Below, one piece after another: positions 1-33,568 of a stretch of DNA of 33,568 bases; position 1 is the first letter of the stretch; each line of letters starts with the position of its first letter. Location: NCBI RefSeq assembly GCF_004359965.1, contig NZ_SMRQ01000024.1, positions 1 to 33,568 of the forward strand, written 5' to 3'. The translations under genes and the position numbers were made by a program. Origin of the DNA: Cognatilysobacter segetis. Lineage in GTDB: Bacteria > Pseudomonadota > Gammaproteobacteria > Xanthomonadales > Xanthomonadaceae. The notes beneath the pieces were generated by a model. The model did not search any database. It saw only the letters and a list, made by a program, of their open reading frames with translations, and had not been told where the DNA came from.

Positions 1-173
1 TCCCCGTCGCGCGCCGTCCAGACCGCCTGGGCGCGGATGCCACTGCCCCGCAGCTGCCAGCGCCCGTCCGCGGCGACGGCCGCCGCCGCCGGGGTGCCGG
101 CCGCCGCCAGCCCGGCCGCCAGCGCGGCGACGGCGATCAGGGCGGCAGGCTCATAACGTGACGGGCTTCTCAT
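1..173 (-). CDS. Secreted hypothetical protein, N-terminal part only
   Basis: The minus strand is open from an ATG at 173 to the window edge, giving about 57 residues. The N-terminus has a short charged stretch (MRSPSRYEP) followed by a long Ala/Leu/Val/Ile run and small residues, as in a Sec signal peptide. The mature part would begin near residue 33-36 (around ADGRWQL). The rest of the gene lies left of the window, so its family cannot be named. It is divergent from the small plus-strand genes that start at 310. I see no strong Shine-Dalgarno sequence before the ATG, and a TAA stop lies just upstream. The signal peptide is the main evidence that this frame is real. Confidence 0.55.
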   Translation of the reverse strand, partial: MRSPSRYEPAALIAVAALAAGLAAAGTPAAAAVAADGRWQLRGSGIRAQAVWTARDG

Positions 174-309
174 TTACATGCGACCGTAGCGCGCCCACGT
201 TAAGAGCGCGCGGTCGTCCGACGGGCGGCGTTATCCGCGCCGTCACTCCCCCATGGCCCCTCGCTAACGGCCGTCCGCGGAGCATCGAAGGCCGACAACG
301 GAGGCCACG

Positions 310-525
310 ATGGGCACCAACATCCACGAGAAGCACCTGCGCGATTCCGGCCATTCCAACCCGCCGCCCGGTCCCGACAAGCTCGGCGGCGGCACCCATG
401 CGCTGCGCGCCGGCAAGGACGGCCCGACCCAGCGGAAGTCGGTCCAGCCCAAGGAACCGCCCACGCGCGACGAGGGCCGCGACGACCGCCGCAGCGGCAG
501 CGACAGCCACCGCGGCCGGAACTGA
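310..525 (+). CDS. Small hydrophilic hypothetical protein (71 aa)
   Basis: The gene starts at an ATG preceded by GGAGG at about 7 bases. The 71-residue product is rich in Gly, Pro, Asp, Arg and Lys, has no hydrophobic segment or cysteine, and should be largely disordered and soluble. The composition recalls hydrophilin-like stress proteins, but I recognise no family. The next small gene starts 10 bases after the stop, and its ribosome site (GAGGAGA) overlaps this gene's end, so the two are probably co-transcribed. The thioredoxin-like and dioxygenase genes follow with gaps of 3 and 1 bases. The good ribosome site and the tight spacing support it as a real gene. Confidence 0.65.
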   Translation: MGTNIHEKHLRDSGHSNPPPGPDKLGGGTHALRAGKDGPTQRKSVQPKEPPTRDEGRDDRRSGSDSHRGRN

Positions 526-535
526 GGAGACCGCC

Positions 536-724
536 ATGCGCACCGACCCCGCCGACCGCCGCGCCACCCAGAAGGAAGGCCGCAAGGACGAGGCCCGCGA
601 CCTCGACCGCCACGGCCAGACGATCTCGCCCGCCCATCGTCCGGAAGCCCAGGCCGAGGACGACGCGGCCGCCATCGACCGCGCGCACTCCCGCGATCCC
701 AACCTCGGCCGCGGGCACCACTGA
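536..724 (+). CDS. Small charged hypothetical protein (62 aa)
   Basis: This 62-residue protein starts at an ATG with GAGGAGA about 6 bases upstream. It is dominated by Asp, Arg, Ala and His, has no membrane segment, and ends in Gly-Arg-Gly-His-His. Lysine- and arginine-rich patches near residues 8-22 alternate with acidic ones, so a disordered or nucleic-acid-associated role is possible, but no function can be assigned. It lies 10 bases after the previous small gene and 3 bases before the thioredoxin-like gene, which fits a four-gene operon running to 1880. The reading frame is open further upstream, but no other start there has a ribosome site. Confidence 0.65.
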   Translation: MRTDPADRRATQKEGRKDEARDLDRHGQTISPAHRPEAQAEDDAAAIDRAHSRDPNLGRGHH

Positions 725-727
725 CGC

Positions 728-1054
728 ATGGCGATGAACCGCGCCTGGGCCGCGCCCGAGCCCGGCCGCGAGGCCGTGGATGCGATGCGCGGCCCCGTGC
801 TGCTGGAGTTCGGCACGCCCTGGTGCCCGCACTGCCTCGCTGCCGAACCGCTGCTGGCGCACGCGCTCTCGCAGCACGACGAGGTCGCGCACGTGCGCAT
901 CGAGGACGGTCGCGGTCGTCGCCTCGGGCGCTCGTTCGCGGTGAAGCTCTGGCCGACGTTCGTGCTGATGCGCGACGGCGTCGAGCAGGCCCGCGTCGTG
1001 CGCCCGCGTTCGCTGCGCGAGATCGAGGCGCTGTTCGACGAGGCGGGCGCCTGA
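728..1054 (+). CDS. Thioredoxin-family protein with CPHC active site
   Basis: The 108-residue product has the thioredoxin fold pattern: a strand (VLLEFGTPW), the active site W-C33-P-H-C36, and the cis-proline region (LWPTFVLM) that packs against it. The CPHC dipeptide is the one typical of oxidising DsbA-type enzymes, whereas classical thioredoxins have CGPC. There is no signal peptide, so the protein should be cytoplasmic and may act as a reductase or isomerase. It starts 3 bases after a small charged gene and ends 1 base before the PhyH-like dioxygenase, which suggests translational coupling. The ORF begins M-A-M, so the start could be either Met. Identification of the fold is secure; the substrate is unknown. 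Confidence 0.85.
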   Translation: MAMNRAWAAPEPGREAVDAMRGPVLLEFGTPWCPHCLAAEPLLAHALSQHDEVAHVRIEDGRGRRLGRSFAVKLWPTFVLMRDGVEQARVVRPRSLREIEALFDEAGA

Positions 1055-1055
1055 C

Positions 1056-1880
1056 ATGGCGCCCGACGCCGCATACGAGCCCGCGGACATCCTCGGCGGC
1101 CTGTACGGTCCCGGCATCATCGGCCTGAAGGGCGCATTCGACCGCGGGTTCGTGCAGCACCTGCGCGAAGACATCGACGCGCTGTTCGACGAGGCGCTGC
1201 GCATTCCCGGCGGCGCGGTGCCGCGCGGCCCGAGCCGCCACTACGTCGAGATCCACCCCGAGCGCCTGCGCGGCTTCGTCGAGCTGGTGACCCATCCGTG
1301 GATCGTCGCCGTCTGCGAGGCGGTGCTGGGGCCCGACTGGCGCCTCGTCGAGATCGGCTTCGACGTGCCCGGCCCCGGCGCGATGGACCAGCCCTGGCAT
1401 CGGGACTTTCCCTCGCCGGCGGCCACCCGCATCGGGCGACGCCTCGATTCACTGGCCTTCAACCTCACCACGGTCGACGTCACCGAGGCCATGGGGCCGT
1501 TCGAGATCGCGCCGGGCACGCAGTGGGACGCCGGCCTCGACTTCGACGGCGGCATGTTCCCGCCGCGCGCCCACTGGCCGCGCTACGAGGCCCGCGCCGA
1601 ACGCAAGCTGCCGCGCATGGGCGACGTGTCGGCGCGCTCGGCGCTGACGATCCATCGCGGCACCGCCAACCGCTCCACGCAGTCGCGCCCCGTGCTGGTG
1701 CTGGGCATGGACGCGCCCGACGCCGGCAACGCCGAGCGCCACGACCTGCAGGTCACGCGCGGTTACGCGGCGACGCTGCCGCCCGGCGTGCTGGCGCACA
1801 TGACCTGCCGCGTCGTCGACCGGCTCGAGCCGATCGTGCAGCTGCACCAGATCGAAGGCCTGCGCATGGGGCTGCCCTAG
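1056..1880 (+). CDS. Phytanoyl-CoA dioxygenase (PhyH)-like Fe(II)/2-oxoglutarate oxygenase
   Basis: The 274-residue protein carries the facial triad of the 2-oxoglutarate-dependent oxygenase fold: H115-R-D117 in PWHRDFPSP and a distal H200 in TIHRGTANRS. R211 (SRPVLVLG) sits where the 2-oxoglutarate carboxylate is bound. The stretch MGPFEIAPGTQWD near 146-158 matches the family's conserved Gly-Pro-hydrophobic-PGSH-like region. PhyH-type enzymes hydroxylate small molecules or acyl chains, and the substrate here cannot be read from sequence. It starts 1 base after the CPHC thioredoxin-like gene. Its TAG stop shares the palindrome CTAG (1877-1880) with the stop of the opposite-strand gene, so the two genes converge with overlapping stops. 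Confidence 0.85.
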   Translation: MAPDAAYEPADILGGLYGPGIIGLKGAFDRGFVQHLREDIDALFDEALRIPGGAVPRGPSRHYVEIHPERLRGFVELVTHPWIVAVCEAVLGPDWRLVEIGFDVPGPGAMDQPWHRDFPSPAATRIGRRLDSLAFNLTTVDVTEAMGPFEIAPGTQWDAGLDFDGGMFPPRAHWPRYEARAERKLPRMGDVSARSALTIHRGTANRSTQSRPVLVLGMDAPDAGNAERHDLQVTRGYAATLPPGVLAHMTCRVVDRLEPIVQLHQIEGLRMGLP

Positions 1881-2116
1881 CGCAGCGCCGCGACCGCGAG
1901 CGCCGCACGCCAGGCGAGCGGCCGCAGCAGGTAGGCCGCGAGGATCGCCACCGGGCACGCGCGTGCCCACGCCGACAGCCAGCGCATCGCCAGCCCGGCG
2001 TCGAGGCCGGTGTTGATCGCGGTGACCACGAGCGCGACGAATGCCGACATGCCGACGGCGAGGAAGCCGGGCAGCAGGCGCTGCGCACGGCGGAGCTGGG
2101 CGGGATCGGGGCTCAT
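1877..2116 (-). CDS. DUF2798-like small membrane protein (79 aa)
   Basis: The start is placed at the ATG at 2116; the frame is also open to a GTG at 2158. The product has two membrane spans, roughly 14-35 (LPGFLAVGMSAFVALVVTAINTG) and 47-68, joined by a short loop ending in Trp-Leu. The span pattern, the Asn-Thr-Gly after span 1 and the Ala-Cys-Pro-Val-Ala-like start of span 2 resemble the DUF2798 family, whose function is unknown. A -10-like box (minus-strand GACAAT, 2123-2128) lies 6 bases before the ATG with no Shine-Dalgarno sequence, consistent with a leaderless message. It is convergent with the dioxygenase gene. Confidence 0.65.
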   Translation of the reverse strand: MSPDPAQLRRAQRLLPGFLAVGMSAFVALVVTAINTGLDAGLAMRWLSAWARACPVAILAAYLLRPLAWRAALAVAALR

Positions 2117-2233
2117 ACGCGCATTGTCGGGCCATCGCGGCAGCGTGACGCCGCGCACGCGCCCGTCATCGCCATTACCGCCGCCTGACTCGCCACGGCA
2201 CGGAGTCAGGTTCCAGCCGGGAAGCGCTGCCTA

Positions 2234-2239
2234 GAGTCG
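2234..2239 (+). promoter_or_regulatory. -10-like box TAGAGT before the glycine-zipper gene
   Basis: TAGAGT lies 30 bases before the ATG at 2270 and fits the TAnnnT form that recurs before genes in this window. No convincing -35 hexamer is visible. This is a pattern match only. Confidence 0.3.
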
Positions 2240-2269
2240 GGCCATCCCCCGAGCCGACCCGAGGTCGCC

Positions 2270-2581
2270 ATGAAGAACGTCCGAAACATCCTCGCCGCCG
2301 CGCTCCTGGCCGGTGCCGTCGTCGCCCCGTCCGCGCAGGCCGCCACGCACTGCTACGACAAGGTCGTCTACCACAAGCGCCCGGTGAAGGATCCGCACCG
2401 CGTGACCGGCACCGCCATCGGCGCCGCGCTCGGCGGCCTGCTGGGCCACCAGGTCGGCGACGGCAAGGGCCGCGACCTCGCCACCGTCGGTGGTGCCGTC
2501 GCCGGCGGCGTCGCCGGCCACAAGATCCAGCGCCACCGCCAGGACCGCACGTACCGCGAGATCGTGCGCGTCTGCAACTGA
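2270..2581 (+). CDS. Glycine-zipper 2TM envelope protein (SlyB / 17-kDa antigen-like)
   Basis: The 103-residue precursor begins with a clear Sec signal peptide (MKNVRNILAAALLAGAVVAP, cleavage after AQA near residue 25). Residues about 43-83 contain a Gly/Ala-rich pair of segments with GxxxG spacing (TAIGAALGGLLGHQVGDG and TVGGAVAGGVAGHK), the hallmark of the glycine-zipper 2TM domain. Two cysteines, C28 and the penultimate C102, could form a disulfide. There is no lipobox, unlike SlyB itself, so the protein is probably periplasmic or inserted in the outer membrane. Family members influence envelope integrity and are often stress-induced. The gene stands alone, with GAGG 5 bases before the ATG. 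Confidence 0.8.
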   Translation: MKNVRNILAAALLAGAVVAPSAQAATHCYDKVVYHKRPVKDPHRVTGTAIGAALGGLLGHQVGDGKGRDLATVGGAVAGGVAGHKIQRHRQDRTYREIVRVCN

Positions 2582-2687
2582 TCGACCGCGTGCATGCGAC
2601 GGCCGGGCCTTCGGGTCCGGCCGTCGTCGTTTCCGGCGCCTGCACCGCGCCTGCGTACACTGCGCGCCCCGTTGCCAGGAGACCGGC

Positions 2688-3014
2688 GTGAGCGCCTATT
2701 CCGAGACCGCCGACGCGATCGTCGAGCACGCCGAGGCGATGACGCGGCTCGACGCGCGCCGGCTCGACGCCGCGGCCTTCGAAGCCGCCGTCGCCGAGCA
2801 CGTGCATGCCATCCGTGTGCTGGCGGTGTCGTATGTCGACCCGCTCGTCGACCGCGCGTTCTTCAAGGCGCTCAAGGCGGCGACGATGCGCGCGACCGGT
2901 GTGTTCGCGCACGTGCCCGAGGGCATCGCCGAGCTGCTGGTCGACACCGCGCGCGGGCAGGTGCAGGTCGCGTTGTGGAATGCGCGCGAGCTGCGCGAGG
3001 GCGGCCCGGCGTAG
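2688..3014 (+). CDS. Hypothetical alpha-helical protein (108 aa)
   Basis: The start is a GTG at 2688 preceded by AGGAGA at 6 bases; longer forms of the frame lack a ribosome site. A TACACT -10-like box lies at 2656-2661. The predicted product is helical, without signal peptide, membrane span or cysteine. It alternates acidic and hydrophobic residues (MSAYSETADAIVEHAEAMT and LLVDTARGQVQVALWNAREL), suggesting a small soluble helical bundle. I do not recognise a family. It ends 3 bases before the stop of the opposite-strand DUF488 gene. Confidence 0.65.
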   Translation: MSAYSETADAIVEHAEAMTRLDARRLDAAAFEAAVAEHVHAIRVLAVSYVDPLVDRAFFKALKAATMRATGVFAHVPEGIAELLVDTARGQVQVALWNARELREGGPA

Positions 3015-3017
3015 CGC

Positions 3018-3404
3018 CTACGCGATCGCCGCGCCGCGCTCGGCCAGCAGTTCGCGCAGGATCGAGCGGTGGCAGCGCGATTCGTCCGCGCAGTAGCAGC
3101 CGACCGAGAAGTCCGCCGTATGCGACAGCGCGGCCAGTGCATCCAGCACGTGACGCGCCTCGCCGCGCGCCATCTCGGCGCGATAGCGGCGCACGAACGT
3201 CGTCCACTCGCGCGGCGTGGTGCCTTCGAGCGCGAGCTTCACCGTCTCCGGCTGCGGCGCGAGCGTCGGCAGCCACGCGTCGTAGAAATCGCGCGTGGCG
3301 AATTCCTCCTTGCGAACGCCGCGCGGCGGCCGTCTCACGGTGCCGAGCCGCGTGCCCTCGCCGGGCGAGCGCGGCGAACCGAGTCGGACGATGCGGACGG
3401 CCAT
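3018..3404 (-). CDS. DUF488 family protein
   Basis: The 128-residue protein matches the DUF488 pattern: an N-terminal strand and Arg/Gly loop (RIVRLGSPR), the central F-Y-D-x-W-L-P segment near 40-46, and the C-terminal Cys cluster C103-Y-C105-A-D-E-S-R-C-H-R (103-113) that family members keep next to the final helix. The cysteines and the CHR suggest metal binding or nucleotide chemistry, but no biochemical role is established. The start at 3404 is chosen because homologues begin with this strand; the frame is open further upstream. It converges on the hypothetical gene at 2688-3014 with a 3-base gap. Confidence 0.8.
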   Translation of the reverse strand: MAVRIVRLGSPRSPGEGTRLGTVRRPPRGVRKEEFATRDFYDAWLPTLAPQPETVKLALEGTTPREWTTFVRRYRAEMARGEARHVLDALAALSHTADFSVGCYCADESRCHRSILRELLAERGAAIA

Positions 3405-3466
3405 GCGGCGCTCCGTGCAGGGGACGCGTCGATGCTCGCGCGCCCGCGCACCGAACGCCAGCCCCG

Positions 3467-3694
3467 TCACGCCGCGCGACGCCAGCCGTCGTCGGCCTCG
3501 CGCGGTGCGCGGCGGCGCTCGACCCCGACATAGGCGCGGCTGAGCACGGTCGGCAGGCGCAATGCGCGGGCGCGCCGCTGCGTGCGGCGCACGTCGTCGA
3601 GGCGTTCGCGACGCAGCGCGTCGGCGAGCAGGAAGAGGAGCGCGGACGCCAGCGCGAGCGTGAGCGCGGTACCGAAGATCATGAAGGCGGCCAT
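3467..3694 (-). CDS. Possible small membrane protein (75 aa)
   Basis: The frame starts at an ATG and opens with one long hydrophobic segment (residues 1-24, MAAFMIFGTALTLALASALL) followed by a strongly basic cytoplasmic tail rich in Arg, a layout common for small inner-membrane proteins. No Shine-Dalgarno sequence is obvious, and the tail resembles the Arg-rich noise typical of GC-rich non-coding frames. It fills most of the 402-base gap between the DUF488 and MFS genes; the remainder (3695-3806) shows nothing recognisable. I cannot name a family. The signal-anchor segment is the only positive evidence. Confidence 0.4.
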   Translation of the reverse strand: MAAFMIFGTALTLALASALLFLLADALRRERLDDVRRTQRRARALRLPTVLSRAYVGVERRRAPREADDGWRRAA

Positions 3695-3806
3695 GGCGGA
3701 AAGCGGGGGAAACGTGCCGGGACGACACCTTCATTCCGATGCGTGACGCGTGCCGAAGGTTGCATCGATACGCCCCACCGTGCCATCGGTCATGCAAGCG
3801 GCCGCG

Positions 3807-5309
3807 TCATGCCGCGCGTCGCTCGGGGCCGCGCTGCCGCCGCCGTTCCTGGATCAGCCGGCCGGCGGGAAACGCGACGGCCGCGCGCAACCCCGCCACC
3901 GTCGATGCATTGCGCACGCCACGGCGCGCGACGTTGAGCACGTGCTGCAGCATCTCGCGGCGCGGCACTTCGCCCGCCTCGCGCACCAGCGACAGCCGGT
4001 GCAGCGAGTACAAGCCGATCACCGCCGAGATCAGGAAGAAGAACTGCCACCAGCCGACCGACAGCGTGACGAGGTCGAGCGCGCCGGTCGGCGAGCGCCA
4101 GTCGATTGAAAACCGCAGCTGCCGCTTTTCGAAGAAGCTCGCGAACAGGCTGCCCAGCAGCGGCGCCGTGCCGGCGGCGAGCGCGGTAACGAGCGCGTTC
4201 GTGGCGATGTACGCCGTGGCGCGGCCGCGCGGCGCGAGCTTCAGTCCGATCGCGCTCGAGGCCAGCGCGACGCCCGCCGACGTCATGCCCATCAGCACGT
4301 GGAGCACGGTCAGGTAGGCGAGGGTCCAGCCCGGCGGGCCGATCTGTCCCGCGAGTGCCATCGCCGCCACGCAGCCGATGAACGCGGGCGCCGCGAAGCT
4401 CAGCACCGTCTTGTGCGTGAACCGGTCCGACAGCCGGCCCCAGCCGCGCAGCACGACGATGTTCGCGAGCTGGCTGACGATGCTCATCACCAGCACCAGG
4501 CCCGCCGACAGCCCGAGCTGCCGGATCATGTAGACGCTGAAGAACGGCGCGGCGAGGTTGACCGCGAACTGCCACGACGCGAAGAAGCGGATCAGCCGCA
4601 CGAAGCCCGGATCGCGCATCGGTTCGAGCAGCAGGCGGCCGAGGCGCCGGCCCTCGACCGCGGGCGGCATCGCCGGCTCCGGCACGCGCGACAGCTGCCA
4701 CGTGCTGACCAGGCTCGACAGGAAGCCGATACCGTACAGCGCCGCGAACGCGACCGGGCTGCCGCCGCCGCGCCCGGTGGGATCGCTGAACTGTAGCGCC
4801 GCGGCCGCGGCCGCAGTGCCGGCGATGCCGAGCGCCGTCGCCCAGATCGTGCGTCGCGCGAAGAACACGCCGAGCTTGGCTTCGGGGATCAGGTCGCGGA
4901 TCCACGAATTCCACGCGCAGCCCGCCACCGCGTTGAGCCCGCAGTGCACCGTCTCCCCGAGCACGAGCAATGCGAGCGCCATGCGCCGGTCGGGCAGGAA
5001 GCCGAGCGCCGCCATCAGCGGCAAGGCCAGCCGCGCCACGAACAGGCTGACGATCGCGACGCGACGCCGCGAGCGCAGGCGCTCGAGCAGTGCCACCGCG
5101 GGTGCCTGCAGCAACTGCGTGAGGAACGGGATCGCCGCGAGCACGCCGATCACCGTCGACGACGCGCCGAGCATCAGCGCGTAGGCCACGAGCACGACGC
5201 CGCTGTTGAGCGTGCCGACGATGGTGGCGAAGGCGGCGTCGAACATGAGGCGCCGGCCGCCTTCGCGCAGCTGCGTGGGAGCGATGTCGGCGGCGGGCAG
5301 GGCGGGCAT
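3807..5309 (-). CDS. Major facilitator superfamily transporter
   Basis: The 500-residue protein has about 12 hydrophobic spans and a motif-A-like loop (GWGRLSDRFTHK, 289-300) in the second half, as in MFS carriers. The first half has the W-N-S-W-I-R-D-L-I-P segment (133-142) and an FFARR loop, seen in a subgroup of uncharacterised bacterial MFS proteins. It should be an inner-membrane transporter; the substrate cannot be inferred. A basic C-terminal tail of about 60 residues extends beyond the last span and is unusually long. The gene is monocistronic as far as can be seen, facing away from aidB across a 405-base gap. Confidence 0.85.
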   Translation of the reverse strand: MPALPAADIAPTQLREGGRRLMFDAAFATIVGTLNSGVVLVAYALMLGASSTVIGVLAAIPFLTQLLQAPAVALLERLRSRRRVAIVSLFVARLALPLMAALGFLPDRRMALALLVLGETVHCGLNAVAGCAWNSWIRDLIPEAKLGVFFARRTIWATALGIAGTAAAAAALQFSDPTGRGGGSPVAFAALYGIGFLSSLVSTWQLSRVPEPAMPPAVEGRRLGRLLLEPMRDPGFVRLIRFFASWQFAVNLAAPFFSVYMIRQLGLSAGLVLVMSIVSQLANIVVLRGWGRLSDRFTHKTVLSFAAPAFIGCVAAMALAGQIGPPGWTLAYLTVLHVLMGMTSAGVALASSAIGLKLAPRGRATAYIATNALVTALAAGTAPLLGSLFASFFEKRQLRFSIDWRSPTGALDLVTLSVGWWQFFFLISAVIGLYSLHRLSLVREAGEVPRREMLQHVLNVARRGVRNASTVAGLRAAVAFPAGRLIQERRRQRGPERRAA

Positions 5310-5587
5310 CGTGGCGGCATGCGCTGCGGGCGGCCCAGCGGACCAGATGCCGCGTGACGGATCGATGGGCCGCTTGCCGGACGGCGCGTCGCGGCCGCGC
5401 GGCCGGTCCCACCCGCAACACGCTGCGATGCGCCGACGCGATGCGCACCGCGAGCCCGCGGGCCGGTGCCTTCATCGTCGCGCGACGGCGCATGCGGCAT
5501 TCCTGCCGCATGACGCCCCGATACATCGCGCCGCGCCGCCTCGACGGCACCCGATCGCCACACCTCAGCGCGCGCCGGCTCAAGCGG

Positions 5588-5662
5588 ATGCGGCGGCGCT
5601 TCACGCGCCTGGTGCTCCTGGCCGGCACCTGCCTGCTCACCGCGGCCTGCGTACTGCGCTGA
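5588..5662 (+). CDS. Possible mini-lipoprotein (24 aa)
   Basis: From an ATG at 5588 the frame encodes a basic N-region (MRRRFTR), a hydrophobic core (LVLLAGTCLL) and a lipobox-like LTAAC, then only three residues (VLR) before the stop. If processed, it would leave a lipidated tetrapeptide, as for very small lysis- or LptM-like lipoproteins. A longer form could start at 5510. No good ribosome site is seen, and a lipobox this close to the stop could be chance in GC-rich sequence. It sits 52 bases upstream of aidB on the same strand. Confidence 0.3.
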   Translation: MRRRFTRLVLLAGTCLLTAACVLR

Positions 5663-5682
5663 CGCGCCCGGGCGCGAGCGTC

Positions 5683-5688
5683 TAGCAT
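5683..5688 (+). promoter_or_regulatory. -10-like box TAGCAT ahead of aidB
   Basis: TAGCAT lies 26 bases before the aidB ATG at 5715 and matches TAnnnT. No Ada-box-like element can be asserted from the sequence, so regulation by alkylation damage is not shown here. Confidence 0.35.
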
Positions 5689-5714
5689 CGCGGCATTCCC
5701 GGCCGGGCCTGCCC

Positions 5715-7343
5715 ATGGACCACGCTCCGTTCGAGACGCATGCGGTGGAGAACACGCCGCCCGAGTTGGCGCCGCGCGACCTGTGGCGCGACGACGCCGC
5801 CCTGCGCGAGGCCGTCCAGCGCGAAGGCGCTGCCGCGCAGATCGCTGCGCTCGCACGCTACGGCGCGCTCGCCGGCGATGCGCTCTACGCGCTCGGCTTC
5901 GACGCCAACCGCGATCGCCCGCGCCTGCGCACGCACGATGCGCGCGGCCATCGCATCGATCGCGTCGAGTTCCATCCGGCCTACCACGCGCTGATGGACG
6001 CGGCGATCGCGCACGGCGTCGCCGGTCTGTCCTGGCGCGACGGCGCGGCCGGTTCGCACGCCGCGCGCGCCGCGCTCAGCTACCTGCACCACCAGGCCGA
6101 TGCCGGCACCAGCTGCCCGCTGACGATGACGCATGCCGCGGTGCCCGTGCTGCGCCGCGAACCGGCGTTGCGCGACTGGGCCGACAAGGCGGCCGCGTTC
6201 GACTACGACGGCCGCGACGTGCCGATCGCCGACAAGCGTGGCGTGACGCTCGGCATGGGCATGACCGAGAAGCAGGGCGGCAGCGACGTGCGCGGCAACG
6301 CCACGGTGGCGACGCCGCAGGCCGATGGCAGCTACGCACTCGTCGGCCACAAGTGGTTCTTCTCCGCGCCGATGTCCGACGGCTTCCTCGTGCTCGCGCA
6401 GGCACCCGGCGGGCTCACCTGCCTGCTGATGCCGCGCCGCCTGCCGGAGGGCGAAAAGAACGCATTCCGCCTGATGCGGCTGAAGGACAAGCTCGGGGAC
6501 TGGAGCAACGCGTCGTCGGAGGTCGAATTCACCGGTGCGACGGCGCACCGCATCGGCGACGAGGGCCGGGGCATCGCGACCATCCTCGAGATGGTCATGC
6601 TCACGCGGCTGGACTGCATGCTCGGCGCCGCCGCCGAGATGCGCATGGCGCTCGCGCAGGCGGTGCACCACGCACGCCACCGCGTCGCGTTCGGCGCGCG
6701 GCTGGTGGACCAGCCGCTGATGCGCAACGTGCTGGCCGATCTCGCGATCGAGGTGGAGGCCGCCGTCGCGCTGGCCATGCGCGTGGCGGGCGCGGTCGAT
6801 CGCGCCCCGCACGATGCACGCGAGGCTGCGTTCGCGCGCATCGGCACCGCGATCGGCAAGTTCTGGCTGTGCAAGCGCGCACCGGTGGCGGTGAACGAGG
6901 CGCAGGAGTGCCTCGGCGGCGCCGGCTATGTCGAGGAGTCGATCCTGCCGCGCCTGTACCGGCAGGCGCCGCTCAATTCGATCTGGGAGGGCAGCGGCAA
7001 CGTGCAGTGCCTCGACGTGCTGCGTGCGCTGGCGCGCGAGCCGGCCACCGTGGAGGCGCTGCGCGCCGAGCTCGACGCGGCCACGGGCATCGACGCGCGC
7101 TTCGACGCCGCGATGGCGGCGTTGCCCGCCGCGCTCGCCGCACCCGAGCCCGCGACGGCGCGGCGGCTCGTCGAGACGCTGGCGCTCGCGCTTCAGGCCG
7201 CCGTGCTGCTGCGCGCGCGCTCGCCGCTCGCGGCGGATTTCGTCGCCAGCCGCATCGCCGAGCCGCACCGCATGGCGTTCGGCACGCTGCCGTACGCCGT
7301 CGACACCGGTGCCGCGATCGAGCGCGTGCTGCCGCGCGACTGA
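5715..7343 (+). CDS. aidB: AidB-like acyl-CoA dehydrogenase-family flavoprotein
   Basis: The 542-residue protein follows E. coli AidB almost block for block: the N-terminal VENTPPEL segment, the WEEDA-like SWRDGAAGS region, CPLTMTHAAVP (134-144), GMGMTEKQGGSDV (180-192) around the flavin, GHKWFFSAPMSD (211-222), and the catalytic-base loop NSIWEGSGN (421-429). AidB binds FAD and DNA, is part of the adaptive response to alkylation in E. coli, and has weak isovaleryl-CoA dehydrogenase activity. The length matches the family. The gene is alone between the MFS gene and a CDF transporter, and no ada or alkB gene is in the window. Identity is firm; induction by alkylation here is inference. Confidence 0.92.
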   Translation: MDHAPFETHAVENTPPELAPRDLWRDDAALREAVQREGAAAQIAALARYGALAGDALYALGFDANRDRPRLRTHDARGHRIDRVEFHPAYHALMDAAIAHGVAGLSWRDGAAGSHAARAALSYLHHQADAGTSCPLTMTHAAVPVLRREPALRDWADKAAAFDYDGRDVPIADKRGVTLGMGMTEKQGGSDVRGNATVATPQADGSYALVGHKWFFSAPMSDGFLVLAQAPGGLTCLLMPRRLPEGEKNAFRLMRLKDKLGDWSNASSEVEFTGATAHRIGDEGRGIATILEMVMLTRLDCMLGAAAEMRMALAQAVHHARHRVAFGARLVDQPLMRNVLADLAIEVEAAVALAMRVAGAVDRAPHDAREAAFARIGTAIGKFWLCKRAPVAVNEAQECLGGAGYVEESILPRLYRQAPLNSIWEGSGNVQCLDVLRALAREPATVEALRAELDAATGIDARFDAAMAALPAALAAPEPATARRLVETLALALQAAVLLRARSPLAADFVASRIAEPHRMAFGTLPYAVDTGAAIERVLPRD

Positions 7344-7344
7344 G

Positions 7345-8310
7345 TCAGGAGGCCACCGCGGTCGGCGGCTCGCCGCGGCGCGCGCGCAGCATGCGCTGCC
7401 GCCACGTCTCGGCCGTCTGCGGCTTGACGAACAGCGCGACGACTTCCGGATGCGCCTCCTGCACGCCGGTCTCGATGCGCCGGATGCAGGCCTCGATCTC
7501 GGGCGTGGTCAGACGGTCGTGGAAATCCGCGCTGAGCGCGGCGACCACCGTCTCCGGGCCGAACTGCTGCGTGATCGCGCCGTTCGCGCAGCGCACGTCC
7601 GGGTCGGCGTCGGCGATGCGCAGGATGTCGTCACGCACCGCCTGGTTCGCGCTTTCGCCAAGCAGCAGCGCCTTGGTCTCGCGTACCAGCAGCATCGCCG
7701 TCACTGCCAGCAGCAGGCCGATGACGAGCGAGGCGATGCCGTCCCAGCGCGGGTCGCCGGTGGCCTGCGCCAGCGCGATGCCACCCAGCGCGACAAGCAG
7801 GCCCAGCAGCGCCGCGGTGTCCTCGAACAGCACGGTGAAGGTGGTCGGATCCTTGCTCTGGCGGAAGGCTTCGAACCAGCCCAGCGTGCCTTTCGAGCGG
7901 CGGAACTCGCGCATCGCCACCGCCCAGGAAAACCCCTCGAACACCAGCGACGCGCCGAGCACGAGGTAGTTGACCATGGGCCGTTCCATCGGTGCGGGGT
8001 GGCGCAGGTGGCGCACGCCTTCGTAGGCCGACACGCCCGCGCCGAGCGCGAACACCAGCAACGCGACGATGAACGCCCAGAAGTACAGCTCGCGGCCGTG
8101 CCCGAACGGATGCGCCCCGTCGACCGGCCGCGCCGCCCGGCGCATGCCATAGAGCATGAGCACTTCGTTGGTCGTGTCGACCATCGAATGCACGCCCTCG
8201 CTGAGCATCGCGGAACTGCCGGTGATCGCCGCGGCCACGAACTTCGTCACCGACACCGCGAGATTGCCGATCAGCGCGGCGATGACGACCTTGTGCTCGG
8301 GAGAGGCCAT
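7345..8310 (-). CDS. Cation diffusion facilitator transporter (ZnT9-like subgroup)
   Basis: The 321-residue protein has the CDF layout: six spans in the first 200 residues, then a cytoplasmic ferredoxin-like domain. Span 2 carries H41-S-M-V-D45, the expected HxxxD pair. Span 5 instead has F-E163-D164-T-A-A, so the second HxxxD of classical zinc exporters is absent. This resembles the ZnT9/SLC30A9 branch, in which zinc export is uncertain. The HPFGHGRELYFW loop (67-78) is conserved in CDF proteins. It converges with aidB, leaving 1 base between the stops. Substrate metal and direction are unknown. Confidence 0.88.
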   Translation of the reverse strand: MASPEHKVVIAALIGNLAVSVTKFVAAAITGSSAMLSEGVHSMVDTTNEVLMLYGMRRAARPVDGAHPFGHGRELYFWAFIVALLVFALGAGVSAYEGVRHLRHPAPMERPMVNYLVLGASLVFEGFSWAVAMREFRRSKGTLGWFEAFRQSKDPTTFTVLFEDTAALLGLLVALGGIALAQATGDPRWDGIASLVIGLLLAVTAMLLVRETKALLLGESANQAVRDDILRIADADPDVRCANGAITQQFGPETVVAALSADFHDRLTTPEIEACIRRIETGVQEAHPEVVALFVKPQTAETWRQRMLRARRGEPPTAVAS

Positions 8311-8414
8311 GGGCGGGACGCGGGCGGAGACGCGGATGCTGGCGTCGCGAACGTGAACCGGCCGTCGCGTAGCTGACCGGCCGCTTACGGGATTCGCCCC
8401 GCGCTCGCCCGACG

Positions 8415-8432
8415 CTAACGCCCGCTACCGCA
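8415..8432 (+). promoter_or_regulatory. 18-base element shared with the aldo/keto reductase upstream region
   Basis: CTAACGCCCGCTACCGCA here and CTACGGCCCGCTACCGCA at 11378-11395 differ at 2 of 18 positions. They lie 45 and 31 bases before their respective start codons on the same strand. This could be a shared operator or a coincidence of local composition. Confidence 0.25.
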
Positions 8433-8477
8433 GGGTGGACCCACGCACCGCATCGGCGGCGCCCCCAGGAGATACCC

Positions 8478-8684
8478 ATGACCACGTCCAAGAACCGTCC
8501 GGAATCGGAAAGCCCGCACATGATCAAGGCGACGAACCAGGGCAGCGTCGACACGCAGACCCAGCGCGACGCGCAGCAGGCCTACAAGGACAATTTCGCC
8601 GACCAGTCGGAAGGGGCCAAGAGCGAGGGCCAGCCGACGGCGATGCACGGCAAGGGCGCCGGGTTCAGCCGCAACAAGCAGTAA
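8478..8684 (+). CDS. Small hydrophilic hypothetical protein (68 aa)
   Basis: The ATG follows AGGAGATACCC, a strong ribosome site. The 68-residue product is rich in Gln, Ser, Lys, Asp and Gly, with no cysteine or hydrophobic segment and a Gly/Lys-rich end (MHGKGAGFSRNKQ). Gln-rich TQTQRDAQQAYKDN lies in the middle. It looks disordered and may be a hydrophilin-like stress protein of the kind found as conserved hypotheticals in Xanthomonadaceae; I cannot name a family. It is monocistronic, with a hairpin 12 bases after the stop. Confidence 0.75.
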   Translation: MTTSKNRPESESPHMIKATNQGSVDTQTQRDAQQAYKDNFADQSEGAKSEGQPTAMHGKGAGFSRNKQ

Positions 8685-8695
8685 CGCAGGGCCGC

Positions 8696-8716
8696 GGCCG
8701 TCGTGCATCGACGGCC
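8696..8716. terminator. Hairpin after the small hydrophilic gene
   Basis: GGCCGTCG (8696-8703), a 5-base loop TGCAT, and CGACGGCC (8709-8716) form a perfect 8-bp stem 12 bases after the stop at 8684. No T-run follows, so intrinsic termination is uncertain. Confidence 0.4.
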
Positions 8717-8856
8717 GAAGCGGCCGGCATGCGCCGTGCGTGCGGATGCCGGCCACGCACTGGTCCTCGGCGCTGGCGAACGGCCTGCCAACGCGCTGCG
8801 TCGCACCTTGCATGCGGCGCGGCCACGTATCCGCCGGGCCTGACGCGCCTGCGCCG

Positions 8857-8862
8857 TATCAT
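8857..8862 (+). promoter_or_regulatory. -10-like box TATCAT immediately before dbpA
   Basis: TATCAT ends 5 bases before the dbpA ATG at 8868. If used, transcription would begin at or within a base or two of the start codon, giving a leaderless message; no Shine-Dalgarno sequence is present, which fits. Confidence 0.45.
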
Positions 8863-8867
8863 GTCGC

Positions 8868-10250
8868 ATGACCGACGCCGTCGAATTCTCCGATCTTCCC
8901 CTCGCGCCCGCACTGTTCCAGGGCCTCGACGCCCTCGGCCACGTGCGCATGACGCCCGTGCAGGCGCAGGCGCTGCCGCACCTGCTCGAAGGCCGTGACC
9001 TCATCGCGCAGGCGCCCACCGGCAGCGGCAAGACGGCCGCCTTCGGGCTGGCGCTGCTGCAGCGCCTCGACCTCGCCGACATCCGCGTGCAGGCGCTGGT
9101 GCTGTGCCCCACGCGCGAGCTCGCCGACCAGGTGGCGAAGAACGTGCGGAAACTCGCCACCGGCCTGCCGAACATGAAGCTGCTCACGCTGTTCGGCGGC
9201 GTCGCGCTCGGTCCGCAGCTGGCCTCGCTCGAGCACCCGCCGCACGTCGTGGTCGGCACGCCGGGCCGCGTGCAGGAACTGCTGCGCAAGAAGGCGCTCG
9301 ACCTGCGCGCCGTGCGCGTGCTGGTGCTCGACGAAGCCGACCGCATGCTCGACATGGGCTTCGAGGAACCCATCCGCGAAATCATCAAGGCGACGCCGAA
9401 GGACCGGCAGACGCTGCTGTTCTCCGCGACCTATCCCGAGGCCATCCGCGACGTCGCGCGCGCGTCGATGCGCGAGCCGGTCGAGGTGACCGTCGAGGGC
9501 GCGGCCGACGCGGCGCCGATCGAACAGCGCTTCTACGACGTGGAGCCGGCCGACAAGCCCGCCGCGCTCGCCGGCCTGCTGATCGAGCAGGGCGGCGACA
9601 GCGCGGTGGTGTTCTGCAACATGCGCCGCGATACCGAGGAGGTCGTCGCCTCGCTCACGCACCTGGGCTTCACCGCGCTTGCGCTGCATGGCGACATGGA
9701 GCAGCGCGACCGCGAGGAAGTGCTGGTGCGCTTCTCCAACCGCAGCTGCGGCGTGCTGGTGGCCAGCGACGTCGCCGCGCGCGGGCTCGATGTCGAGGAC
9801 CTCGGCGTCGTCGTCAACTACGACGTGCCGCACGATGCCGATACGTACGTCCATCGCATCGGGCGCACCGGCCGCGCGGGCCGGCAGGGCACGGCGCTCA
9901 CGCTGTGCACGCCGCGCGAGCAGCCGCGCCTGCGCGTCATCGAGGAGGCGCTCGGCCTGCAGATCGTGCCGCGTCGCCCGCCGCTGGCCGCGCTGCGCGC
10001 CAACGTCGGCATGCGCGCACCGATGGTGACGCTGCGCATCGACGGCGGACGCACCGACAAGCTGCGTCCCGGCGACATCGTCGGCGCGCTCACCGGGGAC
10101 GCCCGACTGAAGGCCGACGCGATCGGCAAGATCGCCGTGTTCCCCACGCGCAGCTACGTCGCCATCGCGCGCGCGCAGGCCGACCGCGCGCTCGCGCGCC
10201 TGCAGGAAGGCCGCATCAAGGCGAAGAAGTTCCGCGTCCGCCGGCTGTGA
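8868..10250 (+). CDS. dbpA: ATP-dependent RNA helicase DbpA
   Basis: The 460-residue DEAD-box protein has all helicase motifs: Q-motif region TPVQAQAL (29-36), Walker A APTGSGKT (49-56), PTREL (81-85), DEAD (155-158), SAT (186-188) and HRIGRTGR (329-336). The C-terminal domain (from about 386) carries the DbpA signature ([20 protein letters not shown], 391-410) and the basic end, which bind hairpin 92 of 23S rRNA during large-subunit assembly. Length matches E. coli DbpA. The stop overlaps the GTG start of the next gene by 4 bases (GTGA), so the pair is translationally coupled. The upstream TATCAT box suggests a leaderless transcript. Confidence 0.95.
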
Positions 10251-10699
10251 GCGAGGCGCCGCGCATCTGGGTCGATGCCGACGCCTGCCCGGCGCCGATC
10301 CGCGACATCCTGGTGCGCGCGGCGATGCGCGCGCAGGTGCACGTCACCTTCGTCAACCAGTGGATCCGCCTGCCGGCGTCGCCGTGGCTGCGCGCGGTGC
10401 AGGTGCCGCACGGGCCCGACGTCGCCGACAGCGAGATCGCTTCGCGCCTGACGTGCGGCGACTTGGTGGTTACGCAGGACATCCCGCTCGCCGCGCGCGC
10501 GGTCGAGGCGGGCGCGACCGCGGTGAATCCGCGCGGCGAGCCGTATACCGAAGCGACCATCGCCGAGCGCCTGTCGATGCGCAACTTCATGGACGAGTTA
10601 CGCGGCGCGGGTGTGCAGACCGGTGGCCCCGCACCGTTCCATGCGCGCGACCGGCAGGCCTTCGCCGCGCAACTCGATCGTTGGCTCGCGCGGCGCTGA
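10247..10699 (+). CDS. YaiI/YqxD family protein (DUF188/UPF0178)
   Basis: The GTG start at 10247 overlaps the dbpA stop. The 150-residue protein shows the family's opening [13 protein letters not shown] (8-20), the central V-V-T-Q-D-I-P-L-A segment and [23 protein letters not shown] region near 95-117, and the downstream F-H-A-R-D-R-Q-A-F block. The conserved Asp residues resemble those of PIN/NYN-like nucleases, but no activity is established for the family. Coupling to dbpA suggests a link to RNA metabolism, which is inference. The protein is cytoplasmic, without a signal peptide. Confidence 0.88.
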
Positions 10700-10722
10700 G
10701 GCTTTCGTCACCTGCATGAACG

Positions 10723-10764
10723 CAAGCGGCCGCGTGAGTACGTCACGCGGCCCACGGCCGCTTG
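10723..10764. promoter_or_regulatory. Two overlapping, mutually exclusive hairpins
   Basis: Stem A pairs GGCCGCGTGA (10728-10737) with TCACGCGGCC (10743-10752). Stem B pairs CAAGCGGCCG (10723-10732) with CGGCCGCTTG (10755-10764). Both are perfect 10-bp stems sharing 10728-10732, so only one can form. They lie after the dbpA-yaiI pair and 62 bases before the GAF gene. They could terminate the first transcript or control the second. Confidence 0.4.
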
Positions 10765-10825
10765 GTGGCGCGTAACCTCGACAGGAAGCGTGGCGCACAA
10801 GCGGCTGCGCTCATGGAGGTAATGC

Positions 10826-12413
<1,588 letters not shown>

Positions 12414-12470
12414 CACGTCGCGGGCCGCGCAGCGTCGGCGCCGCGTGACCGGCGCGCCGACGCGCGGCGG

Positions 12471-12476
12471 TATGCT
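12471..12476 (+). promoter_or_regulatory. -10-like box TATGCT before the KaiC-like gene
   Basis: TATGCT lies 56 bases before the ATG at 12533 and fits TAnnnT. No -35 element is obvious. Confidence 0.3.
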
Positions 12477-12532
12477 CTGCGCCCCAACGCGACGCGCGTT
12501 CACCGCCGTACCGGGCAGACAGCGGACGACAC

Positions 12533-14002
12533 ATGGAGCATTCGAACAACAGGGGCGCCGTGGCGATCGAGGCACGGCGCGTGGCCTCCGGCGACGCCGG
12601 GCTCGACCGGATCCTCGGCGGCGGCATCTTCCGCGGCGCGGTCACGATCCTGCAGGGCATGCCCGGTGCCGGCAAGACGACGCTGGCCAACCAGATGGCG
12701 TTCGAGAATTCGCGGCGCGGTGGCCGCACGGTCTACATCACCCTGCTGTCCGAATCGCATGGGCGCATGACCGCGTCGCTGACGCCGATGCGCTTCTTCG
12801 ACGACGCCGAGATCGGCCAGACGATCCACTACGTCAGCGGCTATTCGATCCTGATGGAGGAGGGCGCGCGTGCGCTGCTGCACCTGATCGGCAGCGAGGC
12901 GCGCGACCGCGAGGCGAACCTCGTCGTGCTCGACGGGCTGTTCGTGCTCGGCGACGCCGGCCTGACCGAAAGCGAGTACCGGCGCTTCGTCAACGACCTC
13001 GCGCTGCAGGCCGAGCTGATGGGTTGCACGGTGCTGCTGCTCACCAATGGGCGCCGGGCGTCGGACAGTCCCGAATTCACCATGGTCGACGGCTGGCTGG
13101 AACTGGGCTGGCAGGTCGCCGGGCATCGCGCATGCCGCTTCATCGAAGCGCACAAGCTGCGCGGCAGCGGGTTCCTCGCCGGCCGCCACAGCCTGCGCAT
13201 CTCGACCGCCGGCGTCGAGGTCTTCCCACGGCTGGAGTCCTACCTCGGGCACCGGCCGCGGGTGCCGACGGCCGACGCGCGCGTCTCCACCGGCGTCGAT
13301 GCGATCGACGCGATGCTCGGGGGCGGCCTGCCGGCGTTCTCGAACACGCTGGTGTGGGGGCCGACCGGCATCGGCAAGACCACGGTCGGCCTGCATTTCC
13401 TGTCGATGTGCTCGCCCGACGCGCCCGGCCTGCTGTTCGGTTTCTACGAGTCGCCGGAGGAATGCGTGCATGGCGCGCGCCGCCGCGGGATCGACCTGGA
13501 ATCGCGCATCGCCGACGGCAGCCTGCAGGTGGTCTGGCATCCGCCCACCGAGCACGACCTCGACATGCTCGGGCACGCCCTGCTCGACAACGTGCGTACG
13601 CGCGGCGTGCGGCGCCTGCTGATCGACGGCATCGACGCGTTCGAGAAGGTCGCACTCGAGCCCGGCCGCCTGCACCGCTACCTCACCGCGCTGACCTACG
13701 AGCTGCGCAGCGCGGGCTGCACGTCGATGTTCACCTCGGAGATCGCGGGCCTCTTCGATGAGCAGCCGCTGGTGCTCGCCGGCGACCGCTCCGCGATCGG
13801 GCAGAACATCCTGCTGATGCGTTACGCGCAGCAGGGCGAGCGGCTCACGCGGTCGCTGTCGTGGTTGAAGGTGCGCGAGAGCGCCTTCGACACGCGCGCG
13901 CATGCCTTCGAGATCGGCGCAGGGGGCCTGCGGCTGCAGGCGCCGCTCGATCCGCGCTCCACGCCGGCCGCGTGCATGGCGACCGGAACCGCCGGGGCCT
14001 GA
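12533..14002 (+). CDS. KaiC-like double-RecA ATPase
   Basis: The 489-residue protein holds two RecA-type ATPase domains in tandem, as in KaiC. Domain 1 has G42-MPGAGKT-T50 (Walker A), E74 in LLSES, and LVVLDG (130-135, Walker B). Domain 2 has G276-PTGIGKT-T284, E306 in FYESPEE, and RLLIDG (361-366). The end (RSLSWLKVRESAFDT, then HAFEIGAGGLRL) matches the KaiC family's R-x-LxxLKxRxS block. KaiC proteins form hexamers that hydrolyse ATP and may autophosphorylate. Each domain has one catalytic-type Glu where KaiC has two. No kaiA or kaiB is present, so a clock role is unsupported. A receiver gene follows after 1 base and is the likely partner. Confidence 0.88.
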   Translation: MEHSNNRGAVAIEARRVASGDAGLDRILGGGIFRGAVTILQGMPGAGKTTLANQMAFENSRRGGRTVYITLLSESHGRMTASLTPMRFFDDAEIGQTIHYVSGYSILMEEGARALLHLIGSEARDREANLVVLDGLFVLGDAGLTESEYRRFVNDLALQAELMGCTVLLLTNGRRASDSPEFTMVDGWLELGWQVAGHRACRFIEAHKLRGSGFLAGRHSLRISTAGVEVFPRLESYLGHRPRVPTADARVSTGVDAIDAMLGGGLPAFSNTLVWGPTGIGKTTVGLHFLSMCSPDAPGLLFGFYESPEECVHGARRRGIDLESRIADGSLQVVWHPPTEHDLDMLGHALLDNVRTRGVRRLLIDGIDAFEKVALEPGRLHRYLTALTYELRSAGCTSMFTSEIAGLFDEQPLVLAGDRSAIGQNILLMRYAQQGERLTRSLSWLKVRESAFDTRAHAFEIGAGGLRLQAPLDPRSTPAACMATGTAGA

Positions 14003-14003
14003 G

Positions 14004-14402
14004 ATGGCCGACGCGTCCAGCCCGCAGCGGGTGATCCTCGTGGTCGAGGACGAGCCCGGCATCCGCGACGGCCTGCAGATGCTGCTGGAGCTGGAGGGCT
14101 ACGACGTGGTCGTCGCCTCCAACGGCCTGCAGGCGTTCGAGGTGCTGGCCGCGAAGGACTGCGACCTGGTGATCACCGACCAGATGATGCCGCGCATGGA
14201 CGGCATCACGTTCCTCGGCCGGCTTCGCGAGCAGACCCGCTACCGCGCGTTGCCGGTGATCATGATCAGCGCGGTGCCGCGCCCGCCGGAAGCGATCGGG
14301 CCACTCGCCGATGCGTTCATCGGCAAGCCGTTCGAAGCGCCGCGACTGCTGCAGACCATCCAGCGCCTGCTGGCGAGCGGCCGCACCGCGCCCATCGCCT
14401 GA
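14004..14402 (+). CDS. Single-domain response regulator linked to KaiC-like ATPase
   Basis: The 132-residue protein is a lone receiver domain. E15-D16 form the acidic pocket, D59 (VITDQMMP) is the phosphoacceptor, S89 (MISAV) is the switch residue and K108 (IGKPF) completes the site. No DNA-binding or enzymatic output is attached, so it should act by protein contact. It starts 1 base after the KaiC-like ATPase stop, which suggests that the ATPase is its phosphodonor, target or effector. No histidine kinase gene lies in the window. It converges on the lysine-rich small gene with a 4-base gap. Confidence 0.9.
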   Translation: MADASSPQRVILVVEDEPGIRDGLQMLLELEGYDVVVASNGLQAFEVLAAKDCDLVITDQMMPRMDGITFLGRLREQTRYRALPVIMISAVPRPPEAIGPLADAFIGKPFEAPRLLQTIQRLLASGRTAPIA

Positions 14403-14406
14403 GCGA

Positions 14407-14523
14407 TCAGGTCGGGGCGAACGGCTTCGTCACCTTCTTCTCGTGCTTGGCCGCGCGCTTTTCCTGCGGCGTCTTCGCCGGCTTCTTCTTCGTTTCCTTC
14501 TTGCGGTCCAGTCCCTTGCTCAT
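14407..14523 (-). CDS. Lysine-rich small protein (38 aa)
   Basis: This 38-residue frame starts at an ATG with GGAG about 7 bases upstream. It begins MSKGLDRKKETKKKPAKTP and is over one-third Lys/Arg, with a final KPFAPT. I recall similar MSKG-x-D-x-KK-x-x-KK small proteins as conserved hypotheticals in Xanthomonadaceae and other Proteobacteria; no function is known. The charge suggests nucleic-acid or ribosome association, which is inference. It lies 77 bases downstream of the six-span membrane protein on the same strand and may share its transcript. Confidence 0.7.
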   Translation of the reverse strand: MSKGLDRKKETKKKPAKTPQEKRAAKHEKKVTKPFAPT

Positions 14524-14600
14524 GATGCACTCCGGTATCCGCAGGAGGGCTGCGGCCGCGCGCAGCATGGCAGGTCCGGCGCGCAGGCGCGGTGCAGGCG

Positions 14601-15164
14601 TCAGCGCGCGGCCGCGCGCGTGGCCGATGCGTGGAACAGCGCGGCCGACAGCAGCCACGGCAGCATGAAGAACGCGGTGATCGCGGCCACGCGCAGCGGG
14701 CCGTCGTGCGGTGCGCCCCAGCCGCCGAGCATCGCGATTGCGCCCACCGCCGCGTGCGCGGCCGCCGTGGCGAGCATGGCGCGCACCATCGCGCGCGGCC
14801 GGCCGCGGGCCATGAGCGCCGCCGCGATCGCGACCGCCACCACGCCCATGAACATCAGGTTGGCCGGGTTGCCGCCATCGCCCACCAGTCCGACCGCGAG
14901 GTTCACCCAGACCAGCGCGAAGCCGCCGAGCACCGCGGCGGCGAAGCCCAGCCGCGCCATGCCGTCGCCCGACAGGCGCCGCGCCAGTTCCCACGCGCCG
15001 CAGGTGAGCGCGAGCAGCGCGCCCATCACGATGAAATCGGAGGCGGTCCAGGCGACGCCGCTGCCGGGAAACCGCATCGCGATGGCCGGCAGCAGCAGGA
15101 GGCCCGTCGCCGTGCCCCAGGCCGGGCGGCTCCAGCCGCGTGCATTGCCCGTGTTCGTCGCCAT
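14601..15164 (-). CDS. Six-span membrane protein, unknown function
   Basis: The ATG at 15164 is preceded by GAGGAG, a strong ribosome site. The 187-residue protein has about six hydrophobic segments (15-30, 42-60, 72-93, 102-120, 127-147, 158-178), with a short loop GDGGNPAN before span 4 and GWGAPHDGP before span 6. No catalytic motif or known transporter signature is seen, and I do not recognise the family beyond uncharacterised bacterial integral membrane proteins. It is probably in the inner membrane. The lysine-rich small gene lies downstream on the same strand. Confidence 0.75.
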   Translation of the reverse strand: MATNTGNARGWSRPAWGTATGLLLLPAIAMRFPGSGVAWTASDFIVMGALLALTCGAWELARRLSGDGMARLGFAAAVLGGFALVWVNLAVGLVGDGGNPANLMFMGVVAVAIAAALMARGRPRAMVRAMLATAAAHAAVGAIAMLGGWGAPHDGPLRVAAITAFFMLPWLLSAALFHASATRAAAR

Positions 15165-15272
15165 CGTGGTGCTCCTCGCGTGGATTGCCGCACCCGGCGT
15201 GCGGTGAGGCCAGCCTCGCGCGCGTCGGTGAGCGGTCGATGCGCGCTCGGTGAAGCGAAGGCGAAGTCGGGA

Positions 15273-15812
15273 TCAGCCGCCGGCCGGCCGCACGTGCAGG
15301 CCCAGCGCGCCCGCGATCGCGCGCAGGCCCTCGTCGTCGCGGCTGAGCGTGATGAAGCCGCTCTGGCCGTCGGCGGTCTCGCGCGCCCACAGCGTGTAGT
15401 GGTGCTCGCGAAGGCGATCGAACGCGGTGTCGAGCAGTTCGGCGAGGTCGGTGCCGTCGAGGAAATCGTCGTCGGTCGGGTCCTCGACGCCCCAGTCGAT
15501 GTGCAGGTCGAAGCGCGCGGCGAGCTCGTCGAGGCATTCGACCAGTCCGCGCGTGTCGCCGTCCTCGACGTTGAAGGTCGACTTCCAGTCGGTCGCCTCG
15601 CGCAGCGCCTCGATCGCCACGTCCACGTCGTCGGTGCCGTCGGCGGCGTCGCGCCACGCGGCGAGCTGCGCGGCGGCGCCGTCCTCGTCGCCGGGATTGA
15701 TCAGCAGCAGCAGCTGCCAGACCACCGCTTCCAGCGCGGCCTCGTCGTCGAGGTCGGTGCCTTCGCCGAAGGCCTGCGCGAAGTTGTCGTCGGGATCGAA
15801 TTCGGAATGCAT
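15273..15812 (-). CDS. Acidic cytoplasmic protein, DUF6630-like
   Basis: The start is set at the ATG at 15812 (MHSEFDPDDNFAQAF), since the extension upstream is Arg-rich and non-coding in character. The 179-residue product is strongly acidic. It has a helical first half (ALEAVVWQLLLLINPGDED) and a second half with FDLHIDWGVEDPTDDDFLD (120-138), HHYTLWARETADGQSGF and ITLSRDDEGLRAIAGALGLHV. From memory this second half resembles the DUF6630 family, which is uncharacterised; the assignment is tentative. No signal peptide or membrane span is present. It is divergent from the small gene at 15963. Confidence 0.72.
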   Translation of the reverse strand: MHSEFDPDDNFAQAFGEGTDLDDEAALEAVVWQLLLLINPGDEDGAAAQLAAWRDAADGTDDVDVAIEALREATDWKSTFNVEDGDTRGLVECLDELAARFDLHIDWGVEDPTDDDFLDGTDLAELLDTAFDRLREHHYTLWARETADGQSGFITLSRDDEGLRAIAGALGLHVRPAGG

Positions 15813-15926
15813 GGGCCGGGCTGCAGGCGATGGGGCCCGCATCATCGCGTCATCCGCGTTCACGCGCCGCGTGCGCGCCGACCGGAGGCGGGCGGCGGCC
15901 AACACCGGCCGTACGGTGGCGTGCTG

Positions 15927-15932
15927 TAATCT
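15927..15932 (+). promoter_or_regulatory. -10-like box TAATCT before the 76-aa gene
   Basis: TAATCT lies 30 bases before the ATG at 15963 and fits TAnnnT. It lies in the 150-base gap between divergent genes. Confidence 0.35.
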
Positions 15933-15962
15933 TGCCCGGGGTCACACTTTCAGGGTGCCGCG

Positions 15963-16193
15963 ATGCTCCACCTCGATCTCTGCTGGGACGAACACGGGCG
16001 CGGGATCGTCCTGCGCCACGGCGACCGCCAGGGCCGCCGCGGTTGGCCGATGCGCCTGTTCGCCCTCGGCAGCGCCCGGGTCGACGCGGGCTCGCTCAGC
16101 GGCGAGCTGATGGACGAACTCGAGATGTTCGGGTCGGCCGTGCTCCGCGCCGTCGACGAGACCACGATCGTGCGACGCCTCGTCGCCCACTGA
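15963..16193 (+). CDS. Hypothetical protein (76 aa)
   Basis: This small protein begins MLHLDLCWDEHGRGIVL, has a single Cys (C7), a basic/Gly middle (RHGDRQGRRGWPM) and an acidic helix (GELMDELEMFG). It could be a small alpha/beta protein. I recognise no family. A TAATCT box 30 bases upstream and a convergent neighbour 10 bases downstream give it a plausible gene context, but the ribosome site (AGGGTG, about 6 bases upstream) is imperfect. Confidence 0.5.
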   Translation: MLHLDLCWDEHGRGIVLRHGDRQGRRGWPMRLFALGSARVDAGSLSGELMDELEMFGSAVLRAVDETTIVRRLVAH

Positions 16194-16203
16194 CCCGCAC
16201 GCG

Positions 16204-16425
16204 TCAGCCGGGCCAGTAGCCGTCCGGCCAGCGCTGCATCACCTCGCGGAAGCTGTCGGGATCGACGTACCACATGCGCGGCGCGCGCCAGCCGATGCAG
16301 CGACCGTCCACGCGCAGCGTGAGCTGCATCGGGTTCTGGCCGAGCAGTTCGCACAGCTGCGCCCAGTTGGGCGGGGTGGTGGACACGAAGTCCTGCGGCG
16401 GTCGGGTCGAGCGGATGGCGGGCAT
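16204..16425 (-). CDS. Hypothetical protein (73 aa)
   Basis: The 73-residue product has a Trp-rich, non-random composition: PNWAQLCELLGQNPMQLTLR, then GWRAPRMWYVDPDSF and a final RWPDGYWPG. Such balanced composition is unusual for a chance frame in this GC-rich DNA, which supports coding. There is no signal peptide or membrane span, and the family is not recognised. It converges on the 76-residue gene with a 10-base gap. Confidence 0.6.
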   Translation of the reverse strand: MPAIRSTRPPQDFVSTTPPNWAQLCELLGQNPMQLTLRVDGRCIGWRAPRMWYVDPDSFREVMQRWPDGYWPG

Positions 16426-16555
16426 GTCGCCAGTCTCGACGGCCGCATCTCACCGGCTGAGAAGCCTTGCACGGCGCGGGCTTAGCGGCGCGCCGCTTGA
16501 ACCGCCACCGGCACGCGGGTTCCATAGCGCTGTCGATCGTTCCCGAGGCGACGCC

Positions 16556-17263
16556 ATGGCCGTCCGACCGTCGCGATTCCCCGCCGCTGCGCGCGCCCGC
16601 CGCGGGCAGGCCCGCATGCTGATCGACCGCGCCGCCGTGCGCTGGACGCTGCCGGTCGCGGCGGTGGTGCTCGCCTGGGCCGGGTCGATGTACACGCCGT
16701 GGGCCGCCGATACCGCCTCGCGCCTGTGGCTGTACGACCTCGTCTACTACCTGCGCTACGTCGCGCTCCTGGCCTGGCTGGCGGTGGCGGTGCGGCTAGC
16801 CGCGACCGGCGCCTCGCGGCGGCAGGCGCTTCCGCTCGCGCTCGCCGCGCTGGTCGCGGCCGTCGTGGTCCTGGTCGAGAGTCCCGGCCTCGGGCTGCGC
16901 CTGCGCGTGGCGGCGAGTGCCGACGCGCTCGACCGCGTGGCCGCGGGTCCGGACGGCCTGTACCGCCGTCGCGCCGGGCATCTCATCATCGACGGCGTGA
17001 GCCGCCCCTGCGACCGCGCCCGGCCATGGCTGTGGCTGGGGCGACCGCACGGCGGCGGCACCGGCACCGGCATCGCGCTGGTGCGCAGCCCGGCCGCACG
17101 CCCGCAGGTGCCGCGCGGTGGCGCGCATCGCGTGCTGCACCTCGACGGGCCGGGGTGGCTCGCGTTCCAGCACGGTGCCCCGACGCCGCAACTGGCCTGC
17201 GAGTCCGCGGTCGAGCTGCGCGACATCGCGGCCGGGCGCGCGTTCATGGCGCGCGGCCGCTGA
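16556..17263 (+). CDS. Membrane-anchored hypothetical protein (235 aa)
   Basis: The ATG has GAGG 7 bases upstream. After a basic N-terminus come three hydrophobic segments (about 31-46, 62-83 and 90-108), then a soluble domain of some 125 residues (LRVAASADALDRVAAG onwards) with two cysteines (in RPCDRAR and LACESAV) that could pair. The topology suggests an inner-membrane protein with an exported C-terminal domain. No known fold is recognised. A shorter start at Met21 is possible. The DUF305 gene follows after 88 bases on the same strand. Confidence 0.65.
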   Translation: MAVRPSRFPAAARARRGQARMLIDRAAVRWTLPVAAVVLAWAGSMYTPWAADTASRLWLYDLVYYLRYVALLAWLAVAVRLAATGASRRQALPLALAALVAAVVVLVESPGLGLRLRVAASADALDRVAAGPDGLYRRRAGHLIIDGVSRPCDRARPWLWLGRPHGGGTGTGIALVRSPAARPQVPRGGAHRVLHLDGPGWLAFQHGAPTPQLACESAVELRDIAAGRAFMARGR

Positions 17264-17351
17264 CGTCCGGGCGCCGGAGACGACAGGGCGCGTACCGGGT
17301 ATGCACGCTGCACGGCGCAGGCTGGGCGGCCCGTCCGCCCGAGCCGCGCGC

Positions 17352-17855
17352 ATGAACGCATCGACGACCTCCGCACCCGCGCACGACGACCGCGCGATGT
17401 ACCGCCGCTTCCTCGCCATGGTCGCCACGTCGACCGCGGTGATGTTCGTGCTGACCTACCTCACCACCTACCGCGCCGACCACGTCTTCTTCATCCAGAC
17501 GCGCATGTGGATGGCGCTGGTGATGGGCGCGGCGATGGCGCTGGTGATGCTGGGCTTCATGCGCCACATGCTGACGGACGGCCGGCGCAATACGGCGATC
17601 GTCGCCGGCGCGGTGGCCGTGTTCGCGCTCGCGCTGTGGCTGGTGCGCAGCCAGGCGACGGTGGGCGACGCGGCCTACCTGCGCGCGATGATTCCGCACC
17701 ATTCGATCGCGATCCTTACCAGCCGTCGCGCGCACATCGAGGACCCGCGCGTGCGCCGCCTCGCCGACGGCATCATCGCGGCGCAGGAACGCGAGATCGA
17801 CGAGATGAAGGCGTTGATCCGCGATCTCGACGACGGCGACACGGCCGCCCGCTGA
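17352..17855 (+). CDS. DUF305 family membrane protein
   Basis: The 167-residue protein has three spans (about 21-40, 52-70, 82-98), then a DUF305 segment: AYLRAMIPHHSIAILTSRRA (109-127) with H116-H117, followed by the amphipathic helix LADGIIAAQEREIDEMKAL. In DUF305 proteins the M-I-P-H-H motif lies in a ferritin-like four-helix fold, and many members occur near copper-handling genes. The second Met/His set of longer homologues is missing, so only half of the usual domain is present. Metal binding is plausible but not shown. There is no strong ribosome site; the start is the first Met after a proline/arginine-rich stretch. Confidence 0.85.
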   Translation: MNASTTSAPAHDDRAMYRRFLAMVATSTAVMFVLTYLTTYRADHVFFIQTRMWMALVMGAAMALVMLGFMRHMLTDGRRNTAIVAGAVAVFALALWLVRSQATVGDAAYLRAMIPHHSIAILTSRRAHIEDPRVRRLADGIIAAQEREIDEMKALIRDLDDGDTAAR

Positions 17856-17969
17856 GCGGGCGTGCGCGGGACGGCGGCCGGCCGTCGCGCGTGTCCCCGC
17901 GCCGACGGGAGGTCGCCCCTCCGCGGCCGATCGTGGTCACCCTGCCCGTCCCACCCCAGGAGACCCACC

Positions 17970-18332
17970 ATGTACCTCGACGGATTCGTGCTGCCGCTGC
18001 GCGACGACAAGCGGGCCGACTACACCGCCATGGCGGAGACGTTCGCGCGCCGCGCGAAGGCGCTGGGCGCGCTGGGTTCGGTGGAGGCGCTCGGCGACGG
18101 GCTCGAGCACGGCCACACCACCGACTTCTTCCGCGCGGTCAAGGCGGAGGACGGCGAGAACGTCGTGTTCTCGTTCGTGGTCTGGCCGGACAAGGCCACG
18201 CGCGACGCCGCGTGGAAGGCGCTGATGAACGACCCGGAGATGCAGCCCGGCCCCGAGCCGATGCCGTTCGACGGCAAGCGGATGTTCTGGGGCGGCTTCA
18301 AGCCGATCGTCAGCACGCTGGCGTTCGACTGA
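17970..18332 (+). CDS. DUF1428 family protein (YbaA-like)
   Basis: The ATG follows CAGGAGACCCACC, a good ribosome site. The 120-residue protein begins MYLDGFVLPL and contains FFRAVKAEDGENVVFSFVVW (52-71), PDKATRDAAWKALMNDPEM and the end DGKRMFWGGFKPIV, all diagnostic of the DUF1428/YbaA family, which has a dimeric alpha/beta-barrel (ABM-like) fold. The family is of unknown function, so the role is open. The gene is preceded by a 114-base gap with no obvious terminator and is convergent with the YdcZ-type gene. Confidence 0.92.
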   Translation: MYLDGFVLPLRDDKRADYTAMAETFARRAKALGALGSVEALGDGLEHGHTTDFFRAVKAEDGENVVFSFVVWPDKATRDAAWKALMNDPEMQPGPEPMPFDGKRMFWGGFKPIVSTLAFD

Positions 18333-18351
18333 GCGACGCGCGCCGCCGCGC

Positions 18352-18801
18352 TCAGCCGCGGCGCACCAGCACCACGCCCGCCACCACCAGCAGCGCGCCG
18401 ATCGCACGCGCCGTGCTCATCGGCGCGAGCGGCAGGCCCAGCGCGGCGTGGTGGTCGAGCCACAGCGCGGTGACGATCTGCCCGGCGATGCCGATCGTGA
18501 CCAGCGACGCCAGCCCGATGCGCGGCGCGGCGAACGCCGCGATGGCGACGTAGCTCGCGCCGTAGATCCCGCCCAGCCACGCGTACCAGGGCAGCGGCGC
18601 GAACGCCGCCGCGCCCGGGCGGTTGCCGCTGGCCAGCCACGCCGCCAGCAGCGCCAGCGTGCCGACCGCGAACGAGATCAGCGCGGCCAGCAGCGGCGAG
18701 CCGCCGGCCTTCGACAGCATCACGTTGGTGGGCACCTGCAGCGCGAGCAGGCCGCCGCCCAGCAGCACCAGCAGGATCGGCCCCAGGATCGACGGTGACA
18801 T
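18352..18801 (-). CDS. DMT-family transporter (YdcZ/DUF606-like)
   Basis: The ATG at 18801 starts a 149-residue protein with about five spans. It matches the DUF606/YdcZ half-size drug/metabolite transporter family: an N-terminal GGGLLALQVPTNVMLSKAGG (15-34), the central LPWYAWLGGIYGASYV (74-89), then GIAGQIVTALWLDHHAALG and the RAIGALLVVAGVVLVRRG end. Members with about five spans are thought to act as dimers. The substrate is unknown. The upstream 211-base gap separates it from the divergent lipocalin gene. Confidence 0.88.
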   Translation of the reverse strand: MSPSILGPILLVLLGGGLLALQVPTNVMLSKAGGSPLLAALISFAVGTLALLAAWLASGNRPGAAAFAPLPWYAWLGGIYGASYVAIAAFAAPRIGLASLVTIGIAGQIVTALWLDHHAALGLPLAPMSTARAIGALLVVAGVVLVRRG

Positions 18802-19012
18802 GGCAGCGCCTCGCAGCAGGGCCCGCGGCCCGGAGCGGGGCAGCGTGCCGCGCGCGGCCGCGCGTCCGCAACCGCATCGGCCTAGCGTGCGGACGCCGAC
18901 CCGACGTGTTGCTTGGCACGCGATCGCGATCGCCGCCGCGTGGCCGCCGTTCACCGTCCCTCGCCGCAGGCTCCGCCACGCTGCCGCGTCCTCCGCCGCC
19001 GACCCGTCCGCC

Positions 19013-19549
19013 ATGGCCCGACGCCTCGCATCGCTGCTCGCCCTGCTGCTGCTCGTCGTGCCCGCGCTGCACGCGGCCGAGCCCAACCGCCCGGTGCCCA
19101 ACGTCGACCTCGCGCGCTATGCCGGCACCTGGTACGAGCAGGCGCACCTGCCGATGTTCTTCCAGCGCGACTGCGCGCGCGACACCACCGCGACCTACAC
19201 GCTGCGCAAGGACGGCCGCGTCGACGTACTCAACCGCTGCACCACGAAGAACGGCGCGATCCGGCAGGCGCAGGGCGTCGCACGCCGCGTCGGCGACAGC
19301 ACGTCGAAGCTCGAGGTGCGCTTCGCGCCCGCGTGGCTGTCGGCGCTGCCGTTCGTCTGGGGCGATTACTGGGTGATCGGCCTCGACCCCGACTACCGCT
19401 GGGCGATGGTCGGCGCGCCGGGTCGCGACTACCTGTGGATCCTCGCGCGCGACCGCGTGCTCGACCGCGCGACGCGCGACCGCCTCGTCGAGCGCGCGCG
19501 CGCGATGGGCTATCCGGTCGACAAGCTGGTGTTCACGCCGCAGGGCTGA
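19013..19549 (+). CDS. blc: Lipocalin, Blc family
   Basis: The 178-residue precursor has a signal peptide (residues 1-22, ending LHAAEP), then the lipocalin G-x-W motif in YAGTWYEQAHLPMFFQ (36-51), C54 and C76 likely forming the barrel disulfide, and the domain end YWVIGLDPDYRWAMVGAP with YLWILARD. This is the bacterial lipocalin (Blc) group, which binds lysophospholipids in the envelope. In E. coli Blc is an outer-membrane lipoprotein, whereas here no lipobox cysteine follows the hydrophobic core, so the protein should be soluble in the periplasm. It is monocistronic. Confidence 0.9.
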   Translation: MARRLASLLALLLLVVPALHAAEPNRPVPNVDLARYAGTWYEQAHLPMFFQRDCARDTTATYTLRKDGRVDVLNRCTTKNGAIRQAQGVARRVGDSTSKLEVRFAPAWLSALPFVWGDYWVIGLDPDYRWAMVGAPGRDYLWILARDRVLDRATRDRLVERARAMGYPVDKLVFTPQG

Positions 19550-19584
19550 GGCACCGCCGCGTCGACGACGCATCGCGTGCGCGG

Positions 19585-19998
19585 CTAAGTCCCCGAGGCC
19601 GCGTCCTCGAACGTCGCCAGGATCGGGCAGGGGCCCGCAGCGTCGCCCGCGCAGCGCGACGCCAGCCGCCGCAGCCCATCGCGCGCACGGGTGAGCTCGT
19701 CGATCTTCGCGTCGAGCGCGGCGACGCGCTGCAGCGCGAGCGCGCGTGCCGGCGCGCGATCGTCCGCGGCGTCCAGCTCAAGAAGGCGCGCGATCCCTTC
19801 CAGCGTGAAGCCCGCGGCCTGCGCGGCGCGGATGAAACGCAGGCGGCGCACGTCAGCGTCGCCGTAGCGGCGCACGCCGGCCTCCGACCCCGCGCCGCGC
19901 GACGGCAGCGGCAGCAGCCCGCGGCGCTGGTAGTAGCGCACCGTTTCCACGCCGACGCCGCCCGCGCGGGCCAGCCCCGCGATCGTCATGTCGCCCAT
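19585..19998 (-). CDS. MerR-family transcriptional regulator
   Basis: The 137-residue protein has the MerR winged helix-turn-helix (MTIAGLARAGGVGVETVRYY at 4-23, then RRYGDADVRRLRFI), a coiled-coil dimerisation helix (about 82-113) and a short C-terminal loop with C116 and C124 in CAGDAAGPCPIL. These align with Cys117 and Cys126 of Tn501 MerR, but the first metal ligand (Cys82) is missing: residues near 80 are DDRAPA. A three-coordinate Hg(II) site is therefore unlikely, and a two-cysteine thiol or soft-metal sensor is more plausible. It is divergent from the glutaredoxin-MauE gene, and a mer-type operator begins 3 bases beyond its start. Met4 is an alternative start. Confidence 0.9.
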   Translation of the reverse strand: MGDMTIAGLARAGGVGVETVRYYQRRGLLPLPSRGAGSEAGVRRYGDADVRRLRFIRAAQAAGFTLEGIARLLELDAADDRAPARALALQRVAALDAKIDELTRARDGLRRLASRCAGDAAGPCPILATFEDAASGT

Positions 19999-20000
19999 GC

Positions 20001-20032
20001 TTGACTCCGTACCGTGGTACGGACTCTAGCCT
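20001..20032 (+). promoter_or_regulatory. MerR-type promoter/operator with overlong palindromic spacer
   Basis: TTGACT (20001-20006, -35) and TAGCCT (20027-20032, -10) are 20 bases apart, 2-3 more than the usual optimum. The spacer holds the palindrome CCGTACC-GT-GGTACGG (20007-20022). Overlong spacers with a central dyad are the hallmark of promoters that MerR proteins activate by untwisting DNA. The -35 and left arm (TTGACTCCGTAC) are the same as I recall for the merT promoter. The regulator is encoded on the opposite side. Confidence 0.85.
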
Positions 20033-20061
20033 GTGTCCGACCCCGTCACGGACCCGTCCCC

Positions 20062-20808
20062 ATGAACGCCATCGCCGCCCGCCACGCCACGCTCCATCGC
20101 ATGGTCATGCCGACCCACACCTGCCCGTTCGGGCTGAAGGCGCTCGACCTGTTGCGCCGCCGCGGCTACACCGTCGACGACCGCTGGCTGACCACGCGCG
20201 ACGAGGTCGACGCGTTCAAGGCCGAGCACGGCGTGGCCACCACGCCGCAGGCGTTCATCGACGGCGCGCGCGTCGGCGGCTACGACGACCTGCGCCGCTT
20301 CTTCGGCCAGCGCGTGCGCGATCCGAAGGCGACCAGCTACCGACCCGTCGTCGCGCTGTTCGCGATGACCGCGCTGATGGCGATGGCGCTGAGCCAGGCG
20401 GTATTCGGCACGCCGGCCACGCCGCGCGCGCTGCAGTGGTTCATCGGCCTGTCGATGTGCGTGCTCGCGCTGCTCAAGCTGCAGGATGTCGAGCGCTTCT
20501 CCAGCATGTTCCTCGGCTACGACCTGCTCGCGCAGCGCTGGGTGACGTACGCCTCGCTGTATCCGTTCCTCGAAGCCACCGCCGGCGTGCTGATGGTGGC
20601 CGGCGTGCTGCACGCGGTGTCGATCCCGATCGCGCTGGTCATCGGCGGCATCGGCGCGGTGTCGGTATTCAAGGCGGTGTACATCGACCGGCGCGACATC
20701 AAGTGCGCCTGCGTCGGCGGCGACAGCCGCGTGCCGCTGGGCGCCGTGTCGCTCACCGAGAACCTGATGATGGTCGGGATGGCGCTGTGGATGCTGGTCG
20801 CGGGTTGA
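20062..20808 (+). CDS. Glutaredoxin-MauE/DoxX fusion membrane protein
   Basis: The first 85 residues form a glutaredoxin-like domain: MPTHTC21PFGLKALDLLRRRGY, then TTPQAFIDGARVGGYDDL (60-77) as the glutathione-contacting region. Its active site has a single cysteine (CPFG), a monothiol form. From about residue 94 there are four spans of the MauE/DoxX type, ending IKC215AC217VGGDSRVPLGAVSLTEN, a CxC turn typical of redox-associated MauE-like proteins. The likely role is thiol or electron transfer across the membrane, or detoxification of a thiol-reactive agent. It is the sole gene downstream of the mer-type promoter at 20001-20032. No merT, merP or merA is present. Confidence 0.88.
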   Translation: MNAIAARHATLHRMVMPTHTCPFGLKALDLLRRRGYTVDDRWLTTRDEVDAFKAEHGVATTPQAFIDGARVGGYDDLRRFFGQRVRDPKATSYRPVVALFAMTALMAMALSQAVFGTPATPRALQWFIGLSMCVLALLKLQDVERFSSMFLGYDLLAQRWVTYASLYPFLEATAGVLMVAGVLHAVSIPIALVIGGIGAVSVFKAVYIDRRDIKCACVGGDSRVPLGAVSLTENLMMVGMALWMLVAG

Positions 20809-20824
20809 GCGCGGCGCGCGCGCG

Positions 20825-21928
20825 TCAGCCGTCGGCCGGCGCCACGCCGAGCAGCGATTCGGCGATGCGCGTGAGCGCCGCGCCGTCGATGCGGCTGTTG
20901 TTGAGCAGTACCACCGTGCGCCCGTCGTCGGCGCGCACGATCAGCGACTTGTACGGGCCGTTCGAATTGTTGTTCCAGCTCATGCGGTGCTCGTGGCCGT
21001 CGATGCGGCGCGTGCGCACGCGGCCGCCGTAGGCGTAGTCCTGCTCGGGCACGTTGACGCGCCACAGCGCCTCGCGCGACGCCGGCGAGAGCAGGCGGCC
21101 GCTGTACACGCCGTCGAGCAGACGCTGCACGTCGCCGGCGGTCGCGTACATGCCCCCGACCTGGCCGAGGAAGGCCGGCACCGGCGCGAGCATCGCGGTC
21201 GACGACGGCTTCGGCACCGGATGCAGGGCGTCGTACCCCCGCGCTGCGTGCGGCACGTCGTAGAAGTCGCCCTGCAGCACGTCGCTGTCGCGCAGCCGCA
21301 GCGGTCGCAGCACGAGCTCGCGCGCCAGCTGCGCGTACGGCTTGCCGGTCACGCGCTCGACCACCGCCTGCACCACCAGCCAGTTCGAATGCGAATAGTC
21401 GAAGCGCTCGCCCGGCGCGAACGCCAGCGGCGAGCTCGCGTAGCGCTGCAGCGCGGTCCGGGCGTCGACGCCCGCGAACGCGGCCATCGTGCCGCTCGCC
21501 TTGAGCGCCGCGGCGAGGTCGTTCGGCACGCCGCTGGTATGCGACATCAGGTGGTGCAGGGTGACGCGCGCGCCGTTGGCCGGCGCGTACTCCGGCAGGT
21601 ACGTCGACACCGGTGCGGTGAGCGAGAGGCGGCCCTGGTCGACCAGCCGCAGCACCACGACGGAGGCCAGCCACTTGGAGAACGAGCCGGTCTGGTATCG
21701 CGTCGCCGTCGACGCGCGCAGGCCGCGCTCGGCGTCCTCCATGCCGTAGGCCTTCGCCATGCGCACGCGATGGCCGTCGCCGACCAGCATCACGCCGTCG
21801 AAGCCGGTGTCCGCGGCGAGGCGGTCGGCGCGCGCCTCGAGGTCGCGGTCGCGCGCGAGGGCGGCGGACGGGGCCACGAGCGCGAGCGCGCAGGCGAGCG
21901 CGGCGAGGCGCGAGAGGAAGCGGGGCAT
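20825..21928 (-). CDS. Class C beta-lactamase-like serine hydrolase
   Basis: The ATG at 21928 begins a signal peptide (MPRFLSRLAALACALALVAP). The 367-residue precursor has S82-F-S-K85 (SxxK nucleophile motif) in QTGSFSKW, the LMSHTSGVP segment (128-136), and FDYSHSNWLV (176-185), where the YxN motif reads Y178-S-H180. Near the C-terminus HRMSWNNNSNG occupies the KTG/HxG region. The fold is that of penicillin-binding protein-like esterases and class C beta-lactamases, and the protein is probably periplasmic. True beta-lactamase activity cannot be claimed; esterase or peptidase activity is as likely. It converges on the glutaredoxin-MauE gene. Confidence 0.88.
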   Translation of the reverse strand: MPRFLSRLAALACALALVAPSAALARDRDLEARADRLAADTGFDGVMLVGDGHRVRMAKAYGMEDAERGLRASTATRYQTGSFSKWLASVVVLRLVDQGRLSLTAPVSTYLPEYAPANGARVTLHHLMSHTSGVPNDLAAALKASGTMAAFAGVDARTALQRYASSPLAFAPGERFDYSHSNWLVVQAVVERVTGKPYAQLARELVLRPLRLRDSDVLQGDFYDVPHAARGYDALHPVPKPSSTAMLAPVPAFLGQVGGMYATAGDVQRLLDGVYSGRLLSPASREALWRVNVPEQDYAYGGRVRTRRIDGHEHRMSWNNNSNGPYKSLIVRADDGRTVVLLNNSRIDGAALTRIAESLLGVAPADG

Positions 21929-22015
21929 GCGGTGTCCGGCGTGGCGGGGCAGCGCGCAGGCTACCGGATCGGCGTGCGCGGAGGCGGACGCCGCCGCGCG
22001 GCGGGACGGCTTTGC

Positions 22016-22021
22016 CATACT
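22016..22021 (+). promoter_or_regulatory. -10-like box CATACT before the anchored hypothetical gene
   Basis: CATACT lies 30 bases before the ATG at 22052, in the gap between divergent genes. It partly fits TAnnnT and is followed by GCGGGC as at several other starts. Confidence 0.25.
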
Positions 22022-22051
22022 GCGGGCGGGGAATTCGACAGGGAACACGTC

Positions 22052-23377
22052 ATGCGCGGCATCGTGCGGGGTCTTGCGTGGACGGTCGGCGGGCTTCTGC
22101 TCGTGGCGATCGCGTTGTACGGCGCGCTGCTGGTGATCAACCGGCGCGACCCGCCGCCCTCGGCGGACGTGCAACGGTTCGAAGCGATGGTGCGCGGGCG
22201 CGCCGCGGTGGACGACACGGCCAACGGCTACGTCTACGTGCTCGGGTTCTCCGCGCCCGCCGACGCGGACCCGGTCGCGTACGGCGCGCGCCGACGCGAC
22301 GCGATTGCACGGTGGACCGTCGGCGCATCGCACGCGGCGATGCCCGGTCAAGTCATGAATGCGCGCGCATCGCGCCCGGCTGTCGCGCAGCGCCTGCAGG
22401 CGGCCTGCACCGGCCATCCCGGGCCCTGCGAACGCACGCTGCAGGCCGCGCCCGGCGCGCTGGCCGCCTGGCGCCAGGCCGACGCCGTGCCGCTCGCGCG
22501 CTACGAAGCGCTGCTGCAACGGACTGCGTGGCGGGAAACGCTGCCGGTCGATGCGCTCGCGCCGATGCCGCGTTTCACCGACGTGCTCGATTCGCAGGCG
22601 CTCTACCTGCTGCAGACGCGGCAGATGGCCGAGGCGGGCGACGCCGCCGCCGTGCGCCGGCGGCTCGATGCCGACCTCGCGTACTGGCGCGTCGTGCTGG
22701 CGTCGTCGGACGTGCTGCTCACCCGCATGATCGCCAACGCGGCGATCGAGCGGCACTTCCGCCTCGGCGGCCTCGCCCTGCGCGCGCTGCCGTCGCCGGC
22801 GGCCGACGCCGTGCCCGCGTCGTGGCGCACGCCGTTCTCGATCGGCGAGCGTTCGATGCGGCGCACGTTCGCCGGCGAGTGGCGGTTCGTCGACACGACG
22901 CTGAAGGCGAACGCAGCCCGTTCGACGTCGCGCATGGCGCGGCCGCTGCTGCTGCCGCAGGCGACCAGCAATGCCTATGCCGCGCGCATGGCGGCGCTGG
23001 CGGCGATTTCCGAACAGCCCTACGCGCAGCTGCCGTCGGCGCTGGCGTCGCGCCTGCGGGCCTGGGAGCGCGAGCGCGCGCGGTGGTCGGCCTACAACCC
23101 CGTCGGCCGCCTCCTGCTGTCGATCGGCGCCGAGGCCGCGATGGGCGACTACGTGCTGCGCAGTGCCGACCTCGAGGGCCTGCGCCGCGCCGCGCTGGTC
23201 GCGCAGTCGCTGCGGGCCCGCGGCGTCGGTGCCGCCGACGCGGCGCGCGCGATCGCCGCCTCGGACCTGCGCGATCCGTACACCGGCGCGGCATTCGGCT
23301 GGGACGCCGCGCGCGGCGTCATCGTCGTCAGCGGCCGCGCCCGCGGCGAGCGCGGGCAGCGCGACGTGCTGCTCTGA
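22052..23377 (+). CDS. Membrane-anchored hypothetical protein (441 aa)
   Basis: An N-terminal signal anchor (residues 3-28, VRGLAWTVGGLLLVAIALYG) is followed by a long helical domain. It opens with RRDPPPSADVQRFEAMVRG and N58-G-Y-V-Y-V-L-G-F (58-66), a pattern I associate with uncharacterised xanthomonad and burkholderial proteins. C119 and C126 (ACTGHPGPC) may form a disulfide. The end carries SDLRDPYTGAAFGWDAARGVIVV. No catalytic motif is recognised. The protein would be periplasmic, held by the anchor. Composition is balanced over its full length, which supports coding. Confidence 0.75.
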   Translation: MRGIVRGLAWTVGGLLLVAIALYGALLVINRRDPPPSADVQRFEAMVRGRAAVDDTANGYVYVLGFSAPADADPVAYGARRRDAIARWTVGASHAAMPGQVMNARASRPAVAQRLQAACTGHPGPCERTLQAAPGALAAWRQADAVPLARYEALLQRTAWRETLPVDALAPMPRFTDVLDSQALYLLQTRQMAEAGDAAAVRRRLDADLAYWRVVLASSDVLLTRMIANAAIERHFRLGGLALRALPSPAADAVPASWRTPFSIGERSMRRTFAGEWRFVDTTLKANAARSTSRMARPLLLPQATSNAYAARMAALAAISEQPYAQLPSALASRLRAWERERARWSAYNPVGRLLLSIGAEAAMGDYVLRSADLEGLRRAALVAQSLRARGVGAADAARAIAASDLRDPYTGAAFGWDAARGVIVVSGRARGERGQRDVLL

Positions 23378-23475
23378 GGCACCCCGCGCGCGCCGTGCGC
23401 GCCGCCATCACCGTCGACGCCTCAAGTTCCACGATCCTCGGCCGTTACCGACAGCTCCCCACCCGAAGGTTGCCG

Positions 23476-23850
23476 GTGACCCACGTCCTGATCGTCGAAG
23501 ACGACGCGCCGACCCGCGACGGCCTCGCGGAAGTGCTCGAACTCGAGGGCTTCAGCGTCAGCCGCGCCGAGAACGGCCGCGTCGCGCTGACCCAGCTGCA
23601 GGCCGGCCTGCGGCCGGACGTGATCGTGCTCGACCTCGTCATGCCGGTGATGGACGGGCTGCGCTTCCTCAAGACCGTGCGCGCCACGCTGCACGGGCAG
23701 ATCCCGGTGATGGTGGTGACCGCGGTCGGCGACCAGGTCGACCTCGACAACCTCGCGCTCGACATCGGCTGCCCCGTGTTCTCCAAGACCGGGCCGATCG
23801 AACCGCTGCTGGAAGCGTTGCGCGGCGTGGACGCGCCGCCGGGCGGCTGA
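23476..23850 (+). CDS. Single-domain response regulator
   Basis: The GTG start has GAAGG about 7 bases upstream; a TTG two codons earlier is an alternative. The 124-residue protein is a receiver domain: D9-D10 (VEDD), phosphoacceptor D53 (VLDLVMP), T82 (VVTAV) and K104 (FSKTGP). There is no output domain. It resembles the receiver at 14004 in the EGLAEVLELEGF/LELEGY region, but the gene is not beside a kinase or ATPase. It lies 98 bases after the anchored hypothetical gene and converges on yehS. Confidence 0.9.
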   Translation: MTHVLIVEDDAPTRDGLAEVLELEGFSVSRAENGRVALTQLQAGLRPDVIVLDLVMPVMDGLRFLKTVRATLHGQIPVMVVTAVGDQVDLDNLALDIGCPVFSKTGPIEPLLEALRGVDAPPGG

Positions 23851-23874
23851 TCCCGCGACGCGCGGCGCGCCGCC

Positions 23875-24345
23875 TCAGCCGCCGCGCACGCGCAGCGTGA
23901 GCCCGCGCAGGAAGTAGCGCAGCAGCTGGTCGCCGCAGAGGCGGAAGTTCTTGTGGCCCGGCTGGCGGAACAGCGCGGACAGCTCGGGTTTCGAGATCGG
24001 ATGGCCCGCGGCCTCGAAGATCGCGTGCAGGTCGACGTCCTTCAGTTCGAACGCCACCCGCAGCTTCTTCAGCACCGCGTTGTTGTTGACGCGCTTCTCC
24101 GGCGGGCGCGGCGTCGCGTCCTCGCGCGGGCCGCGGCAATGCACCACCAGCCCGTCGAGGAACAGGCCGAGCAGGCGGTCGCTCAGCGGCGCGAAGCCCG
24201 GCTCGTCGTCCTTGCGCAGGTAGGCCTGCACCTCGTCGCGGTCGAGCACCACGGCCGGGTCGGCCATGGCGACCAGGTTCGCGACGTGCGCGTCGGAGAG
24301 ATCGAGCATGTAGCGCACGCTGCGCAGGACGTCGTTGTTGATCAT
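23875..24345 (-). CDS. yehS: DUF1456 family protein YehS
   Basis: The 156-residue protein consists of two related DUF1456 repeats. The first (about 3-72) opens NNDVLRSVRYMLDLSD; the second (about 87-150) has NNNAVLKKLRVAFELKD, ISKPELSALFR and GHKNFRLCGDQLLRYFLRGL. Two repeats and about 156 residues match E. coli YehS. The function is unknown. The start at 24345 is fixed by homologues beginning M-x-NNDVLR. The upstream region faces the exonuclease-fold gene on the other strand. Confidence 0.9.
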   Translation of the reverse strand: MINNDVLRSVRYMLDLSDAHVANLVAMADPAVVLDRDEVQAYLRKDDEPGFAPLSDRLLGLFLDGLVVHCRGPREDATPRPPEKRVNNNAVLKKLRVAFELKDVDLHAIFEAAGHPISKPELSALFRQPGHKNFRLCGDQLLRYFLRGLTLRVRGG

Positions 24346-24450
24346 GGTCTCGAGCGCGGGTGCGCGGCGGAGCGGGGCGGGCGGCGAGGATACGCCGCGA
24401 TGGCGTGCGCGTGCGTTGGCGCGGCGCGGGCGCGATGGTCTACTGCGGGC

Positions 24451-25335
24451 ATGAAGACCCTGTCCCTGCTTGTCGCCACCGCCCTGTTCGCCAGCGCCTG
24501 CACCGGCCTGCCCAGCGGCGCCCCGCCCACGCCCGGCCTCACGCTCGCCTCGTGGAATACCGAACACCTCGCCGAACGCAGCGGCACCGGCTGCCGCCCG
24601 CGCACCGATGCCGAGTACGCCGCGATGCGCGCGCACGTCGCCCGCCTCGGGGCGGACGTCATCGCCTTCCAGGAAGTGGAATCGCAGGCGGCCGCCGAGC
24701 GCGTGTTCGATCCCGCCGTCTACACCGTGCTGATCGAGCAGCGCACCGGCACCGTGCGCACGTCCGGCTGCGGCAAGGATGCGCCCGGCCAGACCATCCG
24801 CGCGCAGCGCACCGGCTTCGCCATCCGCAAGGGCCTGCCGTTCGAGCGTCGGCCCGACCTCACCGCGCTGCAGCTCGGCGATCCCGACCTGCGCTCGGCG
24901 GTCGACGTGATCGTGCGCCCGCGCGGCAGCGCGCCGATGCGCCTGCTCTCGGTACACCTCAAATCCGGCTGCAGCGCCGGCGACCGCAACGAGGCCTGCG
25001 CCGTGCTGTTCCGCCAGGTGCCGGTGCTGGAGCAGTGGATCGACGCGCGCGCCGCCGAGGGCCTGCGCTTCGCGGTGCTGGGCGACTTCAACCGCCGCCT
25101 CGCGCTGCCGAATGATCCGGCCTGGGCCGAGTGGGACGACGGCGTGCCCGCCAATGCGGACCTCTCGCTGGCCGAGGGCGGCCGCGGCGCCCGCTGCAGC
25201 CCGCGCTATCCCGACTTCATCGACCACATCGTGCTCGACCGCCGCGCCACCGCCGACCTCGCCGGCTTCGACGAGGCCACCTACACCGGCCCCGCGCTCA
25301 GCGACCACTGCCCGATCACCGCGCGCCTGCGCTGA
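24451..25335 (+). CDS. Secreted endonuclease/exonuclease/phosphatase-fold protein
   Basis: The 294-residue precursor starts with a signal sequence ending in a lipobox-like ASAC17, so it is probably a lipoprotein. The body has the metal-dependent phosphoesterase motifs: LASWNTEHL (32-40), FQEVES (73-78), SVHLKSGC, LGDFNRR, the D-H-I-V-L-D segment and the terminal SDHCPI. The fold covers DNase I-like nucleases, sphingomyelinases and phosphatases, and the substrate cannot be read here. Extra cysteines (GTGC, TSGC, KSGC, EAC, RC) suggest disulfides and an extracytoplasmic site. A strong hairpin follows 26 bases after the stop. Confidence 0.88.
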   Translation: MKTLSLLVATALFASACTGLPSGAPPTPGLTLASWNTEHLAERSGTGCRPRTDAEYAAMRAHVARLGADVIAFQEVESQAAAERVFDPAVYTVLIEQRTGTVRTSGCGKDAPGQTIRAQRTGFAIRKGLPFERRPDLTALQLGDPDLRSAVDVIVRPRGSAPMRLLSVHLKSGCSAGDRNEACAVLFRQVPVLEQWIDARAAEGLRFAVLGDFNRRLALPNDPAWAEWDDGVPANADLSLAEGGRGARCSPRYPDFIDHIVLDRRATADLAGFDEATYTGPALSDHCPITARLR

Positions 25336-25361
25336 TCGACGCGTTCCCGCGACATCCAATG

Positions 25362-25393
25362 AAAAGGGCCGGGCGACGACGCCCGGCCCTTTT
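25362..25393. terminator. Bidirectional intrinsic terminator
   Basis: AAAAGGGCCGGGC (25362-25374), loop GACGAC, and GCCCGGCCCTTTT (25381-25393) form a perfect 13-bp stem flanked by A and T runs. It serves the plus-strand gene ending at 25335 and the minus-strand gene ending at 25408. Confidence 0.92.
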
Positions 25394-25407
25394 CGCATCG
25401 CGGCGCC

Positions 25408-25587
25408 TCAGTTCGGGCGCAGTCGCTTCTCGACCTCGGCGGCGGAATTGCCCACCTGCTCGACGGCCCGGCGGAGTTCCTCTTCGCTCACGTTGAAGCG
25501 CTGCGTCCAGTAGCGCACTTCATGTTCCTCGCCCAGCGCAATCAGCTTGCGGTCGGGGCTGCCACGATCCTGCAGGTTGTCGCTCAT
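25408..25587 (-). CDS. DUF3606 domain protein (59 aa)
   Basis: The start is the ATG at 25587 (MSDNLQDRGSPDRKLI); a GTG two codons upstream is less likely. The 59-residue protein is a single DUF3606 domain: DRGSPDR, EEHEVRYWTQRFNVSEEELRR and an acidic C-terminal helix AVEQVGNSAAEVEKRL. DUF3606 proteins are small helical proteins of unknown function, often linked to stress conditions in genomes. It is separated from its convergent neighbour by the terminator at 25362. Confidence 0.9.
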   Translation of the reverse strand: MSDNLQDRGSPDRKLIALGEEHEVRYWTQRFNVSEEELRRAVEQVGNSAAEVEKRLRPN

Positions 25588-25666
25588 GGTCACGTCTCGC
25601 TTGGGGGAAGCCCGACGCTAGCGCCGTCGCGGTGACCCGCGCGTGGACCGCGGGCATCGCCCCCGG

Positions 25667-26245
25667 CTAGCGCCCGTCGCCCCGCGGCCGCGCAACGCCC
25701 CAGCGCGCGCGCAGCGGCGCCCGCACCACCTCGCAGGGCAGCCGCAGCGCCGCGGCCAGCGCCTCGCCCGGCGACGCCGCGCCGTCGACGTGCGCTTCCA
25801 GCACCGCGATGTCGGGCGTGCCCGGCCGGCCGGCGAGCGTCACGCGCTCGAGGGGGCCGAGCAGTGCCGTGCCGCTGCCCGAGACCAGCCTGCGCTCCAC
25901 GCGCACCGCCTCGAAGTCGGCCAACGCGAAGCGGCCGACCGGGCCGGGCAGGGCCAGCCCCCAGACCCGCCGCGCGCGCGCCTCCACGGCGTCGGCGGTG
26001 ATCCGCCCTTCGGCGCCGGGCATCGCGCGCAGCAGCACCCGCGCGAAGACGCCGAGCATCGCGACGACCGGCAGCAGGCCCGCCGCGCCGCGTGCGTCGT
26101 GGCGCACGACGAGCACGAACACGCCGCCCGCCAGCAACACCGCGAGCAGCGCCAGCACGCCCTGGAGCACGAGCACGGTCGTGCGCCGCGTGTCGAACGC
26201 GTACGGCAGCGCGATCGGCACGGGCGATGGCGCGTGGCGGCGCAT
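25667..26245 (-). CDS. Two-span membrane protein, unknown function
   Basis: The ATG at 26245 lies 3 bases after the stop of the metallo-hydrolase gene, so the two are in one operon. After about 22 residues come two hydrophobic segments (about 24-46 and 55-73), then a soluble domain with strand-like RFALADFEAVRVERRLVSG (105-123) and alternating pairs resembling a PH-like or bacterial membrane-associated fold. No family is recognised. It is the last gene of the CPXCG-hydrolase group. Confidence 0.7.
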   Translation of the reverse strand: MRRHAPSPVPIALPYAFDTRRTTVLVLQGVLALLAVLLAGGVFVLVVRHDARGAAGLLPVVAMLGVFARVLLRAMPGAEGRITADAVEARARRVWGLALPGPVGRFALADFEAVRVERRLVSGSGTALLGPLERVTLAGRPGTPDIAVLEAHVDGAASPGEALAAALRLPCEVVRAPLRARWGVARPRGDGR

Positions 26246-26248
26246 CGC

Positions 26249-27070
26249 CTACTTCGCGAAGTCCGGGAACGCCGGCAGCTTGCCGATGTCGCGCGGGTCG
26301 TGCTGGATGACCACCGTCGCCTTCAGGTTCGCCGCGGCCTTCTTGAAGCGGTCGAGCGAGGCCAGCGAATCGGCGCGGTTGGTGTTCCAGGTCGGCACGC
26401 CGTTCGACGCGTAGTTCTCGTGGAAATGGGTGACGTCGCCGCTGAGCAGCACGTTGCCCGTCTTCTCGAGCTTCACCAGCAGCCCGCGATGGCCGGGCGT
26501 GTGGCCGGGCAGGTCGAGCATCAGCACGCGGCCGTCGCCGAACACGTCGTGGCGGTCGCCGCCGACGGTCTGCAGCTTGCCGCGGCCGATCCACGGCGCG
26601 AAGCGAGCGCGGCGCTCGGCATAGGCCTTCGGGTCCATGCCGGCGGGCGTCTCGGCCTGGGTCACCGCGTTCCAGTCGGCGCGCCCGATCAGCAGCGTCG
26701 CGTCGGGGACCATCGCGAGCTGGCCGGTGTGGTCGTCGTGGTAGTGGCTGATGCCGACGACGTCGATGTCGCCCGGCTTCAGGCCGATGCGCGCGAGCTG
26801 CTGCACCAGCGGCACCTTCGGTGCGGCGGCCGAGCCGTCCAGTGCGTTGCCGGTGTCCCAGAGCAGGTAGCGGTCGCCGTCGCGCACGAGGTAGCAGCTG
26901 TAGGTCAGCGGAAGCTTCGTGTCGTCGAACTCGAACGTGTCGGAGAACGCGGCCACGCTCACCGGTTCCGGCGGGCCGCCGCAGTCGAGCCGCGCGAGCG
27001 CGACGTCGGCGGCCTGTGCGGCGCCGCAGGCGGCGAGGAGGGCGGTGGCGAGCAGGGCGCGGGTCGGCAT
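26249..27070 (-). CDS. Periplasmic metallo-beta-lactamase-fold hydrolase
   Basis: The 273-residue precursor has a signal peptide (MPTRALLATALLAACGAAQA, cleaved near AQA-A). It carries the zinc motif H109-Y-H111-D-D113-H114 in ISHYHDDHTGQ, then H190 in LPGHTPGH, D212 in LLSGDVTHFHENY and a late H in VIQHDPRD. The order matches the AHL-lactonase-like branch of the metallo-beta-lactamase superfamily, which also includes other lactonases and thioester hydrolases. The signal peptide makes it extracytoplasmic, and quorum quenching is possible but not shown. It lies 13 bases after a CPXCG-protein gene and 3 bases before a two-span membrane protein gene. Confidence 0.88.
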   Translation of the reverse strand: MPTRALLATALLAACGAAQAADVALARLDCGGPPEPVSVAAFSDTFEFDDTKLPLTYSCYLVRDGDRYLLWDTGNALDGSAAAPKVPLVQQLARIGLKPGDIDVVGISHYHDDHTGQLAMVPDATLLIGRADWNAVTQAETPAGMDPKAYAERRARFAPWIGRGKLQTVGGDRHDVFGDGRVLMLDLPGHTPGHRGLLVKLEKTGNVLLSGDVTHFHENYASNGVPTWNTNRADSLASLDRFKKAAANLKATVVIQHDPRDIGKLPAFPDFAK

Positions 27071-27083
27071 GGGGCGGTCTCCG

Positions 27084-27272
27084 TCAGGTATCGGATTCGG
27101 ACTGGACGCGGACATCGGGCTCGCCGTCGTCGTCGATGTCGAGCACGACGGTGATCGGGCGGCAGCAGACCGCGCAGTCCTCGATATAGGTCTGCGCGCC
27201 GGCGCTCGCGTCGATCGCCAGCGTGATGGGTTCGCCGCAGTAGGGGCAGTCGATGTCGACGGTCGACAGCAT
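27084..27272 (-). CDS. CPXCG-motif cysteine-rich protein (62 aa)
   Basis: The start at 27272 has GGAG about 6 bases upstream. The 62-residue protein has C9-P-Y-C12-G, and C33-A-V-C36-C37-R-P-I, the paired CxxC sites of the CPXCG family, which should bind one zinc (zinc-ribbon). The tail is acidic (DIDDDGEPDVRVQSESDT). Function is unknown; such proteins are common conserved hypotheticals in gammaproteobacteria. It is first in the set leading to the metallo-hydrolase and two-span membrane genes. Confidence 0.9.
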   Translation of the reverse strand: MLSTVDIDCPYCGEPITLAIDASAGAQTYIEDCAVCCRPITVVLDIDDDGEPDVRVQSESDT

Positions 27273-27343
27273 GGGCAGGCTCCGGAGGCGGGTCATCGGA
27301 TTGTTGCCTACCGGAGGGGTGGGGCGGGCGAAACGAAACGGGG

Positions 27344-27359
27344 CCGGGCTCTCGCCCGG
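27344..27359 (-). terminator. Terminator candidate after the RDD gene
   Basis: On the minus strand CCGGGC, loop GAGA and GCCCGG form a 6-bp stem, followed by CCCCGTTTCGTTTCG, which is T-rich. It lies about 80 bases after the RDD stop at 27441 and before the CPXCG gene. Confidence 0.5.
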
Positions 27360-27440
27360 GCGACGTGGACCCGAACCGGTCCATATGCGCAGCGTGCGAA
27401 CGGTGCGACGTCGCAGGCGTCGCCGTTGCCCGGTGCCGCC

Positions 27441-27968
27441 TCAGGAAACGCCGGGCAGCGGCGGCGGTTCGACCGCGACTGCAGGCGCCGACGCGGGCGC
27501 CGCCCTGCGCAGGTCGCGATCGCGCAGCACGTAGGTGCCGGCGACCATGTCGCCGAGGCGCTGCCTGTGCTTGGAGGCGAGCACCGCGATGCCGGCCGGG
27601 ATGCCGCCGGCGAGGACCGGGTTCACCTCGATCAGGCGGAACAGCGTGCGCACGACCGCCTGCCCGAGCGAGGGACGGCCGCCCGCGGCGTTCACCACGC
27701 GCGTGCCCGTGAGGAACTTGCCGGCGCTGCGGCCGAACGCGAGCTCCATCAGCGGGAAGTAGGCCACGACCAGGCCGATCCATACCGCGAGCGTGGCCTG
27801 GTACTTCGCGTTGCCGAGCACGTAGTCGGGCACGACCAGGAACGACAGCAGCACGAGGAAATCGATCCAGGCGCCGAGCCAGCGGCGCACGACGATGCCG
27901 GCGTCGTAGCCGGCGGCAATCGATGCGGCGGCGGCCGGCGGGCGGCCGGGTGCTGCGGGATGCGTCAT
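27441..27968 (-). CDS. RDD family membrane protein
   Basis: The 175-residue protein matches the RDD domain: R29-W-L-G-A-W-I-D36 in the first span (about 28-46), a second span (59-76) followed by GRSAGKFLTGTRVVNAAGGRPS (79-100), and the RQRLGDMVAGTYVL end (135-148). The Arg and two Asp residues that name the family are present. Members are small integral membrane proteins of unclear role, sometimes in ion transport. The C-terminus is Pro/Ala-rich. The upstream 476-base region separates it from a divergent gene and carries the 21-bp repeats. Confidence 0.9.
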   Translation of the reverse strand: MTHPAAPGRPPAAAASIAAGYDAGIVVRRWLGAWIDFLVLLSFLVVPDYVLGNAKYQATLAVWIGLVVAYFPLMELAFGRSAGKFLTGTRVVNAAGGRPSLGQAVVRTLFRLIEVNPVLAGGIPAGIAVLASKHRQRLGDMVAGTYVLRDRDLRRAAPASAPAVAVEPPPLPGVS

Positions 27969-28098
27969 GGGATCCCCCTGATCCGGTGAGGCGCGTCGGC
28001 GAGTCGACGGGCCCGCGCATTCTGCCGGGTGGCCGATCCGGTCCGCGACCGGCATCCGGACGGTCGGCCGGCTCGACGTTCCGGTCCCGCCGCATCGT

Positions 28099-28371
28099 CC
28101 CGTCCATGACGTCAATGACGTCGCGCGCGAGGTCATTGACGTCATCGTCGACGTCGCGAACGTCGTGCACGAGGCGGTCGACCTCGTGCGCCGGGTCGTG
28201 GACGTCGCGCATCACGGGCGCGACGTCACGCGCGGGCTCGCCGACCTGGCGCGCCACGTCGCGGACGTCGGGCACGGGGTCGTGGACCTCGAACGCCACG
28301 TCGCGGACGTCGCGCGGGAGGTCGCGCGCGTCGCGCACGACGTCGGCCACCCCGCGCGCGGCGTCCGGCAC
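28099..28371. repeat. Thirteen tandem 21-bp units between divergent genes
   Basis: The stretch divides into 13 consecutive 21-base units with no insertion or deletion (28099+21n). The approximate consensus is GTCGCGCGCSASGTCGCGGAC. Read on the plus strand each unit gives a heptad of form [VL]-x-[RH]-x-[VL]-x-D (for example VAREVID, LARHVAD, LERHVAD); read on the minus strand it gives forms such as DVRDVAR. Neither strand offers an ATG or a ribosome site. The units are rich in the palindrome GACGTC. It fills most of the gap between the RDD gene and the gene at 28445. Confidence 0.85.
28106..28145. repeat. 14-bp perfect inverted repeat at the left end of the array
   Basis: ATGACGTCAATGAC (28106-28119) and GTCATTGACGTCAT (28132-28145) are exact reverse complements, separated by 12 bases. 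Each arm holds its own TGACGTCA palindrome. It overlaps units 1-3 of the 21-bp array and could be a protein-binding site. Confidence 0.7.
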
Positions 28372-28415
28372 GCCGACGGCGCGCGCCTCGCACCGGGCCG
28401 GTGCGGCCGCGCGGC

Positions 28416-28421
28416 TAGACT
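28416..28421 (+). promoter_or_regulatory. -10-like box TAGACT before the 94-aa gene
   Basis: TAGACT lies 23 bases before the ATG at 28445, just right of the repeat array, and fits TAnnnT. No clear -35 is seen. Confidence 0.35.
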
Positions 28422-28444
28422 GGCGACCCGCCTGGAATTTCCCG

Positions 28445-28729
28445 ATGACCGACGCGTCCGGTGACCCGCTGTACCGGCTCTACGGCGAGATGGCCGCCGT
28501 CAAGGCCGTGATGGGGGTGATGCTGCCCCTGAGCCCGCAGCCGCAGGCGCTGCTCGCGGTGATCGAGTCGCTCGAGCAGGCGACGCTGGACACGCTCGGC
28601 GCGCTGCCGGAGGACCATCCGATGCGCGACGGGTTCCAGGGCACGCTGGCGAACTACAAGCTCATCCTGCGCAAGTCGATCGAGGACGCGGCGCGGTCGG
28701 CGGACGGCGCCGCCAACGACGAGACCTGA
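28445..28729 (+). CDS. Hypothetical helical protein (94 aa)
   Basis: The 94-residue product has no signal peptide. It is amphipathic throughout: YRLYGEMAAVKAVMGVMLPLSP, LLAVIESLEQATLDTLGALPEDHP and LANYKLILRKSIEDAARSA, suggesting a small helical bundle. I do not recognise a family. The composition is well balanced for this genome, which supports coding. It is divergent from the RDD gene across the 21-bp array and is followed by a strong hairpin shared with the lipoprotein gene on the other strand. Confidence 0.65.
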   Translation: MTDASGDPLYRLYGEMAAVKAVMGVMLPLSPQPQALLAVIESLEQATLDTLGALPEDHPMRDGFQGTLANYKLILRKSIEDAARSADGAANDET

Positions 28730-28801
28730 GGCAGCGACGGCGGACCGCGCATCGGCGGCGATGCCGGCCGTGCGCGAGTTCCGCATGCGATCGCCGCGGT
28801 G

Positions 28802-28829
28802 GACGGGCCGGGCACGCGCCCGGCCCGTC
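28802..28829. terminator. Hairpin between convergent genes
   Basis: GACGGGCCGGGC (28802-28813), loop ACGC and GCCCGGCCCGTC (28818-28829) form a perfect 12-bp GC stem between the stops at 28729 (+) and 28850 (-). No long T-run follows on either side. It is probably a bidirectional terminator. Confidence 0.7.
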
Positions 28830-28849
28830 ACGTTCGATGCGTCGGCGCG

Positions 28850-29350
28850 TCAGTCGCGGCAGTAGCCTTCGCCCGGCTTCACCGTCAGGCAGTCCTTCTT
28901 GCCGGCGAGGTACTTCAGGCCGGTCGCATCGCCGTTGGTGCGCACCGCGGTCTCGGCGACGCCGTCGCGCATGAAGCGCAGGCCCTCGGCGGTGACCGAG
29001 CCGTCGAACGTGCCCTTGTGGTCGAGATCCCACTGCATCTCGAGCGTCACGCCGCCGCCGGGCTTCTTCGCCACCACGAGGTACAGGCCCTCCACGCCGG
29101 TCCAGCGGCCGAGGTAGTCGGCCTCCAGCGCAGCGGTGTCCGACGGTGTGGGCGTGTCCGGGGTCGCGGGCGCCGGGGTGGCGGGTGCGGGCGTCGGCGC
29201 GTTCGTGGCGGTATCGCCCGCGGCGTCGGTCGCCGGCGGCGTGGCGCCCTGCGCGGACGGCGCATCGCCGGTGTTCGCCGCCGTGGCGGGCGGGCGGTCG
29301 GAACACGCGACGAGCGTCGAGGCGGCAAGGACGAGCGCGATCAACTTCAC
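28850..29350 (-). CDS. Lipoprotein with Pro/Thr/Ala linker
   Basis: The start is a GTG at 29350 with GGAG 7 bases upstream; a TTG two codons earlier is less likely. The 166-residue precursor has a lipobox LVAC16, then a long low-complexity linker of Ala, Pro and Thr (about 20-68, for example APATPDTPTPSDTAA), and a C-terminal domain with a strand-rich pattern (YLGRWTGVEGLYLVV, GVTLEMQWDLDHKGTFDG) and two cysteines (DCLTV, YCRD). The domain resembles small beta-barrel or calycin-like envelope domains, but no family is named. The Pro/Thr linker would let the domain reach through the periplasm. Confidence 0.8.
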   Translation of the reverse strand: MKLIALVLAASTLVACSDRPPATAANTGDAPSAQGATPPATDAAGDTATNAPTPAPATPAPATPDTPTPSDTAALEADYLGRWTGVEGLYLVVAKKPGGGVTLEMQWDLDHKGTFDGSVTAEGLRFMRDGVAETAVRTNGDATGLKYLAGKKDCLTVKPGEGYCRD

Positions 29351-29494
29351 GGGCAATCTCCGCGGGAATCGGGGTCCGCGGACGGTACGCGGCGCCGCGT
29401 CGTCGATGCGTCAGGCGGCGGGGGCGATGCGGTTCGCGGCGACCGCGGGCAATGGCCGCGGTGGGGTGCGTCGGCCGGCGCCGCGCGGCTGCGG

Positions 29495-29836
29495 TTACGA
29501 CGCCGGGTCGAAATGGAACACGCGCAGCTCCTGCGCGCAGCGGCAGGCCTTCGCGAGCCGCGCGGCCCAGTCGATCGCGGCCTCGCGCGAGGGCAGCTCG
29601 AACACGGCGAAGCCGCCGTCGAGCGCGGGGCCGTCCGGGTAGCCGCCCTCGGTGGCGGTGCCGTCCGCGGCGACGCGCATCACCGGCACGCCGTCGTCCA
29701 GGCCGCCGGCGAAGACGTAGACGCCGGCGGCCTTCGCGTCGTCGATGACGGCGTGGGAGTCGCGGACGACGGTGTCGAACTCGCCGTCGGGGATTTGCAT
29801 CGCTCGGGCGGGGAAGGAGATGAGGTATTTCGCCAT
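29495..29836 (-). CDS. YciI-related (YCII) domain protein
   Basis: The 113-residue protein follows the YCII pattern: an opening AKYLISFPARAM strand, a central VVRDSHAVIDDAKAAGVYVFAGGL (24-47) with a His before the helix, DGPALDGGFAVFELPSREAAIDWAARLA (67-94), and a final C-A-Q-E-L-R-V-F strand. YCII domains have a ferredoxin-like fold with a His/Asp pair; some are dehydrochlorinase-like, others are sigma-factor-associated. The function here is unknown. It is the last gene before the first dispersed repeat. Confidence 0.85.
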   Translation of the reverse strand: MAKYLISFPARAMQIPDGEFDTVVRDSHAVIDDAKAAGVYVFAGGLDDGVPVMRVAADGTATEGGYPDGPALDGGFAVFELPSREAAIDWAARLAKACRCAQELRVFHFDPAS

Positions 29837-29871
29837 TGCGCTGCTTCCTTCGCGGTCGCGGGGTGTTGAAG

Positions 29872-30146
29872 GCGTTTCGTGCGCTGGCGCGCCCGAGTCA
29901 CTTTTCTTTGCTGCTGCAAAGAAAAGTAACCAAAAGAAAGCAGCTTTCCCCGATCGGATCTACCGCTCGCGACGTGCGGGTCTGTCGCGATCGCCACACT
30001 CGGCATCCTTCGGCCCGCCGCAGCGCGGCGGGCGCTCACCGGCGCGCGAACCTGCGGTTCGCAGGCAGCGCGGCTTCGCCAAGTGGAGACGGCCGACGTC
30101 CTGTCGGCCGCCCTTCGGGTCTTGCGTAGTTGCGCGGCTGTTGAAG
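29872..30146 (+). repeat. Dispersed hairpin-bearing repeat, copy 1
   Basis: Bases 29872-30009 align without gaps to 31269-31406. After a copy-specific insert (30010-30082), 30083-30146 align to 31414-31477. The first part holds the stem CTTTTCTTTGC/GCAAAGAAAAG (29901-29926, loop TGCT). The second part holds CGGCCGAC/GTCGGCCG (30090-30110) followed by CCCTTCGGG, a UUCG-type tetraloop stem. Small frames inside it look like translation noise. I recall similar AGTAACCAAAAGAAAG-containing repeats in Xanthomonadaceae genomes. This copy occupies most of the 395-base gap between 29837 and 30231. Confidence 0.85.
30010..30082 (+). repeat. Copy-specific insert with two further hairpins
   Basis: The insert carries CCCGCCGC-AGC-GCGGCGGG (30014-30032) and CCTGCG-GTT-CGCAGG (30051-30065). 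In copy 2 only a few bases separate the same flanking blocks. The insert looks like a modular stem-loop segment rather than random sequence. Confidence 0.55.
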
Positions 30147-30231
30147 CTGCGAACGATCAGGAGACGAATCCGCCTCCTGTTTCGAAGGTGTGCATTGGAA
30201 AATCAGTCCAACGCTGCCTGTCGCACGGCGC

Positions 30232-30582
30232 TCAGGCGCCCAGCAGTTCCACTTCGAACTTAAGCGTCGCGTTCGGGGGAATCACGCCGCCGGCGCCGCG
30301 CGCGCCATAGCCGAGGTTGGCCGGAATGATCAGCGTGCGGATGCCGCCCTCGCGCATGCCCTGCACGCCTTCGTCCCAGCCCTTGATGACCATGCCGCCG
30401 CCCAGCGGAAAGATGAAGGGCTCGCCGCGGTCCTTGCTGGAGTCGAACTTCTGGCCCTGCTCGCCGTTCTCGAACAGCCAGCCCGTGTAGTGCACGGTGA
30501 CGTTGCGGCCGGGCTTGGCTTCCGCGCCCGTGCCGACGACGGTGTCTTCGTACTGCAGGCCGGAGGGGGTGGTGGTGGTCAT
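30232..30582 (-). CDS. FKBP-type peptidyl-prolyl cis-trans isomerase
   Basis: The 116-residue protein is a single, complete FKBP domain: [22 protein letters not shown] (28-49), the hydrophobic-pocket residues in [18 protein letters not shown] (56-73), and [29 protein letters not shown]. There is no signal peptide, so it is cytoplasmic and catalyses isomerisation of peptidyl-prolyl bonds. AGGAA lies 5 bases before the ATG. It sits between the two copies of the dispersed repeat, together with the DUF3833-like gene 109 bases upstream. Confidence 0.95.
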
Positions 30583-30642
30583 GGGGGTTCCTGTCGCTGG
30601 ATCGGGTGGCCCCCGAGTCTAGCTGCCGACAGGCAGGCGGCT

Positions 30643-30672
30643 CAGGTTCGCTGCTTCGGCAAATCGAACCTG
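30643..30672 (-). terminator. Hairpin after the DUF3833-like gene
   Basis: CAGGTTCG (30643-30650) and CGAACCTG (30665-30672) form a perfect 8-bp stem with a 14-base loop, about 20 bases beyond the stop at 30692 on the minus strand. No T-run follows. Confidence 0.4.
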
Positions 30673-30691
30673 GTGCTTCGTCCCTCGTCGA

Positions 30692-31186
30692 TCAGCGCTT
30701 CGCCGCCACGCCGGTGCGGACGATCATTTCGTCGAGGTGGCCGATCGGACTCCCGAGCAGGCTGATGCGGCCGGTGTTCGACAGCGTGGTGCCGTCCGGC
30801 GACAGCTCGAGCACCTGTCGCATGCGCATGCCGGGGTGCGGTGCGTAGCGCAGCGACAGCCGCGCACCCTCGACGGTCGCCACGCCGGGCCCGCTCGCGT
30901 CGCTGAGCGTGAAGGTGTAGGTGCCGTTGCCGGCGGGGTGGATCACCCAGTCGCGCGAGCGGTCGGGCTCGCCGGCCATGTGCACCACCTGATGGAGGCG
31001 CAACGTGCCGTCGGCGTCGCGACGGCCGAGGTTGTCGACGGTGTAGGGCTTCGCGTGTCCCAGTCCCAGCGTCAGGTCGCCGCGGCCCTGCGAGGCGCCT
31101 TCGAACATCGACATCGGATCGGCAGGCGAGGGGAGCGCGTGCAGAAGCAACGCGCCCGCGAGCAGGAGAGTGGGGAAGGTGCGCAT
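30692..31186 (-). CDS. Secreted DUF3833-like protein
   Basis: The start is set at the ATG at 31186, from which a signal peptide begins (MRTFPTLLLAGALLLHALPS); an ATG three codons earlier is possible. The 164-residue precursor then has MFEGASQGRGDLTLG, a region with paired strands (DGTLRLHQVVHMAGEPDRSRD, TYTFTLSDASGPGVATVEG, ARLSLRYAP) and LSNTGRISLLGSPIGHLDEMIVRTG. The order F-x-G, R-x-W and the final kinase-free G-x-x-x-G-x-L-D-E-M block resembles DUF3833, from memory. No function is known. It should be periplasmic. Confidence 0.75.
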   Translation of the reverse strand: MRTFPTLLLAGALLLHALPSPADPMSMFEGASQGRGDLTLGLGHAKPYTVDNLGRRDADGTLRLHQVVHMAGEPDRSRDWVIHPAGNGTYTFTLSDASGPGVATVEGARLSLRYAPHPGMRMRQVLELSPDGTTLSNTGRISLLGSPIGHLDEMIVRTGVAAKR

Positions 31187-31268
31187 GGCGTGCATTAGTG
31201 CCGGGGCGGGGTGAACACCGTGGCACGGCACGTGTGCATGAACGCTTCGTGGGGGGTTGGCAGCAACA

Positions 31269-31477
31269 GCGTTTCGTGCGCTGGCGCACCCGAGTCACTT
31301 TTCTTTGCTGCTGCAAAGAAAAGTAACCAAAAGAAAGCAGCTTTCCCCGATCACATCTACAGCTCGCGACCTGCGGGTCTATCGCGATCGCCACACTCGG
31401 CATCCTGCCTCGGGTGGCGACGGCCGACATCCCGTCGGCCGCCCTTCGGGTCTCAGGTAACAGCGCGGCTATTGAGG
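31269..31477 (+). repeat. Dispersed hairpin-bearing repeat, copy 2
   Basis: This copy lies in the same orientation as copy 1, about 1.4 kb away, so the FKBP and DUF3833-like genes lie between direct repeats. Its hairpins are CTTTTCTTTGC/GCAAAGAAAAG (31298-31323) and CGGCCGAC/GTCGGCCG (31421-31441). The second has loop ATCCC, where copy 1 has GTCCT, while both stems are unchanged. The 129 bases after it, to the next gene, hold nothing recognisable. Together with 31187-31268 this fills the 420-base gap. Confidence 0.85.
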
Positions 31478-31606
31478 CCGGCGGAAGGGCAACGAACTGT
31501 GCGGATCAGCGATTGAGGTCGGGGAAATTGCACACTGCCCCGCTGTTTCGGCCTACTTCTGGCATTGACGGGTGCAAGCGTTGGCGGAACCATTCGGCTG
31601 CATGCC

Positions 31607-32617
31607 ATGTACGAAATGTCCATGAACCCTGTTTTCCACAGCCGCCACCGGTATCTTCCTCAGGCGGGCGAGGAAGTGGTGCGCGTGCGCATTTTGTCGA
31701 GCAAAGGTTGGTATGCGGCCGGTGAAATCGCGCTGCCAGATGCCTTCATCTACGCCGACGACGACTTGGCGCTGATTGTTAGCAAGGGGTATAGCTGGAA
31801 CCACTACATTGAAGATGCGTCGTTTGACGAGTTCGACTGGCCATATCCTGTCGAACTCCGCCTCATGGGGTCCTTCATCTTCTGCGAGGACTACCGTGAC
31901 TCACGCGTCCTGTTCTATCCGCGGAGTGATCCGACCCTGACGCTTGTACCCCAGACTGTCGACTTAGCCGATCCGCGCAGCCGCCAAGCTGTGGTCGAAC
32001 TGGTTAAAGACATCGGCTCATGGCCGGTTCCGGACCTGCTTCTAGACGGAATGCGCAAATCCATCGCGAGTGAAAATTACAGCACGTTCGACGGCAGCCA
32101 CCTCGACACTGCGAGGATAGCTGCCACATGGAACCTTATTGAGCCCACTAACTTCGTGCTGCTGAGGGGCATCTCAGCAATTCTCAAATGCGACATGCTC
32201 GGTCGCCATCGCGAGTTCAGCGCGGAAGCGTTGATGTCGCTCTACATCGCCATGGAATGTTCCTTCCAACTCGTGTTGGAGGCGCTAAAGGCCCGGGGCA
32301 ACCCGAACCCCAGCGCATCTGACGCCGCACAGTGGATGTACGAGGTCTTCGAAAGTCCGTTCGGCGAAGATCCGCCGAACGAGGGTTACAAGTACCTGCA
32401 TGACTACTACGAAAGTCGCATCGCGACCTTCCATCCCCGGAGCCGCTTCGGCGATCTCCCATTCGTTCCACACTTTCAGGATGACCTGATCGACCTTCGG
32501 GCGCGTCTTTCGTCCGTGTTCGGTTACATGCTGCACGGATCGCACACGGATGAGTTTGTCGAGGCGGTTGAAACGTTTAAACGAAGTGCGTCGAGACGCG
32601 CCGAAGAAAAGCCCTAA
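31607..32617 (+). CDS. Atypical-composition hypothetical protein, possibly HEPN-like C-terminus
   Basis: The frame of 336 codons from the ATG at 31607 (also Met codons at 31616 and 31622) has visibly lower GC than its neighbours: the 60 bases from 31801 hold 31 G/C. The N-terminal half is acidic and aromatic (DASFDEFDWPYPVELRLMG). The C-terminal half is helical, with SLYIAMECSFQLVLEAL (about 213-229), HPRSRFGDLPFVPHFQDDLIDL and RARLSSVFGYMLHGSH. The helix pair ending in R...H-G loosely recalls HEPN/Apea-like domains of defence proteins; this is weak. The function is unknown. No ribosome site is clear, so the start is uncertain. Confidence 0.75.
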   Translation: MYEMSMNPVFHSRHRYLPQAGEEVVRVRILSSKGWYAAGEIALPDAFIYADDDLALIVSKGYSWNHYIEDASFDEFDWPYPVELRLMGSFIFCEDYRDSRVLFYPRSDPTLTLVPQTVDLADPRSRQAVVELVKDIGSWPVPDLLLDGMRKSIASENYSTFDGSHLDTARIAATWNLIEPTNFVLLRGISAILKCDMLGRHREFSAEALMSLYIAMECSFQLVLEALKARGNPNPSASDAAQWMYEVFESPFGEDPPNEGYKYLHDYYESRIATFHPRSRFGDLPFVPHFQDDLIDLRARLSSVFGYMLHGSHTDEFVEAVETFKRSASRRAEEKP

Positions 32618-32623
32618 ATAAAA

Positions 32624-32650
32624 TGGGGTCAGGTTTATCGCCTGACCCCA
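32624..32650. terminator. Perfect 10-bp hairpin between convergent genes
   Basis: TGGGGTCAGG (32624-32633), loop TTTATCG and CCTGACCCCA (32641-32650) form a perfect stem. On the minus strand it is followed by TTTTATTTAG, making a good intrinsic terminator for nrdJb. The GGGGTCAGG core resembles REP-like palindromes I associate with RAYT elements in related bacteria. Confidence 0.8.
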
Positions 32651-32674
32651 CTTTCAGCGCATTGCAGAGCTACC

Positions 32675-33403
32675 TCACCCGCACTTGCTGTAACCACAGT
32701 TGAGGCAAGTCGCACACCCATCCATCAGCACCAGCGCCTTCGTGCTGCACTTGTGGCACATGGTCGCGCTGGGCGGGAAGCTGGTGCCTTCACCGGTGAC
32801 CGAGACGCTCTCGTTGGCGGCGGGCTGGCTGGCGCGCTCGTAGGCGGCGCGCTTCTCGGCGATCAGCGCCTTCTGGTGCTCGGACAGTTCCGGGTCGTGG
32901 ATCATGCCGATCGACTTGAGGTGGTCTTCCACGACGGCTCCGATCTCGGCGACCAGGCTCGGCATGTACACGCCGCCGGCCTTGAAGTAGCCGCCGCGCG
33001 GGTCGAACACGGCCTTCATCTCGTCGACCAGGAAGGTGACGTCGCCGCCCTTGCGGAACACGGCGGACATGATGCGCGTGAGGCCGACGATCCACTGGAA
33101 GTGGTCCATCGACTTGGAGTTGATGAACACCTCGAAGGGGCGGCGCTGCTCGTGCTCGGTGCCGGCGTTGAGGACGATGTCGTTGATCGTCACGTACATG
33201 GCGTGCTCGACCAGCGGCGTCTTGATCTTGTACGTCGATCCGATCAGCACGTCGGGGCGCTCGAGGCGCTCGTGCATCTGGATGACGTCGGCGGTCTTGT
33301 TCTCGACGGGGGCGGCGGCGGTGCTGGCCTGGGCGTCGCGCGCGCGGTCCTCGGCGCTGATGACCTGGTAGCCCTTGATTTTCTTCTCGATCTTGACGGC
33401 CAT
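32675..33403 (-). CDS. nrdJb: Class II ribonucleotide reductase C-terminal subunit NrdJb
   Basis: The 242-residue protein begins MAVKIEKKIKGYQVIS, as NrdJb subunits of the split B12-dependent class II ribonucleotide reductase do. The middle contains FEVFINSKSMDHFQWIVGLTR (90-110) and DPRGGYFKAGGVYMPSLVAEIG, matching the TSCPD-type domain. The C-terminus has six cysteines (C216, C219, C230, C233, C236, C241): a zinc-ribbon-like pair set plus the terminal Cys-Gly used in disulfide reduction of the active site. The product acts with NrdJa, which is encoded upstream. It reduces ribonucleotides to deoxyribonucleotides with adenosylcobalamin, so it is oxygen-independent. Confidence 0.88.
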   Translation of the reverse strand: MAVKIEKKIKGYQVISAEDRARDAQASTAAAPVENKTADVIQMHERLERPDVLIGSTYKIKTPLVEHAMYVTINDIVLNAGTEHEQRRPFEVFINSKSMDHFQWIVGLTRIMSAVFRKGGDVTFLVDEMKAVFDPRGGYFKAGGVYMPSLVAEIGAVVEDHLKSIGMIHDPELSEHQKALIAEKRAAYERASQPAANESVSVTGEGTSFPPSATMCHKCSTKALVLMDGCATCLNCGYSKCG

Positions 33404-33475
33404 CGGCCCGTTCCCCGTGGTGCTGGTTGTTGAGTTTGGGGATGCGCCGCCGGGGCGACGCATCGTGGAATCAGG

Positions 33476-33501
33476 GGTGCCGGCGGCGGACCGCCGGCAC
33501 C
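33476..33501. promoter_or_regulatory. 11-bp hairpin in the gap upstream of nrdJb
   Basis: GGTGCCGGCGG (33476-33486), loop CGGA and CCGCCGGCACC (33491-33501) form a perfect stem in the 111-base gap between the two minus-strand genes. No T-run follows on the minus strand. It could attenuate, stabilise or separate the two messages. Confidence 0.55.
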
Positions 33502-33514
33502 GGGTCACTGCGTG

Positions 33515-33568
33515 TTACAGGCCGGCCGAGACGCGGCCGCGGCCGTTGCCGCCGCGCGCGGCGGCGCC
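33515..33568 (-). CDS. C-terminal tail of the gene upstream of nrdJb (probably nrdJa)
   Basis: The minus strand is open from the window edge to a TAA at 33515-33517, giving 17 residues ending GNGRGRVSAGL, rich in Gly and Arg. Its position 111 bases before the NrdJb start, on the same strand, is where the catalytic subunit NrdJa sits in xanthomonads and pseudomonads. The identity is inferred from the neighbour alone. Confidence 0.45.
   Translation of the reverse strand, partial: GAAARGGNGRGRVSAGL

Follow-up and report, generated by a model that had tools for sequence, protein, structure and literature searches.

The divergent gene pair analyzed here raises the question of which signal is perceived by a MerR-family regulator that faces a promoter of the mercury resistance type, and of which task is fulfilled by its single target, a glutaredoxin fused to a MauE-type membrane domain (Grx-MauE). 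The pair is located in a 33,568-nucleotide stretch of Cognatilysobacter segetis DNA (contig NZ_SMRQ01000024.1), this whole stretch being referred to below as the window. Judged on sequence comparisons, the pair probably constitutes a one-target copper-stress module, in which a MerR of the mer type, its response shifted to Cu(I)/Ag(I), would drive a relative of the Sinorhizobium meliloti protein SmGrx3.

The divergent pair and its home genome

The open reading frames of the window place the two genes as a divergent pair (Table 1). The regulator scored 64 bits with the Pfam model MerR_1 and 58 bits with MerR-DNA-bind, and the target exceeded the cut-offs of both Glutaredoxin (25.3 bits, cut-off 22.9) and MauE (46.8 bits, cut-off 27). 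An alternative GTG start at position 20014 gives a longer target ORF and falls within the operator; the ATG at 20062 was preferred because relatives of the target align from there.

Table 1 Features of the window, with positions counted from its first nucleotide
Feature	Position	Strand	Basis
MerR-family regulator gene, 137 aa	19585-19998	-	Open reading frame and Pfam
Grx-MauE fusion gene, 248 aa	20062-20808	+	Open reading frame and Pfam
DUF305 protein gene	17298-17852	+	Pfam DUF305, 42 bits
-35 hexamer TTGACT of the target promoter	20001-20006	+	TTGACT in 63 of 71 MerR-linked loci
Operator CCGTACCGTGGTACGG	20007-20022	+	6-bp arms the same as in the R100 mer operator
Likely -10 hexamer TAGCCT	20027-20032	+	Putative; 20 bp after the -35 hexamer; weak by itself

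A homology search of the window returned no match to a mer gene, in agreement with the initial annotation, in which merT, merP and merA had been described as missing. In the home genome (2.9 Mb, assembled in 133 contigs) no MerA was found above the cut-off of 454 bits, the top three matches reaching 331, 294 and 278 bits, and a search with a CueR model retrieved this regulator as its only match. The genome encodes one other MerR_1 protein, which we take to resemble the one usually located next to ihfA. Other metal-type MerRs and MerA are thus likely to be absent from this genome, as represented by its 133 contigs. Another contig carries PcoA (991 bits) together with CopB and a CopA-type ATPase.

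A mer-type operator in a 20-bp spacer

The initial annotation had likened the -35 hexamer, the left operator arm and the 20-bp palindromic spacer to those of the mercury operon. The hexamer and the left arm do correspond, and the likeness extends further on the right, since the arrangement TTGACT-CCGTAC-N4-GTACGG has both of its 6-bp arms in common with the merR-merT interval of the R100 mercury operon (TTGACTCCGTACATGAGTACGGAAGTAAGGT); the spacer length, by contrast, differs, being 19 bp in R100 and 20 bp in the window and in most relatives, with the choice of the -10 hexamer being the analyst's. Most relatives have TATATA, CATATA or similar hexamers at the -10 place. A sigma-70 scan, the spacer limit of which (18) lies below the 20-bp spacer, reported no promoter here.

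The operator occurs once in the window and in none of 100 shuffles, and, when up to three mismatches are allowed, at one place in the genome, where it is read again from its own opposite strand. It forms part of an inverted repeat of 18+18 bp with 83% complementarity and 2 bp between the arms. Across the 71 MerR-linked loci, the arms are kept at 12/12 bases in 55 and at 11/12 in 15; L202 is the one locus where no such arms were found. A stricter operator pattern is present in 67. The operator is not a product of chance because its arms are kept in 70 of these 71 loci. The four central bases, considered position by position, lean towards CATG, CATA or TATA in the linked set, and read ATGA in R100 and CGTG in the window. 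A stretch of S. meliloti 1021 pSymA carries the same divergent MerR with a degenerate operator (TTGACTCTGTACCATGCTACGG).

Conservation and distribution of the pair

Target relatives numbered 279 by protein search of species genomes, the best 80 of which were examined, and a relative was present in 299 of 72,556 plasmid records. Within the family of the window, 17 of 149 genomes gave a match (15 near full length and two glutaredoxin-sized only), and in the phylum sample 54 of 398 genomes were positive, 36 of these 54 belonging to another class of the phylum. The pair was also encountered in Sphingomonas, Sinorhizobium, Shinella and Legionella, some copies standing alone and others lying inside copper islands. 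Two sphingomonad-like loci, L039 and L049, come from assemblies titled Arthrobacter sp. TPD3018 and Tolypothrix campylonemoides, which are possibly contaminated or misnamed.

The regulatory wiring of the target was recorded in 120 loci, composed of the best 80 of the 279 and of 40 phylum-sample loci, one per genome, which represent 40 of the 54 positives and leave out the home genome (G000) and 13 lower-scoring ones. Considering that the best 80 of 279 include near-copies, dereplication was applied for the strict counts given below. A MerR relative is divergent from the target in 70 of the 120 loci and located 1.4 kb away in one more. A CueR-like gene is divergent from the target in two loci, and a CsoR-like gene is located upstream of or divergent from it in seven, all among the 40 phylum-sample loci. 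No regulator was recognised next to the target in the remaining 40, four of which carry a CueR-type box. In L198, L201, L203, L208 and L209 the CsoR-like gene directly precedes the Grx-MauE gene in the same orientation, a layout which differs from that with the divergent MerR. The proposal of a conserved sensor and membrane-redox pair, distinct from mer operons and governed by a mer-type operator, is thereby upheld, both the pair and its palindrome being kept in relatives and beyond the family of the window.

Other genes near the same operator

Within the same family, the operator was found with at most one mismatch in 44 of 149 genomes. Among 29 operator loci that were opened, 25 match merT, merP, merC or merA, three contain Grx-MauE, and one (L158) has an adjoining P-type ATPase and a MerR that retains Cys82. 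The one-mismatch operator at L158:1501-1522 with its flanks, close to this P-type metal ATPase, represents a third kind of gene near the operator. In three genomes (G007, G021 and G066), the Grx-MauE pair coexists with a mer operon. In addition, the operator accompanies MerR-MerT-MerP in many genomes of the family (2.1-3.0 kb stretches L132, L135, L137, L143, L144, L147 and L149-L156); none of these stretches contains a full merA match, and they possibly represent a mercury-type uptake set without a reductase close by.

A mer-type reading head with an altered metal site

In a tree of 77 regulators, the Grx-MauE-linked MerRs form a single clade (support 100/99), which sits with mercury MerRs and with MerRs adjoining merT-merP, and which is separated from CueR and other regulators by a branch with 99/91 support. 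Regulators shorter than 100 aa were left out of these comparisons, as were, for the tree, nine named duplicates and rows more than 88% identical; except for R100, the mer-type rows used for comparison had been retrieved through the operator, so that they share it by construction. When the DNA-binding half was analyzed separately, the linked regulators grouped with mer (99/96) and their joining to CueR was rejected (p = 0.023), in keeping with mean identities, across 41 linked regulators, of 54% to R100 MerR, 35% to E. coli CueR and 41% to ZntR. The candidate explanation of a CueR that drifted onto a mer box was rejected on the same p value. For the sensor half, the corresponding identities are 24%, 26% and 25%, and the tree does not separate the CueR and mer placements (p = 0.505); this half may equally have been swapped in from a CueR or have diverged in place.

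The window regulator has Arg81 at the place of mercury-MerR Cys82, and its loop reads Cys116-x7-Cys124-Pro-Ile. Of the three mercury ligand cysteines (82, 117 and 126), the first is consequently replaced by Arg and the other two are present, as the initial annotation had recognised, though their spacing is C-x7-C and not the C-x8-C of R100 MerR. Position 82 is occupied by Arg in 71 of 73 linked rows (60 distinct sequences), by Lys in one and by His in one, and by Cys in none; both later cysteines are kept, spaced as C-x7-C in 71/73 and followed by Pro-Ile in 73/73. Cys82 and C-x8-C are found in all 26 mer-type comparison rows, and C-x7-C-P-I in all eight CueR rows, which at the Cys82 place have Ser (six) or Asn (two, both annotated CueRs). 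Nine 'other' regulator rows all have Cys82, and five of them have C-x7-C, among them the one from L088, which belongs to the Methylobacterium mer operon there. For this reason C-x7-C was dropped as a mark of copper when taken alone, and the copper claim is based on the missing Cys82 and C-x7-C jointly.

Neither equivalog cut-off was reached by the regulator, which scored 96.9 bits with TIGR02051 (Hg(II)-responsive MerR; cut-off 150.85) and 91.9 bits with TIGR02044 (CueR; cut-off 147.4); a sequence search of solved structures matched mercury MerR, CueR and CadR. Features of both classes are therefore combined: the divergent genes enclose a mer-type operator, yet neither the window nor the MerA search of the genome provides the accompanying merT, merP or merA, and the two-cysteine C-x7-C loop without a third cysteine is that of CueR, yet the divalent-excluding position holds Arg and not Ser, the operator is of mer type and the clade is a separate one. 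By the sequence tests made, the regulator falls into neither of the two classes. In MerR sensors, Ser at this position is associated with monovalent and Cys with divalent metals (PMC11591864), and a Ser77Cys substitution is described as opening CueR to divalent metals (PMC11591864; PMC7911910). As read from the alignment, Arg is a third state at the selectivity position, to which the Ser/Cys rule does not carry over. A degenerate mer operon was also considered as an origin of the locus and rejected, since no MerA scored above the cut-off in the genome and Cys82 is missing in 73/73 linked rows.

Copper genes around the target and alternative copper-sensor wiring

Neighbourhoods of up to ≈6 kb on each side of the target were searched with copper query proteins drawn from annotated target neighbours and from E. 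coli, a choice which tunes the search to such islands. With pumps and CsoR not counted, a copper family was found near the target in 45/80 loci from species genomes and in 18/40 from the phylum sample; among 20 controls there was one such case, the controls being single stretches from 20 of the 40 sampled genomes, mostly on large and probably chromosomal contigs. Mercury genes were found near 1/80 and 0/40 targets and in 0/20 controls. A strict count, for which DUF305 and CueR were also excluded and loci were dereplicated at 90%, gave 25/74 against 0/20 controls (p = 9e-4), and 9/33 for MerR-type loci only (p = 0.009); at 80% dereplication the values were 18/46 for all loci and 6/18 for MerR-type loci. 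Within the same ≈6 kb on each side, 24 of the 33 dereplicated MerR-type loci lack a strict copper family, and 7 of 12 MerR-type phylum-sample loci are without a copper family of any kind. Besides the regulator, PcoA is the commonest labelled neighbour family (20/74 loci; 7/33 MerR-type), followed by CopB (15/74); some unlabelled neighbour clusters (the largest covering 15, 15 and 11 loci) are as frequent as CopB, and one of them overlaps the target on the opposite strand.

Twenty annotated plasmid neighbourhoods, picked by hand, were inspected as well, and 14 of them contain copper-named or copper-type genes. These comprise a copper-binding protein and an RND pump (L086), CueR (L087, L088, L093, L097, L098 and L103), CopC/CopD with a copper oxidase and CopB (L095 and L102), a copper oxidase with CopB (L099) or without it (L105), a CopA-family copper-resistance protein in a cyanobacterium (L100) and copper resistance protein B (L101), L091 being counted for a pump named only CusA/CzcA. 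No copper gene is annotated in the stretches L089, L090, L092, L094, L096 and L104, and in L088 a mer operon is located ≈4 kb from the target.

The target is also connected to other sensors. On two Methylobacterium plasmids it is divergent from an annotated CueR, with TTGACCTTACTATGATGGGAAG upstream, a sequence close to the E. coli copA box TTGACCTTCCCCTTGCTGGAAG, and CueR-type boxes precede 5 of the 120 loci and occur in none of the shuffles. The CsoR-like neighbours retain Cys, His and Cys at the positions which we take to bind Cu(I) in CsoR. At least seven switches among MerR, CueR and CsoR-like wirings are implied by a quick target tree confined to rows with an assigned regulator, in which 13 plasmid rows were assigned their state manually and the CueR state of some rows was taken from the box alone. 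Copper, or else another monovalent coinage metal, is the candidate signal suggested by the copper neighbours, by the rewiring to CueR and CsoR-like regulators and by a CueR-type loop combined with the loss of Cys82. The initial suggestion of a 'thiol-reactive metal or electrophile' is in this light too open, although electrophile sensing keeps a small probability.

In the window itself, the homology search identified DUF305 as the sole copper-linked neighbour family, with 50% identity between this protein and a DUF305 encoded in a copper island. This family is recurrent in copper islands, and the window copy lies 1.7 kb from the regulator, separated from it by DUF1428, YdcZ-like and lipocalin genes. 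It is no more than a possible associate of the module.

The Grx-MauE protein

The target consists of an N-terminal monothiol glutaredoxin (H19-x-C21-P-F-G) followed by five predicted helices of transmembrane length, with C215-A-C217-V-G-G between helices 4 and 5. Its earlier description as a membrane redox protein with a CPFG active site and a CxC turn is borne out by the motifs HTCPFG and KCACVGG and by the Glutaredoxin and MauE domains; membership of the Grx-MauE type was assigned on both domains scoring above their Pfam cut-offs and on the monothiol CPxG and membrane CxC. His19, Cys21, Gly24, Cys215, Ala216, Cys217 and Gly220 are invariant in 142 sequences, one from the window and the others from 141 loci that extend to a cyanobacterial one (42%), and Pro22 is kept in 140; matches under ≈200 aa had been left out, by which none of the 141 loci was lost.

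An AlphaFold2 model (mean pLDDT 89.8, pTM 0.73) shows an N-terminal alpha/beta domain at residues 8-80, with strands and helices ordered as in glutaredoxins, and helices at 94-115, 121-140, 161-180, 184-208 and 228-247, the CxC being placed in the loop 209-227, where the confidence of the model is lower. A sequence search of solved structures with the head matched glutaredoxins. The loops between helices contain two and four Lys/Arg on the glutaredoxin side and none on the opposite side, where they are five and three residues long; because these residues occur only on the glutaredoxin side, the head and the CxC probably share the cytoplasmic face in the modelled protein. The three invariant cysteines and the histidine would fit a thiol relay or a Cu(I) relay. 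Glutaredoxin-sized relatives of the head (53-63% identity over ≈70-83 aa) were noted in L126-L130 without a matched MauE part, including a copy in the home genome (G000:C16:10746-11015, L129).

The literature search, from which subscription papers mostly fall outside, covered the MerR and Grx-MauE pair and Grx-MauE in copper or mercury resistance, and found a single article that treats such a protein (PMC6315971). In the accessible text of that article, SmGrx3 is described as having low deglutathionylation activity and no assigned function, and an S. meliloti Smgrx3 mutant as showing no defective phenotype; copper is not mentioned in this text. The target is thus of a known but unexplained protein type.

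Discussion

In the probable reading, that of a one-target copper-stress module, the mer-like DNA-reading half of the regulator most likely still binds the mer operator in the over-long 20-bp spacer, and its sensor half would offer a two-cysteine, CueR-like site with Arg where CueR has Ser77. For the regulator, the most likely signal is Cu(I), together with Ag(I) and perhaps Au(I), and not Hg(II). Spacer distortion upon metal binding is the established mechanism of MerR activators, and here it would allow RNA polymerase to start the Grx-MauE gene. At the membrane, the product would most likely act on Cu(I)-glutathione or on thiols damaged by copper, its head taking Cu(I)-glutathione or glutathionylated cysteines and exchanging with the CxC pair (Cys215 and Cys217). 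A bolder version, considered rather unlikely, would be a natural sensor swap in which Arg in place of the third Cys makes a mercury-type MerR responsive to Cu(I), possibly to Cu(I)-glutathione with Arg holding the carboxylates, and in which the target represents a new copper-defence class, a membrane-anchored glutaredoxin passing Cu(I) from glutathione to the CxC at the inner face.

Since the target is a glutaredoxin and many loci have no copper neighbour, the regulator might instead use its Cys pair to sense thiol oxidation, electrophiles or an imbalance of glutathione, with conserved Arg perhaps lowering the pKa of the nearby thiols; general thiol repair by the glutaredoxin would then place it in copper islands through the thiol stress which copper causes. 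Such a role is nevertheless unlikely, in that a C-x7-C-P-I loop without Cys82 is the pattern of the CueR rows, and in that the target is found elsewhere under CueR and under CsoR-like proteins keeping Cys, His and Cys. A two-cysteine MerR that still senses mercury or organomercury, driving redox repair of Hg-blocked thiols, would agree with the mer-type operator and DNA-binding half, and two-thiolate sites are described as binding Hg(II) tightly; the same source, however, reports that the two cysteines of CueR bind Hg(II) without activation (PMC6899792). Considering also the lack of Cys82 in all 73 linked rows, the rarity of mercury genes near the target (1/80 and 0/40 loci) and a best MerA match in the home genome of 331 against a cut-off of 454 bits, continued mercury sensing is considered unlikely.

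A sensor specific for Ag(I) or Au(I), monovalent like Cu(I), and not for copper would be compatible with the loop, the sequence of which does not tell Cu(I), Ag(I) and Au(I) apart, and CueR is described as responding to all three (PMC6899792). It is nonetheless very unlikely in view of the neighbours, which include PcoA, CopB, CopC, CopD, DUF411, CueR and CsoR-like genes, and of the 20 annotated stretches, where sil- or gol-named genes were not found. On the evidence of sequence, the regulator most likely operates in the manner of CueR, as a copper switch with a reading head of the mercury type.

On the copper reading, SmGrx3-type proteins, present in 54 of 398 sampled phylum genomes and functionally unsolved according to the accessible text of the review, would gain a concrete and testable function. 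Were Cu(I) to be the metal, mercury and copper sensors of a single bacterial family would share their operator arms, and cross-talk and its avoidance could be studied in the three genomes (G007, G021 and G066) that carry both.

Among known systems, the Hg(II)-responsive MerR and mer promoter of R100 resemble the present locus in the CCGTAC/GTACGG arms, the TTGACT -35 hexamer and the divergent layout, and differ from it in that the window has Arg for Cys82, C-x7-C, a 20-bp spacer and no mer gene. With CueR, the regulator has in common the two-cysteine C-x7-C-P-I loop, the lack of a third cysteine and the copper-island setting of many relatives, whereas its clade is a different one, its operator is of the mer type and not a CueR box, and Arg is found and not Ser77. 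A counterpart of the target is SmGrx3 (SMa0280), which shares the Grx-MauE architecture; the pSymA relative in L085 is 69% identical, has CPYG and faces the same divergent MerR, and its identity with SMa0280, in an unannotated record, is assigned by replicon and motifs. The accessible text on SmGrx3 names no regulator (PMC6315971). GigT, a DoxX-like protein for which an action on Cu(I) with oxidised glutathione is proposed, is encoded in the gig operon of Cupriavidus metallidurans, which copper and gold induce (PMC10304878). Like the target it is a small multi-span membrane protein, in a unit that is copper-induced there and putatively so here, and it differs in belonging to another operon and in that no glutaredoxin domain is mentioned in the available part of that source.

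A parallel to the regulator is a chimera constructed in B. subtilis, in which residues 1-38 of MerR were joined to residues 37-135 of CueR and placed on a mer promoter. According to the accessible account, copper elicited no response from the unmodified chimera; once three residues had been substituted, Cu and Ag were effective and Hg was not (PMC10028694). The chimera combines a mer-type reading head with a two-cysteine copper sensor, as is proposed for the present regulator; it differs in being man-made and in keeping the Ser77 of CueR, where the natural proteins described here have Arg. The linked clade would then represent a natural counterpart of the engineered conversion of a mercury into a copper sensor, with Arg and not Ser at the selectivity position.
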